Part shown: positions 1 to 64,000 of the stretch, in pieces | Layout: every line of letters starts with the position of its first letter | Position numbering within the stretch: position 1 is the stretch's first letter | Assembly: GCF_019285735.1 (NCBI RefSeq) | Contig: NZ_CP079107.1 | Span: forward strand, 1-64,000 | DNA: 64,000 bases | Origin: Paeniglutamicibacter sp. Y32M11 | GTDB taxonomy: Bacteria > Actinomycetota > Actinomycetes > Actinomycetales > Micrococcaceae | Direction of reading: 5' to 3' | Translations under genes and position numbers: made by a program | Notes under the pieces: generated by a model | What the model saw: only the letters and a program-made list of their open reading frames with translations | Database searches by the model: none | What the model was told of the DNA's origin: nothing

Positions 1-1329
1 ATGCAGCGCGCGTTCGCCGCCTTGGCTCAGCCGCAGGGGCTCATCGGAACCACCCTTTTGCTGGCCGTCCCTAACGAGTTGACTCGAGACGTCCTCCAGA
101 CCCAGCTCAAGGATCCGCTAGAACAGTCCCTGAAGCTCGTTTTTCAGTCAGATATCCGCTGCGCATTCAGCATTGACTCGGATCTGCTCCCGGATGAGGT
201 GCCAGCGCCACCGGTCGAACTGCCTCCAGTTCCCAAGGCGCGCATCAGTGATGTTCTCCCCCAGCCGTCTCCACCTTCGAATTCTCAGGAGTTTGGCCGG
301 CTAAACCCCAAGTACATCTTCGATACGTTTGTTATAGGCTCCTCGAATCGATTTGCCCACGCAGCAGCCGTTGCCGTTGCAGAAGCCCCCGCAAAGGCAT
401 ACAACCCGTTGTTCATCTACGGCGATTCGGGGTTGGGTAAAACACACCTGCTTCACGCTATTGGCCACTACGCGCGGCATCTCTATAACGGCATTCGTGT
501 TCGCTACGTCAACTCCGAAGAATTCACGAACGATTTTATTAATTCGATTCGTGATGACGAGGGAGCAAGCTTCAAGCAAACGTATCGAAACGTCGATATT
601 TTGCTCATTGACGACATCCAGTTCTTAGCCAACAAGGATGCCACCCAGGAAGAGTTCTTCCACACCTTCAATGCGCTGCACAATCACAACAAACAGGTCG
701 TGATCACCTCAGACTTGCCGCCAAAGCAGCTTTCGGGCTTCGAAGACCGTATGCGTTCTCGCTTTGAGTGGGGTCTCCTGACCGATATTCAGCCGCCGGA
801 ACTTGAAACCCGCATCGCCATCCTTCGCAAGAAGGCCACGGCAGAGAATCTCTCGGCGCCAGACGATGTCATGGAATATATCGCTTCCAAGATCTCCACG
901 AATATCCGTGAGCTCGAAGGTGCATTGATTCGTGTCACGGCATTCGCCTCACTCAACAACCAAACTGTCGATATGAGCCTGGCAGAAACGGTGTTGAAGG
1001 ATTTGATCACCGACGAGGGTGCCCAGGAAATTACTCCGGCAACCATCGTTGCGCAGACGGCTGAGTACTTTAATCTCACGATCGAGGAACTGACCAGCAA
1101 GTCACGAACCCGAACATTAGTAACTGCTCGACAAATTGCCATGTATCTGCTGCGTGAACTCACCGATATGTCTTTGCCCAAGATTGGCCAAGAGCTTGGT
1201 GGGCGCGACCACACCACGGTGATCCATGCTGACCGCAAGATCCGTGAACTCATGGCCGAACGACGAGCCATCTTCAACCAGGTCACCGAACTCACCAACA
1301 GGATCAAACAGCGTCAGCGCGAGGGATAG
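1..1329 (+). CDS. dnaA: Chromosomal replication initiator DnaA, 5' end cut by window
   Basis: AAA+ ATPase that binds DnaA boxes, oligomerises and opens the origin. The visible 442 residues contain Walker A GDSGLGKT (141-148), Walker B LLIDD (201-205) and the DNA-binding signature [10 protein letters not shown] (400-409) of domain IV. The ATG at base 1 is probably an internal Met: the residues that follow (QRAF..., [13 protein letters not shown]) correspond to a point roughly 30 residues into the N-terminal domain of actinobacterial DnaA, so the true start lies upstream of the window. Domain II is short and Pro-rich (about 68-95). The family is certain; only the start is missing. Confidence 0.98.
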
Positions 1330-2232
1330 ACGAGCCTCAAATCCAATAACCACAGGTGTGGATAAACCTGTGGATCATTAAGTGGACTACTGCAATTAAC
1401 TGCGGATAACCATGCAGTGGGCTGTGGACGGTTAATTTCTCTCAAAAAGTTGTCCACCGGGGCGTGACACTCAGTGTCACGCCCAATCACATGTTGTGCA
1501 CATGCATAATCGGTACGGTTCCGCGGCCCCAGGGACTTATCCACAGTATCCACAGGGGTTATTAACACTACTAACCCCATTTTTCTTATTCATCCAAATA
1601 ACAAGTCCCCTACGAGCACCAAGCGTGCAAACCATCTCCAAACGCAGTTTTGAAGACTTGCTTCAAACACTTTTCACGGGATCACGACGACACCTTGGAT
1701 GTATCCAGCTCGAGCAATCAGCAACCTCTCAATTTGACCCAAGGAAGATCTATCCCCGATGGATCTCCTCAGGAACCTTCAGAGGCTTCTTTCAGCAGCA
1801 CCGAACTAACCATCCATTCCTCACGAAGTGCACTCCCCCGGCACGTTGAATTTTTCGTTTCCACAGCAACAGCTGAGTTCGTACGGGAGGGTTTCTATTT
1901 GCTGAAGAGCTCCGGCTCAATAACGGACTGTCGGTTGAATCACTGCCATCGCACCTCTGGATCCCACTGATCCCCGATATGTACGTGCGTTTCTAGTTGC
2001 TCGTTGTTCGTTGCCAATGCCCCTTGGGAACTGGCAACTTCATGAGTCCTCAAAAACCGGTATGCTCGAAGGCTGTGCCACAGTTCTGCCTCAGTTGCAG
2101 TTGGCTCACATAGCAAGGACACCGAACGCAAGCCCATTCCAGGCGAGCTTTTTGGTTTTTAGCTTCCGTCAAGACGCTAAGCTTGCTCTAGCCCAAGTAC
2201 CATCGACGTCGTCGTGAAAGGCGGACCACTTC
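1330..2232. other. dnaA-dnaN intergenic region, putative oriC
   Basis: A 903-bp gap without a credible gene. DnaA-box-like nonamers: TGTGGATAA at 1357-1365 (perfect, reverse), TGTGGATCA at 1369-1377 and TGCGGATAA at 1401-1409 (one mismatch each), TGTGGACGG at 1423-1431 (two), TTATCCACA at 1537-1545 (perfect), and GTATCCACA at 1546-1554 (one mismatch, directly abutting). An AT-rich stretch follows at about 1558-1605 and is a candidate unwinding element; it begins with the palindrome GTTATTAAC (1558-1566). From 1606 to the dnaN start I see no clear boxes, repeats or genes. Location and boxes match the usual actinobacterial origin, but only two boxes are perfect. Confidence 0.8.
1460..1484. repeat. 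Perfect inverted repeat inside the origin region
   Basis: Two 11-base arms, GGGCGTGACAC and GTGTCACGCCC, separated by TCA. It sits about 130 bp after the dnaA stop, between the two groups of DnaA boxes. There is no T-run on the + side (AATCACATG follows), so it is a poor intrinsic terminator. It may be a protein-binding site or an RNA hairpin at the dnaA 3' end; function not known. Confidence 0.7.
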
Positions 2233-3363
2233 GTGAAGTTCAGCGTTGAAAAGGATGTATTGGCCGAAGCCGTATCCTGGACCGCCCGTTCACTTTCCCA
2301 ACGACCTCCGTCCCCGGTACTGTCGGGCATTCTGATTACGGCCACCAATGGCACGGTTTCGTTAGCTGGGTTTGACTACGAGATTTCTGCACATCTCGAG
2401 ATCGCCGCTGATGTGGCAACCGAGGGAACAATTTTGGTTTCTGGAAAGCTGTTGGCTGAAATTTGCCGCAGTCTTCCCAACGCAACCGCCGTCATCGAAA
2501 CAGATGGCACCAAGGTCACCTTGACCTGCGGCAGAAGTCGGTTCCACCTAGCAACCATGCCCGTTGCTGAATATCCGGAACTTCCAGTACTTCCCGAGGT
2601 AACCGGTGTAGTTGATGGCGAAGCTTTTGCCCACGCAATCAACCAGGTCATCGTTGCAGCTTCCAAGGACGATACTCTTCCCATCCTGACTGGCGTCAAG
2701 ATGGAAATTGAAGATGACCTGATTACCTTCTTGGCAACCGACCGCTACCGCCTCGCGATGCGTGAAGTGCATTGGAAGCCATCTCAAGCAGGTATTTCGA
2801 CCTCAGCGCTGGTGAAGGCAAAGACCTTAAACGAAGTTGCAAAAACTTTGGGTTCGGCAGGCGAACTCAAGATCGCCCTCGGTGCAGGTAACGAACTGAT
2901 TGGTTTTGAAAGTGGAAACCGACGCACCACTTCGTTGCTCGTTGATGGGGACTACCCCAAGATCCGCTCGCTCTTCCCAGAGAACACGCCGATTCACGCA
3001 ACGGTGCGTACCTCGGCTTTGATGGAAGCGGTCCGTCGCGTTGCTGTCGTTGCTGAACGCAACACACCCGTTCGTCTCTCCTTCACCGGTGGCCAGCTTT
3101 CCTTGGACGCCGGGACCGGAGAGGACGCTCAGGCTGAAGAGTCCATTGAGGCTCAGATTGATGGTGAAGAAATCACCGTCGCTTTCAACCCTGCGTACTT
3201 GAGCGAGGGATTGAACGCTTTCTCCAGTGAATTCGTTCGTTTCTCCTTCACCAGCGCACCGAAGCCGGCAATGATGACTGCTCAGTCATCGCTTGACGGC
3301 CAAGACAGCGACGAATACCGCTACCTGGTTATGCCGGTACGCCTTCCAAACTTGCCCAATTAG
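2233..3363 (+). CDS. dnaN: DNA polymerase III sliding clamp (beta subunit)
   Basis: Ring-shaped processivity clamp that tethers the replicative polymerase to DNA. The 376 residues match the normal family length and show the three-domain clamp layout; the C-terminal YRYLVMPVRLP motif is the conserved end of the hydrophobic partner-binding pocket. GTG start at 2233, preceded by a purine-rich GAAAGGCGG about nine bases upstream. It lies downstream of the origin region and is followed by a 172-bp gap before recF. No gnd gene sits between dnaN and recF, unlike the arrangement I recall for many Arthrobacter and Streptomyces. Confidence 0.98.
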   Translation: MKFSVEKDVLAEAVSWTARSLSQRPPSPVLSGILITATNGTVSLAGFDYEISAHLEIAADVATEGTILVSGKLLAEICRSLPNATAVIETDGTKVTLTCGRSRFHLATMPVAEYPELPVLPEVTGVVDGEAFAHAINQVIVAASKDDTLPILTGVKMEIEDDLITFLATDRYRLAMREVHWKPSQAGISTSALVKAKTLNEVAKTLGSAGELKIALGAGNELIGFESGNRRTTSLLVDGDYPKIRSLFPENTPIHATVRTSALMEAVRRVAVVAERNTPVRLSFTGGQLSLDAGTGEDAQAEESIEAQIDGEEITVAFNPAYLSEGLNAFSSEFVRFSFTSAPKPAMMTAQSSLDGQDSDEYRYLVMPVRLPNLPN

Positions 3364-3535
3364 GTTGCCCACGGGAGAAGAAATCGTTTCTGATCCCGCT
3401 GCAATCTCGTGTTCGGCCGCCCCGCGATCGCTCCTACAGGGGTGGTCGAACACATTTTTTATTGCGCTTTATCGCCAATCATTGGCCTCCCGATCAACGG
3501 CAACCCACCCTTTTAGCCCATCGCAGGACGTCTAG

Positions 3536-4738
3536 GTGTATATCTCACATGTCTCTCTCACCGACTTTCGCTCTTATGCGCAAGCCGATGTTGAACTGGG
3601 ACCTGGCACCAATGTTCTTGTAGGTTCCAACGGAGTCGGAAAAACGAACATCATTGAGGCCATCGGTTACCTTGCGACGCTTTCATCGCATAGGGTCACC
3701 AATGACGGCCCCTTGTTACGCTTCAACACCGAGCGAGCACTGGTTCGAGCACGTGTCCACCGCGCCAAGCAAGTAACAACGCTTGAAGTCGAGATCACCG
3801 CAGGCAAAGCAAACCGTGCGCGCATCAACCGAGCAAATCCCGTGCGAGCCCGTGACATTTTGGGCATAGTTCGGACCGTGCTCTTTGCACCTGAGGACCT
3901 CGCCCTGATCAAGGGAGATCCTTCGAATCGTCGTCGCTTTCTTGATGAGCTCCTCGTGACGCTCAGGCCCGGACAAGCGGCCACGCGCGGGGACTACGAA
4001 CGAGTTCTGAAGCAACGCAATGCCCTGCTGAAATCGGCGCGCGCCGGTGGCAAGCTCTCCACAGCACACGAATCCACGCTAGACGTCTGGGATACCCATC
4101 TGGCTCGAGCCGGTGCCAGGGTGGTGCGTGGACGTCTTGATGTGCTGAAGATGCTCTCCCCCTATATGGCCGGTGCCTATGCCTCCTTGGCCGACGCCAA
4201 CAAGGTGGCCAAGGCGCACTACCAATCGACCATCGTCGCCGATTTTGACGAAGACGACACCACCGCAGACCCTCCCCTGACCGACGGCGATTCCGCCCCC
4301 GTGGCCCCGGCCGTCTTGCTTGATGCGAACCTCGAAGAACTTGAGGAGATGTTTCTAGCCGCCTTATTGGAGAAGCGCGCCAAGGAACTTGAACGCGGCA
4401 TCACGCTGGTTGGCCCGCATCGCGACGATGTTTTACTCACCTTGGGCAGTGCACCGGCTAAGGGTTACGCCAGCCATGGGGAAACGTGGTCCTTGGCCCT
4501 GGCCTTACGTCTTGCCGCCTACAAGGTACTCGGAGAAGACGATCCGCGCCCGGGTGCCGGCCCCATCCTGATCCTGGACGATGTTTTTGCCGAATTGGAT
4601 GCCACCCGGCGCACCCGGCTGGCCTCAATTGTTGCCGGTGCGGACCAGGTCATTGTCACTGCCGCGGTAGCCGGGGATGTCCCCCAAGAACTTGGCGGTA
4701 CCTTCCTGCGGGTCAGCCCCGGAGTAGTGCACTCGTGA
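3536..4738 (+). CDS. recF: DNA replication and repair protein RecF
   Basis: SMC-like ABC ATPase that helps load RecA at single-strand gaps. Walker A GSNGVGKT at residues 30-37, the RRRFLDELL segment near 124, and a C-terminal signature/Walker B region ending ILILDDVFAELDATRR. The 400 residues are typical of actinobacterial RecF. GTG start at 3536. Its stop overlaps the next gene by four bases (GTGA), indicating translational coupling with dciA. The preceding 172 bp (3364-3535) contains no recognisable gene. Confidence 0.97.
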   Translation: MYISHVSLTDFRSYAQADVELGPGTNVLVGSNGVGKTNIIEAIGYLATLSSHRVTNDGPLLRFNTERALVRARVHRAKQVTTLEVEITAGKANRARINRANPVRARDILGIVRTVLFAPEDLALIKGDPSNRRRFLDELLVTLRPGQAATRGDYERVLKQRNALLKSARAGGKLSTAHESTLDVWDTHLARAGARVVRGRLDVLKMLSPYMAGAYASLADANKVAKAHYQSTIVADFDEDDTTADPPLTDGDSAPVAPAVLLDANLEELEEMFLAALLEKRAKELERGITLVGPHRDDVLLTLGSAPAKGYASHGETWSLALALRLAAYKVLGEDDPRPGAGPILILDDVFAELDATRRTRLASIVAGADQVIVTAAVAGDVPQELGGTFLRVSPGVVHS

Positions 4739-5286
4739 GTGATGACCGGGATCCACATGTGCCCGAGGCCATGGACGCTGCTCGCGCCATCCTCAATCGC
4801 ATGCGTGAATCGGCACTGGGCCGCGGCGAGGCTCGCATGGATGCGGCAAAGGCCGCCAGATACGAAGACAATGCTGCTGCGCGCAAACAGCGCCGGCGAG
4901 CCAGCTCGGCGCCGGCCAAATACGCCGATGGGCGTGACCCGCAAGAAATCGGGAACCTCTTTGGCAAGATTGTCCGCGACCGAGGATGGACGGCTCCGGT
5001 TGCCGTCGGATCGGTCCTATCGCGGTGGAGCGCACTGGTGGGACCCCAAATCTCTGCCCACTGCACCCCCGAATCCTTCGAGGATTCCACCGTAGTGGTG
5101 CGCTGCGATTCCACCACCTGGGCCACTCAGCTGCGCTTGCTGTCTCACGAATTGCTCAAAACTTTTGATAAGGAACTGGGCCCGGGCGTTATCACCGTCA
5201 TCCGGGTATTGGGCCCGGCCGCACCCACCTGGCGCCATGGCGGACGTTCGGTCAAGGGGCGCGGACCGCGCGACACCTATGGATAA
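4735..5286 (+). CDS. dciA: DciA-like DUF721 protein (probable replicative helicase loader)
   Basis: 183 residues from the GTG at 4735, which overlaps the recF stop (GTGA); a longer upstream reading frame lies inside recF and is not used. The C-terminal half (about 70-165) is the DUF721/DciA domain: GNLFGKIVRDRGW, then WSALVGPQISAHCTPESF and the conserved TTWATQLRLL. The N-terminal 65 residues are charged (RKQRRR) and probably disordered. DciA proteins load or assist DnaB in bacteria lacking DnaC/DnaI; this is family knowledge. Position between recF and gyrB matches the mycobacterial Rv0004 locus. Confidence 0.9.
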   Translation: MSDDRDPHVPEAMDAARAILNRMRESALGRGEARMDAAKAARYEDNAAARKQRRRASSAPAKYADGRDPQEIGNLFGKIVRDRGWTAPVAVGSVLSRWSALVGPQISAHCTPESFEDSTVVVRCDSTTWATQLRLLSHELLKTFDKELGPGVITVIRVLGPAAPTWRHGGRSVKGRGPRDTYG

Positions 5287-5545
5287 GAAAGACCGGAACG
5301 CGTAGCTGGCCCACTGGCGCGTTCCGAGCGCCCAAACCACATAGCCCCCCACCTGAGGATGATCGAATCGCTCCTAACGGGGATTGTTGGCTAATAGCGG
5401 CACATTCTCGCCCGTCAATGACCGGTTTATTTGGAGCCGCACGGTAGAATTGACACAGACGTTTTGTCGCTTCGGCAAGACGTCGGTTCATGATCGAACA
5501 CCCCCAGTGTTCGGCCTTCCACTGTTTGAGGAGTCTGTAGCACCT
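5287..5545. promoter_or_regulatory. dciA-gyrB spacer with probable gyrB promoter
   Basis: A 259-bp gap. An imperfect hairpin follows the dciA stop (CGGAACGCG at 5294-5302 with CGCGTTCCG at 5318-5326) but no T-run follows it. A good -10-like hexamer TAGAAT is at 5445-5450; no convincing -35 is seen at the usual spacing. GAGGAG at 5529-5534 is the gyrB ribosome-binding site. An independent gyrB promoter here is inference. Confidence 0.4.
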
Positions 5546-7639
<2,094 letters not shown>

Positions 7640-7701
7640 TCCTCGATTTCTCGCACTCCCGAAGCGTTTAGACACAAACTTTTGATTAGAGGAAGAAATC
7701 G

Positions 7702-10388
<2,687 letters not shown>

Positions 10389-10392
<4 letters not shown>

Positions 10393-10967
10393 GCACCCCA
10401 AATACGCCCCGCCCGGCGGGCGGCACTGGTGGCACCCGTCCCACACCGCCACGGCAGGCACCCGCAGGGGCCCAGCGCCCCGTAGGCGCGCCGCGACCCG
10501 GCACGACCCCCCGCCCGGGAGCGGCCCAGCGTCCGGCAGGCGCTGCGCGCCCCGGAACCCCTGCCGCACGCCCGCAGCAGCTGGTTCGGCCGGCACCTAA
10601 GGCCAAGGTCCGCAAGGCCCGCCTGCTCGTTTCCAAGGTTGACCCGTGGTCCGTCTTGAAGATGGCATTCCTTTTGTCGGTTGCCCTGGGCATCGTGACG
10701 GTGGTTGCTTCGGTGGTCTTCTGGTCGATTCTTGATTTGACCGGAATCTTCGCGTCGATCAACGGCCTGATCGGCGAAATCGTCGGTACCGAAGGTGGGT
10801 TCGATCTCAAGGAAATTGCGTCCCTTGGGCAGGTTGCCTCCTTCGCAACTATCCTTGCCGTCGTAAATGTGGTGCTTATCACCGTTCTTTCGATGCTGGC
10901 AGCGGTGCTTTATAACCTCTCTGCAACCCTGGTTGGCGGAATCGGTGTAACGCTCACCGACGACTAA
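10389..10967 (+). CDS. DUF3566 transmembrane protein
   Basis: 192 residues; GTG start overlapping the gyrA stop (GTGA), so translationally coupled to gyrA. The first 65 residues are Pro/Ala/Arg-rich and predicted disordered, with repeated RPxGAxRPG units. Two membrane helices follow (about 93-117 and 152-180), separated by a short loop. This matches the DUF3566 family found after gyrA in actinobacteria (Rv0007-type). Molecular function unknown; the conserved position suggests an origin- or envelope-linked role, which is inference only. Confidence 0.9.
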
Positions 10968-10989
10968 GTCGCGGAAACAAGCGCTTTTT

Positions 10990-11038
10990 CGGCCCTCGGG
11001 GATTCCTGCACAGGTACCCCCGAGGGCCGATTTGTTTC
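10990..11038 (+). terminator. Intrinsic terminator after the gyrA operon
   Basis: Stem CGGCCCTCGGGG (10990-11001) pairs with CCCCGAGGGCCG (11018-11029), followed by ATTTGTTTCTT. Sits 22 bp after the DUF3566 stop. Confidence 0.85.
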
Positions 11039-11089
11039 TTAGGCGGTTTCTCGGGTATTGTTTTATCTCGTTCCCAACGGGAACAAAGA

Positions 11090-11163
11090 GGGCGTATAGC
11101 TCAGGCGGTTAGAGCGCTTCGCTGATAACGAAGAGGTCCCTGGTTCAAGTCCAGGTACGCCCA
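11090..11163 (+). tRNA. tRNA-Ile (GAT)
   Basis: 74-nt cloverleaf: acceptor GGGCGTA pairs with TACGCCC, anticodon stem CTTCG/CGAAG with loop CTGATAA (anticodon GAT), T-arm GGTTCAAGTCC. The 3' CCA is not encoded. A small palindrome GTTCCC-AAC-GGGAAC (11070-11084) lies just upstream. Conserved position after gyrA in actinobacteria. Confidence 0.97.
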
Positions 11164-11203
11164 CGGATTACCTCGTCCAAGCGGTAGGTGAAAGGAAATC
11201 TCC

Positions 11204-11320
11204 ATGCGGAAATTTCTAGTGTTGGTGGCAGTAGTCGCCGGCGTTATCGGCTATCGTAAATACAAGGATTCCACTGCTGAAAAGGCTGTCTGGAGTAACG
11301 GTACCGATAAGGTATCATGA
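11204..11320 (+). CDS. DLW-39-like small membrane-anchored protein
   Basis: A 38-residue reading frame starting ATG at 11204 with AAAGGA about eight bases upstream. It begins MRKFLVLVAVVAGVIGYRKY: one hydrophobic segment (about 4-16) followed by a charged tail with a conserved Trp (AEKAVW, position 30) and ends DKVS. Size, hydrophobic N-terminus, Trp motif and position between tRNA-Ile and tRNA-Ala match the actinobacterial DLW-39 small-protein family as I recall it; here the D-L-W motif reads A-V-W. Function unknown. Confidence 0.8.
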   Translation: MRKFLVLVAVVAGVIGYRKYKDSTAEKAVWSNGTDKVS

Positions 11321-11386
11321 TTTAGTCGGTTGTTAGATTCAGTAGTAAAGCATTTACTGCCTCGCAGGAGATGTACAAAAAAATAC

Positions 11387-11459
11387 GGGGACTTAGCTCA
11401 GTTGGTAGAGCGGTAGCTTTGCAAGCTTCAGGTCAGGGGTTCGACCCCCCTAGTCTCCA
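11387..11459 (+). tRNA. tRNA-Ala (TGC)
   Basis: 73-nt cloverleaf: acceptor GGGGACT pairs with AGTCTCC (one G-T), anticodon loop TTTGCAA with anticodon TGC, T-arm GGGGTTCGACCCCC. No encoded CCA. A small palindrome AGTAAA-GCA-TTTACT lies upstream at 11344-11358. Confidence 0.97.
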
Positions 11460-11467
11460 CAGAAATT

Positions 11468-11499
11468 AGAAGGTCCGGAACGAGAGTTCCGGACCTTCT
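11468..11499 (+). terminator. Hairpin after tRNA-Ala
   Basis: Perfect 14-bp stem AGAAGGTCCGGAAC / GTTCCGGACCTTCT with a GAGA tetraloop, eight bases after the tRNA. Only a weak GCGTT tail follows, but position and stability argue for a terminator or 3'-processing hairpin. Confidence 0.75.
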
Positions 11500-11564
11500 G
11501 CGTTAACATCGCAGAGGGGCCATCGGAGTGGATCCGGGGCCGTCAGAAATCATGGAGTCGGCAG

Positions 11565-12455
11565 ATGACCTTTATATTCGCCCTGGTGGGAGTCCTAGGC
11601 GTTGCAGCGTCGGGACCGCTCATTGCCGCTTTCCCGGCCGTTCCGGCCCTCTCCATGGCGCTGTGGCGTAACGCCATCGGAACGGCCGTCATGGCCGTTC
11701 CTGCGCTATTGATTGAGCCACGTACCTTTAGCCGGCTAAAGCGCCGAGATTGGGGCTGGAGCGCCCTCGCAGCCTTCTCACTGGCTCTACACTTCGCGTT
11801 CTTCATGAATTCAATCAGGATGACCACGGTCGCCGCAGCTACGGCGCTGGTCTGCCTGCAGGCCGCGTGGATTGCCCTATTCCAGTTCCTGCGCGGGGCC
11901 AAGTACGGCTGGCGCGTTGGCCTAGGGGTGTTCCTAGCCTTCGGGGGAGTTGTTGTCATCACGGGGTTGGACGTTGGTTCGGGAACCGACGCGCTGCTCG
12001 GTGACGTCTATGCCCTGATCGGTGGGGTTTTGGCGGCCGCGTACACCCTTTCTGGGGCTAAGGCGCGCGAAACCATGAGCACCAGCGCCTACACCACCGC
12101 GTGTTACGGCATGACTTCGATCATGCTGCTGGCCATGTGTCTGATTGCTGGCGTCCCGGTATGGGGATTTGATGCCAAGGGCTGGATCGGCATCTTGGCG
12201 CTGGCTATCTGCTCCCAGGTGCTGGGACATTCTGCACTGAACCATCTCTTGACGTCCCTAGGGCCGCTGACGGTCTCCACGTTGATTCTTTTGGAAATCC
12301 CCGGCGCAGCGATTCTCGCGGCGGTGTTCCTTGGTCAAGTATTGCCGGCCGGGACGGTCATTGGACTCGTGGTCATCTTGGGCGGACTATTCTTTGTGGT
12401 CCGCGGTCAGGGTCGGATACTTGCGGTGCCCCGGGTTGCTGACCCCGAACAATAA
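11565..12455 (+). CDS. EamA/DMT-family transporter
   Basis: 296-residue integral membrane protein with about ten hydrophobic helices arranged as two five-helix halves, the pattern of EamA (drug/metabolite transporter) proteins. The N-terminal half starts FALVGVLGVAASGPLIAAF; the second half contains the typical SQVLGHSALNHLLTSLGPLTVS segment and ends with a VFLGQVLPAGTVIGLVVILGG helix pair. ATG at 11565 with GGAGTCGG upstream. Substrate cannot be told from sequence; family members export amino acids, metabolites or drugs. Single gene, convergent with the next one. Confidence 0.9.
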   Translation: MTFIFALVGVLGVAASGPLIAAFPAVPALSMALWRNAIGTAVMAVPALLIEPRTFSRLKRRDWGWSALAAFSLALHFAFFMNSIRMTTVAAATALVCLQAAWIALFQFLRGAKYGWRVGLGVFLAFGGVVVITGLDVGSGTDALLGDVYALIGGVLAAAYTLSGAKARETMSTSAYTTACYGMTSIMLLAMCLIAGVPVWGFDAKGWIGILALAICSQVLGHSALNHLLTSLGPLTVSTLILLEIPGAAILAAVFLGQVLPAGTVIGLVVILGGLFFVVRGQGRILAVPRVADPEQ

Positions 12456-12519
12456 AAAGGGCAGCACCATCCTCTCTGCCCCGCGATCTTCTGCGCTGGC
12501 TCGGAGGATGGTGCTGCCC
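12454..12519 (-). terminator. Long hairpin terminator for the minus-strand gene
   Basis: 16-bp perfect stem: GGGCAGCACCATCCTC (12459-12474) with GAGGATGGTGCTGCCC (12504-12519). On the minus strand the stem is followed by TTTTTATT, so it terminates the downstream-lying minus-strand gene; it also ends the transporter gene, whose stop overlaps its edge. Confidence 0.85.
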
Positions 12520-12555
12520 CACGGTGGATTGCCGCCGCGTCGGCAGAAACCCTAG

Positions 12556-13539
12556 TTACTTCTTGGCGCGCGGACCTGGCTTCGGTGCGTCGTCCCCATC
12601 GCTTGCCTCGGTGGTCTTGTCCTGATTTGCCTCGAGTTCTTCCTCGGCCTTGTGCTTGGCCGTCGTAGACTCGGCCGAAACCTCGGCTGCCTTCTCGGAG
12701 ATTTTCTCCTTAGCTTCAGCAACCGCCTCGGCGGCGTTTTCCTTGGCCTGTTCGGCTGATTCTGCGACCTGTTCGCGAACTTCTTCAACGCTTGCCGGAG
12801 CCTCTACGGGGCCGCTGGCACGAACCGTGGTCGGCTCCACCGGGGTCGGGGTCTTCCACGGGTCATCGATGGGCTTGGATGCACGCCAGGCGGCTACGGC
12901 CGCGGCGCCAGCTGCAGCAACGACGGCAAAGACCAGCCACCCCTTTTTCTTCTTAGCGGGCTTCTGGACGTTTTCCAGCTCCTTGCTGACATGTCCAACT
13001 GCGGCATTAGCGCTGCTTTGGAGACGTTCGATGGTTTCGGGACTGGGGGTGATTTTTTCGGAAACTTGGGCAAGTGCCTCCGGCACCTTGGCCTGATCAA
13101 GCTTGCGTGCGGTGAATTCCGCAGCCTGACCAATCTTTTCGTTGGCGGCCGGCAGGTATTCGTTCAAGACGACGTCCCGGGCATGGCTCAACGCCGGAGT
13201 TGCCTTTCCGAGGGCCTCGTTCAGTGCAGGTGTGGCGCGATCGACAGCCTTCTGGACCCGTGGGGTTGCCTCGTCGATGGCGGCGGAAATCCGCGGACCG
13301 AGATTATCGAGGGAATCCTGAATCATGGGGCTGACCCTGGCCACGGTCTCGGAAAGCTCGTGTGCTGCCCAGTGCAAGCCCTCCTGAATCTTAGGTGATG
13401 CGCTCTCGATTCCTTTTTCAATGCGAGGAACAGCCCACTTCACAGCGGTGTCCACCTTCGGAGCGGCCCAATCCTTTGCCTGCTCCGCGCTGGTGGCAAC
13501 GCTTTCGCTAAAGTCCCGGGCAGTACGTTTCGACATCAC
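12556..13539 (-). CDS. Ala-rich single-pass membrane protein with nine 11-residue repeats
   Basis: 327 residues; GTG at 13539 or ATG at 13536, with AAGGGG upstream. Residues 26-124 are nine consecutive 11-mers starting at 26, 37, 48, 59, 70, 81, 92, 103 and 114, e.g. SPKIQEGLHWA, GPRISAAIDEA, TPRVQKAVDRA, TPALNEALGKA; eight of nine carry Pro at position 2. A Lys-rich patch (AKKKKG) precedes one membrane helix (about 203-220, GWLVFAVVAAAGAAAVAAW). The C-terminal part is a long Glu/Ala/Lys-rich, probably coiled-coil segment ending PRAKK. The basic side next to the helix suggests the repeat region is cytoplasmic. I do not recognise a named family; an amphipathic or lipid-contacting role is speculation. 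Confidence 0.85.
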   Translation of the reverse strand: MMSKRTARDFSESVATSAEQAKDWAAPKVDTAVKWAVPRIEKGIESASPKIQEGLHWAAHELSETVARVSPMIQDSLDNLGPRISAAIDEATPRVQKAVDRATPALNEALGKATPALSHARDVVLNEYLPAANEKIGQAAEFTARKLDQAKVPEALAQVSEKITPSPETIERLQSSANAAVGHVSKELENVQKPAKKKKGWLVFAVVAAAGAAAVAAWRASKPIDDPWKTPTPVEPTTVRASGPVEAPASVEEVREQVAESAEQAKENAAEAVAEAKEKISEKAAEVSAESTTAKHKAEEELEANQDKTTEASDGDDAPKPGPRAKK

Positions 13540-13700
13540 AGTGAACCCCTTCGATCGTTTCGTTTGCTTGGTCTTAGCCTACGACCTCACCGTAACTACG
13601 GCTATTGTCTGCCTCGCTGATCCCCCCACGAAATTCATTGTTCACTGAGCGCGTAGCCATTCGCTGCGGCGGTCAAGTCGGTCATGGAAGAATGACAGTC

Positions 13701-14246
13701 ATGACTGCAATCCCAACGCACACAGCCACCATCCACACCAACTTGGGCGACATCGTCGTGAACCTGTTCGGCAACCACGCCCCCAAGACCGTGAAGAACT
13801 TCGTTGGCCTGGCCAACGGTGAGCAGACCTGGACCGATCCGCGCAGCGGCGAGGAAAAGGTCAACACTCCGCTTTACAACGGCACGATCTTCCACCGCAT
13901 CATCTCCGACTTCATGATTCAGGGCGGCGATCCGCTGGGTCAGGGCACCGGCGGACCGGGCTACCGCTTCGACGACGAGATCAACCCCGACCTCGACTTC
14001 CGCGAACCGTACAAGCTGGCCATGGCCAACGCCGGCATCCAGATGGGTCAGGGGACCAACGGTTCCCAGTTCTTCATCACCTCGATCCCGACCACCTGGC
14101 TGCAGGGTAAGCACACCATCTTCGGTGATGTCACCGAGGAGGCTTCCCGCAAGCTCGTTGACGCACTGAACGTCGTTCCCACCGACGGCCGCGACAAGCC
14201 GCTGGAAGATGTTGTTATCTCCAGCATCGATATTGCAGCTGTCTAA
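13701..14246 (+). CDS. ppiA: Cyclophilin-type peptidylprolyl isomerase
   Basis: Catalyses cis-trans isomerisation of peptidyl-prolyl bonds. 181 residues from ATG at 13701, chosen because GGAAG at 13686-13690 is ten bases upstream; the ATG at 13692 is too close to it. Cyclophilin motifs: [39 protein letters not shown] (with the Gln and Phe of the active site) and a W at [10 protein letters not shown]. No signal peptide, so cytoplasmic. Position matches mycobacterial Rv0009 (ppiA). Confidence 0.95.
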
Positions 14247-14445
14247 TTTCTAGGTTCCGGCGCGACCTTTCGTGTCGTTGACCGCCAACGGCCCCGTCCG
14301 CCGTCCTTCTTCGTTTGTTCTTCACCTCGCCTTGCAAAGTGAATAACGATGCGGAGGGATGCGGCCGGGGCCGTTTTGCATGGTGGCACAGGACGAAACA
14401 CCAGAACACGATCCCGTGAACGAATTCAACAGGAGCATTACTTCC

Positions 14446-15309
14446 ATGTCATTTGGACTCCCCAACCCAAATCCGGCGGCCGCGCCTCCCGTGTGTCCAC
14501 GGCATACCGACCGCATTTCCTACGTGACCTGCCAGCGGTGTGCGCGGCCCATGTGCCCCGAATGCCAAGTGTCGGCAGCCGTGGGAACCCAGTGCGTGGA
14601 TTGTGTGCGAGAAGCCAGCAAAATGGTACCCAGCACCCGTACCGTCTTTGGCGGCAAGGCCACCGATGGGCGCCCCTTGGTGACCTATGCGTTGATCATC
14701 ATCAACGTTGTGGTGTTTGGCCTGCAAATGGTCTTCCCCGGCGTCACCAGCCACCTTGTTTATGCGGGTCTGTACACCAGTGGATATCTTGAACCCGAAC
14801 CCTGGCGCATGCTCACGTCGGTCTTCGCCCATTCAACGTCATTCGTCGGGCACATCGCCTTCAACATGTATGCGTTATACATCTGCGGACGTGTGCTGGA
14901 ACCCATGCTTGGCAGATTGCGCTTTATTGCCCTGTATCTCATCGCCGGGTTGGGAGGATCCGTGGCAGTTCTGCTCATCGCCGACCCCCGGGTACCCGTC
15001 CTTGGCGCCTCGGGAGCCGTCTTCGGCCTCTTTGCGGCGATGTTTGTCTTGTTCCGTGCACGTGGTGGACAGACGATCCAGTTGGTCATCCTCATTGCGA
15101 TCAACTTGGCCATCGGCTTCATCTTCCCCGGTATCGCCTGGCAGGCGCATGTTGGTGGACTGGTGTTGGGTGCCGCCAGTGCTGCTGTATTTGCCTATGC
15201 TCCTAAGGGGCCGCAACGCACCATGATGCAGTGGGCAGGAACGGCATTGTTGGTTCTCCTCGTGGTGGCCTTGACTTTCTACGGCGCTCTCAACATTCGA
15301 CTCCAGTAG
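14446..15309 (+). CDS. Rhomboid-family intramembrane serine protease with N-terminal Cys-rich zinc-binding-like domain
   Basis: 287 residues; ATG at 14446 with AGGAG ten bases upstream. An N-terminal Cys/His cluster (about residues 16-50: CPRH..., CQRC, CPEC, CVDC) resembles a B-box zinc finger. It is followed by six to seven membrane helices with the rhomboid catalytic pair: Ser189 in LGASGAVFG and His235 in WQAHVGG. A conserved HIAFNMYALYICG helix provides the HxxxN oxyanion element. Rhomboids cleave membrane helices of other proteins; the substrate is unknown. It lies directly upstream of a dense DnaA-box cluster. Confidence 0.93.
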   Translation: MSFGLPNPNPAAAPPVCPRHTDRISYVTCQRCARPMCPECQVSAAVGTQCVDCVREASKMVPSTRTVFGGKATDGRPLVTYALIIINVVVFGLQMVFPGVTSHLVYAGLYTSGYLEPEPWRMLTSVFAHSTSFVGHIAFNMYALYICGRVLEPMLGRLRFIALYLIAGLGGSVAVLLIADPRVPVLGASGAVFGLFAAMFVLFRARGGQTIQLVILIAINLAIGFIFPGIAWQAHVGGLVLGAASAAVFAYAPKGPQRTMMQWAGTALLVLLVVALTFYGALNIRLQ

Positions 15310-15334
15310 CCCCGTGGAGCAGGCAACAAGAAAA

Positions 15335-15369
15335 GTTGTCCACATTGGTTATCCACACTGTTAATAACT
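15335..15369 (+). repeat. DnaA-box module, copy 1 (copy 2 at 15615-15649)
   Basis: The two 35-bp copies lie exactly 280 bp apart in the same orientation. Each reads GTTGTCCACA, four spacer bases, TTATCCACACT, then GTTAATAACT. They match at 31 of 35 positions; all four differences are the spacer (TTGG versus AACC), so box sequences and 13-bp phasing are kept while the spacer is free. Confidence 0.92.
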
Positions 15370-15477
15370 CACAACCGTGTAATTCACATGAACCGGACCG
15401 GCTGTAGCGCCCGCGCTGACGCCGGTCCGATGTGTTTTCTGAACAAAAGCGAAGAATATGCACAATTTCATCCACAG

Positions 15478-15498
15478 CTGTGGATAACTTAGTGCACA
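15478..15498 (+). repeat. Second repeat family in the DnaA-box cluster (other copy 15737-15758)
   Basis: CTGTGGATAACTT followed by AGTGCACA here; the copy at 15737-15758 is identical except for one extra T (CTTTAG). Each contains a perfect reverse-orientation DnaA box and ends with GTGCAC. GTGCAC also occurs at 1496-1501 in the dnaA-dnaN gap. Confidence 0.88.
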
Positions 15499-15614
15499 AC
15501 CTGTGCAGTGTTGTGAAAGCTACTGACACGTAGAGTTAGGACGATTCTTCGAAAGTTTGAACGAATCCGCGAGAACATGCGGAAATTTAAGCTTTCCGGA
15601 CACCTCATGCTCTT

Positions 15615-15649
15615 GTTGTCCACAAACCTTATCCACACTGTTAATAACT
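15615..15649 (+). repeat. DnaA-box module, copy 2
   Basis: Second copy of the 35-bp module described at 15335-15369, with spacer AACC between the two boxes and the palindrome GTTAATAAC two bases after the second box. Confidence 0.92.
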
Positions 15650-15884
15650 TACGCACAGGCACCACGGGATAACTCAACCCCAACATTCCCCTTGGTCTTA
15701 GGTGTTTTAGGGTGAAACCCACAGCCTTATCCCCACCTGTGGATAACTTTAGTGCACAGCATGTTATTAAGTCTTGGGAAGATGTTTGTTGGACCTCTGG
15801 GCGGGAATCTTGAATCCTGAGAGACTGAACATTCCACACCCGTGCTTGTTATCCCCATATCCACAGCGAGACGAAAGGCAGACC

Positions 15885-16850
15885 GTGCGCCACGACTGGA
15901 TTCATCCCGAACACTTATCCGCATGGACCGCTTTGACCAACAAACTGGCGGAGGTCGATGACACCGAGGAATTCTATGAAGAGCAAGACCTAGCCGAGGA
16001 ACTCGCCGAACCTGGGGTTAATCCGGAGTTGGACACTCTGGGACTGTGGATTGACGGTGCCATGGTTGCATACGGGCAGCTTAGGTTGAGCGAGCACCTT
16101 CGCGACGGGCGAGGACGAGTTTTTATTGGGGGAGGCGTCGCGCCAGACTACCGAAAGCGCGGGCTTGGGACGGTCATCATGGGTGCCCTCGAGGCTAGGG
16201 CGGTGGAAAAGATGCGCGAAATCCACCCAGGCGTCGATTTCACCATCGATATGTGGGGAAATGCGCCGGGGCACAGCGCCTCAGCCTTTGCGGTGTCACG
16301 GGGCTATGAACCGGCACGACACTTCCAGGATATGGCCGTTACACCTGTCGAATTTCGCCGGCAGGATCGAACTCACGGAACGGCCACTAACTTACGCTTG
16401 GCTCACTATTCCGCTGATCTGGCTGAGCTGGTTCGGGAGCTGGACAATGAGGCATTCGCAGACCACTGGGGTTCCACGCCCAAAAGTGTTGCTGAATGGG
16501 ATGCCATGACGCGCGCGCGATCCTTCCGTAACGAATATTCTCGAATTTTGTTGGAGGTTGGGGATGGTCCCGATCAAGAGCGTGGGCTTTGTTATGTTCT
16601 GAGCGGTGAATGGGTGCCCAAGGAGCTCTATATTTCGCGCGTGGGCACGGCTCGATCCGCTCGCGGGCGCGGTTATGCCGCCTGGGCGCTCTCCACGGTT
16701 GTTGAGGCGGCCTTTGCTGGAGGCTATGTGAAAGTGGACCTTTCGGTGGACACGGAGAGCCCCACTGGAGCCGTGGGGCTCTATGAGCGTCTGGGTTTCG
16801 CGGTGGTTCGCCGAGGCACGATGTTTAGAAAGTCTTGCCTCGCCAGCTGA
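15885..16850 (+). CDS. GNAT acetyltransferase with two GNAT domains (MshD-like architecture)
   Basis: 321 residues from GTG at 15885 (AAAGG upstream). Both halves carry an acetyl-CoA-binding R-x-x-G-x-G/A loop: N-terminal VAPDYRKRGLGTVIMGALE and C-terminal VGTARSARGRGYAAWAL followed by GAVGLYERLGFAV. The tandem arrangement and length resemble mycothiol synthase (MshD), which acetylates the cysteinyl precursor of mycothiol, but many actinobacterial paralogues exist and I cannot assign the substrate. The gene abuts the DnaA-box cluster, so DnaA could influence its promoter (inference). Convergent with lysE. Confidence 0.85.
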   Translation: MRHDWIHPEHLSAWTALTNKLAEVDDTEEFYEEQDLAEELAEPGVNPELDTLGLWIDGAMVAYGQLRLSEHLRDGRGRVFIGGGVAPDYRKRGLGTVIMGALEARAVEKMREIHPGVDFTIDMWGNAPGHSASAFAVSRGYEPARHFQDMAVTPVEFRRQDRTHGTATNLRLAHYSADLAELVRELDNEAFADHWGSTPKSVAEWDAMTRARSFRNEYSRILLEVGDGPDQERGLCYVLSGEWVPKELYISRVGTARSARGRGYAAWALSTVVEAAFAGGYVKVDLSVDTESPTGAVGLYERLGFAVVRRGTMFRKSCLAS

Positions 16851-16884
16851 GTTAACGGTTTGAGAGCTCACGGTGAAGCCAAGA

Positions 16885-17502
16885 TCAGCCAAGAAGTGGG
16901 AGCAGTAGCGAGGTGGCGAGTACCGCCATGAGCGCTGCTATCACCGCATCGAGCACGCGCCAGGAACGCGGATTTGCGAAGAAGTTGCGCAGGTAGCGTG
17001 CGCCAAATCCGAGGGCGGTGAACCACAGTATGCTGCCGAGAACGGCACCGGCGCCGAAGATCCAGCGTCCGGGGTCCCCCTGGGCCGAGGCGATGGAACC
17101 GAGCAAAACAACGGTATCCAGATAGACGTGAGGATTGAGCCAGGTTAAAGCGAGCGCGGTCAGCACCACGGAGCCTCGTGTGCTCCGGGTTAGCACTGCG
17201 GAATCTTCTAACCCCCGGGGTTTGAGTGCCCGGCGTGCGGCAAAGAAGGCATAGACCAGCAGGAATCCAGCACCTCCAATGCGAGCAACGGTGATGAACC
17301 AAGGAGCGACGCTCAGTAAGCTGCCCAGTCCTGCAATACCGGCGAAAATGAGCAGAGCATCGGAGAACAGACAGATCAACACGGTGATGCCGATATGCTC
17401 CCGGCGAATTCCTTGTCGCAAGACGAAGGCATTTTGTGCGCCAATGGCAACGATTAAGGACAGGCCGGTAGCTATTCCGGTAATGAAGGGAAAGTAGGTC
17501 AC
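16885..17502 (-). CDS. lysE: LysE/ArgO-family basic amino acid exporter
   Basis: 205-residue membrane protein with about six helices. The N-terminal GIATGLSLIVAIGAQNAFVLRQGI is the LysE-family signature, and TWLNPHVYLDTVVLLGS is the conserved central motif (N-P-H). Exporters of this family remove excess L-lysine or L-arginine. It is divergent from a LysG-type regulator with 72 bp between starts, the same arrangement as lysE-lysG of Corynebacterium, which supports the substrate class. Confidence 0.93.
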   Translation of the reverse strand: MTYFPFITGIATGLSLIVAIGAQNAFVLRQGIRREHIGITVLICLFSDALLIFAGIAGLGSLLSVAPWFITVARIGGAGFLLVYAFFAARRALKPRGLEDSAVLTRSTRGSVVLTALALTWLNPHVYLDTVVLLGSIASAQGDPGRWIFGAGAVLGSILWFTALGFGARYLRNFFANPRSWRVLDAVIAALMAVLATSLLLPLLG

Positions 17503-17574
17503 CGATCGAGACTAGGTGGCGCAATAAAGCCATGTCTAGCTAAAGATTCTTAGTATCCCTTAGAATTCCTAACT

Positions 17575-18495
17575 ATGGACTTCCCCACGGAGCACCTTCA
17601 AACCTTCAAGACGGTAATCGAGGCGGGCACTCTGGAGAGTGCAGCTCGGGAACTGAACATCACGGCCTCCGCCGTCAGCCAGCGACTTAAGGCCCTAGAA
17701 AAGCAGGCCGGGAGCATCCTCTTCATTCGTTCTCGTCCGATCCGCACCACGGGCAGTGGCGATGTACTGCTCCGATTGGCCCGAGAGATGCAGCTGCTCT
17801 CGATCGAGGCGCAGCGGGCATTGGGGATGAAAGTTGGTGCTAAAAGGGAATCGAATCGCACACAGGTGAGTATCGCCGTCAATGCAGATTCGCTGGCCAG
17901 CTGGTTTGCCCCGGTATTTATAGGATTGGCTCATCAAGATCTGATGAACTGCGAGATCCTGCGAAACGATGAGGCACACTCCACTGAACTGCTTCGCTCG
18001 GGCAGGGTCATGGGCGCCGTGACCACCAAAGCCACGCCCGTACAGGGGTGCTCCTCGCTGTATCTGGGTACGATGCACTATCGGGCCATGGCCACGGCCC
18101 CGTTTAGACAGCGGTGGCTACCGGGTATCGAACCGCGGGCAGAACTAGCGGCGGCACCGATGGTGAGCTTCGACCGGACAGATGGGCTGCAACGGGATTT
18201 GCGCCGAGCCGTCATCGGCCCCGATCTCGATGTCGATCCGGTGGAACATTTCGTGCCAGACTCGCGTGTTTACGTCGCCTCAGTGGCGGCATCCCTGGGC
18301 TGGGGAATGATTCCCGATGTCCAGGTGCCGCTGGATGGGAGGTTGCAGAACTTAGACTCCGCGTGGACCAGCGACGTGCACCTCTATTGGCAGCGGTGGA
18401 AAGTTCCGTCTCAAACCTTGGAGCTACTCACCACACTGGTGGTGGATGCGGCTCGAGAGGCGGGATTGCAGCGGATGGAGAACACCGCACCCTGA
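17575..18495 (+). CDS. lysG: LysR-type regulator of the ArgP/LysG group
   Basis: 306 residues: N-terminal helix-turn-helix (about 6-63, LESAARELNITASAVSQRLKAL, with the LKALEKQAG recognition segment) and a C-terminal type 2 periplasmic-binding-fold effector domain. The group activates lysE/argO when Lys or Arg accumulates. Transcribed away from lysE; the 72-bp gap 17503-17574 must hold both promoters and the operator. It carries AT-rich TTAGTATCCCTTAGAATTCC just before the start, with no perfect LTTR box T-N11-A that I would single out. Confidence 0.92.
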   Translation: MDFPTEHLQTFKTVIEAGTLESAARELNITASAVSQRLKALEKQAGSILFIRSRPIRTTGSGDVLLRLAREMQLLSIEAQRALGMKVGAKRESNRTQVSIAVNADSLASWFAPVFIGLAHQDLMNCEILRNDEAHSTELLRSGRVMGAVTTKATPVQGCSSLYLGTMHYRAMATAPFRQRWLPGIEPRAELAAAPMVSFDRTDGLQRDLRRAVIGPDLDVDPVEHFVPDSRVYVASVAASLGWGMIPDVQVPLDGRLQNLDSAWTSDVHLYWQRWKVPSQTLELLTTLVVDAAREAGLQRMENTAP

Positions 18496-18593
18496 CCTCT
18501 GCACGGAACCTCGGTCATCCAGCAACGGCGCAGGGGACATCCGTGCCCACGGGTGGGAATGCTCCCGATGGCTTCTCCCCGAGATTCAGCTGG

Positions 18594-19103
18594 TTACTTG
18601 CTACCGCCGGGCGGACCCACAACTAACAAGACGGAGGTGACAACCGCAACTAAAACAATCCCTACAAGTGCAGCAAGTAGTGGCTTGCGCAGGGCGGTGG
18701 CCTGAAGTTTCTCCACGATGCCGTGCGGATCATCGCCGCCCGGTGCCAGGCGCCATGAGTCGCTGAGCATTCCACGACGCAGGATGGACCGCTCGAAGGG
18801 CAAAGTGGCGAAGGGAATGACGGCCGAGCCCATGCCGAGGAGTCCTTGCACGAAGCTCCAGCGTTCGTTAGCCCAGACGAAGATTGTCACCAAGATGTAG
18901 GAGATGAAAACCACGCCGTGGACCATGCCGAAGACCCTGACAAATGCGGGTAAATCCGCAGCGTACTTGAGGACCATGGAAATGATCAGCAAGGCCCATG
19001 TAACCATTTCCGCTGCTGCCAGAAAACCGTACAGGCGCTTGGGGGAGAGCTTGGAACGGGTGAGCACGGAAGCGGAACTTGTCTCTGGAGTGGGGCTAAC
19101 CAT
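18594..19103 (-). CDS. DUF3817 integral membrane protein
   Basis: 169 residues with four hydrophobic segments. The first three (about 25-45, 57-75 and 80-100) contain the DUF3817 pattern, including AEMVTWALLIISMVLKY and FGMVHGVVFISYILVT, and PFATLPFERSIL. The fourth is a C-terminal anchor (KPLLAALVGIVLVAVVTSVLLVV). Function unknown; the family is widespread in actinobacteria. Stands alone between lysG (convergent) and crgA. Confidence 0.85.
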   Translation of the reverse strand: MVSPTPETSSASVLTRSKLSPKRLYGFLAAAEMVTWALLIISMVLKYAADLPAFVRVFGMVHGVVFISYILVTIFVWANERWSFVQGLLGMGSAVIPFATLPFERSILRRGMLSDSWRLAPGGDDPHGIVEKLQATALRKPLLAALVGIVLVAVVTSVLLVVGPPGGSK

Positions 19104-19505
19104 AGTGCTGGCATGCCTTTCATAAAGTTGGTGTCAGCACGATGCGCATCTGTGAGGCACAAAATGGCGAGGCTGGGTGCAGCAAAGCGGGCGGGCGGCA
19201 CCCCTCGGAAGGGAAACCTCACGCTCTCGACGAACAAGATGACGACCGCAAAATGCGGAAGCTAGAACTCATCGTGCATTGCGTTTGTTGTCTTTGTCTT
19301 TGACTTCGGGAAGCGATCTGCCCTCGATGTTCTGGGGGCTCTGGAGACCTGCACCAAGATCGTGCGGTCTATTCTCTCCGTTACCGATTCACGACCGGTT
19401 CTCACCGAGTCTGGACTGGAGAACTAAGCAGACATTGGTTGAGGGCCGCGGAAGGGGTTACGGCGGTGAAACCGCCGGCAGCATCCGCGGATCGAAGAGT
19501 GGTAG
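19104..19505. other. 402-bp gap without a recognised gene
   Basis: Lies between the start of the DUF3817 gene and the end of crgA, both on the minus strand. It should contain the DUF3817 promoter at the left and the crgA terminator at the right. A short hairpin CGGCGGT-GAA-ACCGCCG (19461-19477) lies 29 bp past the crgA stop but has no T-run. Short reading frames here lack ribosome-binding sites and plausible composition. Confidence 0.6.
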
Positions 19506-19757
19506 CTAGCGCCAGCCGGTGGTCATGAAGAACCCGACCATGGCCAAGCCGAAGCCAATGACGATATTCCAGCCGCCGATTATCGGGATCGGCAGTACCG
19601 TCTGGGAGATGTAGTAGACCATGATCCAAATCAAGCCAAGGATCATCAGCCCAAACATGACAGGCTTGTACCACTTGGGCAATGGCTTGTCGTAGGTCTG
19701 AGCATCGCTGCCGCCTCGCGGCTTGTTGTTCTTGCGACGAGTCTTGGATTCAGGCAC
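19506..19757 (-). CDS. crgA: Cell division protein CrgA
   Basis: 83 residues from a GTG at 19757 (minus-strand AAGGAG upstream), normal size for CrgA. A charged N-terminus (SKTRRKNNKP) is followed by two membrane helices (about 33-53 and 60-79, ending MVGFFMTTGWR). The KPLPKWYKPVM segment is the conserved pre-helix motif. CrgA is an actinobacterial inhibitor or coordinator of septation that interacts with FtsZ, FtsQ and penicillin-binding proteins. It lies beside the pknAB/rodA operon, as in mycobacteria and streptomycetes. Confidence 0.94.
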   Translation of the reverse strand: MPESKTRRKNNKPRGGSDAQTYDKPLPKWYKPVMFGLMILGLIWIMVYYISQTVLPIPIIGGWNIVIGFGLAMVGFFMTTGWR

Positions 19758-19939
19758 TGCTGCTCCTTGGATGATCATCGGGCATCGACACGAACGAACG
19801 TGCACGTGCTCGACCGGTAGGCTTGTCACTGTGTCACAAGGAACTAGTTCCTCACGCCACACTTAGTTCCAATACTATCCGCTCTAACTGAAAGCCGCCG
19901 GGGTACAAGCTGCCCCGGAGAGCTGTGAGGGAAGTTCGT

Positions 19940-20758
19940 ATGACACGATTCGCAACGCCGTCGCGGCCCAAAGCGACCGTCAGGCAGCGACTCATGGGCG
20001 GATTCGGTGAAATTCTCATCACCTTGGGGATCCTGCTGATTCTCTTTGTTGGGTGGGAACTCTGGTGGACAAACCTCGACGCCGACCGCGCGCAATCTCA
20101 GGTGACGTCGGAGTTTTTGAAGGACCTCACCGTGGCAGCGCCGAACTTCAGCGATGCGCCGGAGAAGAACCCAAATCAGAACCCGAACGAAAACTCTAAC
20201 GAGGGTGATGAGCAAGGTGAAGAGCAGAGCAAGGACTTCGGACCTGCTCCCATCACCGCGATTCCGGGCGGGGAAACCTTCGGTATTTTCTATATCCCAC
20301 GATTCGGATCCAACTTTGCCCACCCCGTGACCAACGGCGTGGGCATGGATGTGCTGAACACCGTGGGTATCGGGCATTACCCGGACACCCAGTCACCTGG
20401 AGAACTCGGAAACTTTGCCGTTGCGGCGCACCGGCAAACCCACGGGCAGGTCTTTTGGGACATCGACAAATTCCAAGACGGTGACAAGATCTACTTGCAG
20501 ACACGCAAGGGCTTCTACACCTACGAATGGCGTAGTACGGAAATTGTTAGTCCTTCCGCCGGTGATGTGCTCTTCCCGGTACCGCATCGGCCGGGGGTCA
20601 AGCCAACGACGTCCATCCTCACCATGACTAGTTGTCACCCGCCATTTACTACCCGTATGCGCATCATCGCGTACTCGGAGCTCGAATCGTGGCGGCCTGC
20701 CGATGCCGGCGCCCCGGCTGAAATTGCCGACTTGGTGCAAAAGACGATGGGTAACTAG
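19940..20758 (+). CDS. srtE: Class E sortase
   Basis: 272 residues; ATG at 19940 preferred (AGGGAAG five bases upstream) over the GTG at 19925. N-terminal membrane anchor (about 22-42, EILITLGILLILFVGWELWW). An acidic, Asn-rich linker (about 75-103) precedes the sortase domain with VAAHRQTHG (catalytic His), Cys232 in TMTSCHPP and the catalytic Arg in TTRMRI. Class E sortases attach LAXTG-type proteins to peptidoglycan in actinobacteria. No pilin or LAXTG substrate gene lies nearby, so it is probably the housekeeping sortase. Confidence 0.93.
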   Translation: MTRFATPSRPKATVRQRLMGGFGEILITLGILLILFVGWELWWTNLDADRAQSQVTSEFLKDLTVAAPNFSDAPEKNPNQNPNENSNEGDEQGEEQSKDFGPAPITAIPGGETFGIFYIPRFGSNFAHPVTNGVGMDVLNTVGIGHYPDTQSPGELGNFAVAAHRQTHGQVFWDIDKFQDGDKIYLQTRKGFYTYEWRSTEIVSPSAGDVLFPVPHRPGVKPTTSILTMTSCHPPFTTRMRIIAYSELESWRPADAGAPAEIADLVQKTMGN

Positions 20759-20768
20759 GACACCTCAT

Positions 20769-20936
20769 ATGTATTCATGGATCTTCTCGCATCTTCCCGG
20801 CCCGCTGTGGGTCCGCATTGTCCTGGCACTGGTGCTGATCGCAGCCGTCATATTATTGCTTATGAACTATGTCTTCCCGTGGCTGAGCCAGTACAGTCCC
20901 TGGACCGAATCAACGATTGGCATGATGCTGCTGTGA
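20769..20936 (+). CDS. Small conserved single-pass membrane protein
   Basis: 55 residues, ATG at 20769, ten bases after the sortase stop. The sequence begins MYSWIFSHLPGPLWVRIVL and has one long hydrophobic helix (about 13-36). Its stop overlaps the pabA start (GTGA), so sortase, this gene and pabA are likely co-transcribed and partly coupled. Similar short proteins occupy this spot in other Micrococcaceae as far as I recall; function unknown. Confidence 0.8.
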   Translation: MYSWIFSHLPGPLWVRIVLALVLIAAVILLLMNYVFPWLSQYSPWTESTIGMMLL

Positions 20937-21583
20937 ACGCCCCCAAGATCCTGGTGATCGATAACTACGACAGCTTTGTCTATACCCTGGTGGGATATCT
21001 ACAGGAGCTGGGTGCCGAAACCACTGTCATCCGCAACGACGATCTCGCACTCTCCGAGGTCATCGAATTGGCTGAAGCTCGTGACGGGGTCTTGGTTTCC
21101 CCCGGACCCGGCACACCGGCGGAGGCCGGGGTCAGCATCGAGATGGTCAAATGGTGCGGGTCTCATAACAAGCCCATGTTGGGTGTCTGTCTGGGGCATC
21201 AGGCCCTTGCCGAGGCCTATGGCGGAGTAGTCACTCACGCCGAGGAACTCATGCACGGCAAGACCTCACCGGTCTTCCACACCGAGCACCCGATCTTTGC
21301 AAATATTCCTAGCCCATTTACCGCAACGCGGTACCATTCGTTGGCCGCTGTGCGGTCTTCCATCCCCGCGATGTTGGAGATTACCGCCGCAACGGAAAAT
21401 GGTGTCATCATGGGGCTCGCTCACCGTGAGGCCCCGTTGTGGGGTGTGCAGTTCCACCCCGAATCTGTTCTTACCGAAGGTGGTTACCAAATGCTCGGTA
21501 ACTGGTTGGAATCGATGGGATTGATCGGTGCTGCACAGCAGGCATCCACCCTTAGCCCACTGATCCGCGGCATCGGGGCCTAA
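20933..21583 (+). CDS. pabA: Glutamine amidotransferase, aminodeoxychorismate/anthranilate synthase component II
   Basis: 216 residues; GTG start overlapping the upstream stop. Class I glutamine amidotransferase: oxyanion motif VSPGPGTP, nucleophile Cys86 in GVCLGHQ and catalytic His in GVQFHPESV. It supplies ammonia from glutamine to chorismate-using partner subunits, either for 4-aminobenzoate (folate) or anthranilate (tryptophan); the two uses cannot be separated by sequence. The same gene (annotated trpG or pabA) sits next to pknB in mycobacteria. No PabB/TrpE gene is in the window. Confidence 0.93.
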   Translation: MNAPKILVIDNYDSFVYTLVGYLQELGAETTVIRNDDLALSEVIELAEARDGVLVSPGPGTPAEAGVSIEMVKWCGSHNKPMLGVCLGHQALAEAYGGVVTHAEELMHGKTSPVFHTEHPIFANIPSPFTATRYHSLAAVRSSIPAMLEITAATENGVIMGLAHREAPLWGVQFHPESVLTEGGYQMLGNWLESMGLIGAAQQASTLSPLIRGIGA

Positions 21584-21595
21584 GCAAGCGAAACG

Positions 21596-21637
21596 AAAGA
21601 GGGCAGGGCGACGAAAAATCGTCTCCCTGCCCTCTTT
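21596..21637. terminator. Bidirectional terminator between pabA and pknB
   Basis: 13-bp perfect stem AAAGAGGGCAGGG (21596-21608) / CCCTGCCCTCTTT (21625-21637), with a nested GACG/CGTC in the loop and T-rich ends on both strands. Serves both convergent genes. Confidence 0.9.
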
Positions 21638-21667
21638 TCGTGGCGATGTCCCAGCATGCTTGGGTTA

Positions 21668-23650
21668 CTAGTCGGCCTTCGGATTCTTCGAGGCCTTCGC
21701 AGGTTTGCTTGGTTTGGCCTTCGTGCTCGGCTCCGGCGTGGAAGAAGTGTTGCTGGATGCCGGCGGAGTAGTGGGTGTCTCCGCAGGGGTCTCCGCTGGC
21801 GTCTCGCTGGGTGTTGGCGTAGGAGTGGGCGTCGGCTCGGCCGGCTTCACCGCCACCGTGACGGTGACGGTTCCGCCCTGGTCAGTGGTTGTCCCACTTT
21901 CCGGACTCTGGTTGATGATGGTGCCGGGTTTAGCGGCGCTGTCTTCTTCCTCTACCTTGGTGATCTGCAACTTGATCTCGGGGTCATCAAGCTTGCTCTT
22001 TGCTTCGTCCATCGTGAGATTGATCAGCTGAGGTACCGTCACCTCTCCCGTCGAGAGGATCAAGTCAATCGTGGTTCCGACCTTGACCTGCTTGCCGATC
22101 TCCGGGGTGGTTCCCACCAACCAGTCGGTGGGAATGTCGGGGTCATTCACCCGAGATACCGAACCGATGGAAAACCCCATATCCGCGAGGATTTGGCGGG
22201 CTCCGGCCTCGGACTGACCAGCCAGTGTCTTGGGGAGCTTGAGCGCCTCTGGACCCTTAGAAACCATCAACCGCACTGTGCTGCCCTTACGGACTTCTAC
22301 GGCGGTCATTGGATCGCTTGCCACCACCAGCCCACTGGCGACATCCTCGTCGAAGACGTTTTCAACCTTGGGCACCAGTTGCAGTGTTTTTAGGGTTGAT
22401 TCGGCCTTGGCCTGAGTCATTTCGGTGAGTGTTGGTACGGCAACGGGAGCATTTCTTTCGGCTTCCGCACGCATCCAGTTGTAGAAGAACAATCCAGAGA
22501 CCAACATCGCGAAAACCAAGATGACGGAAATAGCGATGGTCCAGGAGCGCTTGGACTTTGCCCGACGCTCATCGAGTTCACGCTTCAGGCTTTGTTCCCA
22601 CATCGGCGGTTGGGCCCAATGCTGGTTCTGCTCGCCGACGGGCTCAAGATTTCCGGTGTGCTGAACATCCCCAGAATTCGATCCAGGGGATGAAGCCAAG
22701 GAAACCAGCGCCGGAGTAGCCATGGTGGCAAGATCCTGAGCAGCCGCAGATTGGTCAGCGGCATGCGGTAGCGAAGCCGTGAGCTCCTCGGGTGACAGTG
22801 CGATGCCTTGACAGGCGTTAATGAGGGCGACACCAAACGCCTGCGCGTCATCGTAGCGGTCCTCACGGTCCTTGGCTAAGGCCTTGAGGACCACGGCATC
22901 AAAGATGGGATCCAGCTCTGGAACCAACGCACTGGGTTCCGGTGCCTTCTCCCCAACATGCTGGTAGGCAACAGAGACGGGGGAATCGCCGGTGAACGGC
23001 GGGCGACCGGTGAACAGTTCATACAGCAGGCAACCGGTGGAGTACAGGTCGGTGCGAGCATCAACGCTCTCCCCACGGGCCTGTTCGGGTGAGAGGTATT
23101 GGGCGGTGCCCACCACGGTCTGGGTTTGGGTCATGGTGCTGGATGAGTCGGCCAGGGCCCGGGCGATGCCGAAGTCCATGACCTTTAGAGCACCGCGCTC
23201 GGTGACCATGATGTTCGCGGGCTTGATATCGCGGTGAACAATACCCATGGAATGTGAGTGGGCAAGTGCCTCGAGCACCCCAAGGACGTACTCGACGGCC
23301 AGATCCCTGGTCATTTCCCCGGCCTTGATGATGTCGCGCAGGGTTCGGCCGCGAACGTATTCCATCACAATGAAGGGCAAGTTAACCGTGGATCCGGAAA
23401 ATTCGTGGGCTTCCTCGCCGGTATCAAAGACCGAAACGATGTTCGGGTGATTTAGTCCCGCAACGGCCTTGGCCTCTCGCCGGAAGCGCGCCTGGACCAT
23501 GGGATCACGCGCCATTTCGGCACGCAGCAATTTGATGGCAACCTTGCGCCCCAGCACCTGGTCTACGCCCAGGTGCACGTCGGCCATCCCGCCACGTCCG
23601 ATGAGTTCCCCCACCGTGTAGCGCCCGTTCAGTATCCGTTCCTCACTCAC
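21668..23650 (-). CDS. pknB: Ser/Thr protein kinase PknB with extracellular PASTA domains
   Basis: 660 residues, GTG start at 23650. Cytoplasmic kinase (about 10-275): glycine loop GRGGMADV, VAIKLL lysine, HRDIKPANI catalytic loop, DFG, GTAQYLSPEQ. One membrane helix (about 370-392), then three PASTA repeats (about 400-600) that in this family sense muropeptides or lipid II, and a Thr/Pro/Ser-rich tail ending in Lys-rich KPSKPAKASKNPKAD. It regulates cell-wall synthesis and division by phosphorylating partners such as FHA proteins; PstP is the opposing phosphatase. Last gene of the operon, 20 bp after pknA. Confidence 0.96.
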   Translation of the reverse strand: MSEERILNGRYTVGELIGRGGMADVHLGVDQVLGRKVAIKLLRAEMARDPMVQARFRREAKAVAGLNHPNIVSVFDTGEEAHEFSGSTVNLPFIVMEYVRGRTLRDIIKAGEMTRDLAVEYVLGVLEALAHSHSMGIVHRDIKPANIMVTERGALKVMDFGIARALADSSSTMTQTQTVVGTAQYLSPEQARGESVDARTDLYSTGCLLYELFTGRPPFTGDSPVSVAYQHVGEKAPEPSALVPELDPIFDAVVLKALAKDREDRYDDAQAFGVALINACQGIALSPEELTASLPHAADQSAAAQDLATMATPALVSLASSPGSNSGDVQHTGNLEPVGEQNQHWAQPPMWEQSLKRELDERRAKSKRSWTIAISVILVFAMLVSGLFFYNWMRAEAERNAPVAVPTLTEMTQAKAESTLKTLQLVPKVENVFDEDVASGLVVASDPMTAVEVRKGSTVRLMVSKGPEALKLPKTLAGQSEAGARQILADMGFSIGSVSRVNDPDIPTDWLVGTTPEIGKQVKVGTTIDLILSTGEVTVPQLINLTMDEAKSKLDDPEIKLQITKVEEEDSAAKPGTIINQSPESGTTTDQGGTVTVTVAVKPAEPTPTPTPTPSETPAETPAETPTTPPASSNTSSTPEPSTKAKPSKPAKASKNPKAD

Positions 23651-23670
23651 TGTGAAACCACCGATGTCAC

Positions 23671-25422
23671 CTAGTTATTTACCGGCGGCTGGCCGGTGGA
23701 CTTGGCAGCACCGGAGCTCGGCGATGGTGGAGGCGTTGTCGCAGTAGTCGCCGTGGTCTCGGTGCTTGGAGTCGAGGAGGTTTCCGCCGGGGTTTCGGAC
23801 GGAGACGGAGTTGTTGGCGTGGGCGTTGGCGTCGATGTTGGCTCCGGGGGGCCCAGCGACAGGATGTAGGTGATCGTGGTGCCCTCTTCGACCTTGACAC
23901 CGACGCGCGGGCTCTGGCCAATGACGGTACCGCGAGCCAGGTCGCTTTCCTGTGCCTCGCCCTCGTTAGGTTTCAGGCCCAGCTCCTCCAACGCCGCCGC
24001 GGCCTGTTCGCCATCCATGCTGAAGAGGTTGGGAACCGATACCGTGGTCGCAACCGGCGCGCTGGAAGTGGGACTGGACCTCGTTGGAGTGGGTGTTGGC
24101 GTCGGTGTCTCCGAAGGGGTCTCCGAGGAAGCCTCCGTGGTTGGCGCCGATGACTCGGGGCCGGAGGAGGTAACTACCGGGCTCTGGGAGGTTTCAGGGG
24201 TATTAGAGCTGGTGAGGATGGGCAGCAGCCAGGCACCTAGGAGCGCTAGGACAACCAAGATGATCAGCGCGATTAAGGGCGTGGTCCAAGGACTGCGGCG
24301 CTTGCGCTCTGGTGCGGGTTCTTCTGCGTATACAGGTTCGTAGTCACCGGCTGGTTCGTCTTCCCAATGCTGGGAGGCACCCATGACGGAATCGAAGTTG
24401 CCGCTCTCCGCGCCGCTCTGGGCTCCTGAAACCGGAACCTGAGGCAGTGCGTTGGTGGTGGGAGCCGGCGCGGACGAATCGACCGGCGGAAGAGCAACGG
24501 TTTGATTACCCAGCGTCATGGGGGTCTGGCTCATGGCCTGGGTGGAGGCATCCGAGCCGGAGAAGAGGAGCATTCCGGGGACAGCAAGCGTAGCCGTCTC
24601 GGGATTACCCGCACGAATGGCATCGGCTGCCACGGCCAAGGCATCGGCGTTGGCCGGCCGATCGGCGGGATCCTTGGCCAGCATCGACATCACCAAGGAG
24701 CGCACCGGCAGCGGAATGTTTTCCGGCAGCGGGGGTGGGGTGTCATTGACCTGGGCCAGGGCAATTGCGATCTGTGACTCGCCGGTGAACGGACGACGCC
24801 CGGCGAGCAGCTCGTAGCCGATCACGCCGAGGGCATAGATGTCGGAGGAACCGGTGGCCTGCTGGCCAGTAGCCTGCTCGGGAGCCAAGTACTGGGCGGT
24901 GCCCATGACCTGACCAGTTGCCGTCAGCGGGACCTGGTCGGCGATGCGGGCAATACCGAAGTCGGTGATCTTTACCCGTCCGTCGGGCAACATCAACAAG
25001 TTACCCGGCTTCACGTCGCGGTGTACCAGTCCCTGAACGTGGGCGGCGGCAAGAGCCTTGGCGGTCTGCGAGATGATCGAGAGGGTGCGGTCCGGAGAAA
25101 GCACGCGTTCACGTTCGATGACGGTAGAAAGCGGCGGGCCGGGTACCAGTTCCATGACCAGGTACGCCGAGCTCTCTTCTTCACCGTAATCAAAGACGCT
25201 GGCAATCCCGTTGTGGTTCAACAGCGCGGTGTGCCTAGCCTCAACGCGGAAGCGCTGGAGGAATCCGGGGTCGCCGGTGTATTCCTCCTTCAGGATCTTG
25301 ATCGCCACCAAGCGACCAAGGACCTGGTCCCTGGCCTTCCACACCTCGCCCATGCCCCCGATAGCAATACGTTCGGTCAACTTGTACCGACCGCCCAAGG
25401 TGATTCCCGAAATTGGCCTCAC
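23671..25422 (-). CDS. pknA: Ser/Thr protein kinase PknA-like, with one PASTA domain
   Basis: 583 residues, GTG start overlapping the pbpA stop by four bases. Kinase domain (about 11-270): [41 protein letters not shown] linker and one membrane helix (about 380-402) are followed by a Ser/Thr-rich stretch, one clear PASTA domain (about 465-532, [22 protein letters not shown]...) and a Thr/Pro/Ser tail. Mycobacterial PknA lacks PASTA repeats; this version has one, so both kinases of the operon may sense the wall. The name follows operon position. Confidence 0.92.
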
Positions 25423-26864
25423 TGGTTGAACACCGCCTCTAGAATTTTCTTCATATTGGGACTGGTCAACGAGGAACCAGTTGTGAAATCAATCTTTTCA
25501 AAAACAATCGTCACGGCCACTTGCGGGTCATCCGCCGGAGCGAACCCAGTGATCCAGGAGTTCACCAGATCGGAGTCGCCAATTTGTGAAGTACCGGTCT
25601 TAGCTGCGATATCCAGCCCAGGAACCTGTGCTCGCACCGCGGTACCGCTCTTAACCGGGCCACGCATCAGATCGGTGACCTTGTCCGCGACGTCCTTCGT
25701 GGTGGCGGTGCTGAACGCCTTGGGTTTGCTTTCCGAAAGCACCCGAAGATCGGGGGCGATCACCTGCTTGATCAAGTTCGGCTCCATAATGACCCCGTCA
25801 TTGGCGATACCCATGGCAGCCATGTTCATCTGCATGGCGGTGGTTTTTACGTCGAACTGGCCGATGACTGACTGTCCGAGCTGTGCTGCGTTCAGTTCAC
25901 TCGGGAAAACGCTGGGGACAACGCTCATCGGAATCTCGACCTGCTGTCCGAAGCCGAAGCGTTCGGTGACGTCTTGGTAGGTTTCGGCCCCAAGGTCTTG
26001 GCTCATCTTCACAAACGGGGTGTTGCAACTCTGCGCCACGATGAACGCCAAGGTTGCCTTCGTTTGAGCTGCGCAATTGCCGCCGTAGAAGTTCCCTAGC
26101 TGCGTATTGGTGCCTGGGAGCGTTACCTTTGCCGGGTTGTCAAGCATGGTGTCCGCCGTGTATTTGCCAGATTCAAGGGCGGCAACCATGTCAAAAATCT
26201 TGAATGTTGAGCCCGGCGCCGTGAGATTGCCGATCGCAGGATTCCGGTAGGGGCTCAAACCATCAACCTTGAGCAGCTTGGACATATTGTCAGCAGCCTT
26301 GGACGAGCTGTGGACGGCCAACAGGTTGGTGTCATAGCTTGGCTTTGATGCCATGGCCAAGATGTTGCCGGTCTTCGGCTCGGAAACGATGATCGTTCCG
26401 CGGGTGCCGTCGGGAATCAGACCATAAACGTACTTTTGCAGGTCCCCATCGATGGTCAACTCAACGGAAGCGCCCTCATTGGCCTTGCCGGTAAAGAGGT
26501 TGATCATCCGGTCGAAGAACAGATCCTGACTGTTGCCGGTCAAAACATCGTTCATCTTAGATTCAAGCTGCGTTGACGAGTTGCTCAACGAGTAGAAGCC
26601 GGTCAGGTGTGAGTAGAGTTCCGGATCCGTGTAAACGCGCTGGTAGTCGAATTGGCCATCGGAGGGGACAGACTCGGCGATGGGCTTGCCGTCAACCAGG
26701 ATGGCCCCGCGAGGGAGATCAAATTCCTTAAACAGCTGCCGGTTGTTAAGGGCATTTTCACTGAGATCTTTGGCTGCGAAGAACTGAACGTAGCTCAGCG
26801 ACCCGAGGCTCAACACGAACAGCAGCATCACCGCGATCCAGGTGTTACGGATGGCTTGATTCAT
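25419..26864 (-). CDS. pbpA: Penicillin-binding protein 2-type transpeptidase (PbpA)
   Basis: 481 residues with an N-terminal membrane anchor (about 8-30). The transpeptidase domain has the three active-site motifs: STFK (in APGSTFKIF), SCN (in VAQSCNTPF) and KTGTS. Class B enzyme that cross-links peptidoglycan with the SEDS partner RodA, its immediate upstream neighbour (4-nt overlap). Length and lack of PASTA domains match PbpA of mycobacteria (Rv0016c). Confidence 0.96.
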
Positions 26865-28267
26865 CGCTGTGACTCCTTTCGCTTGCCAAACAAGCCGCCG
26901 CTGCGCGGGGCCCTGGTGGCGACCTCGGCGGTGGCCGAGACACCGGAAAGGATCGGTCTGCGGGAATTATGAGAAATCAAGAGCAGCAAGGCAACAATGA
27001 TCCAGTTCGATAGCAACGATGAACCGCCGGCAGCCATGAAGGGTGTGGTGAGGCCGGTCAACGGGATCAACCGGGTGACACCGCCAATCACCACAAAGCA
27101 CTGCAGGCCGACGGTGAAAGACAATCCGGTGGCCAAGAGCTTGCCGAAGGTGTCCCGGGATCCCAGGGCTGCACGCATACCGCGGCTGACCAGAATGAGA
27201 TAACACAGGACGATGGCACTGAGGCCAATGAGTCCCAGCTCCTCGCCCAAAGACGCGACGATCATGTCACTGTTGGCCAGCGGCACCATATAGGGGCTGC
27301 CATTACCCAGCCCGGTGCCCAGCAATCCGCCGTTAGCGAGCCCGAAAAGCCCCTCAACGATCTGACTACTGCCGCCTTGTGCATGGAATATCTCGGGATC
27401 AAAGGCGTTCAGCCAGCCGTTGATGCGTCGGGTCACGTGACTCATGGTCAGGTAGGCAAAGGTTCCGCCGCCTGCCAGCATGAGCACGCCGATGACGATC
27501 CAGCTCACGCGCGCTGTGGCAACGTAAATCATCACCATGAAGAGGCCGAAGAACAGGATCGACGAACCAAGGTCACGTTGGATCACCAGAACACCGATGC
27601 TGACCAGCCAAGCGACAACCATGGGGCCGAGATCTCGGGCTCGAGGCAGCTGCAGGGGGCCAAACTTTCGGCCGGCAAGCAGGATCAGCTCGCGGTTTGA
27701 GGAAAGATAGCCGGCAAAGAATATTGCCAGGGTGATCTTCGCCAATTCGCCGGGCTGGAAGGACAGGACCGAACCCACGCGGACCCAGATCCGAGCACCA
27801 TTGATGATGACGCCTAAGCCTGGGATCAGTGGAAGCAGCAGCAACAGGACCGAAGCGGCCAAGGCGATATAAGTGAAGCGACGCAGTACGCGATGATCGC
27901 GGATGGCCCACAAAACGATCATGGCAATCACCATTGCGACGCCCGTCCACAGGATCTGGCGGAAGGCGGCGTCGGTCGTGCGCGCCAGGTCGATTCGGTG
28001 GATCATGGCTAGACCAATGCCGTTAAGGGCAACAGTCACCGGAAGTATTACCGGATCGGCATACTTGGCCCAGATCCGCAGAATCACGTGGAAAACAAGG
28101 GACAGAGCGGCCAAGATGAGGCCTTGGCTGATGAACTCCTGACTCATGCCACCATCGCTGTTGATGCCCACCAAATAGTAGGCAGCCATGGCAACGGCCA
28201 GGGCGAGCAGCAAAAGCAGCAGCTCCATATTTCGCCTGGAGACGGGCGTGGTTTCCAACTCGCTCAC
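26861..28267 (-). CDS. rodA: SEDS-family peptidoglycan polymerase RodA/FtsW
   Basis: 468 residues from GTG at 28267, which overlaps the pstP stop (GTGA) and has AGGAG upstream; a longer frame reaching to 28348 lies inside pstP. About twelve membrane helices. SEDS motifs: NGARIWVRVGSVLSFQPGELAKI, VIQRDLGSSILFFGLF (with the catalytic-region Asp) and the SGLTTPFM-like GLTTPFMAAGGSS. It polymerises lipid II with its partner PbpA. Ends in a basic cytoplasmic tail ([10 protein letters not shown]). Confidence 0.95.
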   Translation of the reverse strand: MSELETTPVSRRNMELLLLLLALAVAMAAYYLVGINSDGGMSQEFISQGLILAALSLVFHVILRIWAKYADPVILPVTVALNGIGLAMIHRIDLARTTDAAFRQILWTGVAMVIAMIVLWAIRDHRVLRRFTYIALAASVLLLLLPLIPGLGVIINGARIWVRVGSVLSFQPGELAKITLAIFFAGYLSSNRELILLAGRKFGPLQLPRARDLGPMVVAWLVSIGVLVIQRDLGSSILFFGLFMVMIYVATARVSWIVIGVLMLAGGGTFAYLTMSHVTRRINGWLNAFDPEIFHAQGGSSQIVEGLFGLANGGLLGTGLGNGSPYMVPLANSDMIVASLGEELGLIGLSAIVLCYLILVSRGMRAALGSRDTFGKLLATGLSFTVGLQCFVVIGGVTRLIPLTGLTTPFMAAGGSSLLSNWIIVALLLLISHNSRRPILSGVSATAEVATRAPRSGGLFGKRKESQR

Positions 28268-29685
28268 GGGGTGATCTCCTGGCAGTAAGGGGGCAGTACC
28301 GGCACGTTGCCCGCCGCTTGCGGATTCTCTGGAACGATGACCGGGCAACGTTGCTTGGCCGTGACCAGCAACTCGTTGACCATGGTTTGTGCGTGGGCCA
28401 GATCCGGTGCGGGGATAGCCGTCTTAATGCGCTGCTGGGTGTACACCGGCAGAGCATCCAGCGGGATATCCGTCACCGAATCCACGTGCGAGAGCTTGAT
28501 CGGGCCAAGATCTTGGGCCACACCACGGAAGATCGCGACGTGACCGTCTTGGTTGCCAACGAAGTATTGGGTTTGGGTCCACAAGTAGCCCCAGCCACAC
28601 ACCACTGCCAAAATCAGCGTCATCAGAGCCAGGAAGGTCGGTACCAGCCAGCGCCGCTGTCGGAACGTGGCCGTTGCGGCCGCGTTGTTGCCCGCCGCAG
28701 ACTGCTCATCGGGGGTCTTGTGGGTAAGGATGGCCGCAGCACGCTTTTCCCCCGACCGCTGGGTGACGATCGGCAGATTGCCGGTCTTGGTCGCCAGCTC
28801 GGCAGAACCCACCAACAAATGGGGGCGCTTGGACATTTCGTGGCGGATCAGCGCTGCGCTGGCCTCGAGGTCTCCGCCGACGGCGATGGTCAGCTGTCCG
28901 GTATCGGGAGCTGGCTCCGCAAATCCATCGGCTTGGGTCTCTGGTTCTAGGACGTTTTCGGGGCTGTCCTCAACGATTTCAAAGACCACTATGGTCACGT
29001 TGTCGGGGGAGCCGTGGGCCAGCGTGGTTTCCACGAGGTCCTCAACGGTTTCCTCGAGGGATGCGGTGCCGCGCATGATGCGTTCGGTGATTGAGTCGGG
29101 AACAACGGCATTCAAGCCGTCGGAGCACAACATCCACCGCTCACCGACCTGGACGGGATACTTCGCGACGTCCAACTCGGGACTGGCATCTGAATCACCG
29201 AGCACACGGAGCAAGACGTTCTTGTGCGGATGTATTTCGGCTTCCTCGGGCCGTAAACGGCCCTCGTCAACAAGCCGTTGGACAAAGGTATGGTCGTGGC
29301 TGATCTGCTCAAAAACGCCGTTTTTCAGACGGTATGCGCGTGAATCTCCGATGTGTGCAAATTGCAGGACGTCGCCGGTGAGCAGCATGGCAGTCACGGT
29401 GGTTCCCATGCCCGAGAGTTTCGGGTTAGCGTTCACCAATTCGTTCAAAACCAGATTTGCTGCCTGAATTTCATCGGGCAGCACGGTTTCGGGATCGGGA
29501 GTTTCGGGCAGATCGAGATGAACCAAGTCCAGTACCGTCGAGGCGCTGGCGACATCGCCACCGACGTGGCCACCCATACCATCGGCCACGACAGCCAGAT
29601 AGCGGCCCACATAGCCGGAGTCGTCGTTTTTGGAACGCACCTTGCCAACATCGCTGCGCGCCGCAAATTTCAGCATCAAGGCCAT
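28264..29685 (-). CDS. pstP: PP2C-family Ser/Thr protein phosphatase PstP
   Basis: 473 residues. N-terminal PP2C domain (about 5-235): RSKNDDSGY, VVADGMGGHVGGDVAS (metal-binding Asp/Gly), GTTVTAMLL, HIGDSRAYRL, and CSDGLNAVV and SPDNVTIVVF. One membrane helix (about 350-372), then an extracellular C-terminal domain of about 100 residues. It dephosphorylates PknA/PknB and their substrates. Starts two bases after fhaB; its stop overlaps rodA. Confidence 0.95.
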   Translation of the reverse strand: MALMLKFAARSDVGKVRSKNDDSGYVGRYLAVVADGMGGHVGGDVASASTVLDLVHLDLPETPDPETVLPDEIQAANLVLNELVNANPKLSGMGTTVTAMLLTGDVLQFAHIGDSRAYRLKNGVFEQISHDHTFVQRLVDEGRLRPEEAEIHPHKNVLLRVLGDSDASPELDVAKYPVQVGERWMLCSDGLNAVVPDSITERIMRGTASLEETVEDLVETTLAHGSPDNVTIVVFEIVEDSPENVLEPETQADGFAEPAPDTGQLTIAVGGDLEASAALIRHEMSKRPHLLVGSAELATKTGNLPIVTQRSGEKRAAAILTHKTPDEQSAAGNNAAATATFRQRRWLVPTFLALMTLILAVVCGWGYLWTQTQYFVGNQDGHVAIFRGVAQDLGPIKLSHVDSVTDIPLDALPVYTQQRIKTAIPAPDLAHAQTMVNELLVTAKQRCPVIVPENPQAAGNVPVLPPYCQEITP

Positions 29686-29687
29686 AT

Positions 29688-30170
29688 CTAGGGCCTCAGC
29701 TCCATGACGGTTTTGCCGATGCGGATTTTCTGACCTAGTTCAACGGGCTGGGCGCGGGTGAGCTGGGCATCACCGAGGAAAGTGCCGTTGGTGGAGCCGA
29801 GATCCTCAATGAACCAGCGGGTGCCCTGAGGGAATAGCCGCGCGTGGCGACCCGAGGAATAATCATCTTCGAGCACAATCGTGGCTTCTTGGGCGCGTCC
29901 GAGTAATACCGGGCTTGCCGTGAGCGGGTGCTCAAGACCCGTGAGTGGACCCTCGGTGATCACCAGAGTTTTGGCCTGCTGCTTGGCAGGAACCTCCGGA
30001 GGTGGTGCGAGTGAAGGGTTCTTACGGATTTCTCTCGCCGTTGGGGCACCAACACGTGCCTTGCCGCCAATGGCAAGGTCACGACGCAGTGCGCCGATGA
30101 TGCTCAAAACCAAGAGCCAGAGAAGAATGAGGAATCCGAGCCGCAGCACGGTGAACACTAAGTCGTTCAC
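29688..30170 (-). CDS. fhaB: FHA domain protein FhaB (FipA)
   Basis: 160 residues. N-terminal membrane helix (about 5-28, TVLRLGFLILLWLLVLSIIG), linker, and a C-terminal FHA domain (about 80-158) with LLGRAQEA, SGRHARLF and LGSTNGTFLG, the Arg/Ser/His/Asn phosphothreonine-binding pattern. Binds phosphorylated partners of PknA/PknB; the mycobacterial orthologue links FtsZ and FtsQ. Overlaps fhaA by four bases. Confidence 0.94.
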   Translation of the reverse strand: MNDLVFTVLRLGFLILLWLLVLSIIGALRRDLAIGGKARVGAPTAREIRKNPSLAPPPEVPAKQQAKTLVITEGPLTGLEHPLTASPVLLGRAQEATIVLEDDYSSGRHARLFPQGTRWFIEDLGSTNGTFLGDAQLTRAQPVELGQKIRIGKTVMELRP

Positions 30171-30913
30171 GCACGGTCTCCTTGGGTTGGGGGGAGGAGT
30201 CGGAAAGTGATTCGCGACTGCCCCATGCTAATGGTGGAACCGTCGTTCAACTGGGTCTCACCGACAATTTTTCGACCATTAACGAAGCTACCGTTGGTAG
30301 AGCCCATATCCACGGCCCAAGTAGTTGTGCCGCGCTGTTCGATCTTCAGGTGGCGACGGGAAACTCCCGGATCATCGATGGGAATGTCGGCCTCTGCCGA
30401 TCGACCCAAGACAATGCTTGCATGGTTCAGTGCATACCGCTGCCCGGCGATATCCAGCACCGGCTGGCGCTTGGGCGCCTCCCGAGGTGGTGTGGGAGGT
30501 GCTGCCGGAGCCGCGGGCGATGGTCGAACCGAAGCGGGAGGGGCATCGGAGATCATTGAGTCAATCTCAAAATCACCCGAACGCAGAGAGCTGTCCTTGC
30601 GGAAACTGACTTCAACCGCGCCCTGAAGGGTGTAACCCTGGCTTTTGGCATGATTCAGGGCTGTGGAGCACAGCTCCTGAGCAAGCGGTGAGCCCCATTC
30701 ACGGGCACGAGCAAAATCATCGTCCGAAAGACGAATAACGAAGTTGTTGGGCGCCAGAGTGCGGGACTGCGAAATGGTCATGGACTTCGCGTCCATCTGA
30801 TTGCGCAGGCGTGAGGCGATTTCAACGGGCTTGACTTCGGAGTTGCCGGAGCCACGGAAGACGCTGGTGACAAGCTTTTCAAGTCCGCGCTCGACATTGT
30901 CAATGATGCCCAT
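30167..30913 (-). CDS. fhaA: FHA domain protein FhaA with N-terminal DUF3662
   Basis: 248 residues, first gene of the phosphosignalling operon; ATG at 30913 with AGGGAG upstream. N-terminal DUF3662 domain (about 1-115, MGIIDNVERGLEKLVTSVF), a Pro/Ala linker (about 130-155), and a C-terminal FHA domain (VLGRSAEADIPIDDPGVSRRHL, DMGSTNGSFVNG). Mycobacterial FhaA is about twice as long because of a long linker; this short form is the usual one outside mycobacteria. It recruits phosphorylated MviN/CwsA-type partners in mycobacteria. Confidence 0.94.
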   Translation of the reverse strand: MGIIDNVERGLEKLVTSVFRGSGNSEVKPVEIASRLRNQMDAKSMTISQSRTLAPNNFVIRLSDDDFARAREWGSPLAQELCSTALNHAKSQGYTLQGAVEVSFRKDSSLRSGDFEIDSMISDAPPASVRPSPAAPAAPPTPPREAPKRQPVLDIAGQRYALNHASIVLGRSAEADIPIDDPGVSRRHLKIEQRGTTTWAVDMGSTNGSFVNGRKIVGETQLNDGSTISMGQSRITFRLLPPTQGDRA

Positions 30914-31197
30914 CGCTTCGCTCCCTTCCTGGTACTGACACGTGTTCGCACACGGTCGCTGGTCTTACGGCGCACGGCATGGATGCCAGTGCGCCTTGTT
31001 CGATACTACTTGGCTTGAAAATCCCTTGGGGCGAAATGTGGTGAAAGAGGCCCCGAGATCTGCAACGAGTGGGGGGCTCAAAAGGTTGCCCCATCATGAC
31101 CCTGATCACAAACACGGGGCCGATTAGTGGTTCGGGGCAAATCATGTATATGATTGTTATCGCTGTTGAAGTCATTGACGAAAATAGCGGTAAATAT
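30914..31197. promoter_or_regulatory. Divergent spacer between fhaA and tRNA-Leu
   Basis: 284 bp that must hold the promoter of the seven-gene minus-strand operon and that of tRNA-Leu. On the minus strand TAGTAT (31003-31008) is a possible -10 without a good -35. Near the tRNA, TTGACG (31175-31180) and an AT-rich stretch resemble promoter parts, but spacing is poor. ATCAT-GTAT-ATGAT (31141-31154) is a small palindrome. No coding potential seen. Confidence 0.35.
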
Positions 31198-31281
<84 letters not shown>

Positions 31282-31287
31282 CATATG

Positions 31288-31324
31288 AAAAACACCCTCC
31301 GGTCTTAGACCGGAGGGTGTTTTG
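31288..31324 (+). terminator. Terminator after tRNA-Leu
   Basis: 16-bp stem AAACACCCTCCGGTCT (31290-31305) / AGACCGGAGGGTGTTT (31307-31322) with a tiny loop, followed by TG and preceded by A-rich sequence. Beyond it, 31325-31511 (187 bp) contains no recognisable gene. Confidence 0.9.
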
Positions 31325-31511
31325 TTGTGCCGGCGGGATCGTGGTCTGGATCAGGATGGCGCGGTGCTCGGCGGTGAACACCTACGAGAGGCTCACCGCC
31401 GAGCCGAGTCAGAAAGCCAACTCACACCCCTGCGCTGGCACCACCATGGCCTTGGGTGCGTTCCTGAACCCCCGGGGGGATCGCCGGCGTGGGCGTGGTT
31501 GTTGCCGGAGC

Positions 31512-32330
31512 TTAGGCGCGGTCGGTTCCGGCCTTCGCCTCCGTTGCGGTGGCGTCCTCCGTCAAGGTTGTGGTCGACTGATCATCCGCGGACTTCAAAG
31601 CGGATTCGATCAACGGCGAAGCGAACAGCAATGGGTAGGTTAGTCCCGCAATCGCCGCGCCAACCAAGGGTGCGAGGATAAACAGCCAGACCTGATTCAG
31701 GGCCGCCGGACCGGCAAACCAAGCAACGCCCAGTGAGCGAGCCGGGTTAACCGAGGTGTTGGTGATGGGGATGGAAATCAGGTGGATCAGGGTTAAGGTC
31801 AGTCCGATGGAAATTCCAGCAAAACCCTTGGGCGCCCGATCATCGGTGGAACCCAGAATGACGTAGAGGAAGATGGCCGTGAGAATAATTTCCGCGAGCA
31901 GCGCGGAGAGCATGCTGTAGCCATCCGGGGATCGGTCGGCGTAACCGTTGGATGCGAAGCCCGAGGTGACCGGATCAAATCCGTGCTTGCCGCTAGCGAT
32001 GGCGAAGAGGGCCAAGCCGGCAACCGAGGCGCCGACGATCTGCGTGATCATGTAGGCGGGGACGGCCTTCCATTCAATGCGTCCCGCCAGCGCAGCCCCC
32101 AATGTCACCGCCGGGTTGAAGTGCCCACCGGAAACGTGGCCGACGGCATAAACCATGACCAGGACCGTGAGGCCGAACGCGAGCGCAACACCGAGGAATC
32201 CGATCCCCATGTTGATCGTGTTGGATGCGACGACCTTGGCCGAGAATATGGCCGCGCCACAGCCTCCGAAGACGAGTACGCCGGTGCCGAGAAACTCGGC
32301 CGCCAAGCGCGATGACATGGGATGGGACAT
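31512..32330 (-). CDS. aqpZ: Aquaporin Z-type water channel
   Basis: 272 residues with six membrane helices and the two NPA half-helices: HFNPAVTLG and [10 protein letters not shown]. The selectivity-filter Arg follows the second [11 protein letters not shown] and the [16 protein letters not shown] first helix are typical of AqpZ rather than glycerol facilitators. The acidic C-terminal tail (about 245-272, Thr/Ala/Glu-rich) is longer than in E. coli AqpZ. ATG at 32330 with GGAG close upstream; Met5 is an alternative start. No partner genes. Confidence 0.95.
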
Positions 32331-32599
32331 GTGGCTCCAATTCTAGAATCTGCAAGGTGATGACTCTTACAAGGTATTACCCGCGAGCGTGGATGTCTTT
32401 AGTAAGCGCGGAAATTCATCCCGTGAAAGGAGAAATTAATGGTGATTTCATGCGTCCGGTTTGTGATTGAGCGGTACCGATGTGAGGAAACTACCGGCGA
32501 TTCATGGCGGGTCGCCCCGTACCCGTGCATAGACTGGAAGTTGTTCAAGCTTTTCCTTCGGTACCCCACCATGCATGCAGAGCAGGAGCAATAGGATCT

Positions 32600-33358
32600 A
32601 TGGCCGCCCAGACACCGCACCAAAATGTTTCCTTCCCCTCCGAAGGTAATGATGCCCATGGATACCTTTCATTGCCAAAGGGTGGCCACGGACCAGGCGT
32701 CATTGTCATTCAGGAGTGGTGGGGGCTCACCGACCACATCCGTGACGTGGCTGACCGTCTGGCGGGGGAGGGGTTCGTAGCCCTAGCGCCAGACCTGTTC
32801 GGTGGCTCGGTGGCTCATGACGGCGACGAAGCTGCGGAGATGATGTCGAATCTGCCCGAGGCCGTCGGCGCGAAACTGCTGGCGGGTGCCGTGGACTATC
32901 TGTTAAGTTTGCCCGCCGTCACCAGTGCCACCGTGGGAACCATCGGTTTCTGCATGGGCGGAGGATTTGTCCTGGCCCTGGCGGCCCAGCAGGGAGAAAA
33001 GATTTCTGCGGCAGTGCCCTTCTACGGCGTCGGTCAGGGCATTCCGTCAAGCTATGCGGGCCTTCGGGCCACCGTCCAGGGGCATTATGCCAATCGTGAT
33101 ACCTCGTATCCCGTGGAGCAGGCGCAGGCGCAAGAGATCCAGATTCGCGAAGAATCTGGGCGCGAGGTTGAGTTTTTCTACTATGATGCTCCGCACGCCT
33201 TCCACAACGATGGAAACCCGTCGGGAAATTACCGGCCCGAGGCCGCAGCTCTAGCCTGGGGGCGAGCCGTGGATTTCCTGCGGAAGAACGTCACCCCAAC
33301 AGTTTTACCCACTCAAACCCGGTCACCGTCGGTGGCCACAGCACAAGGAGCGTCATAA
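32600..33358 (+). CDS. Dienelactone hydrolase family protein
   Basis: 252 residues from ATG at 32600 (AGGAG at about 32583 and AGGAT nearer). Alpha/beta-hydrolase with the dienelactone-hydrolase pattern: VIQEWWGL near the N-terminus, nucleophile Cys in GFCMGGGF and the catalytic His in APHAFHND. Enzymes of this family open dienelactones in chlorocatechol breakdown, but many act on other esters; no aromatic pathway genes are nearby, so the substrate is unknown. Followed after one base by a universal stress protein gene, probably one transcript. Confidence 0.9.
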   Translation: MAAQTPHQNVSFPSEGNDAHGYLSLPKGGHGPGVIVIQEWWGLTDHIRDVADRLAGEGFVALAPDLFGGSVAHDGDEAAEMMSNLPEAVGAKLLAGAVDYLLSLPAVTSATVGTIGFCMGGGFVLALAAQQGEKISAAVPFYGVGQGIPSSYAGLRATVQGHYANRDTSYPVEQAQAQEIQIREESGREVEFFYYDAPHAFHNDGNPSGNYRPEAAALAWGRAVDFLRKNVTPTVLPTQTRSPSVATAQGAS

Positions 33359-33359
33359 C

Positions 33360-33791
33360 ATGGCAGAAACCATCATCGTCGGCGTTGACGGCAGCGAAAC
33401 CGCACAGCGTGCAGCAGAACGTGCAGCACGTATCGCCGCCAACATGAATGCAGAATTGGTCGTCGTGACGGCCCACACCTCGGATAACACCGAAGTTGTG
33501 AAGATCGGTACCGACACCTGGATTCTGGACGACGCCGAGCAGGCCGGCAAGGTTGCCGAACAGTGTGCAGCCGGATTGCGCATCGCAGAGCCAAACGCCA
33601 AGATCACCGCATCGGCCGCCCACGGCAAGCCACAGGAAGTGCTGGTCTCCGAGGCCGAGCGCCTGTCGGCCACGCTGATCGTGGTTGGCAACGTCGGCAT
33701 GAAGGGCCTGGGCCGCGTGCTCGGCTCGGTGGCTACCTCGGTGGCCCACGCAGCATCCTGCGATGTTTACATCGTCAAGACCGTGAAGTAA
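33360..33791 (+). CDS. Universal stress protein (UspA family)
   Basis: 143 residues, single Usp domain. N-terminal IIVGVDGSETAQRA and the C-terminal ATP-binding loop VVGNVGMKGLGRVLGSVATSVAHAA (G-x2-G-x9-GS) are intact, so ATP binding is likely. AAGGAG upstream of ATG. Cytoplasmic; general stress role by family. Convergent with the DUF5997 gene, 22 bp apart. Confidence 0.93.
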   Translation: MAETIIVGVDGSETAQRAAERAARIAANMNAELVVVTAHTSDNTEVVKIGTDTWILDDAEQAGKVAEQCAAGLRIAEPNAKITASAAHGKPQEVLVSEAERLSATLIVVGNVGMKGLGRVLGSVATSVAHAASCDVYIVKTVK

Positions 33792-33813
33792 CTACTCCAC
33801 GGCCCTTCCGTGA

Positions 33814-34206
33814 TTAGCTGCGGTCGCCCTTGGCGGCCGCAGCGTCACGTGCACGCTTTTCTTCGGCACGCACGGCCGCCAGCGAGGCACGCTCCTCCTG
33901 GAGCCACTGCGGACGGTCAGCCAGCAAGGCATCGATCTGCTCGGTGGTTAATGCCTCGGTGATTTCGGCACGCGCCAAACCCGCGATCGACACATTCAAC
34001 TTGTGCGCCACAACCGGACGCGGGTGCGGGCCATTGGCGCGCAGATCCGTCAGCCACTGCGGTGGATTTGCCACTAGTTCATCAAACGTTGCCCGAGAAA
34101 CCTGGCCCTCCTGGAACTCGGCCGGGGACGCGGGCAAATAGATGCTCAATTTCTTTGCGGCAGTCGCCGGCTTCATGTTCTGTGGGGTTTTCTCGCTCAT
34201 GTGCAT
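33814..34206 (-). CDS. DUF5997 family protein
   Basis: 130 residues from ATG at 34206, or 128 from the ATG at 34200; no strong ribosome-binding site for either. Contains the family pattern MKPATAAKKLSIYLPASPAEFQ, PPQWLTDLRANGPHPRPVVAHKLNVSIAGLAR and a charged C-terminal helix. The segment VAHKLNVSIAGLARAEI resembles a small helical recognition unit. Divergent from a LysR-type effector-domain protein with only 23 bp between starts; I recall this pairing as recurrent in actinobacteria. Function unknown. Confidence 0.8.
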   Translation of the reverse strand: MHMSEKTPQNMKPATAAKKLSIYLPASPAEFQEGQVSRATFDELVANPPQWLTDLRANGPHPRPVVAHKLNVSIAGLARAEITEALTTEQIDALLADRPQWLQEERASLAAVRAEEKRARDAAAAKGDRS

Positions 34207-34229
34207 AAGCGTACCGGTACGCTGGGGTA

Positions 34230-34982
34230 GTGACAGGACTAAAAATCGCCTATGTACCGGGCGTCACGCCCGGCAAATGGCTGACCCGGTGGAACGAACG
34301 CTATCCACAAAACCCGCTGCAGGCCCTGCGCTACGACGGCGAGGGGATTCTCCAGCGCCTTGGCACAGGGGATTCAGACCTCGTTTTTGTTCGTTTTGCG
34401 ACAGGCACCTCGCCCAAGACCCCATCGATCCATGTGATCCCGCTATACGACGAAACTCAGGTCGTGTGCGGGGCCAAGGACAGTGACATCGAACTCTATG
34501 ATGAGCCGCTGCCCTACTCCACGATCGAGTCAGAAAACTTCCTGGACCTAGCCGACTACCCCGAATCTGTGGGCGGTACGGCCATGGCCATGGAGGTTTG
34601 CTCCTCGGGCGCCGCACTACTGGTGCTGCCGCTCAGCGTCGCTCGGCTGCATAGCCGCAAGGATGTGGTGCACAAGGAACTCTCCGAGGTCCCCTCCACC
34701 AGCATCGGCATCGCCTGGTTGGCGCCGGAGGGTGATGACCCCACCAACCCCGTTTTCGAGGAATTCATTGGTGTGGTGCGCGGCCGAGGGGAAAATTCCT
34801 CACGGCAGGCATCCGTGGCTCAACGCCAACAGGAGCAGGCAGTGGAGGCGCGCAAAAAGCGTCAAATCTCCCAATCCGAAGCGGCCAAGAATCTGAAGAA
34901 GGCCGAAGCTAAGAAAAAAGCCGGTGCCCGCGGCGGCACTCGGCGCGGCGCGAAGCCAGGAGCCAAGGGCCGCAAACGCTAA
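34230..34982 (+). CDS. LysR-type substrate-binding-domain protein lacking the DNA-binding domain
   Basis: 250 residues, GTG start. Residues 1-185 resemble the LysR effector-binding domain (MTGLKIAYVPGVTPGKWLTRW..., VGGTAMAMEVCSSGAALLVLPLSVARLH) but the N-terminal helix-turn-helix is absent. The C-terminal 60 residues are strongly basic, first a Gln/Arg coil (SVAQRQQEQAVEARKKRQ) and then a Lys/Arg/Gly tail (KKKAGARGGTRRGAKPGAKG). The basic tail could bind nucleic acid (inference). Paired head to head with the DUF5997 gene. Confidence 0.82.
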   Translation: MTGLKIAYVPGVTPGKWLTRWNERYPQNPLQALRYDGEGILQRLGTGDSDLVFVRFATGTSPKTPSIHVIPLYDETQVVCGAKDSDIELYDEPLPYSTIESENFLDLADYPESVGGTAMAMEVCSSGAALLVLPLSVARLHSRKDVVHKELSEVPSTSIGIAWLAPEGDDPTNPVFEEFIGVVRGRGENSSRQASVAQRQQEQAVEARKKRQISQSEAAKNLKKAEAKKKAGARGGTRRGAKPGAKGRKR

Positions 34983-35069
34983 AGTGTGAGCGGCTCGCGC
35001 GCCATGGCCAGGTGCTCAGCCCGAACGTGAGACGCTGGTGGTGAGAGACCAATCACACAAGGAGTGCAC

Positions 35070-35879
35070 ATGGAGTTCGGAACCTACGAGACATTGCTAG
35101 TCGAGCAGCGGGGCTCCGCGCTACTGGTGAGCATCAACCAGCCGGCCTCGATGAATGCCTTGGCCGCCGCTGTGGTTGAGGACCTTCATGTACTCACCGG
35201 GGTGCTTTCTCGCATCGGAGTCGACGCACACTGGCCGGTGCGCGGGGTCATCATCACCGGCGTGGGGGAAAAGTCGTTTGTAGCGGGTGCCAACATCGTG
35301 GAAATGAACGACATGGACCCCGCAGCCGCGCTGGCCTACGGCAAACGCATGCACTCGGTCACCCTAGCGCTCGAATCACTGCCCATCCCGGTGATTGCCG
35401 CAGTTAACGGCTTCGCCCTGGGTGGCGGCTGCGAGCTGGCTCTGGCGTGCGATTTCATTTACGCCTCCGCCACCGCCAGCTTTGGGCAGCCCGAGGTCAA
35501 CCTCGGGCTGGTCCCGGGCTTTGGTGGCTCGGTGCGCCTGCAGCAACGCGTGGGCATCTCCATGGCTCGTGAACTCATCTTCACCGGCCGACGCATCAAG
35601 TCGGCCGAGGCACTGCGCATCGGCTTGGTGAACCGCGTCCTAGAGGACAACGCGGCGCTGCTCACCGCCGCTGAGGAAACCATCAACGAAATCGCTTCCA
35701 AGGCACCAACGGCAGTGGCCAACGTCAAGGATGCCCTCAATGAGATCGCCGGGCTGAACGTGGTGGACGGGCTGGAGGCCGAGGCGCGTTCCTTCGTGAA
35801 GGCGTTCGAAACTCAGGACTCCGTCATCGGACGCGCGGCATTTGTGGCCAAGTCCGTTCCGGATTTCCCGGGGAACTAA
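35070..35879 (+). CDS. Enoyl-CoA hydratase/isomerase family protein
   Basis: 269 residues; ATG at 35070 with AAGGAG five bases upstream, preferred over GTG two codons earlier. Crotonase motifs: oxyanion hole FVAGANIVEM and NGFALGGGCELALACD, with both catalytic glutamates (GGGCE and GQPEVNLGLVPGFGG). Hydrates trans-2-enoyl-CoA in fatty acid oxidation. The next gene starts inside its stop codon (TAATG), so they are probably translated together. No other beta-oxidation genes are near. Confidence 0.93.
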   Translation: MEFGTYETLLVEQRGSALLVSINQPASMNALAAAVVEDLHVLTGVLSRIGVDAHWPVRGVIITGVGEKSFVAGANIVEMNDMDPAAALAYGKRMHSVTLALESLPIPVIAAVNGFALGGGCELALACDFIYASATASFGQPEVNLGLVPGFGGSVRLQQRVGISMARELIFTGRRIKSAEALRIGLVNRVLEDNAALLTAAEETINEIASKAPTAVANVKDALNEIAGLNVVDGLEAEARSFVKAFETQDSVIGRAAFVAKSVPDFPGN

Positions 35880-36679
35880 TGTCCGCTTCGGTGCCGCTGC
35901 GACGCTTCGCCTATGGCCCGGACGCCAGTCAATATGCCGAATTGTGCGTGCCCGAGACTCGGGTGCATCAGCACATTGCCATCGTCATTCATGGTGGTTT
36001 CTGGCGCTCGGCCTACGACGCCGAGTTGGGCCGCCCGCTGGCCGCGGATCTGGCCGAGCGCGGCATCGTGTCGTGGAACCTGGAATATCGCCGCAACGGC
36101 AATGGCGGGGGATACCCACAAACCTTCCTTGACGTGGCGGCAGGCATTGATGCATTAACCCCGGCACTTGTTGCAGCGGGTTTGTCCCCGGGCCCGCGCG
36201 TGGCCATCGGGCATTCGGCCGGCGGCCATCTTGCGCTGTGGGCGGCTGGCCGATCGCTGCTGCCCGCCGGTGCCCCCGGAGCCAGTACCGCACAGACCGA
36301 ACGGCTTGACGGGGTCATCTCACAGGCTGGGGTCTTGGACTTGGCGCTGGCTCACCGGCTGGAGCTGAGCGCCGATGCCGCGGGTGAGTTTATGGGATCG
36401 ACTCCAGAGTCGGACCCGAGCGCCTGGGCCATCGCCGATCCGGCACTGCGGCTCGCCACGGGTATTCCGTTGGTGATGTTGCATGGACGCAATGACGCCG
36501 ATGTGCCGGTATCCGTGGCCAGATCGGTGGCCGCCGCCGCCCGGTTGGCCGGGGTGAAGGTGGATTATCGCGAATTCGACGGGGACCATTACGGGCTCAT
36601 CACCCCGGGGGATGCGGCGTGGGAAGAATGTGTTGCCGCCCTGCTGGGACTTGGGACGGCGAATCCTCTGCGCGACTAG
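35879..36679 (+). CDS. Alpha/beta hydrolase, kynurenine formamidase-like
   Basis: 266 residues; ATG overlaps the preceding TAA. Motifs: HGGFW oxyanion segment, nucleophile elbow GHSAGGH, Asp in GRNDADVPVS and His in DGDHYGLI. HGGFW together with GHSAGG is the pattern of bacterial kynurenine-formamidase-like esterases (alpha/beta hydrolase 3 type), but no kynureninase or tryptophan dioxygenase gene is adjacent, so the substrate is unproven. Cytoplasmic, no signal peptide. Confidence 0.87.
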   Translation: MSASVPLRRFAYGPDASQYAELCVPETRVHQHIAIVIHGGFWRSAYDAELGRPLAADLAERGIVSWNLEYRRNGNGGGYPQTFLDVAAGIDALTPALVAAGLSPGPRVAIGHSAGGHLALWAAGRSLLPAGAPGASTAQTERLDGVISQAGVLDLALAHRLELSADAAGEFMGSTPESDPSAWAIADPALRLATGIPLVMLHGRNDADVPVSVARSVAAAARLAGVKVDYREFDGDHYGLITPGDAAWEECVAALLGLGTANPLRD

Positions 36680-36756
36680 CCTCACAAACTGGGGGTCCTT
36701 TGGCTACCGACCGGTATATTGAAGTCGACAACCCCAAGAAACATGAGGAGCCCGAT

Positions 36757-37668
36757 GTGCTGACGGTCATAGGCGAGGCCCTGGTCGATGTACTGTCCGG
36801 AGGGATCAGCGCTCCGCGCTCCTTCGTCGGCGGTAGCCCGTTAAACGTCGCCGTTGGACTGGCCAAGCTGGACCACCCGGTGACGCTGATCGGACGCTGG
36901 GGCCGTGATGACTACGGAGCCATGATCGAGCACGCCCTGACCACCCACGACGTGCGCTACGTGGGCGGTCCGGATGAGCTGGCAACCTCCACGGCCAGAG
37001 GCATCCTGGACCCGGTGGGTGCCGCCACCTACACCTTTGACATCCACTGGGATTTGCCCGAGCTGCCCGCTGATACCTCGGCGTTGGCAGATGCCCGACT
37101 GGTACACACCGGGTCGCTTGCCACGTTGCTGGAACCCGGTGCTCACAAGGTGCGCAAACTCATCGAGGCTGCCCGTCCGCACGCCACCATTTCCTATGAC
37201 CCCAACATCCGGCCCTCACTGATCACCGATCACGCAGCAGCCGTCGTGAATGTCGAAAGCTTCGTGAGACTATCCGACGTGGTGCGCGCCTCGGATTCCG
37301 ATCTGGAATGGCTCTACCCGCACCGCAGTGCCGCCGACACCGCCACTGCATGGCTGGACATGGGCCCGGCGATGGTTGTTGCCACCTACGGCTCCGGCGG
37401 TCCACTGGGGCTGGTCAAGGCCGGCAGCGCGCGAACCAACGCTCCGGTGGTTGACGTTGCCGACACTGTGGGCGCGGGAGATTCCTTTATGGCCGCGATG
37501 ATCTCTGCGATGGAGGTCCGCGGGCTGCTGGGCAGCGAGCAGCGCGAGAAGCTGCACGCACTGAACCCCGCCACGCTCACCGAGATCCTTGACTATGCTG
37601 CGAAGGCCGCAGCCATCACCGTCTCGCGCCCCGGGGCCAATCCACCGACGCGCAGCGAAATTCACTGA
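36757..37668 (+). CDS. PfkB-family carbohydrate kinase (fructokinase-like)
   Basis: 303 residues from GTG at 36757, six bases after GAGGAG. PfkB signatures: N-terminal GEALVDVL and GGSPLNVAVGLAKL, C-terminal DTVGAGDSFMAA with the catalytic Asp. The short lid and GxxPLNVAVGL motif favour fructokinase, but ribokinase-like sugars are possible. Followed 11 bp later by a HAD phosphatase, so the two may act on the same sugar phosphate pool (inference). Confidence 0.9.
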   Translation: MLTVIGEALVDVLSGGISAPRSFVGGSPLNVAVGLAKLDHPVTLIGRWGRDDYGAMIEHALTTHDVRYVGGPDELATSTARGILDPVGAATYTFDIHWDLPELPADTSALADARLVHTGSLATLLEPGAHKVRKLIEAARPHATISYDPNIRPSLITDHAAAVVNVESFVRLSDVVRASDSDLEWLYPHRSAADTATAWLDMGPAMVVATYGSGGPLGLVKAGSARTNAPVVDVADTVGAGDSFMAAMISAMEVRGLLGSEQREKLHALNPATLTEILDYAAKAAAITVSRPGANPPTRSEIH

Positions 37669-37679
37669 AGTCCTCGAGC

Positions 37680-38540
37680 ATGCGAGTAGCTCCGGAGGTG
37701 CGGTTGGTGGCCAGCGACCTGGACGGCACCATCATCCGTGCCGACGGGAGTATCTCCGCGCGCACCATCGAGGCCTTCAATCGCGCCCGAGCCGCGGGAA
37801 TACACATCGTTTTTGTCACCGGACGGCCGGTGCGCTGGTTGGATCCGGTGCGTGACGCCTTCGGTCAGCTGGGCACGGTGATCTGCTCCAACGGTGCGGT
37901 GCTTTACGACCTCGAGGCCCAACGCCTGCTCAGTGCCAAGACCATCGCGCCAGCGGACCTGGTGCTGGCGCAACAGATCATCTTGGAGGCCGAACCCGGT
38001 GCCACCTTCGCCGCCGAAACCACTCGCGGCCTGCACCTAGGTGCAGGATTCGCCGAACACCCCCAGCCGGTGGGCACCGAACCGGGCACATTGCTTGAGC
38101 TTGGTTCGGCCCAACTGCAGAACGAGGGCGTGGTGAAATTCCTGGCGAAGTCCCGCACCCGCAGTGCCGATGACTTCTTGGATACGGTGGGTGATTCGTT
38201 GCGTCATCTGGTGTCGGTCACTCATTCAGCGTTTGGGATTTCGCTGCTGGAAATGGCCCATGTTGCCGTGGACAAATCGGTCGCGCTGCGCGACTACGCG
38301 GCAGGGTTGGGCATCGGACCGGCAGAAGTCATCGCCTTCGGCGACATGCCCAACGACCTAGAAATGCTGTCCTGGGCCGGGCACGGTTATGCCATGGCAT
38401 CCGGACACTTAGCGGCCATCGCCGCCGCCAGCTATCGTGCCCCCGGCGTTGAACAGGATGGGGTCGCCAGGATACTGGAGCAGCTTCTTGACGGGGACGC
38501 GTCGCAGCCGTGGGAGAGCCCGGGACCGGACGAACGCTGA
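37680..38540 (+). CDS. HAD-superfamily hydrolase, Cof type
   Basis: 286 residues. Motif I SDLDGTII (nucleophile and acid Asp), motif II FVTGRP, motif III Lys in DKSVALRDYA, motif IV GDMPNDLEML. The large C2-type cap (about 85-195) is that of Cof/YbiV phosphatases, which remove phosphate from sugar phosphates or related molecules. Cytoplasmic. Co-directional with the sugar kinase upstream and the glycerophosphodiesterase downstream. Confidence 0.92.
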   Translation: MRVAPEVRLVASDLDGTIIRADGSISARTIEAFNRARAAGIHIVFVTGRPVRWLDPVRDAFGQLGTVICSNGAVLYDLEAQRLLSAKTIAPADLVLAQQIILEAEPGATFAAETTRGLHLGAGFAEHPQPVGTEPGTLLELGSAQLQNEGVVKFLAKSRTRSADDFLDTVGDSLRHLVSVTHSAFGISLLEMAHVAVDKSVALRDYAAGLGIGPAEVIAFGDMPNDLEMLSWAGHGYAMASGHLAAIAAASYRAPGVEQDGVARILEQLLDGDASQPWESPGPDER

Positions 38541-38577
38541 GTAGGATCGGCAACACCAACGTTGGTGAAAGGATCAC

Positions 38578-39399
38578 ATGAATTGCCCACGCGTAGGAAA
38601 TCCACCGTTTTTGCTCAATACCCCGCATCGGCCCTTGGCCGGATTCCCCCTCGCATTTTCGCACCGCGGATTCGCACCCGCCGGTGAAGAAAACACCGTG
38701 AAGGCCTTCACCGCTGCCACCGAGCTGGGCTTCGGTTACCTAGAAACCGACGTTCACGCCACCCGCGACGGTGTCCTGGTGGCCTTCCATGATGAGGACC
38801 TTGTGCGGCTCACCGGAGATCCACGTCGCGTGCGGGACTGCACCGCCGCCGAACTCGCCGAGCTCAGGGTGGCGGGGGAACCGATTCCCACCTTTGACGA
38901 GCTTTTGGAAAGGTTCCCTAGCACCCGCTTTAACGTTGATATCAAGGCGGGCCCCGCGGCCGAGCTCATGGCCGAGACTCTGGTGCGTCATCGTGCTGCG
39001 GATCGAGTCCTGCTGGCCTCCTTTAACGGCAGTCGTCGGCGCATGGTCTCTCGGCTGCTCGCTGCCGGCCAGCGGAACCAGCAGCTGGCCACCAGCCCCG
39101 GAATCATCGGTGTGGGCGCGGCAGTTCTCATTGGGGCCGTGGCACCGTTGCCGCGAGCCGTTTACGGATCCTTTGCGGCCCTCCAGGTCCCCGAGACCCA
39201 CGGAAAGCTTCGTGTGGTCACTCCCCGCTTCATCCAACGCGCCCACGAAGCCTCACTACAGGTCCACGTGTGGGTCGTTAATGATGCGCCGGCGATGCAC
39301 CGCCTCTTGGACATGGGTGTTGACGGCATCATGACTGATGCGGCCCCGACCCTGGCGGCGGTCATGAGCGAGCGAGGTCATTGGCCACAAACAGCCTGA
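38578..39399 (+). CDS. Glycerophosphodiester phosphodiesterase
   Basis: 273 residues, ATG with AAAGGA upstream. GDPD motifs: SHRGFAPAGEENTVKAF (HRG plus the Glu-Asn), YLETDVHATRDGVLVAFHD (E-x-D metal ligands and catalytic His), FNVDIKAG, and C-terminal VHVWVVND. Hydrolyses glycerophosphodiesters to glycerol-3-phosphate and an alcohol. No signal peptide, so probably cytoplasmic. Convergent with the next gene. Confidence 0.94.
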   Translation: MNCPRVGNPPFLLNTPHRPLAGFPLAFSHRGFAPAGEENTVKAFTAATELGFGYLETDVHATRDGVLVAFHDEDLVRLTGDPRRVRDCTAAELAELRVAGEPIPTFDELLERFPSTRFNVDIKAGPAAELMAETLVRHRAADRVLLASFNGSRRRMVSRLLAAGQRNQQLATSPGIIGVGAAVLIGAVAPLPRAVYGSFAALQVPETHGKLRVVTPRFIQRAHEASLQVHVWVVNDAPAMHRLLDMGVDGIMTDAAPTLAAVMSERGHWPQTA

Positions 39400-39436
39400 C
39401 TCGCTGAGCCCCGCCATCAAGTGCTTACCAGCTCCG

Positions 39437-40435
39437 TTATGCGGTGGCGTGGGCCAATGAAGCCAGAGGCTCTAGGACCATGGGAGCCCAACGCCGTAGT
39501 GCGGCCTCATCGGCGTTGGCCAGTAACTGAAGCCAGGTCTCATGGGTGTGCAGCGGGGAGATCCGTAGGGCCGGGGCCACCAGCGAATAGAGCTCGTCGG
39601 GAGTGCCATAATCAGCCCAAGCGCCCAAATACGTACCGATCGCGGCCATGATGCGTGGATCCTCCGGACCGCAGCGGAAATCGATACGCATCCGCTCGAT
39701 GGGCCGTGCCAGGGAGGCAAAGGGATGAGCCCAGTGCGCGTCCCCAAGATTCAGGATCCGCGGTACCGAGTCCTCCTCGGTGGGGGCAAAGACCCGACGC
39801 CGATCAAAGGAGCCGTGTTCCAAACTCAGCGGGATGGGACCCGCGATCAGCTGCTCGCAGGCCTCCTCGATGTCCTTGAGGGCAGAAAAAGCATGGTCAG
39901 CATCGCGAGCGGGAATGCCCAGCGGATGATCGGAGGGCAACGAGGCATGCAAGGTGAGCGCGTTGTTAAATTCTTCGGGGATCCATGCCGGATCAAGAAT
40001 CTGTAGACCGGCATCAAAGAGCACCTCCTCCGAATCGACAACCTCACGCTGCAAGGAACCCAGGGCACCCAGCGCGCGTTCCCATAAGAGCGGGGTGGTG
40101 GCCAGCTCGTCAAGGGTCGAACCATAGTCTGGAGACAACATCCAGCCGCGCAGCGGGTCGATCGCCAGCGGCATGACCAGTCGCTCGGGGAAAAGCGTGG
40201 CGGCGGCAGCCGTCAGTGGGGGCTCAAAAAACTGTCCCGGCGCGACGGCCTTAAAGTGAAGTTTTCCAGCGTCCGTGGGCACCCGCAGGTGCTTGGCTCG
40301 AATGGAATTCGACGCATTTTCCGGTTCGCCGGTGCGCGAAAGTGAATATGCCTCGCACGCCATATCTATCCATTCGAGCACCTCGGCACGCCAGCCGTCT
40401 TCCGTCCAAGTTTTTATCCACTTCGCCACGCCCAC
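39437..40435 (-). CDS. Aminoglycoside-phosphotransferase-fold protein, function unclear
   Basis: 332 residues. The fold is suggested by SLEHGSFDRRRVF followed 12 residues later by LNLGDAHWAHPFASLARPI, which mirror the catalytic-loop His-Gly and the metal-binding Asp segments of APH/choline-kinase-like proteins, and by an N-lobe with FKAVAPG. The usual H-G-D-x4-N catalytic loop is not intact (HGS-F-D), so kinase activity is doubtful or altered. Single gene. A small-molecule kinase or a degenerate kinase-fold protein are both possible. Confidence 0.6.
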   Translation of the reverse strand: MGVAKWIKTWTEDGWRAEVLEWIDMACEAYSLSRTGEPENASNSIRAKHLRVPTDAGKLHFKAVAPGQFFEPPLTAAAATLFPERLVMPLAIDPLRGWMLSPDYGSTLDELATTPLLWERALGALGSLQREVVDSEEVLFDAGLQILDPAWIPEEFNNALTLHASLPSDHPLGIPARDADHAFSALKDIEEACEQLIAGPIPLSLEHGSFDRRRVFAPTEEDSVPRILNLGDAHWAHPFASLARPIERMRIDFRCGPEDPRIMAAIGTYLGAWADYGTPDELYSLVAPALRISPLHTHETWLQLLANADEAALRRWAPMVLEPLASLAHATA

Positions 40436-40487
40436 TATCCTAGCCAGTGAATCGTGGGCTTTCCTGTACGTGTGAATAACAGTTCAA

Positions 40488-41426
40488 CTACCCCTTAGCG
40501 GAACCCGCCATGAGTCCACGGACAAAGTAGCGCTGCAGGGCGAAGAACACTGCCAGTGGCACGATCATCGCGACGAAGGCGCCGGCTGTCAGCAGGTGCC
40601 AATCCTGCCCACGACTACCGGTGATCTCGGCCAATAGCTTGGTGATCGGGGCGACGGCGCCGTCGGCGAAAATCAGCGCGACCAAAAGGTCATTCCACAC
40701 CCAGAGGAACTGGAAGATGGAAAACGCGGCAATGGCCGGTGCCGTGAGCGGAAGTACGATGCGGAAGAAGATCTGGCCGTGGCTTGCCCCATCCACGCGG
40801 GCCGCCTCGATGATCTCATTGGGGATTTCGGCGATGAAGTTGTGCAAAAGGAAGATGGCCAGGGGAAGGGCAAAGATGGTGTGCGCGATCCACACCTGGG
40901 CGTATCCGGCCGAACCAAAGGCGCCAATGATGGGGAAACCAAAAATTTCCCCCACGGCAAATAGCCGCAGCAGCGGCACCAGCGCCATCTGGATGGGGAC
41001 AATCTGCAGGGCGAAGACCAGGATGAAGACCAAATCCTTGCCGGGGAAACGCATCCAGGCGAAGGCATAGGCGGCAAGCGTTGCCAAGACCAGCGGGATT
41101 AATGTTGCCGGCAGCGTGATGGCGATGGAGTTGATGAAGGATCCGGCCATGGTCAGCTGTGAATTGCCCGCTTGCAGTACCGCCGAGTAGTTATCGGTGG
41201 TGAGACCCGGATGGGCAAAGATCGTCCACCAACCGGTGGTACGCACCTCCTGGGCGGGGCGGAAGGATGAAACCAAGAGCCCGATGGTGGGGACGGTCCA
41301 CAGGGTAGCGATCACCAGCGCGGCGAGTGTCGCCCAGCGATTGGTCAATCGGGTCTTGGCCAGCGAGGCCACGGGACGTGGCTTTCCGGCGGGGGACTTG
41401 GGCTCGGTGGTGGTGAGGGTGGACAT
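40488..41426 (-). CDS. Sugar ABC transporter permease, MalG/AglG type
   Basis: 312 residues with six membrane helices. The EAA loop that docks the ATPase reads EIPNEIIEAARVDGASHGQIFFRIVLP. An Asp/Pro-rich cytoplasmic N-terminus of about 30 residues precedes helix 1. Its start overlaps the stop of the upstream permease (41426 shared). Together they form the membrane channel of a CUT1 importer. No ATP-binding subunit is encoded here; CUT1 systems in actinobacteria often share a general ATPase (MsiK type). Confidence 0.93.
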   Translation of the reverse strand: MSTLTTTEPKSPAGKPRPVASLAKTRLTNRWATLAALVIATLWTVPTIGLLVSSFRPAQEVRTTGWWTIFAHPGLTTDNYSAVLQAGNSQLTMAGSFINSIAITLPATLIPLVLATLAAYAFAWMRFPGKDLVFILVFALQIVPIQMALVPLLRLFAVGEIFGFPIIGAFGSAGYAQVWIAHTIFALPLAIFLLHNFIAEIPNEIIEAARVDGASHGQIFFRIVLPLTAPAIAAFSIFQFLWVWNDLLVALIFADGAVAPITKLLAEITGSRGQDWHLLTAGAFVAMIVPLAVFFALQRYFVRGLMAGSAKG

Positions 41427-42559
41427 CAGCGCAGCTCCCTTTGCATCTTGATCTGCCTAGCGTTGTAGATGACGATCGGCATCACCATGATGAAGAGAAT
41501 GACGGCGAAGGCGGCCGATCTGCCGCCCTCAAAGTTTCGGAACTGGGTATACATTTCGTTGGCGATCACCGAGGTGTCATTTGCCCCGGCGGTCATGGTC
41601 CGCACGATGTCAAAGACCTTCAGTGAGGCGATCGAGATGGTGGTCAACACGACCACCAATGAGGAACGAATCCCGGGCAGCGTGACGTTGGCGAAGCGCT
41701 GCCAGGCGCTTGCGCCGTCCAGTTCCGCGGCCTCCAACTGCTCGATCGGCACCCCCTTGATGGCGGCGGAGAGGATCACCATGGCAAAGCCTGTTTGGAC
41801 CCAGATCAACACCGCGATCAGCGCCACGGTGTTCAGCGGAGATTCCTGCAGGAACTGCACCGGTTCCCCGCCGGCCCAGACAATGACCTGGTTGAGCAAG
41901 CCAATCTGCTGCCCGTCGGCCGGGCGTGCGGTGTAGATGAAGCGCCAAATGATCGAGGCGCCAACAAAGGAGATCGCCATGGGCATGAAGACCAGGATCT
42001 TGAAGAACTTTTCTCCGCGGGACTTGTCGATGAATACCGCGTAGGCCAGCCCGGCAATCGTGGATACCGCGGGGGCAATGAGTACCCAGAGCACGGTATT
42101 GAGCACCGTACGAATCCCCGATGGCTGGGTGAAGATCCAGATGAAGTTCTCCATGCCCACAAATTCGGTGCCGCGGGAATTCATGAAGGAGGCGATGGTG
42201 GTCTGGATGGTGGGAATGACGAGTCCAACCACCAACAAGAGCAACGCGGGGGAGAGGAAACCCACCAGTGCGAAAAGATATCCTGCCCCTTGCCGCGAAC
42301 GGTAGTCCAACCAGAAGAGCAGTAAACCCAGTAAACCGGCACCGGCAATGGCCCAGGTGTAGGAATCAAGCAATGCGACCATCACAAGGGGGATCGCGAC
42401 GCAGGCCACCGCGCGGATGATCGTGTATTTTCGCCCGCGCCGCGGAGCGAGTTCGATCAGGAAGAGCAGCATGGCCGCGGCCACGAGAAAGGCCCCGATG
42501 ACCACGGGGACCTGTGCCAGTGGCGGCAGCGTGCTGAGCCATTTCAGGAAGAATGTCAT
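41426..42559 (-). CDS. Sugar ABC transporter permease, MalF/AglF type
   Basis: 377 residues. About three extra N-terminal helices (within 1-90) precede the conserved six-helix permease core; EAA loop GVPIEQLEAAELDGASAWQRFANVTLP. The long N-terminal part resembles AglF-type alpha-glucoside permeases as I recall them. Second gene of a three-gene importer operon; 174 bp separate it from the binding-protein gene, with a strong hairpin in that gap. Confidence 0.92.
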   Translation of the reverse strand: MTFFLKWLSTLPPLAQVPVVIGAFLVAAAMLLFLIELAPRRGRKYTIIRAVACVAIPLVMVALLDSYTWAIAGAGLLGLLLFWLDYRSRQGAGYLFALVGFLSPALLLLVVGLVIPTIQTTIASFMNSRGTEFVGMENFIWIFTQPSGIRTVLNTVLWVLIAPAVSTIAGLAYAVFIDKSRGEKFFKILVFMPMAISFVGASIIWRFIYTARPADGQQIGLLNQVIVWAGGEPVQFLQESPLNTVALIAVLIWVQTGFAMVILSAAIKGVPIEQLEAAELDGASAWQRFANVTLPGIRSSLVVVLTTISIASLKVFDIVRTMTAGANDTSVIANEMYTQFRNFEGGRSAAFAVILFIMVMPIVIYNARQIKMQRELR

Positions 42560-42683
42560 GATGCGTCGGTAGCCTGCCTTTGAGCGAGCGCCCGCGCCGC
42601 AAACTGGTCACTGGCCGGTGAACCGGGGCAGGAAACGCGGCGAGGAAAGTGGGCGAAGGTGTCTATACGGGAGGGGGATGGTT

Positions 42684-42719
42684 CTGGGGCCGGGAGGCGT
42701 TATGGCCTCCCGGCCCCAG
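42684..42719 (-). terminator. Hairpin just after the sugar-binding-protein gene
   Basis: 15-bp perfect stem CTGGGGCCGGGAGGC / GCCTCCCGGCCCCAG with a six-base loop, 15 bp after the binding-protein stop and before the two permease genes. No T-run follows on the minus strand, so it is probably a partial terminator or a 3'-end stabilising hairpin that lets the binding protein be made in excess. Confidence 0.8.
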
Positions 42720-42733
42720 CTGAAGTGGTGGCG

Positions 42734-44071
42734 CTACTTGGAGGGCCAGCCGGCCTCAACGGCCTTCAAAACGGTCTCCGAATCGGTTCCGTTGATCCAG
42801 TCGACCATGCCCTTCCAGAAGGAACCCGAGCCCACGGAACCCGGCATCAGATCCGAGGCGTCGAAGCGGAAGGTGGTGGCGGGATCCTGCAGGATCTTCA
42901 CCGCTTCCTCCAGCAACGGATCAGAAGCATTGGCCGGGTCAAGGCCCTTGTTGGCCGAGAGTACACCGCCAAGTTTCACGCGGGAGTTGGCCCACTCGGG
43001 GCTGGAAAGGTATTCCTGTACCTTGATCACCGAGGGGTCATCGCTGAAGGCTCCGACGATTTCGCCACCGCCGGTCACCGAATTGCCCGCACCGTCCATC
43101 GACGGGGTAACAAAGCCCCAGACATCTGCGTCGGGGCCGACCTTACCGCCGGCATCGGTGATGAATCCGCTGAAGAAGGACGCCTGGTGGTGAAGCGAGC
43201 AGTCGCCGGAAACCAAGACGTCGGCCACATCGCCGAAGGCGGTGGCGTTGATGGATGCCACATCGCCGTAACCGGCGTTGACATACTTGGGGTTCTTGAG
43301 GATCTTGCCGACCTCATCAAGAGCCGACTTGATCTTCGGATCGGTGAACTTCACCTCGTTGGCGACCCACTGGTCGTAGACCTCGGGCCCGGCCTGGCGT
43401 AGTACCAAGTCCTCCACCCAGTCCGTCCCCGGCCAGCCAGTTGCATCGCCGGAGCCGAAGCCCGCGCACCAAGGAGCCTTGCCCTTGTCCTTTTCCATTT
43501 GCTCGGTCAGGTCAAGCAACCCCTGCCACGTGGTGGGGACCTCGTAGCTCTTTTCTTTGAATTCGGCCGGCGAATACCAGACCCAGCCCTTCACGCTGGC
43601 CATCAGCGGGGCGCCGTAAAGGGTGCCGTCGACGGTTCCGTATTTGGCCCAGTCCTCGGACCAGCCCGATGCCACATTCGCTTTCACACCTTCCGGCGCT
43701 GCCTTCAGGAAGCCGCGCGTGGCGAGATCGCCCAGCAGGCCAGGCTGAGGGAAGATGGCCAGATCCGGGGCATTGCCGCCCTGAGCGCGGACGGCAATCT
43801 GGGTCTCAAATTCCTTGGACGATTCGTACTTGATCTTAATGTCGTTTTCCTCGGACCAGTCTGCCCAAGACTTCTCCAACAACTTGGCTTCCGCATCGGC
43901 GATGGTGCCGTAGACGGTCACCTCCGCCTTGCCTGTAGCGGCGCCCGAACCGGTGCTTGCGGCACTGGTCTCCGGTGCTCCGGGACCTCCGCCGCAACCG
44001 GTCAGTACCAGGGCGGCAACGCCCAGTGATGCCAAGGAGGCATAAACCTTCCCCCGCTGTGTCTTCCTCAT
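42734..44071 (-). CDS. Sugar ABC transporter substrate-binding lipoprotein
   Basis: 445 residues. Lipoprotein signal peptide MRKTQRGKVYASLASLGVAA with lipobox LTGC (Cys about 25); then a Gly/Ala/Ser-rich linker and a type 1 family solute-binding domain (TEVTVYGTIADAEAKLLEKSWADWSEEN-type start, TWQGLLDLTEQM, WPGTDWVEDLVLR). AGGAGG upstream of the ATG. The GH65 phosphorylase fusion encoded divergently next to it argues for an alpha-linked glucose disaccharide such as trehalose, kojibiose or maltose (inference). Confidence 0.92.
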   Translation of the reverse strand: MRKTQRGKVYASLASLGVAALVLTGCGGGPGAPETSAASTGSGAATGKAEVTVYGTIADAEAKLLEKSWADWSEENDIKIKYESSKEFETQIAVRAQGGNAPDLAIFPQPGLLGDLATRGFLKAAPEGVKANVASGWSEDWAKYGTVDGTLYGAPLMASVKGWVWYSPAEFKEKSYEVPTTWQGLLDLTEQMEKDKGKAPWCAGFGSGDATGWPGTDWVEDLVLRQAGPEVYDQWVANEVKFTDPKIKSALDEVGKILKNPKYVNAGYGDVASINATAFGDVADVLVSGDCSLHHQASFFSGFITDAGGKVGPDADVWGFVTPSMDGAGNSVTGGGEIVGAFSDDPSVIKVQEYLSSPEWANSRVKLGGVLSANKGLDPANASDPLLEEAVKILQDPATTFRFDASDLMPGSVGSGSFWKGMVDWINGTDSETVLKAVEAGWPSK

Positions 44072-44619
44072 CGTTCCTCCTACTTGATCCGGTGGCCACG
44101 GCCGCCCGCTGCTAAAGATGGACAGGGAAGCCGTGCTCCGTCGGCTGCGAGTGCCGCGGGTGTCCAGCTCCCATCAGGATCTACTGCTGGGAATCGGGCT
44201 GCCCGTTGGATCACCGTTAAGGTCCCCCATGAAGGCGGGGAAACACTGGTCAATGATAGATATTGGTTCCCCTACCTGCTCATCATGTAGAGACTCGGCT
44301 CACATTTCAAGGTTGAGAGTCCAAATTTCTGGTAACAATTACGAATTGACTTGAACCTTTGGGATGCGTGGCCAGTTTGACATGAAGATACGAAGAATTG
44401 CCGCCCACCCTTCACGCGCCGCCGTTGAGGTGGTTAGGCTGGAGTAAGCAGGACCCGTAGGCATGGAAGCCGGGAGCACATGCCCCCGGTTTGAGGTGCA
44501 ACGGGAAAGCCGTTGAGGCGGCGCAGTGCCCTAAATACCCGGCTTTTCTCTGCAGAACCCTGCGGATCCGCCGAGCACACCGGGCGCGCGTCGCGGGACA
44601 CAGAAGGGAATTCCACACG
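44072..44619. promoter_or_regulatory. Divergent control region between the ABC importer and the GH65 fusion
   Basis: 548 bp without a credible gene. Features: the 9-mer CCGTTGAGG occurs twice in the same orientation (44422-44430 and 44510-44518); CAACGG-GAAAG-CCGTTG (44499-44515) is a perfect inverted repeat including the second copy's start; an AT-rich stretch with AATTGACTTGAACC lies near 44343-44356. These are candidate operator and promoter parts for a sugar-responsive regulator, but no regulator gene is adjacent. GAAGGGAA (44602-44609) is the GH65 ribosome-binding site. Confidence 0.45.
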
Positions 44620-47600
44620 ATGCGTGAAGCCCTTGCCGTTGGTGCCGCCTACCGGCGCCGCGATTTCAAGGCCGTGCTCTTTGACCTGGACGGGGTATTA
44701 ACACCCACCGCCGAGGTGCACCGTAAAGCCTGGCAACAGCTCTTTGAGAATTTTTTCACCGAGACGGGGGTCAAACGGCCCTATACCGAAAACGATTACT
44801 TTGGATTGCTCGACGGACGCCCACGGTACGAGGGGGTTGCGGCAGTCCTTGCGGACCGCGGCATCGAGTTGCCGTGGGGCGAAAGCACCGATGAGCCGGG
44901 ATCCGGGAGTGTCTGTGCCCTGGGGAACGCGAAGAACTCGGTGTTCCGCGAAATCCTGCACAAAACGGGTATCGAACCCTACCCAGGGTCCGTGGCCTAC
45001 CTACGCCACATTCAGGCCGCCGGGCTCGAGGTCGCAGTGGTTTCTTCCTCTCGCAACGCCCATGACGTACTGGAAGCGGCGGGGCTCCGCGGGGAATTCT
45101 CCGTGGTTGTGGGTGGAGACGAAGCCTCCAAACGCGCCCTGCCAGGCAAACCAGCCCCCGATACCTTCCTGGCCGCAGCCGCAGACCTGGGCTGGAGCGC
45201 CAATGAATGTGTTGTCATCGAGGACGCGATCTCCGGTGTTCGGGCGGCAGCCGCCGGCGAATTCGGCCTAGTTATTGGTGTGACACGGGATCAGCCAGCG
45301 GAAGCGCTGCGTGAAGCCGGCGCCGACCTCGTAGTGAACGACCTTCAGGAGTTGGTGAACCAGACCGCTCGCGACGACTTCAACCTCGACGCTTGGTCCT
45401 ACACCCGCGAACACCCGCGCCCGGTAGACCCGGCGGAAGAACAAACGATCTTCTCTCTGGGCAACGGTTTTCTGGGGATGCGTGGGGATTCGCTGGGCAT
45501 CGGCGAGAGCACCGAGGGGATGTTCATCAATGGGTTGCACGAGACGTGGACGATCCGTCACGCCGAATCGGCCTTTGGGCTCGCCGAGACCGGACAGACC
45601 ATGGTTCCTGCCCCGGATGCGCGCACCGTGCGCGTCTACATCAACGATGAGGCCTTAGAAATCGGGCGCACCGAGATCCTCAAGGACGAGCTGCGGCTGG
45701 ACTTCAAGGACGGCACGCTGATCTCCGACACGCTCTGGCGCACGGCGGAGGGGCACCGCGTGATGGTGCGCACCCGGTCCATGATTTCCTTCTCCGAACG
45801 CCACCTAGCTTTGTTCAGGGTCACCGTGCGGCTGCTTGATGCACCGGCACATGTTTTTGTGCAATCCGCTTTAATCGGCCAAGCCCGCCATACACCGGTA
45901 CCCACTCCCGCCGAGTCTGATGCCGGGGAGGTGCCATTTGACCCGCGGAAGAGCCAGCGTAGCGACGAGGAATCACTGAGCCCGGGCGGGACTTGGGAAA
46001 AGGACGGTATCTGCGCGCTGGGATACTACGTGCGTGGCTCGAACATGGCCGTGTCCGCCGCGATCGCCCACGTGGTGCGTATCGCCGGGGACACTACCGA
46101 AATTGAGGAGCAATCTAGCGTCAGTGATGACCGGGTGGAACACACGGTTTCCGCCTACCTGCAGGCGGACGAGGCGCTGCACATCGACAAGTTTGCCTCC
46201 TTCGCCTCCTCGCGGCGCCACGATACGACGGAAATGACCAACCGCGCCGTGCGCGCGCTCAAGCACCTGGTGCCACGGGGTGCCGACGAGCTGTTCTGGG
46301 CCCAACGTGAGTTCCTCAGCGAATTCTGGAACAACGCGGACGTGGTGGTACACACCGACCCGCTGCTCCAACGAGCCGTACGCTGGAACATTTTTGCCCT
46401 GGCGCAGGCCTCGGCCCGCTCGGATGGGTTGGGGATCTCCGCCAAGGGCGTTTCGGGCAATGGATACTCGGGACACTACTTCTGGGACACCGAGATCTAC
46501 GTCCTGCCGTTCTTGACCTATACCAACCCGCAATGGGCACGCAATGCCTTGCGTGCGCGCGTCTCGATGATTCCAGCAGCGCGGCGGCGGGCGGCAACAC
46601 TGAACGAACATGGCATCCTCTTCCCCTGGCGCACCATCAACGGTGAGGAGGCCAGCGCCTACTACCCGGCGGGGACGGCGCAGTACCATATCAACGCGGA
46701 CGTCGTATATTCCCTGGCACGTTATGTGGGGGCCAGCGGGGATACCGGGCTACTGCTTGGCGGTGGGGCTGAAATTGTGGTGGAAACCGCCCGGCTGTGG
46801 AACTCACTGGGGTTTTGGCGCGAGGCCAGCAATGGTCGCAGCTTCCACATCCATGGGGTGACCGGCCCAGATGAGTACACCGCGGTGGTAAACAACAACA
46901 CCTTCACCAACGTGATGGCGCGCTTTAACCTGAACTACGCCGTGGAAGTCATGGATTTCTTGGCGCGCGAGTTCCCCGAGGATCACACGCGCATCATCGA
47001 GGAGCTGGCCGTCAGTGAGCGGGAAATCCGCGACTGGAAAGATGCGGCGATGGCCATGTTCATCCCCTTCTCCGAGACCGTGGGCATTCACCCGCAGGAC
47101 GAGGGGTTCCTGGACCGCGAGGTGTGGGACATGAAGGGCACGGCACCGGAGCACCGCCCCCTGTTGCTGCATTTCCACCCGCTGGTGATTTACCGGTTCC
47201 AGGTGCTCAAGCAGGCCGATACCGTGATGGCGTTGTGGTTGCGATCCTCCGATTTCACCAAGGAACAAAAACGGGCGGATTTTGACTACTACGACCCGAT
47301 AACGACCGGGGACTCCACGCTCTCGGCCACCGTGCAATCAATCCTTGCCGCGGAGGTCGGGTACGCGGATCTGGCCCTCTCCTACTTTGAGCATGCGCTT
47401 AATGTGGATCTGCTGAACCTGCACGGCAACTCGGCCGATGGGGTGCACGTGGCCTCCACCGGCGGGGTTTGGGCGGCTCTGGTCTACGGATTCGGCGGGC
47501 TGCGTGATGACACCGGCGAATGGCTCTTTGACCCGCGGCTCCCGGTGGGTTGGGACGGATTGGAGTTCTCGCTGCGCCGTGAGGATGCCAGTGTGCACTT

Positions 47601-47874
47601 TGTACTCACGGCGGACGTGTTCACCGCTTCGTTGCGCCGCGGTGAACTGGAAATCACCTTCTGGGTGCGCGGTGTCTCCTACACCCTGTCTCCAGAGCAC
47701 CCACAGTGTTCCATCGCCCTGGATGATCAGGGACCGGTACTCCAAGGAGAGCCGAGCATTGAGGCGGTGTATGCCGCCCAGCGTGATGATGGTTCACCGC
47801 TAACCTCTAGCATCAAGAAGCTCACGCGCGATGAGGAGCTGGCCATCGAGCCGCCGTTGACCATCATCGGTTAA
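44620..47874 (+). CDS. Fused beta-phosphoglucomutase (HAD) and glycoside hydrolase family 65 phosphorylase
   Basis: 1084 residues from ATG at 44620 (GAAGGGAA upstream; earlier in-frame Met lacks one). Residues about 16-266: HAD domain with LFDLDGVL (Asp22, Asp24), VVSSSRNAHDVL, GKPAPDTFLAAAADLG and VIEDAISGVRAA, as in beta-phosphoglucomutase. Residues about 275-1084: GH65, with N-terminal beta domain, catalytic alpha/alpha barrel including FWDTEIYVLPF and the general acid Glu752 in TGPDEYTAVVNNN, and C-terminal beta domain. GH65 enzymes phosphorolyse alpha-glucosides to beta-glucose-1-phosphate, which the HAD half would turn into glucose-6-phosphate. Exact substrate not determinable. Confidence 0.93.
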   Translation: MREALAVGAAYRRRDFKAVLFDLDGVLTPTAEVHRKAWQQLFENFFTETGVKRPYTENDYFGLLDGRPRYEGVAAVLADRGIELPWGESTDEPGSGSVCALGNAKNSVFREILHKTGIEPYPGSVAYLRHIQAAGLEVAVVSSSRNAHDVLEAAGLRGEFSVVVGGDEASKRALPGKPAPDTFLAAAADLGWSANECVVIEDAISGVRAAAAGEFGLVIGVTRDQPAEALREAGADLVVNDLQELVNQTARDDFNLDAWSYTREHPRPVDPAEEQTIFSLGNGFLGMRGDSLGIGESTEGMFINGLHETWTIRHAESAFGLAETGQTMVPAPDARTVRVYINDEALEIGRTEILKDELRLDFKDGTLISDTLWRTAEGHRVMVRTRSMISFSERHLALFRVTVRLLDAPAHVFVQSALIGQARHTPVPTPAESDAGEVPFDPRKSQRSDEESLSPGGTWEKDGICALGYYVRGSNMAVSAAIAHVVRIAGDTTEIEEQSSVSDDRVEHTVSAYLQADEALHIDKFASFASSRRHDTTEMTNRAVRALKHLVPRGADELFWAQREFLSEFWNNADVVVHTDPLLQRAVRWNIFALAQASARSDGLGISAKGVSGNGYSGHYFWDTEIYVLPFLTYTNPQWARNALRARVSMIPAARRRAATLNEHGILFPWRTINGEEASAYYPAGTAQYHINADVVYSLARYVGASGDTGLLLGGGAEIVVETARLWNSLGFWREASNGRSFHIHGVTGPDEYTAVVNNNTFTNVMARFNLNYAVEVMDFLAREFPEDHTRIIEELAVSEREIRDWKDAAMAMFIPFSETVGIHPQDEGFLDREVWDMKGTAPEHRPLLLHFHPLVIYRFQVLKQADTVMALWLRSSDFTKEQKRADFDYYDPITTGDSTLSATVQSILAAEVGYADLALSYFEHALNVDLLNLHGNSADGVHVASTGGVWAALVYGFGGLRDDTGEWLFDPRLPVGWDGLEFSLRREDASVHFVLTADVFTASLRRGELEITFWVRGVSYTLSPEHPQCSIALDDQGPVLQGEPSIEAVYAAQRDDGSPLTSSIKKLTRDEELAIEPPLTIIG

Positions 47875-47905
47875 CCATGCCGGCGCTGAACGGAGCACTG
47901 GCAGC

Positions 47906-47951
47906 AAAAGACCGGGCGGGGAACCTTTTCAGGTTCCCCGCCCGGTCTTTT
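47906..47951. terminator. Bidirectional terminator between the GH65 fusion and uraA
   Basis: 21-bp perfect stem from AAAAGACCGGGCGGGG (47906 onward) to CCCCGCCCGGTCTTTT (ending 47951) with loop TTTC; A-run on one side and T-run on the other make it bidirectional. Confidence 0.93.
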
Positions 47952-47969
47952 GCACCCGCCGCGAGCTAA

Positions 47970-49289
47970 TTAGCCGATCTTGGAGTGTGTGGCCCCACCG
48001 ATTTGATCGTTGTTGATCGGTTCGGTGCCCCGCGCCTTCGCGATGGAGCGCATCAGATGGTAAATGACCAGGGTGGCCACGGTACCCATGGCGATGCCGC
48101 CGAGCTTCACGTCTCCGAAGGCCAAATCCGAGGTGATGGCGATGGCGATGATCAGGCCGGTGCCGGCGGTCATCAGGTTGATCGGGTTTGAGAAGTCGAC
48201 CTTGTTCTGCACCCAGAGCCTGGCACCAATGATCCCGATCATGCCGTAGAGCACGATGCCAGCCCCGCCGGAGACCCCGGCGGGGATGGTATTGATGACC
48301 GCGCCAAACTTCGGGAAGAAGGCCACCAGGATTGCGACAAAACCGGCGATCCAGTAGGCGGCGGTGGAGTACACGCGCGAGGAGGCCATCACACCAATGT
48401 TCTCCGCGTAGGTGGTGGTGCCCGATCCGCCGCCGAATCCCGCCAACATCGTGGCGGCGCCGTCGGCCATGATCGCCCGGCCATTCACGTCATCAAGATC
48501 GCGTCCGGTCATCAAACCCACGGTTTTCACGTGTCCGATGTTCTCCGCGAGCAGTACAAAGACCACCGGCAGGAAGACCAGCAGGGTATCCAGGTGGAAG
48601 CTCGGGGTGGAGAAGGCCGGCAGACCCAACCATCCGGCCGTCTTGATGGGTTCGAAGTTCACCTGACCCTGGGCCAGCGCCACCAGGTAGCCGATGACCA
48701 GGCCCACCAGGATGGACAGGCGTCCCAGCAGACCCTTAAACAACACGGCGGAAACCACGATGGCCAGCACCGTGGCGAAGGTGGTCAGCGGGAACTCCTT
48801 CATCGGGGTGAGAGTGGCGGAGGCCAGGTTGAGGCCGATCAACGCGACGATGGTGCCCATCACCACCGGTGGCATCAGCGCGTGGATCCATCCGGTGCCG
48901 GATTTCTGCACGATCACACCGATGATAAACAGCGCCACACCCGAAACGACGATGCCGCCCAGTGCCCCGGACATGCCGTGGCCGGCCATGGCCGCGGATA
49001 CCGGGGCAATAAAGGCAAAGGAGGAACCCAGATAGCTGGGCACCCGGCCGGAGGTGAAGATCAAAAAGAGCAGCGTGCCAACACCGGAGAAGAACAGTGT
49101 GGTGGTCGCCGGGAAACCGGTGAGCGCCGGGACCAAAACGGTGGAACCGAACATCGCCATCACGTGTTGCACGCCAATGGAGATGGTCTGCGGCCAGTGC
49201 AACCGCTCGTTGGGGGCAACCACATCCCCGGGAGAGATGGACTTGCCGTCGCCGTGCAGCGACCAGCCAATGCCGAATCGATTGCTCAT
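47970..49289 (-). CDS. uraA: Uracil/xanthine permease, NCS2 family
   Basis: 439 residues from ATG at 49289 (GGAAGG seven bases upstream); an in-frame ATG at 49325 is less well placed. About fourteen membrane segments. NCS2 motifs: QHVMAMFGSTVLVP, LLAENIGHVKTVG (Glu at the substrate site) and GGGSGTTTYAENIGVMA (the NCS2 signature with the second Glu). The closeness to UraA suggests uracil, but xanthine or other bases are possible. It lies 132 bp downstream of the thiamine operon in the same direction; read-through is possible. Confidence 0.92.
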   Translation of the reverse strand: MSNRFGIGWSLHGDGKSISPGDVVAPNERLHWPQTISIGVQHVMAMFGSTVLVPALTGFPATTTLFFSGVGTLLFLIFTSGRVPSYLGSSFAFIAPVSAAMAGHGMSGALGGIVVSGVALFIIGVIVQKSGTGWIHALMPPVVMGTIVALIGLNLASATLTPMKEFPLTTFATVLAIVVSAVLFKGLLGRLSILVGLVIGYLVALAQGQVNFEPIKTAGWLGLPAFSTPSFHLDTLLVFLPVVFVLLAENIGHVKTVGLMTGRDLDDVNGRAIMADGAATMLAGFGGGSGTTTYAENIGVMASSRVYSTAAYWIAGFVAILVAFFPKFGAVINTIPAGVSGGAGIVLYGMIGIIGARLWVQNKVDFSNPINLMTAGTGLIIAIAITSDLAFGDVKLGGIAMGTVATLVIYHLMRSIAKARGTEPINNDQIGGATHSKIG

Positions 49290-49329
49290 GGGTGTGCCTT
49301 CCGGGCGCTGGGTGTGGTGCAACATGCCG

Positions 49330-49360
49330 TCGGGGGTTCGGCGAAAGGCAAAACCCCCGA
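49330..49360 (-). terminator. Hairpin between the thiamine operon and uraA
   Basis: 9-bp perfect stem TCGGGGGTT / AACCCCCGA with a 13-base loop. No T-run follows on the minus strand, so it may be a weak terminator of the thi operon or part of the uraA leader. Confidence 0.5.
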
Positions 49361-49421
49361 GTGCATTTTACCCATCCCCACGAACACCGCGGTGATGAGG
49401 CGCGAAAGTGAGCGCTGGCCG

Positions 49422-50969
49422 CTAAACCGCCGGTGCTTTCTGGGTGGTTAATACCGGGTCGCTTTGCTGCCCCGTGTCCGCGCCGGTCTGGGCGAAGAAG
49501 GCCAGCTCGTGAAGGGAGGAAACCTCAAATGCCCGCCACATGGACTCCCACGTGGAAGGCTCGGCGTGATGCAGCACGTCCCGCGTGATGTTGATGGCTT
49601 CCCGGGTGAGAGCGTCAAACTCTTCGGAGGCGTAATTGCTCAGCCAATCCGCATAGGGATGGCCTGGATGGTTGGCGGCAGCCAACCGCCTGCCCACGTC
49701 CTGATAGATCCAGAAGCACGGCAGCAGGGCAGCTACCAGCACGGGGTAGTCATGCGCGCTGGAGGAGAGATGATTCAGGTAGGCGTCGGTGGCGGGACTC
49801 GGTTCCGGGATCTGGTTTCCCAGTCGGCCGCGGTGCAGCGCTAGCTCCTCCTCCAGACAGCTCACGGCACTTGCCGCCCAGAAGCGTCGAGCCGCCTCGT
49901 CGGGGGCCAGTGCCGAGGCCTTGGACATGACGCTGGCGTAGCCGCGCAGATAGAGCGCGTCCTGGCCGAGGTAGTCCTCAAAGTGTTCAAGCGCTAGGGT
50001 GCCAGCGGACAGCTCAGTGATGAAGGAGAGCTGATTAATCCCGGTGAGGATGGGGGTGATCTCTTCCCACCAGTGCGGCATGGGGTCCTCGTCGGCCCCC
50101 TCGGGTGCTCGATCCCAGAGTGTGGCCAGATGATTGAGCGGTCCGTGGCCGTGCCCCACCCGCAGATCATCTGAGCGAGTAATGGCCTCGGTCAGCCAGG
50201 TCTTGGTCTGTGTCAGCGCGGTGGGCCAATCCCCGCCGTGGGCATAGTGAGTGGCAAGAGCGGCGGAGAGTGAGCAGCCGGTACCGTGCGTGTTCTGCGT
50301 GTCCAGGCGCGGGGAGCTGACCTCGGTGAGCGCACCGGTGGCGTCAATTAATGCGTCCCTACAGCTAGTTCCTTCCAGATGCCCACCCTTGGCCAACACC
50401 AATAGCTGGTATTCGGCTGCCACCGCGCGTGCTTGGCCAACCGCTTGCTCCCAGGTTGTGGCCACCGTTCCGCGAGCCAACACGCCGAGCTCCGGAATAT
50501 TGGGGGTGATGACATCGGCGTGGGTGAAGAGCTGGCGCAGGGCCGCATCGGCGGAGGGATCCAACAGGCTGTCCCCACTGGTGGCAATCATGACCGGATC
50601 AAGGATGACCGTCGGCACCATGGCACCTGCCAGTCCGGTAGGGGTGCGGATCGTGTTCAGCCAGTCACCCAGCGCGGTGATGACCTCGGCATTGGCCAGC
50701 ATGCCGATTTTGATCGCGTCGATGTGTATGTCAACGGAGATGGCGGTGAGTTGTTCGGTGAGGAAGGAGGCGGGGGGAACGTGCACCGCCCGGACCCCAC
50801 GAGTGTTCTGTGCTGTCAGCGCGCTGATGACCGCCATGCCGTAGCCCCCGGCGGCGGCGATGGACTTCAAGTCTGCCTGAATCCCGGCACCCCCGGAGGG
50901 GTCGGAACCGGCAATGGAGAGGATGTTCTTGATGCTGGGTGTGTGGTTCGCCGTGGCGGAATGGGTCAT
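49422..50969 (-). CDS. thiD: Fused hydroxymethylpyrimidine kinase (ThiD) and TenA-family thiaminase II
   Basis: 515 residues. Residues about 12-275: ThiD, with AGSDPSGGAGIQADLK, LDPVMIATSG, TPNIPELG and NTHGTGCSLSAALATHYA; it phosphorylates HMP and HMP-P. Residues about 290-500: TenA all-helical domain, with ALLPCFWIYQDVG (active-site Cys region), LSNYASEEFDALTREAI and SLHELAFFAQ; TenA salvages HMP from degraded thiamine. The fusion couples HMP release to phosphorylation. Start overlaps the thiE stop by four bases. Confidence 0.94.
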   Translation of the reverse strand: MTHSATANHTPSIKNILSIAGSDPSGGAGIQADLKSIAAAGGYGMAVISALTAQNTRGVRAVHVPPASFLTEQLTAISVDIHIDAIKIGMLANAEVITALGDWLNTIRTPTGLAGAMVPTVILDPVMIATSGDSLLDPSADAALRQLFTHADVITPNIPELGVLARGTVATTWEQAVGQARAVAAEYQLLVLAKGGHLEGTSCRDALIDATGALTEVSSPRLDTQNTHGTGCSLSAALATHYAHGGDWPTALTQTKTWLTEAITRSDDLRVGHGHGPLNHLATLWDRAPEGADEDPMPHWWEEITPILTGINQLSFITELSAGTLALEHFEDYLGQDALYLRGYASVMSKASALAPDEAARRFWAASAVSCLEEELALHRGRLGNQIPEPSPATDAYLNHLSSSAHDYPVLVAALLPCFWIYQDVGRRLAAANHPGHPYADWLSNYASEEFDALTREAINITRDVLHHAEPSTWESMWRAFEVSSLHELAFFAQTGADTGQQSDPVLTTQKAPAV

Positions 50970-51634
50970 CGGGTGCTCTCTTCCCAGAGTTCGCTCAGGT
51001 GGAGGGTGGCGGCAAGTGGGTCATCGGCTGCGCAGATGGCCCGCACCACGGCAATTCCCGCTGCCCCGGCGGCGGCCAGTGGGCTCACGTCTTCTTCATG
51101 AATCCCACCGATGGCGATCACCGGCAGCTTGGTGGATAACACCACGCGGGCCAGGCCGACGTGACCCAGCGGCTCGGGATGATCCTTTTTGGTGGGGGTG
51201 GCGTGTACCGCGCCAACACCCAGATATGTAATGGTCCCGGGTAGGTGCTCCTCGAGAGTATTGGCGACCCGAATTTCCTGCGCCGTAGCGGCGCTGAGTC
51301 CCAGGATGGCGTCGGGGCCAATGAGTTGACGGACCACGGCCGGGCCAAGATCCGACTGGCCAATGTGCACACCCTGTACCGAGGCCCCGGCGGCACGGGC
51401 CGCCAGATACACGTCCACTCGATCGTTGATCAGCAGATCCGCGCGCCCGTCGGTGTGCTTGGCGCAGGCCAGAACGATGTCCAGGAATTCCGCGGCGGAG
51501 GTGTCCTTACAACGCAGTTGAACGGTTCTGATACCGCCGGCCACGGCCTGGGCCACCACGTCGTGAAGTTCCCGCCCGGCGGTGGAGGCCGAATCTGCCA
51601 CCAGATATACACCACGGGTAATGCTCGGGCTCAT
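50966..51634 (-). CDS. thiE: Thiamine phosphate synthase
   Basis: 222 residues, TIM-barrel. Motifs: VQLRCKDTS (usually VQLRxK), LLINDRVDVYLAARAAGASVQGVHIGQSDL, YLGVGAVHATPTKKD and VIAIGGIHEEDV with the phosphate-binding Gly. Joins HMP-pyrophosphate and thiazole phosphate to thiamine phosphate. Overlaps thiM and thiD/tenA by four bases on either side, so the three are translationally coupled. Confidence 0.95.
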   Translation of the reverse strand: MSPSITRGVYLVADSASTAGRELHDVVAQAVAGGIRTVQLRCKDTSAAEFLDIVLACAKHTDGRADLLINDRVDVYLAARAAGASVQGVHIGQSDLGPAVVRQLIGPDAILGLSAATAQEIRVANTLEEHLPGTITYLGVGAVHATPTKKDHPEPLGHVGLARVVLSTKLPVIAIGGIHEEDVSPLAAAGAAGIAVVRAICAADDPLAATLHLSELWEESTR

Positions 51635-52449
51635 GAGAATACCGCCGTGGCACGAAGCTGTTCGGGGGATAGTAAGTGCAGGGCATCGAGGAAAGCGGGG
51701 GCGAAGGAGCCCGGGCCCAAGGACATGGCCTCGGCGCGCGTTGCGGCGGCCGAGTAGAAGGCATGAGCACTCACCGTGGCCACCAGTGGATCGGGGTGGG
51801 CTGGAAGAAACGCTGCACAGATGGCCCCCAGGGCGCAGCCGCCGCCGGTGATCCGGGTGAGCATGGGGCTGCCACCGTGAACGTGCACGCTGCGTCTGCC
51901 GTCGGTGATCAGATCCGTGGCGCCGGAAACCGCCACCACCGCTCCGGTGCGTAGGGCCAGTTGCCGCGCGGCGTGGGCCGCAGCAGTTACCGAGTCGGTG
52001 GATTCAACTCCGCGGCCGCCACCTCCACTCCCGGCCAGCACCAGGATTTCCGAGGGATTGCCGCGAATCACCGTGGGGGAAGCCGCGGCGAATTCATGGG
52101 CCAGAGACGTGCGGATACGCAGCGCGCCGATGGCCACCGGGTCCAGGACCCACGGGGTGTGTGCGACGGTAGCCGCGGCCACCGTCTCGCGCATCGAAGC
52201 GCGTTGTTCGCTCCCGGGTGTCCCCAAATTCACCAACACACTCGAGGCCAGCGCAGCGAAGTCCCCGGATTCACCGGGGAAATCAACCATGGCGGCAGAA
52301 GCGCCAGCGGCCAGCAGCACATTGGCGGTGAAGTTGGTGACCACGGCATTGGTCAGGCATTGGACCAACGGTGCACCGGCACGCATCGATTCCAGGGTGT
52401 CGGCGAGTACGCCGGGGTCAAGAAAATATGAAGGCGCAATGGCAGGCAT
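51631..52449 (-). CDS. thiM: Hydroxyethylthiazole kinase
   Basis: 272 residues from ATG at 52449. This start is nine bases after GGAGGG; an ATG at 52458 directly abuts that sequence and is too close. Motifs: PLVQCLTNAVVTNFTANVLLA (substrate site), VLDPVAIGA, VIRGNPSEI and the ITGGGCALGA anion-hole/catalytic region. Phosphorylates the thiazole alcohol for thiamine salvage. First gene of the riboswitch-controlled operon thiM-thiE-thiD/tenA. Confidence 0.94.
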   Translation of the reverse strand: MPAIAPSYFLDPGVLADTLESMRAGAPLVQCLTNAVVTNFTANVLLAAGASAAMVDFPGESGDFAALASSVLVNLGTPGSEQRASMRETVAAATVAHTPWVLDPVAIGALRIRTSLAHEFAAASPTVIRGNPSEILVLAGSGGGGRGVESTDSVTAAAHAARQLALRTGAVVAVSGATDLITDGRRSVHVHGGSPMLTRITGGGCALGAICAAFLPAHPDPLVATVSAHAFYSAAATRAEAMSLGPGSFAPAFLDALHLLSPEQLRATAVFS

Positions 52450-52452
52450 TGG

Positions 52453-52535
52453 CGACATCCCTCCGCTAGCACTAACTAGTTCAGGTTCAACGGGTCTTTT
52501 CTCAGCCGGCTCTATGCGCCGGCACCCCGTGTCAC
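52453..52535 (-). promoter_or_regulatory. TPP riboswitch (THI element)
   Basis: On the minus strand the conserved elements appear in order: ACGGGGTGCC, a variable hairpin GCCGGC/GCCGGC, GGCTGAGAAAAGACCCG, TTGAACCTGAACTAGTTAGT and GCTAGCGGAGGGATG. These are the THI-box parts that bind thiamine pyrophosphate. The closing stem's 3' strand includes the GGAGGG ribosome-binding site of thiM, so ligand binding should hide it and block translation of the operon. Confidence 0.95.
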
Positions 52536-52659
52536 TGCCCTTGAGCCTATCGACTTGCTTCACGCGGGGACAAGTCGATGTCGTGGCTCAGCGCGCCGGT
52601 GAGGTGATGAATCGTGGCGGTCTTTATGGCAGGAGGGTACGCGACGTAGGCTCGGAGCT

Positions 52660-54123
52660 ATGGGCACTTTTCCTACACCCCCGAATCCCGTCGCACCCAG
52701 TGGCTCGACGGCGCTGAATCAGCTTGAGCTGCCGCAGGTAGTCACCACCTTGCCGGAGCATATCGTTGAGCTCGTCGCATCGATGCACGATGTGGTGTCC
52801 ACTCGGCTTGCGCACCCTCGCCGTTTTCGGGCTTCGCAGCTCAAGGCGCTCGAACGCATGCTGGAGGCCCATGAACAGGACTTCCTCGACGCGCTCGCCG
52901 ATGACCTGGGCAAGGGTCCGGTGGAGGCGAAGATGACCGAGATCGACATGGTGCGCGTGGAGATTGATCATGCGCAGCTGCATCTCTCGGAGTGGATGGA
53001 ATCCAAGTCGGTGAAGATCCCGTTGGCCCTCCAGCCGGCCGCGGCGAAAATCGAGCCACAGCCGCTGGGCGTGGTGCTGGTCATCGGTGCCTGGAACTAC
53101 CCGCTGCAGTTGATCCTTGCGCCGCTGGTTGCCTCCATTGCCGCTGGCAACGTCACGGTTCTGAAGCCTTCGGAGCTGGCCCCGGCGACCTCGGCACTAT
53201 TGGGTCGACTGATTCCTCAGTTCCTTGATCAGCGTGCCTGTGCCGTTGTTCAGGGTGGAGCCTCAACCACCACGGTGCTGCTCAAGCAGCAGTTTGACCA
53301 CATTTTTTACACCGGTGGGGAGCGCGTGGGCAAGATTGTGGCCGTCGCCGCGGCCCAGCAGCTCACCCCGGTGACCCTGGAGTTGGGTGGTAAGTCCCCG
53401 GCCGTGGTGATGGACGGAGCTAGCGCCGCGGTGGCGCGTCGTCTCGTGTTCGGGAAGTTTATGAATGCGGGTCAGACCTGCGTGGCTCCGGATTATGTCT
53501 TGGCGGTCGGAGACTCGGCGCGAGCGCTGGAGAAATCCTTGGCGAAGGTCATCACCTCCTTCTACGGCAAAAATCCATTGCTGAGTAAGGACTATGGGCG
53601 CATCGTCAACCGAGCCCATTTTGACCGCCTGGTCGCCTGTCTAGAGGACGGCGAGGTGCTCATCGGTGGAGGTTACGACGAGGACACCTTGAAAATTGAA
53701 CCGACCGTCATGATCAACATCGATCCTGATTCCCCGCTGCTGCGGGAGGAGATCTTCGGACCGATCCTGCCGATCATCTCGGTGGAGAGTTTTGATGCTG
53801 CGGTGCGTTTTGTTAATGCGCGTCCAAACCCGTTGGTCGCCTACCTTTTCAGTGAGAACCCGCGGCTGCAATCGGCCTATGGGGATCAGGTGCGGGCCGG
53901 GGCCATCGTGCACAACGCGCCCAACGTGCACCTTGCCGTTCCAACGCTGCCCTTTGGTGGCGTGGGCACCTCCGGAATGGGTTCATACCACGGACGGCAT
54001 GGGTTCGAGCGGCTCTCGCAAATGCGTGCGGTATTGGGTAAGACCACCGTGGTGGATACGATGCGGGCCGTCTACCCGCCATACACCTGGGCCAAGTCAA
54101 AGATCATCGACAGAATGCTCTAA
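52660..54123 (+). CDS. Aldehyde dehydrogenase, class 3 type
   Basis: 487 residues. NAD(P)-binding and catalytic motifs: VIGAWNYPLQL, TVLKPSELAP, FYTGGERVGK, general base Glu in LELGGKSP and nucleophile Cys in NAGQTCVAPDY; EEIFGPILPI and LPFGGVGTSGMG near the end. The C-terminal hydrophobic/basic end (PPYTWAKSKIIDRML) resembles the class 3 (fatty or aromatic aldehyde) group. Aldehyde substrate unknown. Starts about 120 bp from the divergent TPP riboswitch; single gene. Confidence 0.93.
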   Translation: MGTFPTPPNPVAPSGSTALNQLELPQVVTTLPEHIVELVASMHDVVSTRLAHPRRFRASQLKALERMLEAHEQDFLDALADDLGKGPVEAKMTEIDMVRVEIDHAQLHLSEWMESKSVKIPLALQPAAAKIEPQPLGVVLVIGAWNYPLQLILAPLVASIAAGNVTVLKPSELAPATSALLGRLIPQFLDQRACAVVQGGASTTTVLLKQQFDHIFYTGGERVGKIVAVAAAQQLTPVTLELGGKSPAVVMDGASAAVARRLVFGKFMNAGQTCVAPDYVLAVGDSARALEKSLAKVITSFYGKNPLLSKDYGRIVNRAHFDRLVACLEDGEVLIGGGYDEDTLKIEPTVMINIDPDSPLLREEIFGPILPIISVESFDAAVRFVNARPNPLVAYLFSENPRLQSAYGDQVRAGAIVHNAPNVHLAVPTLPFGGVGTSGMGSYHGRHGFERLSQMRAVLGKTTVVDTMRAVYPPYTWAKSKIIDRML

Positions 54124-54144
54124 GTCCTCAAGGAGAAAAAGAAT

Positions 54145-54198
54145 AAGGCCCCAACCTGTATCTATTCCATACATGGAATAGATACAGGTTGGGGCCTT
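54145..54198. terminator. 26-bp perfect palindromic terminator
   Basis: The arms 54145-54170 and 54173-54198 are exactly complementary over 26 bp with only AC between them; edges AAGGCCCC and GGGGCCTT. Lies between the convergent aldehyde dehydrogenase and pgm genes, with a T-rich end on the + side and AATA on the other. Unusually long and perfect for an intrinsic terminator. Confidence 0.92.
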
Positions 54199-54235
54199 TG
54201 AGGATTCCCAGCTACCTAGAGAAACCGCAGCGTGA

Positions 54236-55873
54236 CTAGCCGAGCACCGTATCAACGATCGTTTTGGCCTCGGCCTGAACCCGAGCCAAATGCTCATCGC
54301 CCAGGAACGACTCGGCATAGATCTTGTACTTGTCTTCCGTACCCGACGGGCGTGCGGCGAACCAGGCGTTCTCGGTCGTGACCTTCAAGCCACCGATCTT
54401 CGCCCCATTTCCCGGAGCCTCGGTGAGCCGTGCGGTGATCTCTTCGCCGGCCAACATCCGCGCCGACACATCGGTGGCGGCAAGGTTGCCCAGTCGCGCC
54501 TTTTGTTCGCGGTTGGCCTCGGCGTCAATCCGCGCATAACTCGGGGCGCCATGTTGCGCCACCAATGAGCCATAGTGCACCGACGGGCTAGAACCGGTAA
54601 CCGCGGTGATCTCGCTGGCCAGCAGGGCCAGCAAAATGCCATCCTTATCGGTCGTCCAGGTGCCACCGTCATGGCGCAGGAAGGACGCGCCGGCGGATTC
54701 CTCGCCACCGAAGGCCCCGGTGCCATCAAGCAATCCCGGAACAAACCACTTGAAGCCCACCGGGACCTCCACCAGGGTGCGCCCCAAGGAAGTGGCGACC
54801 CGATCGATCATGGAGGAGGAGACCAGTGTTTTGCCGATGCTGGTATCGGGTGACCAGCCGGTGCGGTGCGTGTACAAGTACTCGATCGCGACGGCCAGGA
54901 AATGATTCGGGTTCATCAGCCCGGCATCGGGGGTGACGATGCCGTGCCGGTCGGCGTCCGCATCGTTGCCCGTGGAGATATCAAAGGAGGCACGGGCGGC
55001 GATCAGTGAGGCCATCGCATTGGCCGAGGAGCAGTCCATTCGGATCTTGCCGTCGGTATCCAGGGACATGAACGCAAAGCGTGGATCCACCCCGGGATTC
55101 ACGACGGTCAAATCCAGTTTGTGAGTCTCGGCAATCGCGCCCCAGTAGTCCACCGCCGCCCCGCCCATCGGATCCGCGCCAATGCGCAGCCCCGAGGAGC
55201 GGATGGCGTCCAGATCTAGGACCGAGGGCAGGTCGTTGACGTATGACGCCATGAAGTCGAAGGCACCGATCTTGCCACCCAGACGCGCGGCGCCCAGTGA
55301 CATGCGCTTAACCCCGGCCAGTTTGGCCTCCAGCAACTCATTGGCGCGGTTCGCGATCCACGAGGTGGCGTCGGTATCGGCCGGTCCACCGTGCGGAGGG
55401 TTGTACTTCAATCCGCCATCGGCCGGTGGGTTGTGCGAGGGAGTGATGATGATGCCATCAGCGCGTGGTGCGGATTTATTGGCGTTGTGCTTCAGGATCG
55501 CATGGCTCAGCGCGGGGGTGGGGGTGAATCCGGTGCGAGCGTCGGTGAGGATGAGAACGTCGTTGCCGGCCAGAACTTCCAGCACGGTATCTTGTGCCGG
55601 GTCCGAGAGCGCGTGGGTGTCCTTGCCAACAAACAGTGGACCGGTGATCCCGGCGCCGCGGCGGTATTCCACGATGCCCTGGGTGATGGCCGCAATGTGG
55701 TCCTCGTTGAATGAGCCATTCAGTGAGGTGCCGCGGTGTCCCGAGGTGCCGAAGGCGACGCGCTGGTCGGGATTCGAGGGATCCGGGTGGATCTCAAAGT
55801 ACGCATCGCGTACTTCTGAGAGATTGATGAGGTCTTGGGGCAATGCCGGTGTCCCGGCGCGAGGATGGGCCAT
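54236..55873 (-). CDS. pgm: Phosphoglucomutase (alpha-D-glucose-phosphate specific)
   Basis: 545 residues. Motifs: [20 protein letters not shown], active-site Ser in [12 protein letters not shown], metal-binding [12 protein letters not shown] and GEESAGASF, and phosphate-binding [15 protein letters not shown]. The layout is that of the prokaryotic Pgm of E. coli type. Interconverts glucose-1-phosphate and glucose-6-phosphate, feeding glycogen, trehalose and cell-wall sugar nucleotides. It handles the alpha anomer, complementing the beta-phosphoglucomutase half of the GH65 fusion upstream. Single gene. Confidence 0.95.
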
Positions 55874-55955
55874 GGAGCCAGTTTCTCATTCTTTTTGTCT
55901 TTGACCCGGGTCATCGGGCACATGACGTCGTGCTCCCGTTGGCGTCGACTCCGAG

Positions 55956-56267
55956 CTATGAGCGTGCCCCGCGGAGCGTAATGACGTGTTCGGCCAGGGT
56001 TCGAGCGGGGCCGACTAGGAGTCGATCGGGCACCACGTGGTCCTCGCCGTCGATATTGAGGGACCAGATGAAGGCATCACGGACCTCGGGTGCTGGCGCC
56101 GGTTCCTGAATGGAACGCAATTGATTCAGCGCCTGATGAGCCATCGTGAACCAATCCGGATCCTGCTGACCGGAGGGCTCCTGAACGGGTAAGTCCAGGA
56201 CCCCGCGCCGAGACATACCGGCCACACCTCCGGAGCGCACCACACGGATGCGCAGTGCCTCACTCAT
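55956..56267 (-). CDS. Emfourin-like inhibitor of protealysin-type metalloproteases
   Basis: 103 residues. Begins RIRVVRSGGVAGMSRRGVLDL, the pattern of emfourin, a proteinaceous inhibitor of protealysin-like M4 proteases; a hydrophobic/acidic C-terminal part (DAFIWSLNIDGEDHVVPDRLL) follows. Its ATG overlaps the stop of the metalloprotease gene by eight bases, the same operon order known for protealysin-emfourin pairs. No signal peptide, matching the protease. Assignment rests on the N-terminal motif and neighbour. Confidence 0.88.
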   Translation of the reverse strand: MSEALRIRVVRSGGVAGMSRRGVLDLPVQEPSGQQDPDWFTMAHQALNQLRSIQEPAPAPEVRDAFIWSLNIDGEDHVVPDRLLVGPARTLAEHVITLRGARS

Positions 56268-57438
56268 CGTCGCTCTCCTTCAGGCGTGGCACCACGCCGA
56301 CCGTGTCCCAGGCCTGCTTCAGTGCGCTTTCGACCGTCGAACCTGTCCCATGATCGCGTCGGGCCTGAAGCAGGGTTTGCTCGGCGAAGGTAGCGAAGTC
56401 TGCGTCTTTGGGCAGCGCGCGGGTAGCAATAACGTTGAACCACAGCGAACCAGCGGTTTCCCAAGCATTTCCACCCAGCGACTTGGCAAAAAGCGCAAAC
56501 GCCCGGTTGGGAATGCCGGAGTTCAGATGAACTCCGCCGTTGTCCTCGGTGGTCTTCACATATTCGGCCATGGTGGCCGGCTGTGGATCCTTCCCCAGAA
56601 TCGAATCGTTGTAGGCGGTTCCGGGTTCGATCATGGAGCGCAATGCGACACCGGCGACCGCGTCGGTGAATAGGCCCTTGCCGATCAGCCAGCTGGCGTT
56701 GGCGGCATCCTCACCCGCCACAAATTGCTCCACCAGCGCGCCAAAAACGTCGGCGATGGATTCGTTTAATGCCCCGGACTGGCCCTGGTACTCCAAGTTT
56801 GTGGTGTACTGCAGCAGGCCGTGGCCCAGTTCGTGGGCGATCACCGAGAGTGAAGAGGTGAAGGAATTGAAGATCTCGCCGTCTCCGTCGCCCATCACCA
56901 TTTGCGTGCCGTCCCAGAACGCGTTGTCATAATGTTCGCCATAGTGCACCGTGCCACGCAGCACCAGTCCGGCGCCGTCCAGTGAGTTTCGTTTGAACAG
57001 ATCCGCGAGGAATCCGTAGACGTGCCCCAGCCCGTCATAGGCCCGGTTGACGTCGATGTCCTCACTGGGTTTTTGGCCTTCGGAACGGATCAAGGTACCG
57101 GGGGTAATCTCCACGCCCTGAGCATCGGAAATGATCCGGTGCAGCCTGCCGGTCGGCTCAATGAGCCAAGTGAGTTTGTGGTGTGCTGTCGTGCGTTCGT
57201 GCAGCAGAGCCTGATCCAGCAGCATGGTTTGGCGGGCCAAGGTAGCGATGCGAGTACGGGACGCGGAGACCCGCCCTATAGCCTTGTCAACGGAGGGCGG
57301 AGGTGAGATGAACTCGCGCATTGAATCCGGCACTTCCCACGCCCCGTCACAGGCGGCCATGGAAGCCAAAAGATACGGGGGAACTGCATGGTGTCGGTGG
57401 TGCATACTTGCTGCCGCTTCCGGTTTGTCCGTGTCCAT
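56260..57438 (-). CDS. Protealysin-like M4 family metallopeptidase
   Basis: 392 residues from ATG at 57438 (weak ribosome-binding site); Met12 is an alternative start. No signal peptide; a short propeptide with HAVPPYLL, the PPL-type precursor motif of protealysins. Zinc site HELGH (His202, His206) and third ligand Glu in GALNESIADVFG; catalytic support from NGGVHLNSGIPNRAF (His). Protealysins of this type are cytoplasmic or exported without a classical signal and are controlled by emfourin, encoded immediately downstream. Substrates unknown. Confidence 0.93.
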   Translation of the reverse strand: MDTDKPEAAASMHHRHHAVPPYLLASMAACDGAWEVPDSMREFISPPPSVDKAIGRVSASRTRIATLARQTMLLDQALLHERTTAHHKLTWLIEPTGRLHRIISDAQGVEITPGTLIRSEGQKPSEDIDVNRAYDGLGHVYGFLADLFKRNSLDGAGLVLRGTVHYGEHYDNAFWDGTQMVMGDGDGEIFNSFTSSLSVIAHELGHGLLQYTTNLEYQGQSGALNESIADVFGALVEQFVAGEDAANASWLIGKGLFTDAVAGVALRSMIEPGTAYNDSILGKDPQPATMAEYVKTTEDNGGVHLNSGIPNRAFALFAKSLGGNAWETAGSLWFNVIATRALPKDADFATFAEQTLLQARRDHGTGSTVESALKQAWDTVGVVPRLKESDDE

Positions 57439-57709
57439 GTGCTCAACTCTGGCACCGGATCCTGAGTGGTCAGTGTGAGCGCGCTGTGTTCGTGCTTACT
57501 GGCTCAGCTGGAAGCCAGCAACAGCGACGAATCACCGTGCATCATTCACGGGAAAAACGGCGTGATCGCGAACGATGGGAAACGTGGGCGTGCCTGAGGA
57601 TGAACGGCACGAGCAAAGGCCAGGAGCGCATTTCTGGGGCCGGCAAGCCCCGCTGGTCCGCTAGTTCGTATCCGGCTCCGCCACAATCCCTCGCCTCACT
57701 AACCAGCGG

Positions 57710-58069
57710 TTGGGGCAGAACAGCCACGTTCGGCAGGGCCAACCACAGCCCCCTGGGTATCCTCAGATGCCGTCTCCGCAGCAGGGATATCGCGTGCCTG
57801 GAGATCCGATGGTTGTCCCAGCCGCGTCCGGGGCGTTGTCCATTGCCGCGATGGTGGCAGGAATTATTGGACTGCTCACGGGCGGATTGCTCTTGGTTCC
57901 CGAGCTTGTGGCCACTATCTGCGGGCACCTCGCCCTGCGCCGCGAACCGCATATGGGCCGGATGGCGATCACCGGACTCATCACCGGCTACCTGGATGCA
58001 CTCGTCTTCGGGTTTGTGCTGTTGCTGTTGATCTTTGTTCCCATCCTTGCCTCCACTGGTATGCCATAA
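57710..58069 (+). CDS. DUF4190-type membrane protein, N-terminus apparently frame-shifted
   Basis: As read, 119 codons from a TTG at 57710 without a ribosome-binding site; ATG at 57769 is another possible start. A Pro/Gln-rich leader (QGQPQPPGYPQMPSPQQGY) is followed by two membrane helices (about 40-70 and 90-115) with GALSIAAMVAGIIGLLTGG and ICGHLALRRE, the DUF4190 pattern. The frame before 57710 is closed by TAG at 57662. A Pro-rich continuation (SASSYPAPPQ, about 57657-57686) lies in another frame and would join in phase if one more G were present in the GGGG at 57712-57715. Either a pseudogene, a sequence error or a late start. Confidence 0.6.
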   Translation: MGQNSHVRQGQPQPPGYPQMPSPQQGYRVPGDPMVVPAASGALSIAAMVAGIIGLLTGGLLLVPELVATICGHLALRREPHMGRMAITGLITGYLDALVFGFVLLLLIFVPILASTGMP

Positions 58070-58117
58070 CCCGCTGACACTCGTGGCCGTGCGAGCCCAG
58101 CCTCGCCCGGCACACGA

Positions 58118-58909
58118 TTACTTAACGGCGCTTCCGGCCATGGCAAGTGAGACGGGTCGGGGGAGGCGCTGAGCCGCTGCGGCAAGTACTCGATTCCCCA
58201 CGCCTGAAACGACGCTGACGGGGGTCTTTCGGCGATCGAGGGCACGCAGTGCGGTAGTGATGACCGCGCTGGCACTCTGCAGCCGTCCAACGGCCGCATC
58301 CTGGTTGCCGAGCACGTCAAAGAACTCGGTGCGGGTAGCTCCCGGGCAGAGTGCGAGCACGCGGAGGTCGGCAGCCTTCGTCTCATAAGCCAGGGCTTCC
58401 GTGAAGCTGAGGACAAATGCCTTTGTTGCTCCGTAGACCGCCATCCCCGGTACGGGCTGGAATCCCGCGGTACTGGCCACGTTGATCAGTGCGCCCCGTC
58501 CCGAGGCGAGCATTTCCGGCAGAAAAGCCCGCGTGATGTCGACCAGGGTCGCCACATTCAGTGCGATCTCCGAGGCGATCACCGCGGGATCCTCCTCAAC
58601 CAGCGGGCCGCTCGTGGCGAAACCCGCGTTGTTGATCAACGTATCGATGCTGATGCCCCTGCCCGCGAGTTCATCGCGGAGTTCCGCACCGGCTCCCGGA
58701 TGGATCAAATCCTTTGACAACGTCGTGACCGAAATTCCATGAGCCGTACGCAACTCCTTCGCGAGGTCCTCAAGTCGATCGATTCTGCGCGCAACTAGAA
58801 CAAGGTTGGCTCCGCGCGCTGCCAATCGAGTGGCAAACTCCGCGCCTAGCCCGGAGCTCGCTCCGGTGATCAGCGCCGTGGTCTGGGTGTACGTCATGGT
58901 CTTGGTCAT
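58118..58909 (-). CDS. Short-chain dehydrogenase/reductase
   Basis: 263 residues from ATG at 58909; the frame extends to 58984 but would run through the operator. Rossmann motif TGASSGLGAEFA, NNAG, catalytic Ser in NVASTAG and YGATK (Tyr, Lys), then LCPGATRTEF. NAD(P)-dependent oxidoreductase of the classical SDR group; substrate unknown. Divergent from a TetR regulator that probably controls it. Confidence 0.92.
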   Translation of the reverse strand: MTKTMTYTQTTALITGASSGLGAEFATRLAARGANLVLVARRIDRLEDLAKELRTAHGISVTTLSKDLIHPGAGAELRDELAGRGISIDTLINNAGFATSGPLVEEDPAVIASEIALNVATLVDITRAFLPEMLASGRGALINVASTAGFQPVPGMAVYGATKAFVLSFTEALAYETKAADLRVLALCPGATRTEFFDVLGNQDAAVGRLQSASAVITTALRALDRRKTPVSVVSGVGNRVLAAAAQRLPRPVSLAMAGSAVK

Positions 58910-58949
58910 GGTAGATCCGTTCGTTGAATGAATAACCGAAGTAGGCGAT

Positions 58950-58984
58950 GACAACATAGTAGGCAGTGGCACCATAGTTGTCAA
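58950..58984. promoter_or_regulatory. Candidate TetR operator between the SDR and tetR genes
   Basis: Inverted repeat TGACAAC (58950-58956) and GTTGTCA (58978-58984), perfect 7-base arms 28 bp apart start to start, in the 102-bp gap between divergent genes. Inside it CATAGT occurs twice-like (ACATAGTAGG and CCATAGTTG). Operator role is inferred from position. Confidence 0.55.
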
Positions 58985-59011
58985 TGGCTACATCGCGGCT
59001 ATGCTAGTCAT

Positions 59012-59632
59012 ATGATCGATCAGCCTTACCACCACGGAAAGCTCCGCGAAGTGTTACTGGACCGTGCGGCGGAATTTATTGAAGAAGCAGGAGTCGAAGG
59101 ACTTTCACTGCGGCAACTCGCACGGGACGCGGGCGTGAGCCATGCAGCCCCGGGCAAACATTTTCGCGACAAGCAGGCACTTCTTGATGCCCTCGCCCTT
59201 CGCGGCTTCCTCGCCATGAATGCCCGGATCACTGAGGCGGCCCGCACTTCCGGGGACCATCGCGCACGTTTTGTCGAGATCGCTCGTGCCTACGTGAACT
59301 TTGCCGTCACTCGCCCGGCACTGCTGGCGGTCATGTACTCCACCAAACACCATCCCGATGCCAGCGCGGAACTGCGCTCCATTGGCGAAGACGGTATGAA
59401 AATAACGAGGGCTCTCATAACCGAAGCCCAAGACGCCGGCGCCGTGGCACCAGGTGAGCGCGAGACGCTGGCGCAGGTATGTTTCGTCAGCCTTCATGGG
59501 GCTGCAGTACTGGCCTCGAGCAACTTCCTTGATGGAACCTCCACCGATGCTTTGGTTCACGCAACAACCGACCTTCTGTGGGCGGGAATGGCCGCGGGCT
59601 TACCCGGCACAGAAGGTGCGTCCGCCAGCTGA
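59012..59632 (+). CDS. TetR-family transcriptional regulator
   Basis: 206 residues. N-terminal helix-turn-helix (about 8-55): LLDRAAEFIEEAGVEGLSLRQLARDAGVSHAAPGKHFRDKQALLDALA, with the H-F-x-D-K-x-x-L end of TetR motifs. The C-terminal ligand domain (about 80-195) is of the WHG type (ARAYVNFAVTRPALLAVMYS). Probably represses itself and the divergent SDR gene via the palindrome in the gap. Confidence 0.93.
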   Translation: MIDQPYHHGKLREVLLDRAAEFIEEAGVEGLSLRQLARDAGVSHAAPGKHFRDKQALLDALALRGFLAMNARITEAARTSGDHRARFVEIARAYVNFAVTRPALLAVMYSTKHHPDASAELRSIGEDGMKITRALITEAQDAGAVAPGERETLAQVCFVSLHGAAVLASSNFLDGTSTDALVHATTDLLWAGMAAGLPGTEGASAS

Positions 59633-59744
59633 GCAGGAGTCAGCGCTAATCCTTGCGCTTGGAGTGGTGCACGCTCACGACGGTCTTGGGTCACTGGCAG
59701 GAAAGGAAGTGCCCGGGAGCGAATGCCACACGGATCATTAAAAA

Positions 59745-59795
59745 CTGGCGGCCACCGGACCGGGAAAAAATCCGGGTCTGGTGGCCGCCATTTTG
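59745..59795. terminator. Bidirectional terminator between tetR and the peptide symporter gene
   Basis: Stem TGGCGGCCACC (59745-59755) / GGTGGCCGCCA, extended by imperfect pairing GGACCGGGA/TCCGGGTCT around an A-rich loop; TTTTG follows on the + side and AAAA precedes it. Confidence 0.88.
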
Positions 59796-59804
59796 TGAGT
59801 CGTC

Positions 59805-61262
59805 TTAGCGAACCTCGCCCATCAGCTTCTTGAGAGCGGGGGAAGCCAGCAGCAGGGCGATGCCCAGCACTATTGCCGTGCCGCCCAGCGCCAGGAAGTA
59901 AGTGATCTCATTGCCCTCGGTGTAGAAACCGGCCAGAATGCCGGCCAGCGTGGTGCCCAGGGACACCGAGAGGAAGAAGAGCGCAATCATCTGGGTGCCA
60001 AAGGCGGCCGGAGCCAACTTGGTGGTCACCGATTGGCCAATGGGGCTCAGCAGCAGCTCTGCCACGGTGCACAGCAGCAGGATGCCGACCAGAGCCAACA
60101 GCGGGGTCTTTTCCAAGGAGTCCAACGGAATGAAGACCAAGAAAGCCACACCAACTACCAGCAGGGCCACGGAGAACTTGACCAGGGTGCCCGGCTGGCG
60201 ATTGCCCAGCTTGGTCCACAGCGCCGCGAAGACGCCGGCCAAGACGATGATGAAGACCGGGTTGATGGACTGAACCCAGGAGGCCGGCATTTCCCAGCCG
60301 AACAGTGAGCGGTCCAGACGTTCCTGCGAGTAGACGGCGATGAACGTGAACTGCTGCTGGAACAGTGCCCAGAATGCTGTGGACGCGATGTAGAGCGGGA
60401 TGAAGGCCAGCACATGCTTGCGTTCTACCGCAGTGACTCGCTTGGAGCGCAGCATCAGGGTGAAGTAGATGATCGAGGCCACGATGACCACGTAGGCGAT
60501 GGTGCGGGCCAATGACTCGGGGGTCACGATCTTCAGGGAGAAGGCTGCGATGACAACAACGATGAAGGCCACGGCACCAATCAGGTACGCCTTGCGTTCC
60601 TTCACCGGCAGCGGGTTGCTGACAACCTGAACCGAATTGGGCAGGTTTTTGCGACCGCTGATGTAAATCACCAGGCCAATGAGCATTCCTACCGCTGCGG
60701 CAGCGAAGCCGATGTGGAAACCCCAGCGTAGCTGCAGGAAGCCGGTGAGTAACGGGCCAATGAGGCCACCGATATTCACGCCCATGTAGAAGATTGAGAA
60801 GCCAGCGTCGCGGCGAGTGTCGTCCTTGGCATACAACGAACCGACCAGGGCGGTGGCGTTGGCCTTGAGCCCGCCCGAGCCCACGGCAACGAGAATCAGG
60901 CCCGCGGCGAGTCCTGCCGCGCCCGGAAGCACTGCCAGGGCGACGTGTCCGGCCATGATCATGATGGCGGCGCAAAGCAGTACCTTCTCGGAACCCAACA
61001 GCCGGTCCGCTACCCAGGCACCAAGGATGGTGCTCAGGTAAACGGCACCGCCATAGGCGCCAACGAGGGAGAGTGCCAGGTCTTTGGAGAGCCCCAGACC
61101 ACCCTCGGCGATCGAGAAGTACATGTAGTACGCCAGGATTGCTTGCATCCCGTAGAAGGAGAATCGTTCCCACATCTCGATGCTGAACAGATTCGAAAGC
61201 GTTTTTGGGTGGCCAAAGAAACCGGTCGAGGACTGATCCTTCAGCGAGGTGGATATAGACAT
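59805..61262 (-). CDS. Proton-dependent oligopeptide transporter (POT/PTR family)
   Basis: 485 residues from ATG at 61262 (frame extends to 61376 but with no better start). About fourteen membrane helices. POT signatures: MWERFSFYGMQAILAYYM (E-R-F-x-Y-Y type), GGLKANATALVGSLY, the FSIFYMGVNIGGLIGPLL segment, and QQQFTFIAVYSQERLD. Imports di/tripeptides with protons. Its start lies 52 bp after an amidase gene in the same direction, suggesting joint peptide/amide use. Confidence 0.94.
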   Translation of the reverse strand: MSISTSLKDQSSTGFFGHPKTLSNLFSIEMWERFSFYGMQAILAYYMYFSIAEGGLGLSKDLALSLVGAYGGAVYLSTILGAWVADRLLGSEKVLLCAAIMIMAGHVALAVLPGAAGLAAGLILVAVGSGGLKANATALVGSLYAKDDTRRDAGFSIFYMGVNIGGLIGPLLTGFLQLRWGFHIGFAAAAVGMLIGLVIYISGRKNLPNSVQVVSNPLPVKERKAYLIGAVAFIVVVIAAFSLKIVTPESLARTIAYVVIVASIIYFTLMLRSKRVTAVERKHVLAFIPLYIASTAFWALFQQQFTFIAVYSQERLDRSLFGWEMPASWVQSINPVFIIVLAGVFAALWTKLGNRQPGTLVKFSVALLVVGVAFLVFIPLDSLEKTPLLALVGILLLCTVAELLLSPIGQSVTTKLAPAAFGTQMIALFFLSVSLGTTLAGILAGFYTEGNEITYFLALGGTAIVLGIALLLASPALKKLMGEVR

Positions 61263-61314
61263 GTCATCAATTTTTCGCTCGTGACCCACGCCATGCCCAC
61301 TTTGTAGATCAATC

Positions 61315-62697
61315 TCACATTTCGGATATTTGTGCGGCGAGGGCCAATAGCTGCAGTTCCGAACCCGCTCGGCCAATCATTTGCACACCCATCGACAGCC
61401 CCCCTGCGGTGGTGAAGGTGGGCACCGTAATGGCTGGCAGACCGGAGACGTTCACCATCGAGGTAAACGGCGTGTACTGGCACTGGCGCATGTAGTCGGT
61501 GTCCGCATCCTGCCCCGTATAAAAGCCGATTTCCGGGGGCGTGTGGGCCATGGCCGGGGTCAACACCACGTCATAGCGTCCCCACTGAGTACGCATATCC
61601 GCTGCGATCTCGCCGAGGCGAACTGCTGCGGCAAGAGAGGTGTTGCGTTCCCGTGCCGTGGCACGCTCCCTGAAGGACCGCGCGAGTGTTCCCAGTTTCT
61701 CTTCGCGGCCGGCCGGAATGGGAGCGGCGGCCAGTCCGCTGGTCCACACCGTGGAGAAGGTTTCGGGGTAGGCGGTGTCGTAGAAGATCTCCGCTTCCTC
61801 AAGGTGGTGACCCCGGGTCCCCAGGGCCTTGATACCCGCCGCTAACGCGGCGTGGGCCTCGGGCGCTAAACGAATCTCGTAGAGAGAAGCGAAGGGGCTG
61901 AGGGTGCTGATGCCGATGCGCAATCCACGCAACGACTCGATGGCACCGCCAGAAAGTGCCTCGAGGGTGGTTTCGCAGCTCGGGTCGATCATGGCGTCCA
62001 ACAGCAACGCCGCATCGAGTGCGGTGCGGGCCAGCGGGCCAGAAACGGTGAGTCGAGGCGCGCCAAAGCTATCAACCCTTCCGTCCAGCACGTCGGCGGG
62101 GATCGTGCCCAGGGTTGGCTTCAGTCCGATCAATCCACAGGCCGAGGCCGGGATGCGTACCGATCCGCCACCGTCGTTCCCTGGTCCGAAGGGAAGCATT
62201 CCTGCGGCCACCGCGGCGGCCTCACCGCCGCTGGAGCCGCCGGCAGAAAGCGCCCGGTTCAACGGGTTGCGTGCCGGTGGGGAGACATCATTCTCCGAGT
62301 GAGAGCTGAGTCCGAACTCCGGGACTTGGGTTTTGCCCAGGGAAATGGCCCCGGCCCTGGTCAGGGTGGCCACCAACGGCGAATCCCGCGGCGCGATGGC
62401 GGGTTCTAGGGCGGCGGTTCCGTACCCGGTGACGACGCCCGCTACATCCAACAGATCCTTATAGGCCAGGGGCATGCCATGGAGCATCCCTAGGGGCCCA
62501 CCCGCGGCCAAGTGCTCATCGGCGCGCGTCGCGGCGTCCAAGGCTCGCTCCGCAGTGATCGTGACAAACGATCCGAGTCCGGGATTAAGCTCCTGGATCC
62601 GAGCCAAATAGTGCTCGGACGCTTCACGAGCGCTGATTTCTGCGCGGTGTAGGGCATCACGCAGCTCAAGCGCCGTCAGCGCGGATATTTGGGACAT
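61315..62697 (-). CDS. Amidase signature family enzyme
   Basis: 460 residues from ATG at 62697, six bases after AAGGAG; an ATG six codons earlier lies upstream of that site. Catalytic Ser-cisSer-Lys triad: Lys in MPLAYKDLLDVAG, cis-Ser in SAGGSSGGEAAAV and nucleophile Ser in GGGSVRIPASACGLIGLKPT. Cleaves a carboxamide; substrate unknown. It is not part of gatCAB (no gatC or gatB nearby). Likely co-transcribed with the oligopeptide symporter downstream. Confidence 0.92.
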   Translation of the reverse strand: MSQISALTALELRDALHRAEISAREASEHYLARIQELNPGLGSFVTITAERALDAATRADEHLAAGGPLGMLHGMPLAYKDLLDVAGVVTGYGTAALEPAIAPRDSPLVATLTRAGAISLGKTQVPEFGLSSHSENDVSPPARNPLNRALSAGGSSGGEAAAVAAGMLPFGPGNDGGGSVRIPASACGLIGLKPTLGTIPADVLDGRVDSFGAPRLTVSGPLARTALDAALLLDAMIDPSCETTLEALSGGAIESLRGLRIGISTLSPFASLYEIRLAPEAHAALAAGIKALGTRGHHLEEAEIFYDTAYPETFSTVWTSGLAAAPIPAGREEKLGTLARSFRERATARERNTSLAAAVRLGEIAADMRTQWGRYDVVLTPAMAHTPPEIGFYTGQDADTDYMRQCQYTPFTSMVNVSGLPAITVPTFTTAGGLSMGVQMIGRAGSELQLLALAAQISEM

Positions 62698-62958
62698 CTT
62701 TGACTCCTTGGACATCGGGAGGGCGGGTCATGCGCAGCCATCAACACGGTGCACTTTGACTTGTTGTTACGGAGCACCTAGCCACCTTCGAGACTAGTAC
62801 GGATTCGCGGGAAGAGATCCGCGTTTCCCGGGCTCCACGGTATCGGCGCTGCAACCCCTGACAGGGGTGACATATCGGCTTCACCAAACACATGGCCGCC
62901 CACCCACGCGATATAGGCTGGGGACGAAGTAAGAACAACCGGTGATCAAAGGAGGACC

Positions 62959-63285
62959 ATGAGTGATTTTGAGACGGTTTCGGTGGAGCAGGTGCCCGCC
63001 GGGGCGCTGATCCTGGACGTTCGTGAGGACTACGAGTGGGTCGAGGGGCACGCCGTGGGGGCCATCCATATCCCGCTGGCCGAGTTGCCACTGCGCATCG
63101 ACGAGCTTGATCCCGACGTGGACACCTACATCATCTGTCGTACCGGTGGGCGATCGGCACAGGCTGCAGCATGGCTGGTTGGCCAGGGCTATACGGCACT
63201 GAACATCGCCGGTGGCTCCGGAGCCTGGCTGGAAGCCGGCTTGGCGTTAGCCAGTGAAAACGGGCAGGAACCCAACGTCCGATGA
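62959..63285 (+). CDS. Rhodanese-like sulfurtransferase, single domain
   Basis: 108 residues, ATG with a perfect AAAGGAGG six bases upstream. Rhodanese motifs: LILDVREDYEWVEGHAVGAIHIPL and active-site Cys in ICRTGGRSAQAA. Transfers sulfane sulfur or acts as a thiol-based switch. Stop overlaps the pheA start (ATGA), so translationally coupled to it. The preceding 261-bp gap holds no gene. Confidence 0.93.
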   Translation: MSDFETVSVEQVPAGALILDVREDYEWVEGHAVGAIHIPLAELPLRIDELDPDVDTYIICRTGGRSAQAAAWLVGQGYTALNIAGGSGAWLEAGLALASENGQEPNVR

Positions 63286-64000
63286 TCTATACCTATTTGG
63301 GTCCTGCCGGCACCTTCACCGAGGCGGCCCTCCTACAGGTCCCCGGAGCTCGAGACGCGCAGCGGGTACCCGCCGCCAACGTTAATGCCGCCCTGGAATT
63401 GGTTCGCACCGGCCGGGCGGACGCTGCGATGGTGCCCATCGAAAATTCGGTGGAGGGCGGAGTTTCGGCGACACTCGACGCCATCGCCACCGGTGAGGCT
63501 CTGCAAATCCGGGCCGAGGCATTGGTCTCCATCACCTTTGTTTTGGCGGTGCGTCAGGAGATTGATTCGTTGGAGCAGATTCGATCCATCTCCACTCACG
63601 GACACGCCTGGGCGCAGTGCCGCGGGTGGGCCGAAGCGAATATTCCGGACGCGGAATTTATCCCGGCATCGTCTACCGCCGCCGGCGCACTGGCGCTGCT
63701 GGACTCCGAAACAAACCACGACGCGGCAATTTGCTCACCACTGGTGGCGGAGGAGCGCGGCCTGAAAATCCTGCGCGAAGGCATCGAAGACCATGAGGGA
63801 GCAGTCACCCGATTTGTCTTGGTCTCCCGGCCCGGAGCGATCCCGGCGCCAACCGGCGTGGACAAGAGCACCGTCATCCTGCCATTGGCCGAAGACCGCC
63901 CCGGCGCACTGATGGAGATCTTGGAACAATTCGCCGTGCGTGGGGTGAACCTCAGTCGCATTGAGTCCCGCCCAACAGGCGCCGGACTGGGCAAGTACTT
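63282..64000 (+). CDS. pheA: Prephenate dehydratase with C-terminal ACT domain, 3' end cut by window
   Basis: About 239 residues visible, open to the right edge. ATG at 63282 overlaps the rhodanese stop. Motifs: YLGPAGTFTEAAL at the start, VPIENSVEGGV, the catalytic Thr-Arg-Phe in GAVTRFVLVSRPG, then an ACT regulatory domain with LAEDRPGALMEILEQFAVRG and the Phe-binding ESRP. Converts prephenate to phenylpyruvate in phenylalanine synthesis and is feedback-inhibited through the ACT domain. Stand-alone dehydratase without a chorismate mutase part, as usual in actinobacteria. Confidence 0.95.
   Translation, partial: MIYTYLGPAGTFTEAALLQVPGARDAQRVPAANVNAALELVRTGRADAAMVPIENSVEGGVSATLDAIATGEALQIRAEALVSITFVLAVRQEIDSLEQIRSISTHGHAWAQCRGWAEANIPDAEFIPASSTAAGALALLDSETNHDAAICSPLVAEERGLKILREGIEDHEGAVTRFVLVSRPGAIPAPTGVDKSTVILPLAEDRPGALMEILEQFAVRGVNLSRIESRPTGAGLGKY

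Follow-up and report, generated by a model that had tools for sequence, protein, structure and literature searches.

A DnaA-box cluster near crgA in Paeniglutamicibacter and its relatives, with a predicted McdR site in fixed register

To our knowledge, how Actinomycetia keep DnaA in check is poorly understood. In the 64,000-nucleotide stretch of Paeniglutamicibacter sp. Y32M11 analyzed here ("the window" in what follows), a sequence-only reading had pointed to a second cluster of DnaA boxes some 14 kb from dnaA, and had proposed that it could be the main origin or the second half of a split origin, a DnaA-titration site, a reactivation site, or an element for autoregulated control of the adjacent GNAT gene. 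The question that the locus raises is which of these roles, if any, fits the cluster once its anatomy, its neighbors and its counterparts in related genomes are taken into account.

All ten boxes, four of them perfect, are found at 15336-15865, where they had been placed. The perfect boxes (TTATCCACA) start at 15349 (+), 15479 (−), 15629 (+) and 15738 (−), and the one-mismatch boxes are TTGTCCACA at 15336 and 15616, TCATCCACA at 15468, TTATCCCCA at 15727 and 15849, and ATATCCACA at 15857, with an 11th box (TTATCCGCA) at 15915 inside the GNAT open reading frame. The gap that holds the ten (15310-15884) is indeed untranslated, being bounded by the stop of the rhomboid gene upstream of the element (PF01694; 14359..15309, + strand) and by the GTG of the GNAT gene (15885..16850, + strand), with the final box ending 19 bp before that GTG. 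The claim that the cluster exceeds chance also holds, as the window has 24 matches at up to one mismatch compared to 6.38 ± 2.33 in shuffled sequence, and none of 100 shuffles reaches 24; of the 31 perfect boxes in the whole 4,173,408-bp genome, four are in the rhomboid-GNAT gap. The dnaA-dnaN gap has the two perfect boxes attributed to it, plus three one-mismatch boxes, such that the boxes of the cluster are both more numerous and better.

What the earlier reading missed is that the gap is a partial tandem duplication, comprising two box modules with a repeat distance of 259-280 bp, each of which starts with a tandem pair, TTGTCCACA-N4-TTATCCACA, followed 132 or 111 bp further on by a head-to-head pair. 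In module 1, the box scan and repeat analysis place the tandem boxes at 15336..15357 (+), with a spacing that is kept in all eight aligned same-genus gaps (the first box is TTGTCCACA in seven and TTATCCACA in one). The same-genus alignment then shows a degenerate inverted box, TGTTAATAA, at 15359..15367 (−), with two mismatches, which overlaps by 1 bp a McdR-type palindrome, ACTCACAACCGTGTAATT, at 15367..15384. This palindrome, likewise missed before, agrees with the published McdR motif AATnACAnnnnTGTnATT at 11 of 12 positions and has its spacer intact. A GC-rich hairpin follows at 15394..15429 (+), an inverted repeat with TTTT a few bases on, which is probably the terminator of the rhomboid gene, and the module closes with the inverted pair TCATCCACA-GC-TGTGGATAA at 15468..15487, found in both the box scan and the same-genus alignment. 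Between the modules, at 15546..15584, the alignment of eight same-genus gaps gives a partly conserved block without boxes (TTCGAAAGTwTGAnCtAATCCGCG ... GGAA). Module 2 has its tandem boxes, again TTGTCCACA-N4-TTATCCACA, at 15616..15637 (+), 280 bp past those of module 1, then an alignment-defined copy of the TGTTAATAA/McdR region at 15639..15664, in which the left half of the McdR site is retained and the right half is unrecognizable here and retained in several relatives, and finally the inverted pair TTATCCCCA-CC-TGTGGATAA at 15727..15746. Two more one-mismatch boxes lie at 15849..15865 (+), where most same-genus relatives have just the ATCCACA core. Seven of eight same-genus genomes, the present one among them, have two exact copies of the tandem pair at a distance of 280-281 bp, and 12 of 149 family genomes have one copy or more.

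To follow the locus across relatives, GyrA was used as a handle, taking the best 80 matches listed plus further family and class genomes, and requiring ppiA just upstream of the rhomboid gene. This gave 106 loci (the window + 80 + 20 + 5), from which we dropped 14 without a usable rhomboid match, two that are not behind ppiA (L153 and L154) and one with less than 700 bp left (L053), leaving 89. The sample includes close relatives, and thus the counts below are of non-independent events; family labels come from database records or kinship tags, "other Micrococcales" are Microbacteriaceae, and the 17 "further class loci" include two (L141 and L142) of the same order. At least three boxes within 400 bp are found in the 1.5 kb past the rhomboid gene at 67 of the 89 loci, comprising 36/37 Micrococcaceae, 22/35 other Micrococcales and 9/17 further class loci. 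In the 700 bp past the rhomboid gene, the boxes seen and expected number 11 and 0.2 in the window, 223 and 9.8 in the 36 other Micrococcaceae loci, 130 and 3.8 in the 35 other Micrococcales, and 42 and 2.0 in the 17 further class loci, and the syntenic gap of three Streptomyces-size genomes has boxes as well. No such cluster lies behind the rhomboid gene in 13 of the 35 other Micrococcales, and L118, L143 and L144 are examples of loci without one. The sequence-only reading had held that relatives lacking the boxes at the syntenic gap would speak against it; at most of the 89 loci the boxes are kept, and the box-rich gap is old and widespread in the class, and no peculiarity of Micrococcaceae. 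In one locus (L140, genome G066) the block from dnaA to gyrA has the opposite orientation with respect to ppiA-rhomboid, and it is with the rhomboid gene that the cluster remains.

The neighbor on the other side is, in many relatives, the cell-division gene crgA (PF06781), which in the window lies at 19506..19862 on the − strand, convergent with the rhomboid gene, with GNAT, LysR-type and DUF3817 genes intervening between it and the element. At 57 of the 89 loci the rhomboid stop has a convergent crgA no more than 2 kb away (at 12 of the 89, a crgA match was not found in the available DNA or could not be placed, mostly because the locus ends), and of the 48 such loci that have the McdR motif, 40 have it within 300 bp of the crgA 3′ end. 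Two genomes of another family (G170 and G216) have no rhomboid match near ppiA, and have boxes and motif (12/12 and 11/12 positions) about 75 bp from the end of crgA; similarly, at L074 and L151 the element is missing behind the rhomboid gene, and motif and boxes are found within ~70 bp of crgA instead. By comparison, just 7 of 81 loci gave a GNAT match, which in one case is 4 kb off, with the boxes being far commoner. Autoregulated control of the GNAT gene is therefore rejected as the role of the cluster, and this gene is best seen as a neighbor in few relatives, outside the conserved element. As the element sits between convergent genes near the crgA 3′ end where there are no insertions, an ordinary promoter is unlikely.

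Could the cluster nevertheless be where replication starts, in place of the dnaA-dnaN gap, as the principal origin or as an indispensable half of a split one? We considered a second origin first, because the cumulative GC-skew curve of 464 kb reaches its lowest point at 15,945, right on the edge of the cluster, where the boxes also outnumber and outclass those of the dnaA-dnaN gap. The position of this raw minimum is confounded by gene orientation, since most genes between dnaA and the rhomboid gene are read from the + strand, and fourfold sites of coding strands in this genome are rich in C. We therefore placed orientation in the model for the intervening genes, in seven genomes and one Streptomyces-size genome, the start of which was presumed to be at dnaA-dnaN. 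The corrected GC skew leans to the cluster in seven of these eight genomes (summed chi-square difference 23.8), most strongly in the present genome and G158, with G156 leaning the opposite way, whereas the corrected TA skew leans to dnaA-dnaN in six of the eight (summed 11.9). The Streptomyces-size genome also leans slightly to the cluster in GC (by 1.0), and the codon bias of gyrA, gyrB and dnaN confounds even the orientation-corrected skew. GC and TA skew thus disagree and do not decide between the two gaps. The negative skew of other genes is seen also in loci with few or no boxes behind the rhomboid gene, and was therefore rejected as evidence for an origin.

The sequence of the two gaps speaks for dnaA-dnaN. 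The unwinding region of B. subtilis consists of boxes with trios (3′-GAT-5′), according to PMC10201434, and a module of this type, TTATCCACAGTATCCACAGGGGTTATTAACACTACTAA, lies in the dnaA-dnaN gap at 1537..1574 (+), where it is formed by two boxes, a GC spacer and tandem 5′-CTA (3′-GAT) trios and is invariant in all eight same-genus sequences. CTACTA or TAGTAG, the trio by which we would recognize oriC, is present at 1568 in this gap and absent from 15310-15884. The two regions share the same box consensus and have similar G+C (0.48 against 0.50), and differ in that the gap behind the rhomboid gene is without the trio. A published Kocuria genome likewise has its oriC predicted at dnaA-dnaN, with a DUE and trios. 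Furthermore, the distance of the element from the dnaN start is ~13 kb in the present genome and G216, 22 kb in G185, 31 kb in G215, 34 kb in G170, 45 kb in G193 and 55 kb in G226, and an element that is tied to crgA and the origin region at so variable a distance is ill suited to be half of an origin. The dnaA-dnaN gap thus most likely remains oriC, and we consider an origin at the cluster, whole or split, to be very improbable. The dnaA-dnaN gap also has a palindrome of its own, CGTGACACTsAGTGTCACG at 1463-1481, which is nearly invariant in the eight same-genus sequences.

The part of the element that the earlier reading did not describe, the palindrome, was noticed on reading the gaps side by side. 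When whole loci (~13-30 kb) were ranked for matches to its first form, GAATTACACNNGTGTAATTC, one of the two best lay within 1.2 kb past the rhomboid gene in 72 of 92. Our first idea for its binder was an autoregulated DUF3263 protein, and regulators of the BldD, MtrA, WhiA, NrdR and CopY types were also considered; all were dropped in favor of McdR on the motif published in PMC9040748 (mBio 2022). McdR (Rv1830) is an essential MerR-family regulator of mycobacteria, which, according to PMC9040748, binds AATnACAnnnnTGTnATT at whiB2, MSMEG_0833 and MSMEG_5468, with the spacer length being important, represses whiB2 in M. smegmatis, and does not bind Rv0430 (also printed Rv0340), the M. tuberculosis homologue of MSMEG_0833, which is without the motif. 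Upon McdR overexpression, the same text describes repression of division genes, induction of dnaB and dnaN, and, in M. smegmatis, an increase in origin-proximal copy number. The site in the gap shares with the published operators the 12-position palindrome and the 4-bp spacer, and differs in its setting, as the published sites lie in promoters and this one beside DnaA boxes, mostly between convergent genes.

Scored against the published motif, 74 of the 89 loci have a match of at least 10/12 within 700 bp past the rhomboid gene (34/37 Micrococcaceae, 33/35 other Micrococcales and 7/17 further class loci), compared to 66 of 2560 other 700-bp windows of the same loci (2.6%), a conservative control because those windows include the motif sites of the oriC region, and 20 of 2581 permuted palindromes in the gap. 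Across the present genome the motif occurs at seven places with up to one mismatch, and at 50 with up to two, compared to 15 for the reversed motif. Two Sinomonas loci have one more group of boxes ~3-4 kb behind the rhomboid gene (L060:22205-22300 and L061:22187-22282), accompanied by a McdR motif that matches at 11 and 10 of 12 positions, respectively.

A protein that could read this site is present throughout. Our McdR candidate in the present genome is a MerR-family protein (PF13411) encoded at L252:2098-2700, behind FtsR (NCBIfam equivalog) and a BFN gene, with a gene that is FHA-like by eye in front, and its tentative assignment as McdR is based on gene order, by comparison with M. tuberculosis, and on the fit of motif and targets. 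Candidates 60-93% identical to it occur in all 31 genomes searched, comprising counterparts of 60-80% identity at all 16 other BFN loci and of 69-93% in all 14 further genomes, including G227 and G228, where no BFN gene was found. As the candidate is present throughout, it does not account for the pattern of motif loss.

The strongest single argument that the boxes and the palindrome act together is their spacing. A search over 1.3 kb gave 77 motif sites, and at 73 of these one of the fixed spacings separates the motif from a box of no more than one mismatch. The same holds for 2351 of 30,107 positions (7.8%) from the 200 bp around the sites, and for 105 of 15,400 positions picked at random from the loci. 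At 37 of the 77, and at 68 of the 30,107 neighboring positions, both boxes of the tandem pair are in register, and an inverted box with up to two mismatches overlaps the motif by 1-2 bp at 68 of the 77 sites. The core of the element is a composite operator in which a tandem pair of DnaA boxes, a weaker box in inverted orientation and the predicted McdR site keep a fixed register, approximately TTRTCCACA-N4-TTATCCACA-(N1-3)-TGKKRATAA running into TnACAnnnnTGTnATT. Proximity by itself is a weaker control: a box lies within 60 bp of all 79 motif sites in the gap, yet this is also the case for 46 of 59 motif sites elsewhere in the loci, mostly sites upstream of dnaA or between dnaA and dnaN. Of the 22 motif sites that lie in none of the three regions, 7 have a box within 60 bp, L074 and L151 near crgA being among them. 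Such a rigid register is what would be expected of proteins acting on each other, and suggests joint action of DnaA and McdR at the gap.

The gap could of course be a plain DnaA titration site, with the palindrome a neighbor that has another job. Clusters of DnaA boxes near oriC in B. subtilis (Okumura 2012) and S. coelicolor (Smulczyk-Krawczyszyn 2006) are said, in the summaries of other papers, to repress untimely initiation, and the gaps of the three Streptomyces-size genomes keep boxes without the motif (the best matches being 7-8 of 12, with the McdR candidate present). The fixed register at 73 of 77 sites, and the recurrence of the pairing upstream of nrdH described below, point instead to the two acting jointly, and we judge this explanation to be unlikely. 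It is, at the same time, true that the motif-less gaps in Streptomyces-size genomes and the partial coverage of the class loci count against a joint McdR-DnaA element, as does the observation from the B. subtilis literature that early initiation is strong only when six clusters are removed.

Returning to the element with both DnaA boxes and a predicted McdR site, its closest described likenesses are these clusters, two of which go by the names H69 and D78 in S. coelicolor. Like them, the gap has DnaA boxes near but outside oriC, and the DBC criterion of at least three boxes in non-coding DNA outside oriC describes it; by its sequence, it would be a member of this type. It differs from them in having boxes in register with a McdR site and a crgA-near place that recurs across the class. 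A further likeness is datA of E. coli, which is described as a DnaA-binding locus outside oriC that acts with a second DNA-binding protein, IHF, where the gap would have McdR as the second protein; datA and DARS, the loci that E. coli uses to control DnaA, are absent from B. subtilis. The earlier statement that no element had been described here in Micrococcaceae is in line with our own literature search, in which the words McdR and DnaA were used separately, and which found the B. subtilis and S. coelicolor clusters and no paper on the rhomboid-crgA gap or on a DnaA-McdR pairing. New relative to these known systems are a predicted McdR site that keeps register with the boxes, a position near crgA that recurs, and a link to nrdH and oriC.

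This link comes from the distribution of the motif elsewhere. We inspected all 28 other places in ten genomes that match the palindrome core with up to two mismatches. Ten are upstream of WhiB-family genes (five by Pfam, five by eye), as published for whiB2, two are upstream of nrdH, one of a DUF3263 gene, two of genes that are secreted-hydrolase-like by eye and one of a gene that is ArsR-like by eye, one is in a dnaA-dnaN gap, one is beside the dnaB cluster of the present genome, and ten have no such neighbor that we recognized. At L222 (genome position 153357) and L233, a perfect or near McdR motif lies upstream of secreted proteins that by eye are RipA/NlpC-P60 hydrolase-like. For nrdH, which was assigned by protein match alone, we searched 19 genomes, eight of which gave no match, and in all 11 others (L253-L263) a McdR motif of at least 10/12 and at least one DnaA box lie upstream of the best NrdH match. 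Two of these loci (L253 and L254) were found via the palindrome itself, so that 9 of the 11 are independent, and the pairing occurs at none of seven further NrdH matches. In L253-L255 the motif shares 2 bp with the box, and six Micrococcaceae loci have 11 bp between the two.

The nrdH pairing is in a promoter position, and together with the McdR motifs upstream of WhiB genes and the co-directional GNAT gene that follows the gap in the present genome, it would be compatible with the gap being a promoter element as well, at which DnaA and McdR regulate a transcript (a small RNA, or one antisense to crgA or the rhomboid gene). The flanking genes are convergent at the 57 loci counted above, and we therefore regard such a promoter as quite unlikely.

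Around the presumed origins, the McdR motif occurs in 29 of 82 dnaA-dnaN gaps, 24 of them from Microbacteriaceae; at least two of the 29, those of L041 and L136, overlap AT-rich DNA that follows the trio and could have arisen by chance. In Microbacteriaceae (for example L084, L104 and L112), the motif has a recurring context, ACA-ACTCACAnnnnTGTAGTT, inside the presumed oriC. Upstream of dnaA it is found in 15 of 80 loci, nine of which are Arthrobacter relatives (L045, L047-L051, L053, L067 and L075), where it overlaps a AACCACAACGGTGTAATTATCCACA-type DnaA box ~290 bp upstream of the gene. The oriC region of the present genome has no McdR site of at least 10/12, and this, together with the decayed second site in module 2, again counts against the joint reading. 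A third box cluster of the present genome (L006:4413-4756, genome 4077821-4078164), with eight boxes, three of them perfect, lies upstream of dnaB. We considered the palindrome there (4077821) as a third composite, and rejected this because, taking the best dnaB match of each of 19 genomes, a motif of at least 10/12 is seen in just one; boxes are present upstream of dnaB in all 19, with at least three in 16.

The DUF3263 genes provide a further comparison, and we take Rv0430 to be a DUF3263 protein. The palindrome, at 13/18 or better, is found upstream of DUF3263 in 8 of 18 loci, one of which (L209) was found via the palindrome itself, and not upstream of DUF3263 in the present genome or its congener G141. 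In L201-L205 and L208-L210 the McdR-like palindrome just upstream of the DUF3263 start is the best match of the locus (overlapping the start in L210).

Taking these observations together, we lean, with slightly better than even confidence, toward the gap being an origin-proximal, non-coding reservoir or control element for DnaA that is tuned by McdR through the composite operator. Of the roles in the sequence-only reading, a titration or reactivation site would fit best. Mechanistically, DnaA would assemble on the boxes and so be held away from oriC, as has been proposed for datA and for the B. subtilis and S. coelicolor clusters, and McdR, with a site that touches or overlaps the inverted box, would alter this assembly. 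We expect McdR to compete with DnaA, such that high McdR would free DnaA and allow more initiation, while repressing division via whiB2; that McdR antagonizes rather than assists DnaA is our guess, and the binding of both proteins at the gap, as well as the direction of the effect, are inferred from sequence. In the main text of PMC9040748 DnaA has no occurrences, and its DIP-seq, where five peaks are mentioned, has three named targets in the available text, none of them at the rhomboid-crgA gap, which counts against McdR acting with DnaA there.

The copy-number effect of McdR overexpression has the sign that would also be expected if the gap were a DARS-like, DnaA-reactivating element and McdR a cofactor promoting nucleotide exchange on DnaA, and head-to-head boxes resemble the general build of such sites. 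As relief from titration accounts for the same effect equally well, we regard reactivation as decidedly improbable.

For the McdR-tuned reservoir, the fixed register of DnaA boxes and McdR site near crgA suggests a switch that may link cell division to the start of chromosome copying. More tentatively, and to us a possible but doubtful extension, the gap could be for actinobacteria what datA/DARS are for E. coli, a single locus near crgA devoted to the gating of DnaA by McdR, such that initiation is set by the state of the division program, with the same pairing at nrdH and, in some lineages, at oriC coupling dNTP supply and origin firing to one checkpoint; if so, this would directly explain why McdR overexpression raises origin-proximal copy number. 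If the reservoir reading itself is correct, a locus common to Micrococcaceae and other families of the class would have DnaA boxes next to an operator for a division regulator that is essential, and the published effect of McdR on copy number, for which no mechanism was given, would become a testable hypothesis.
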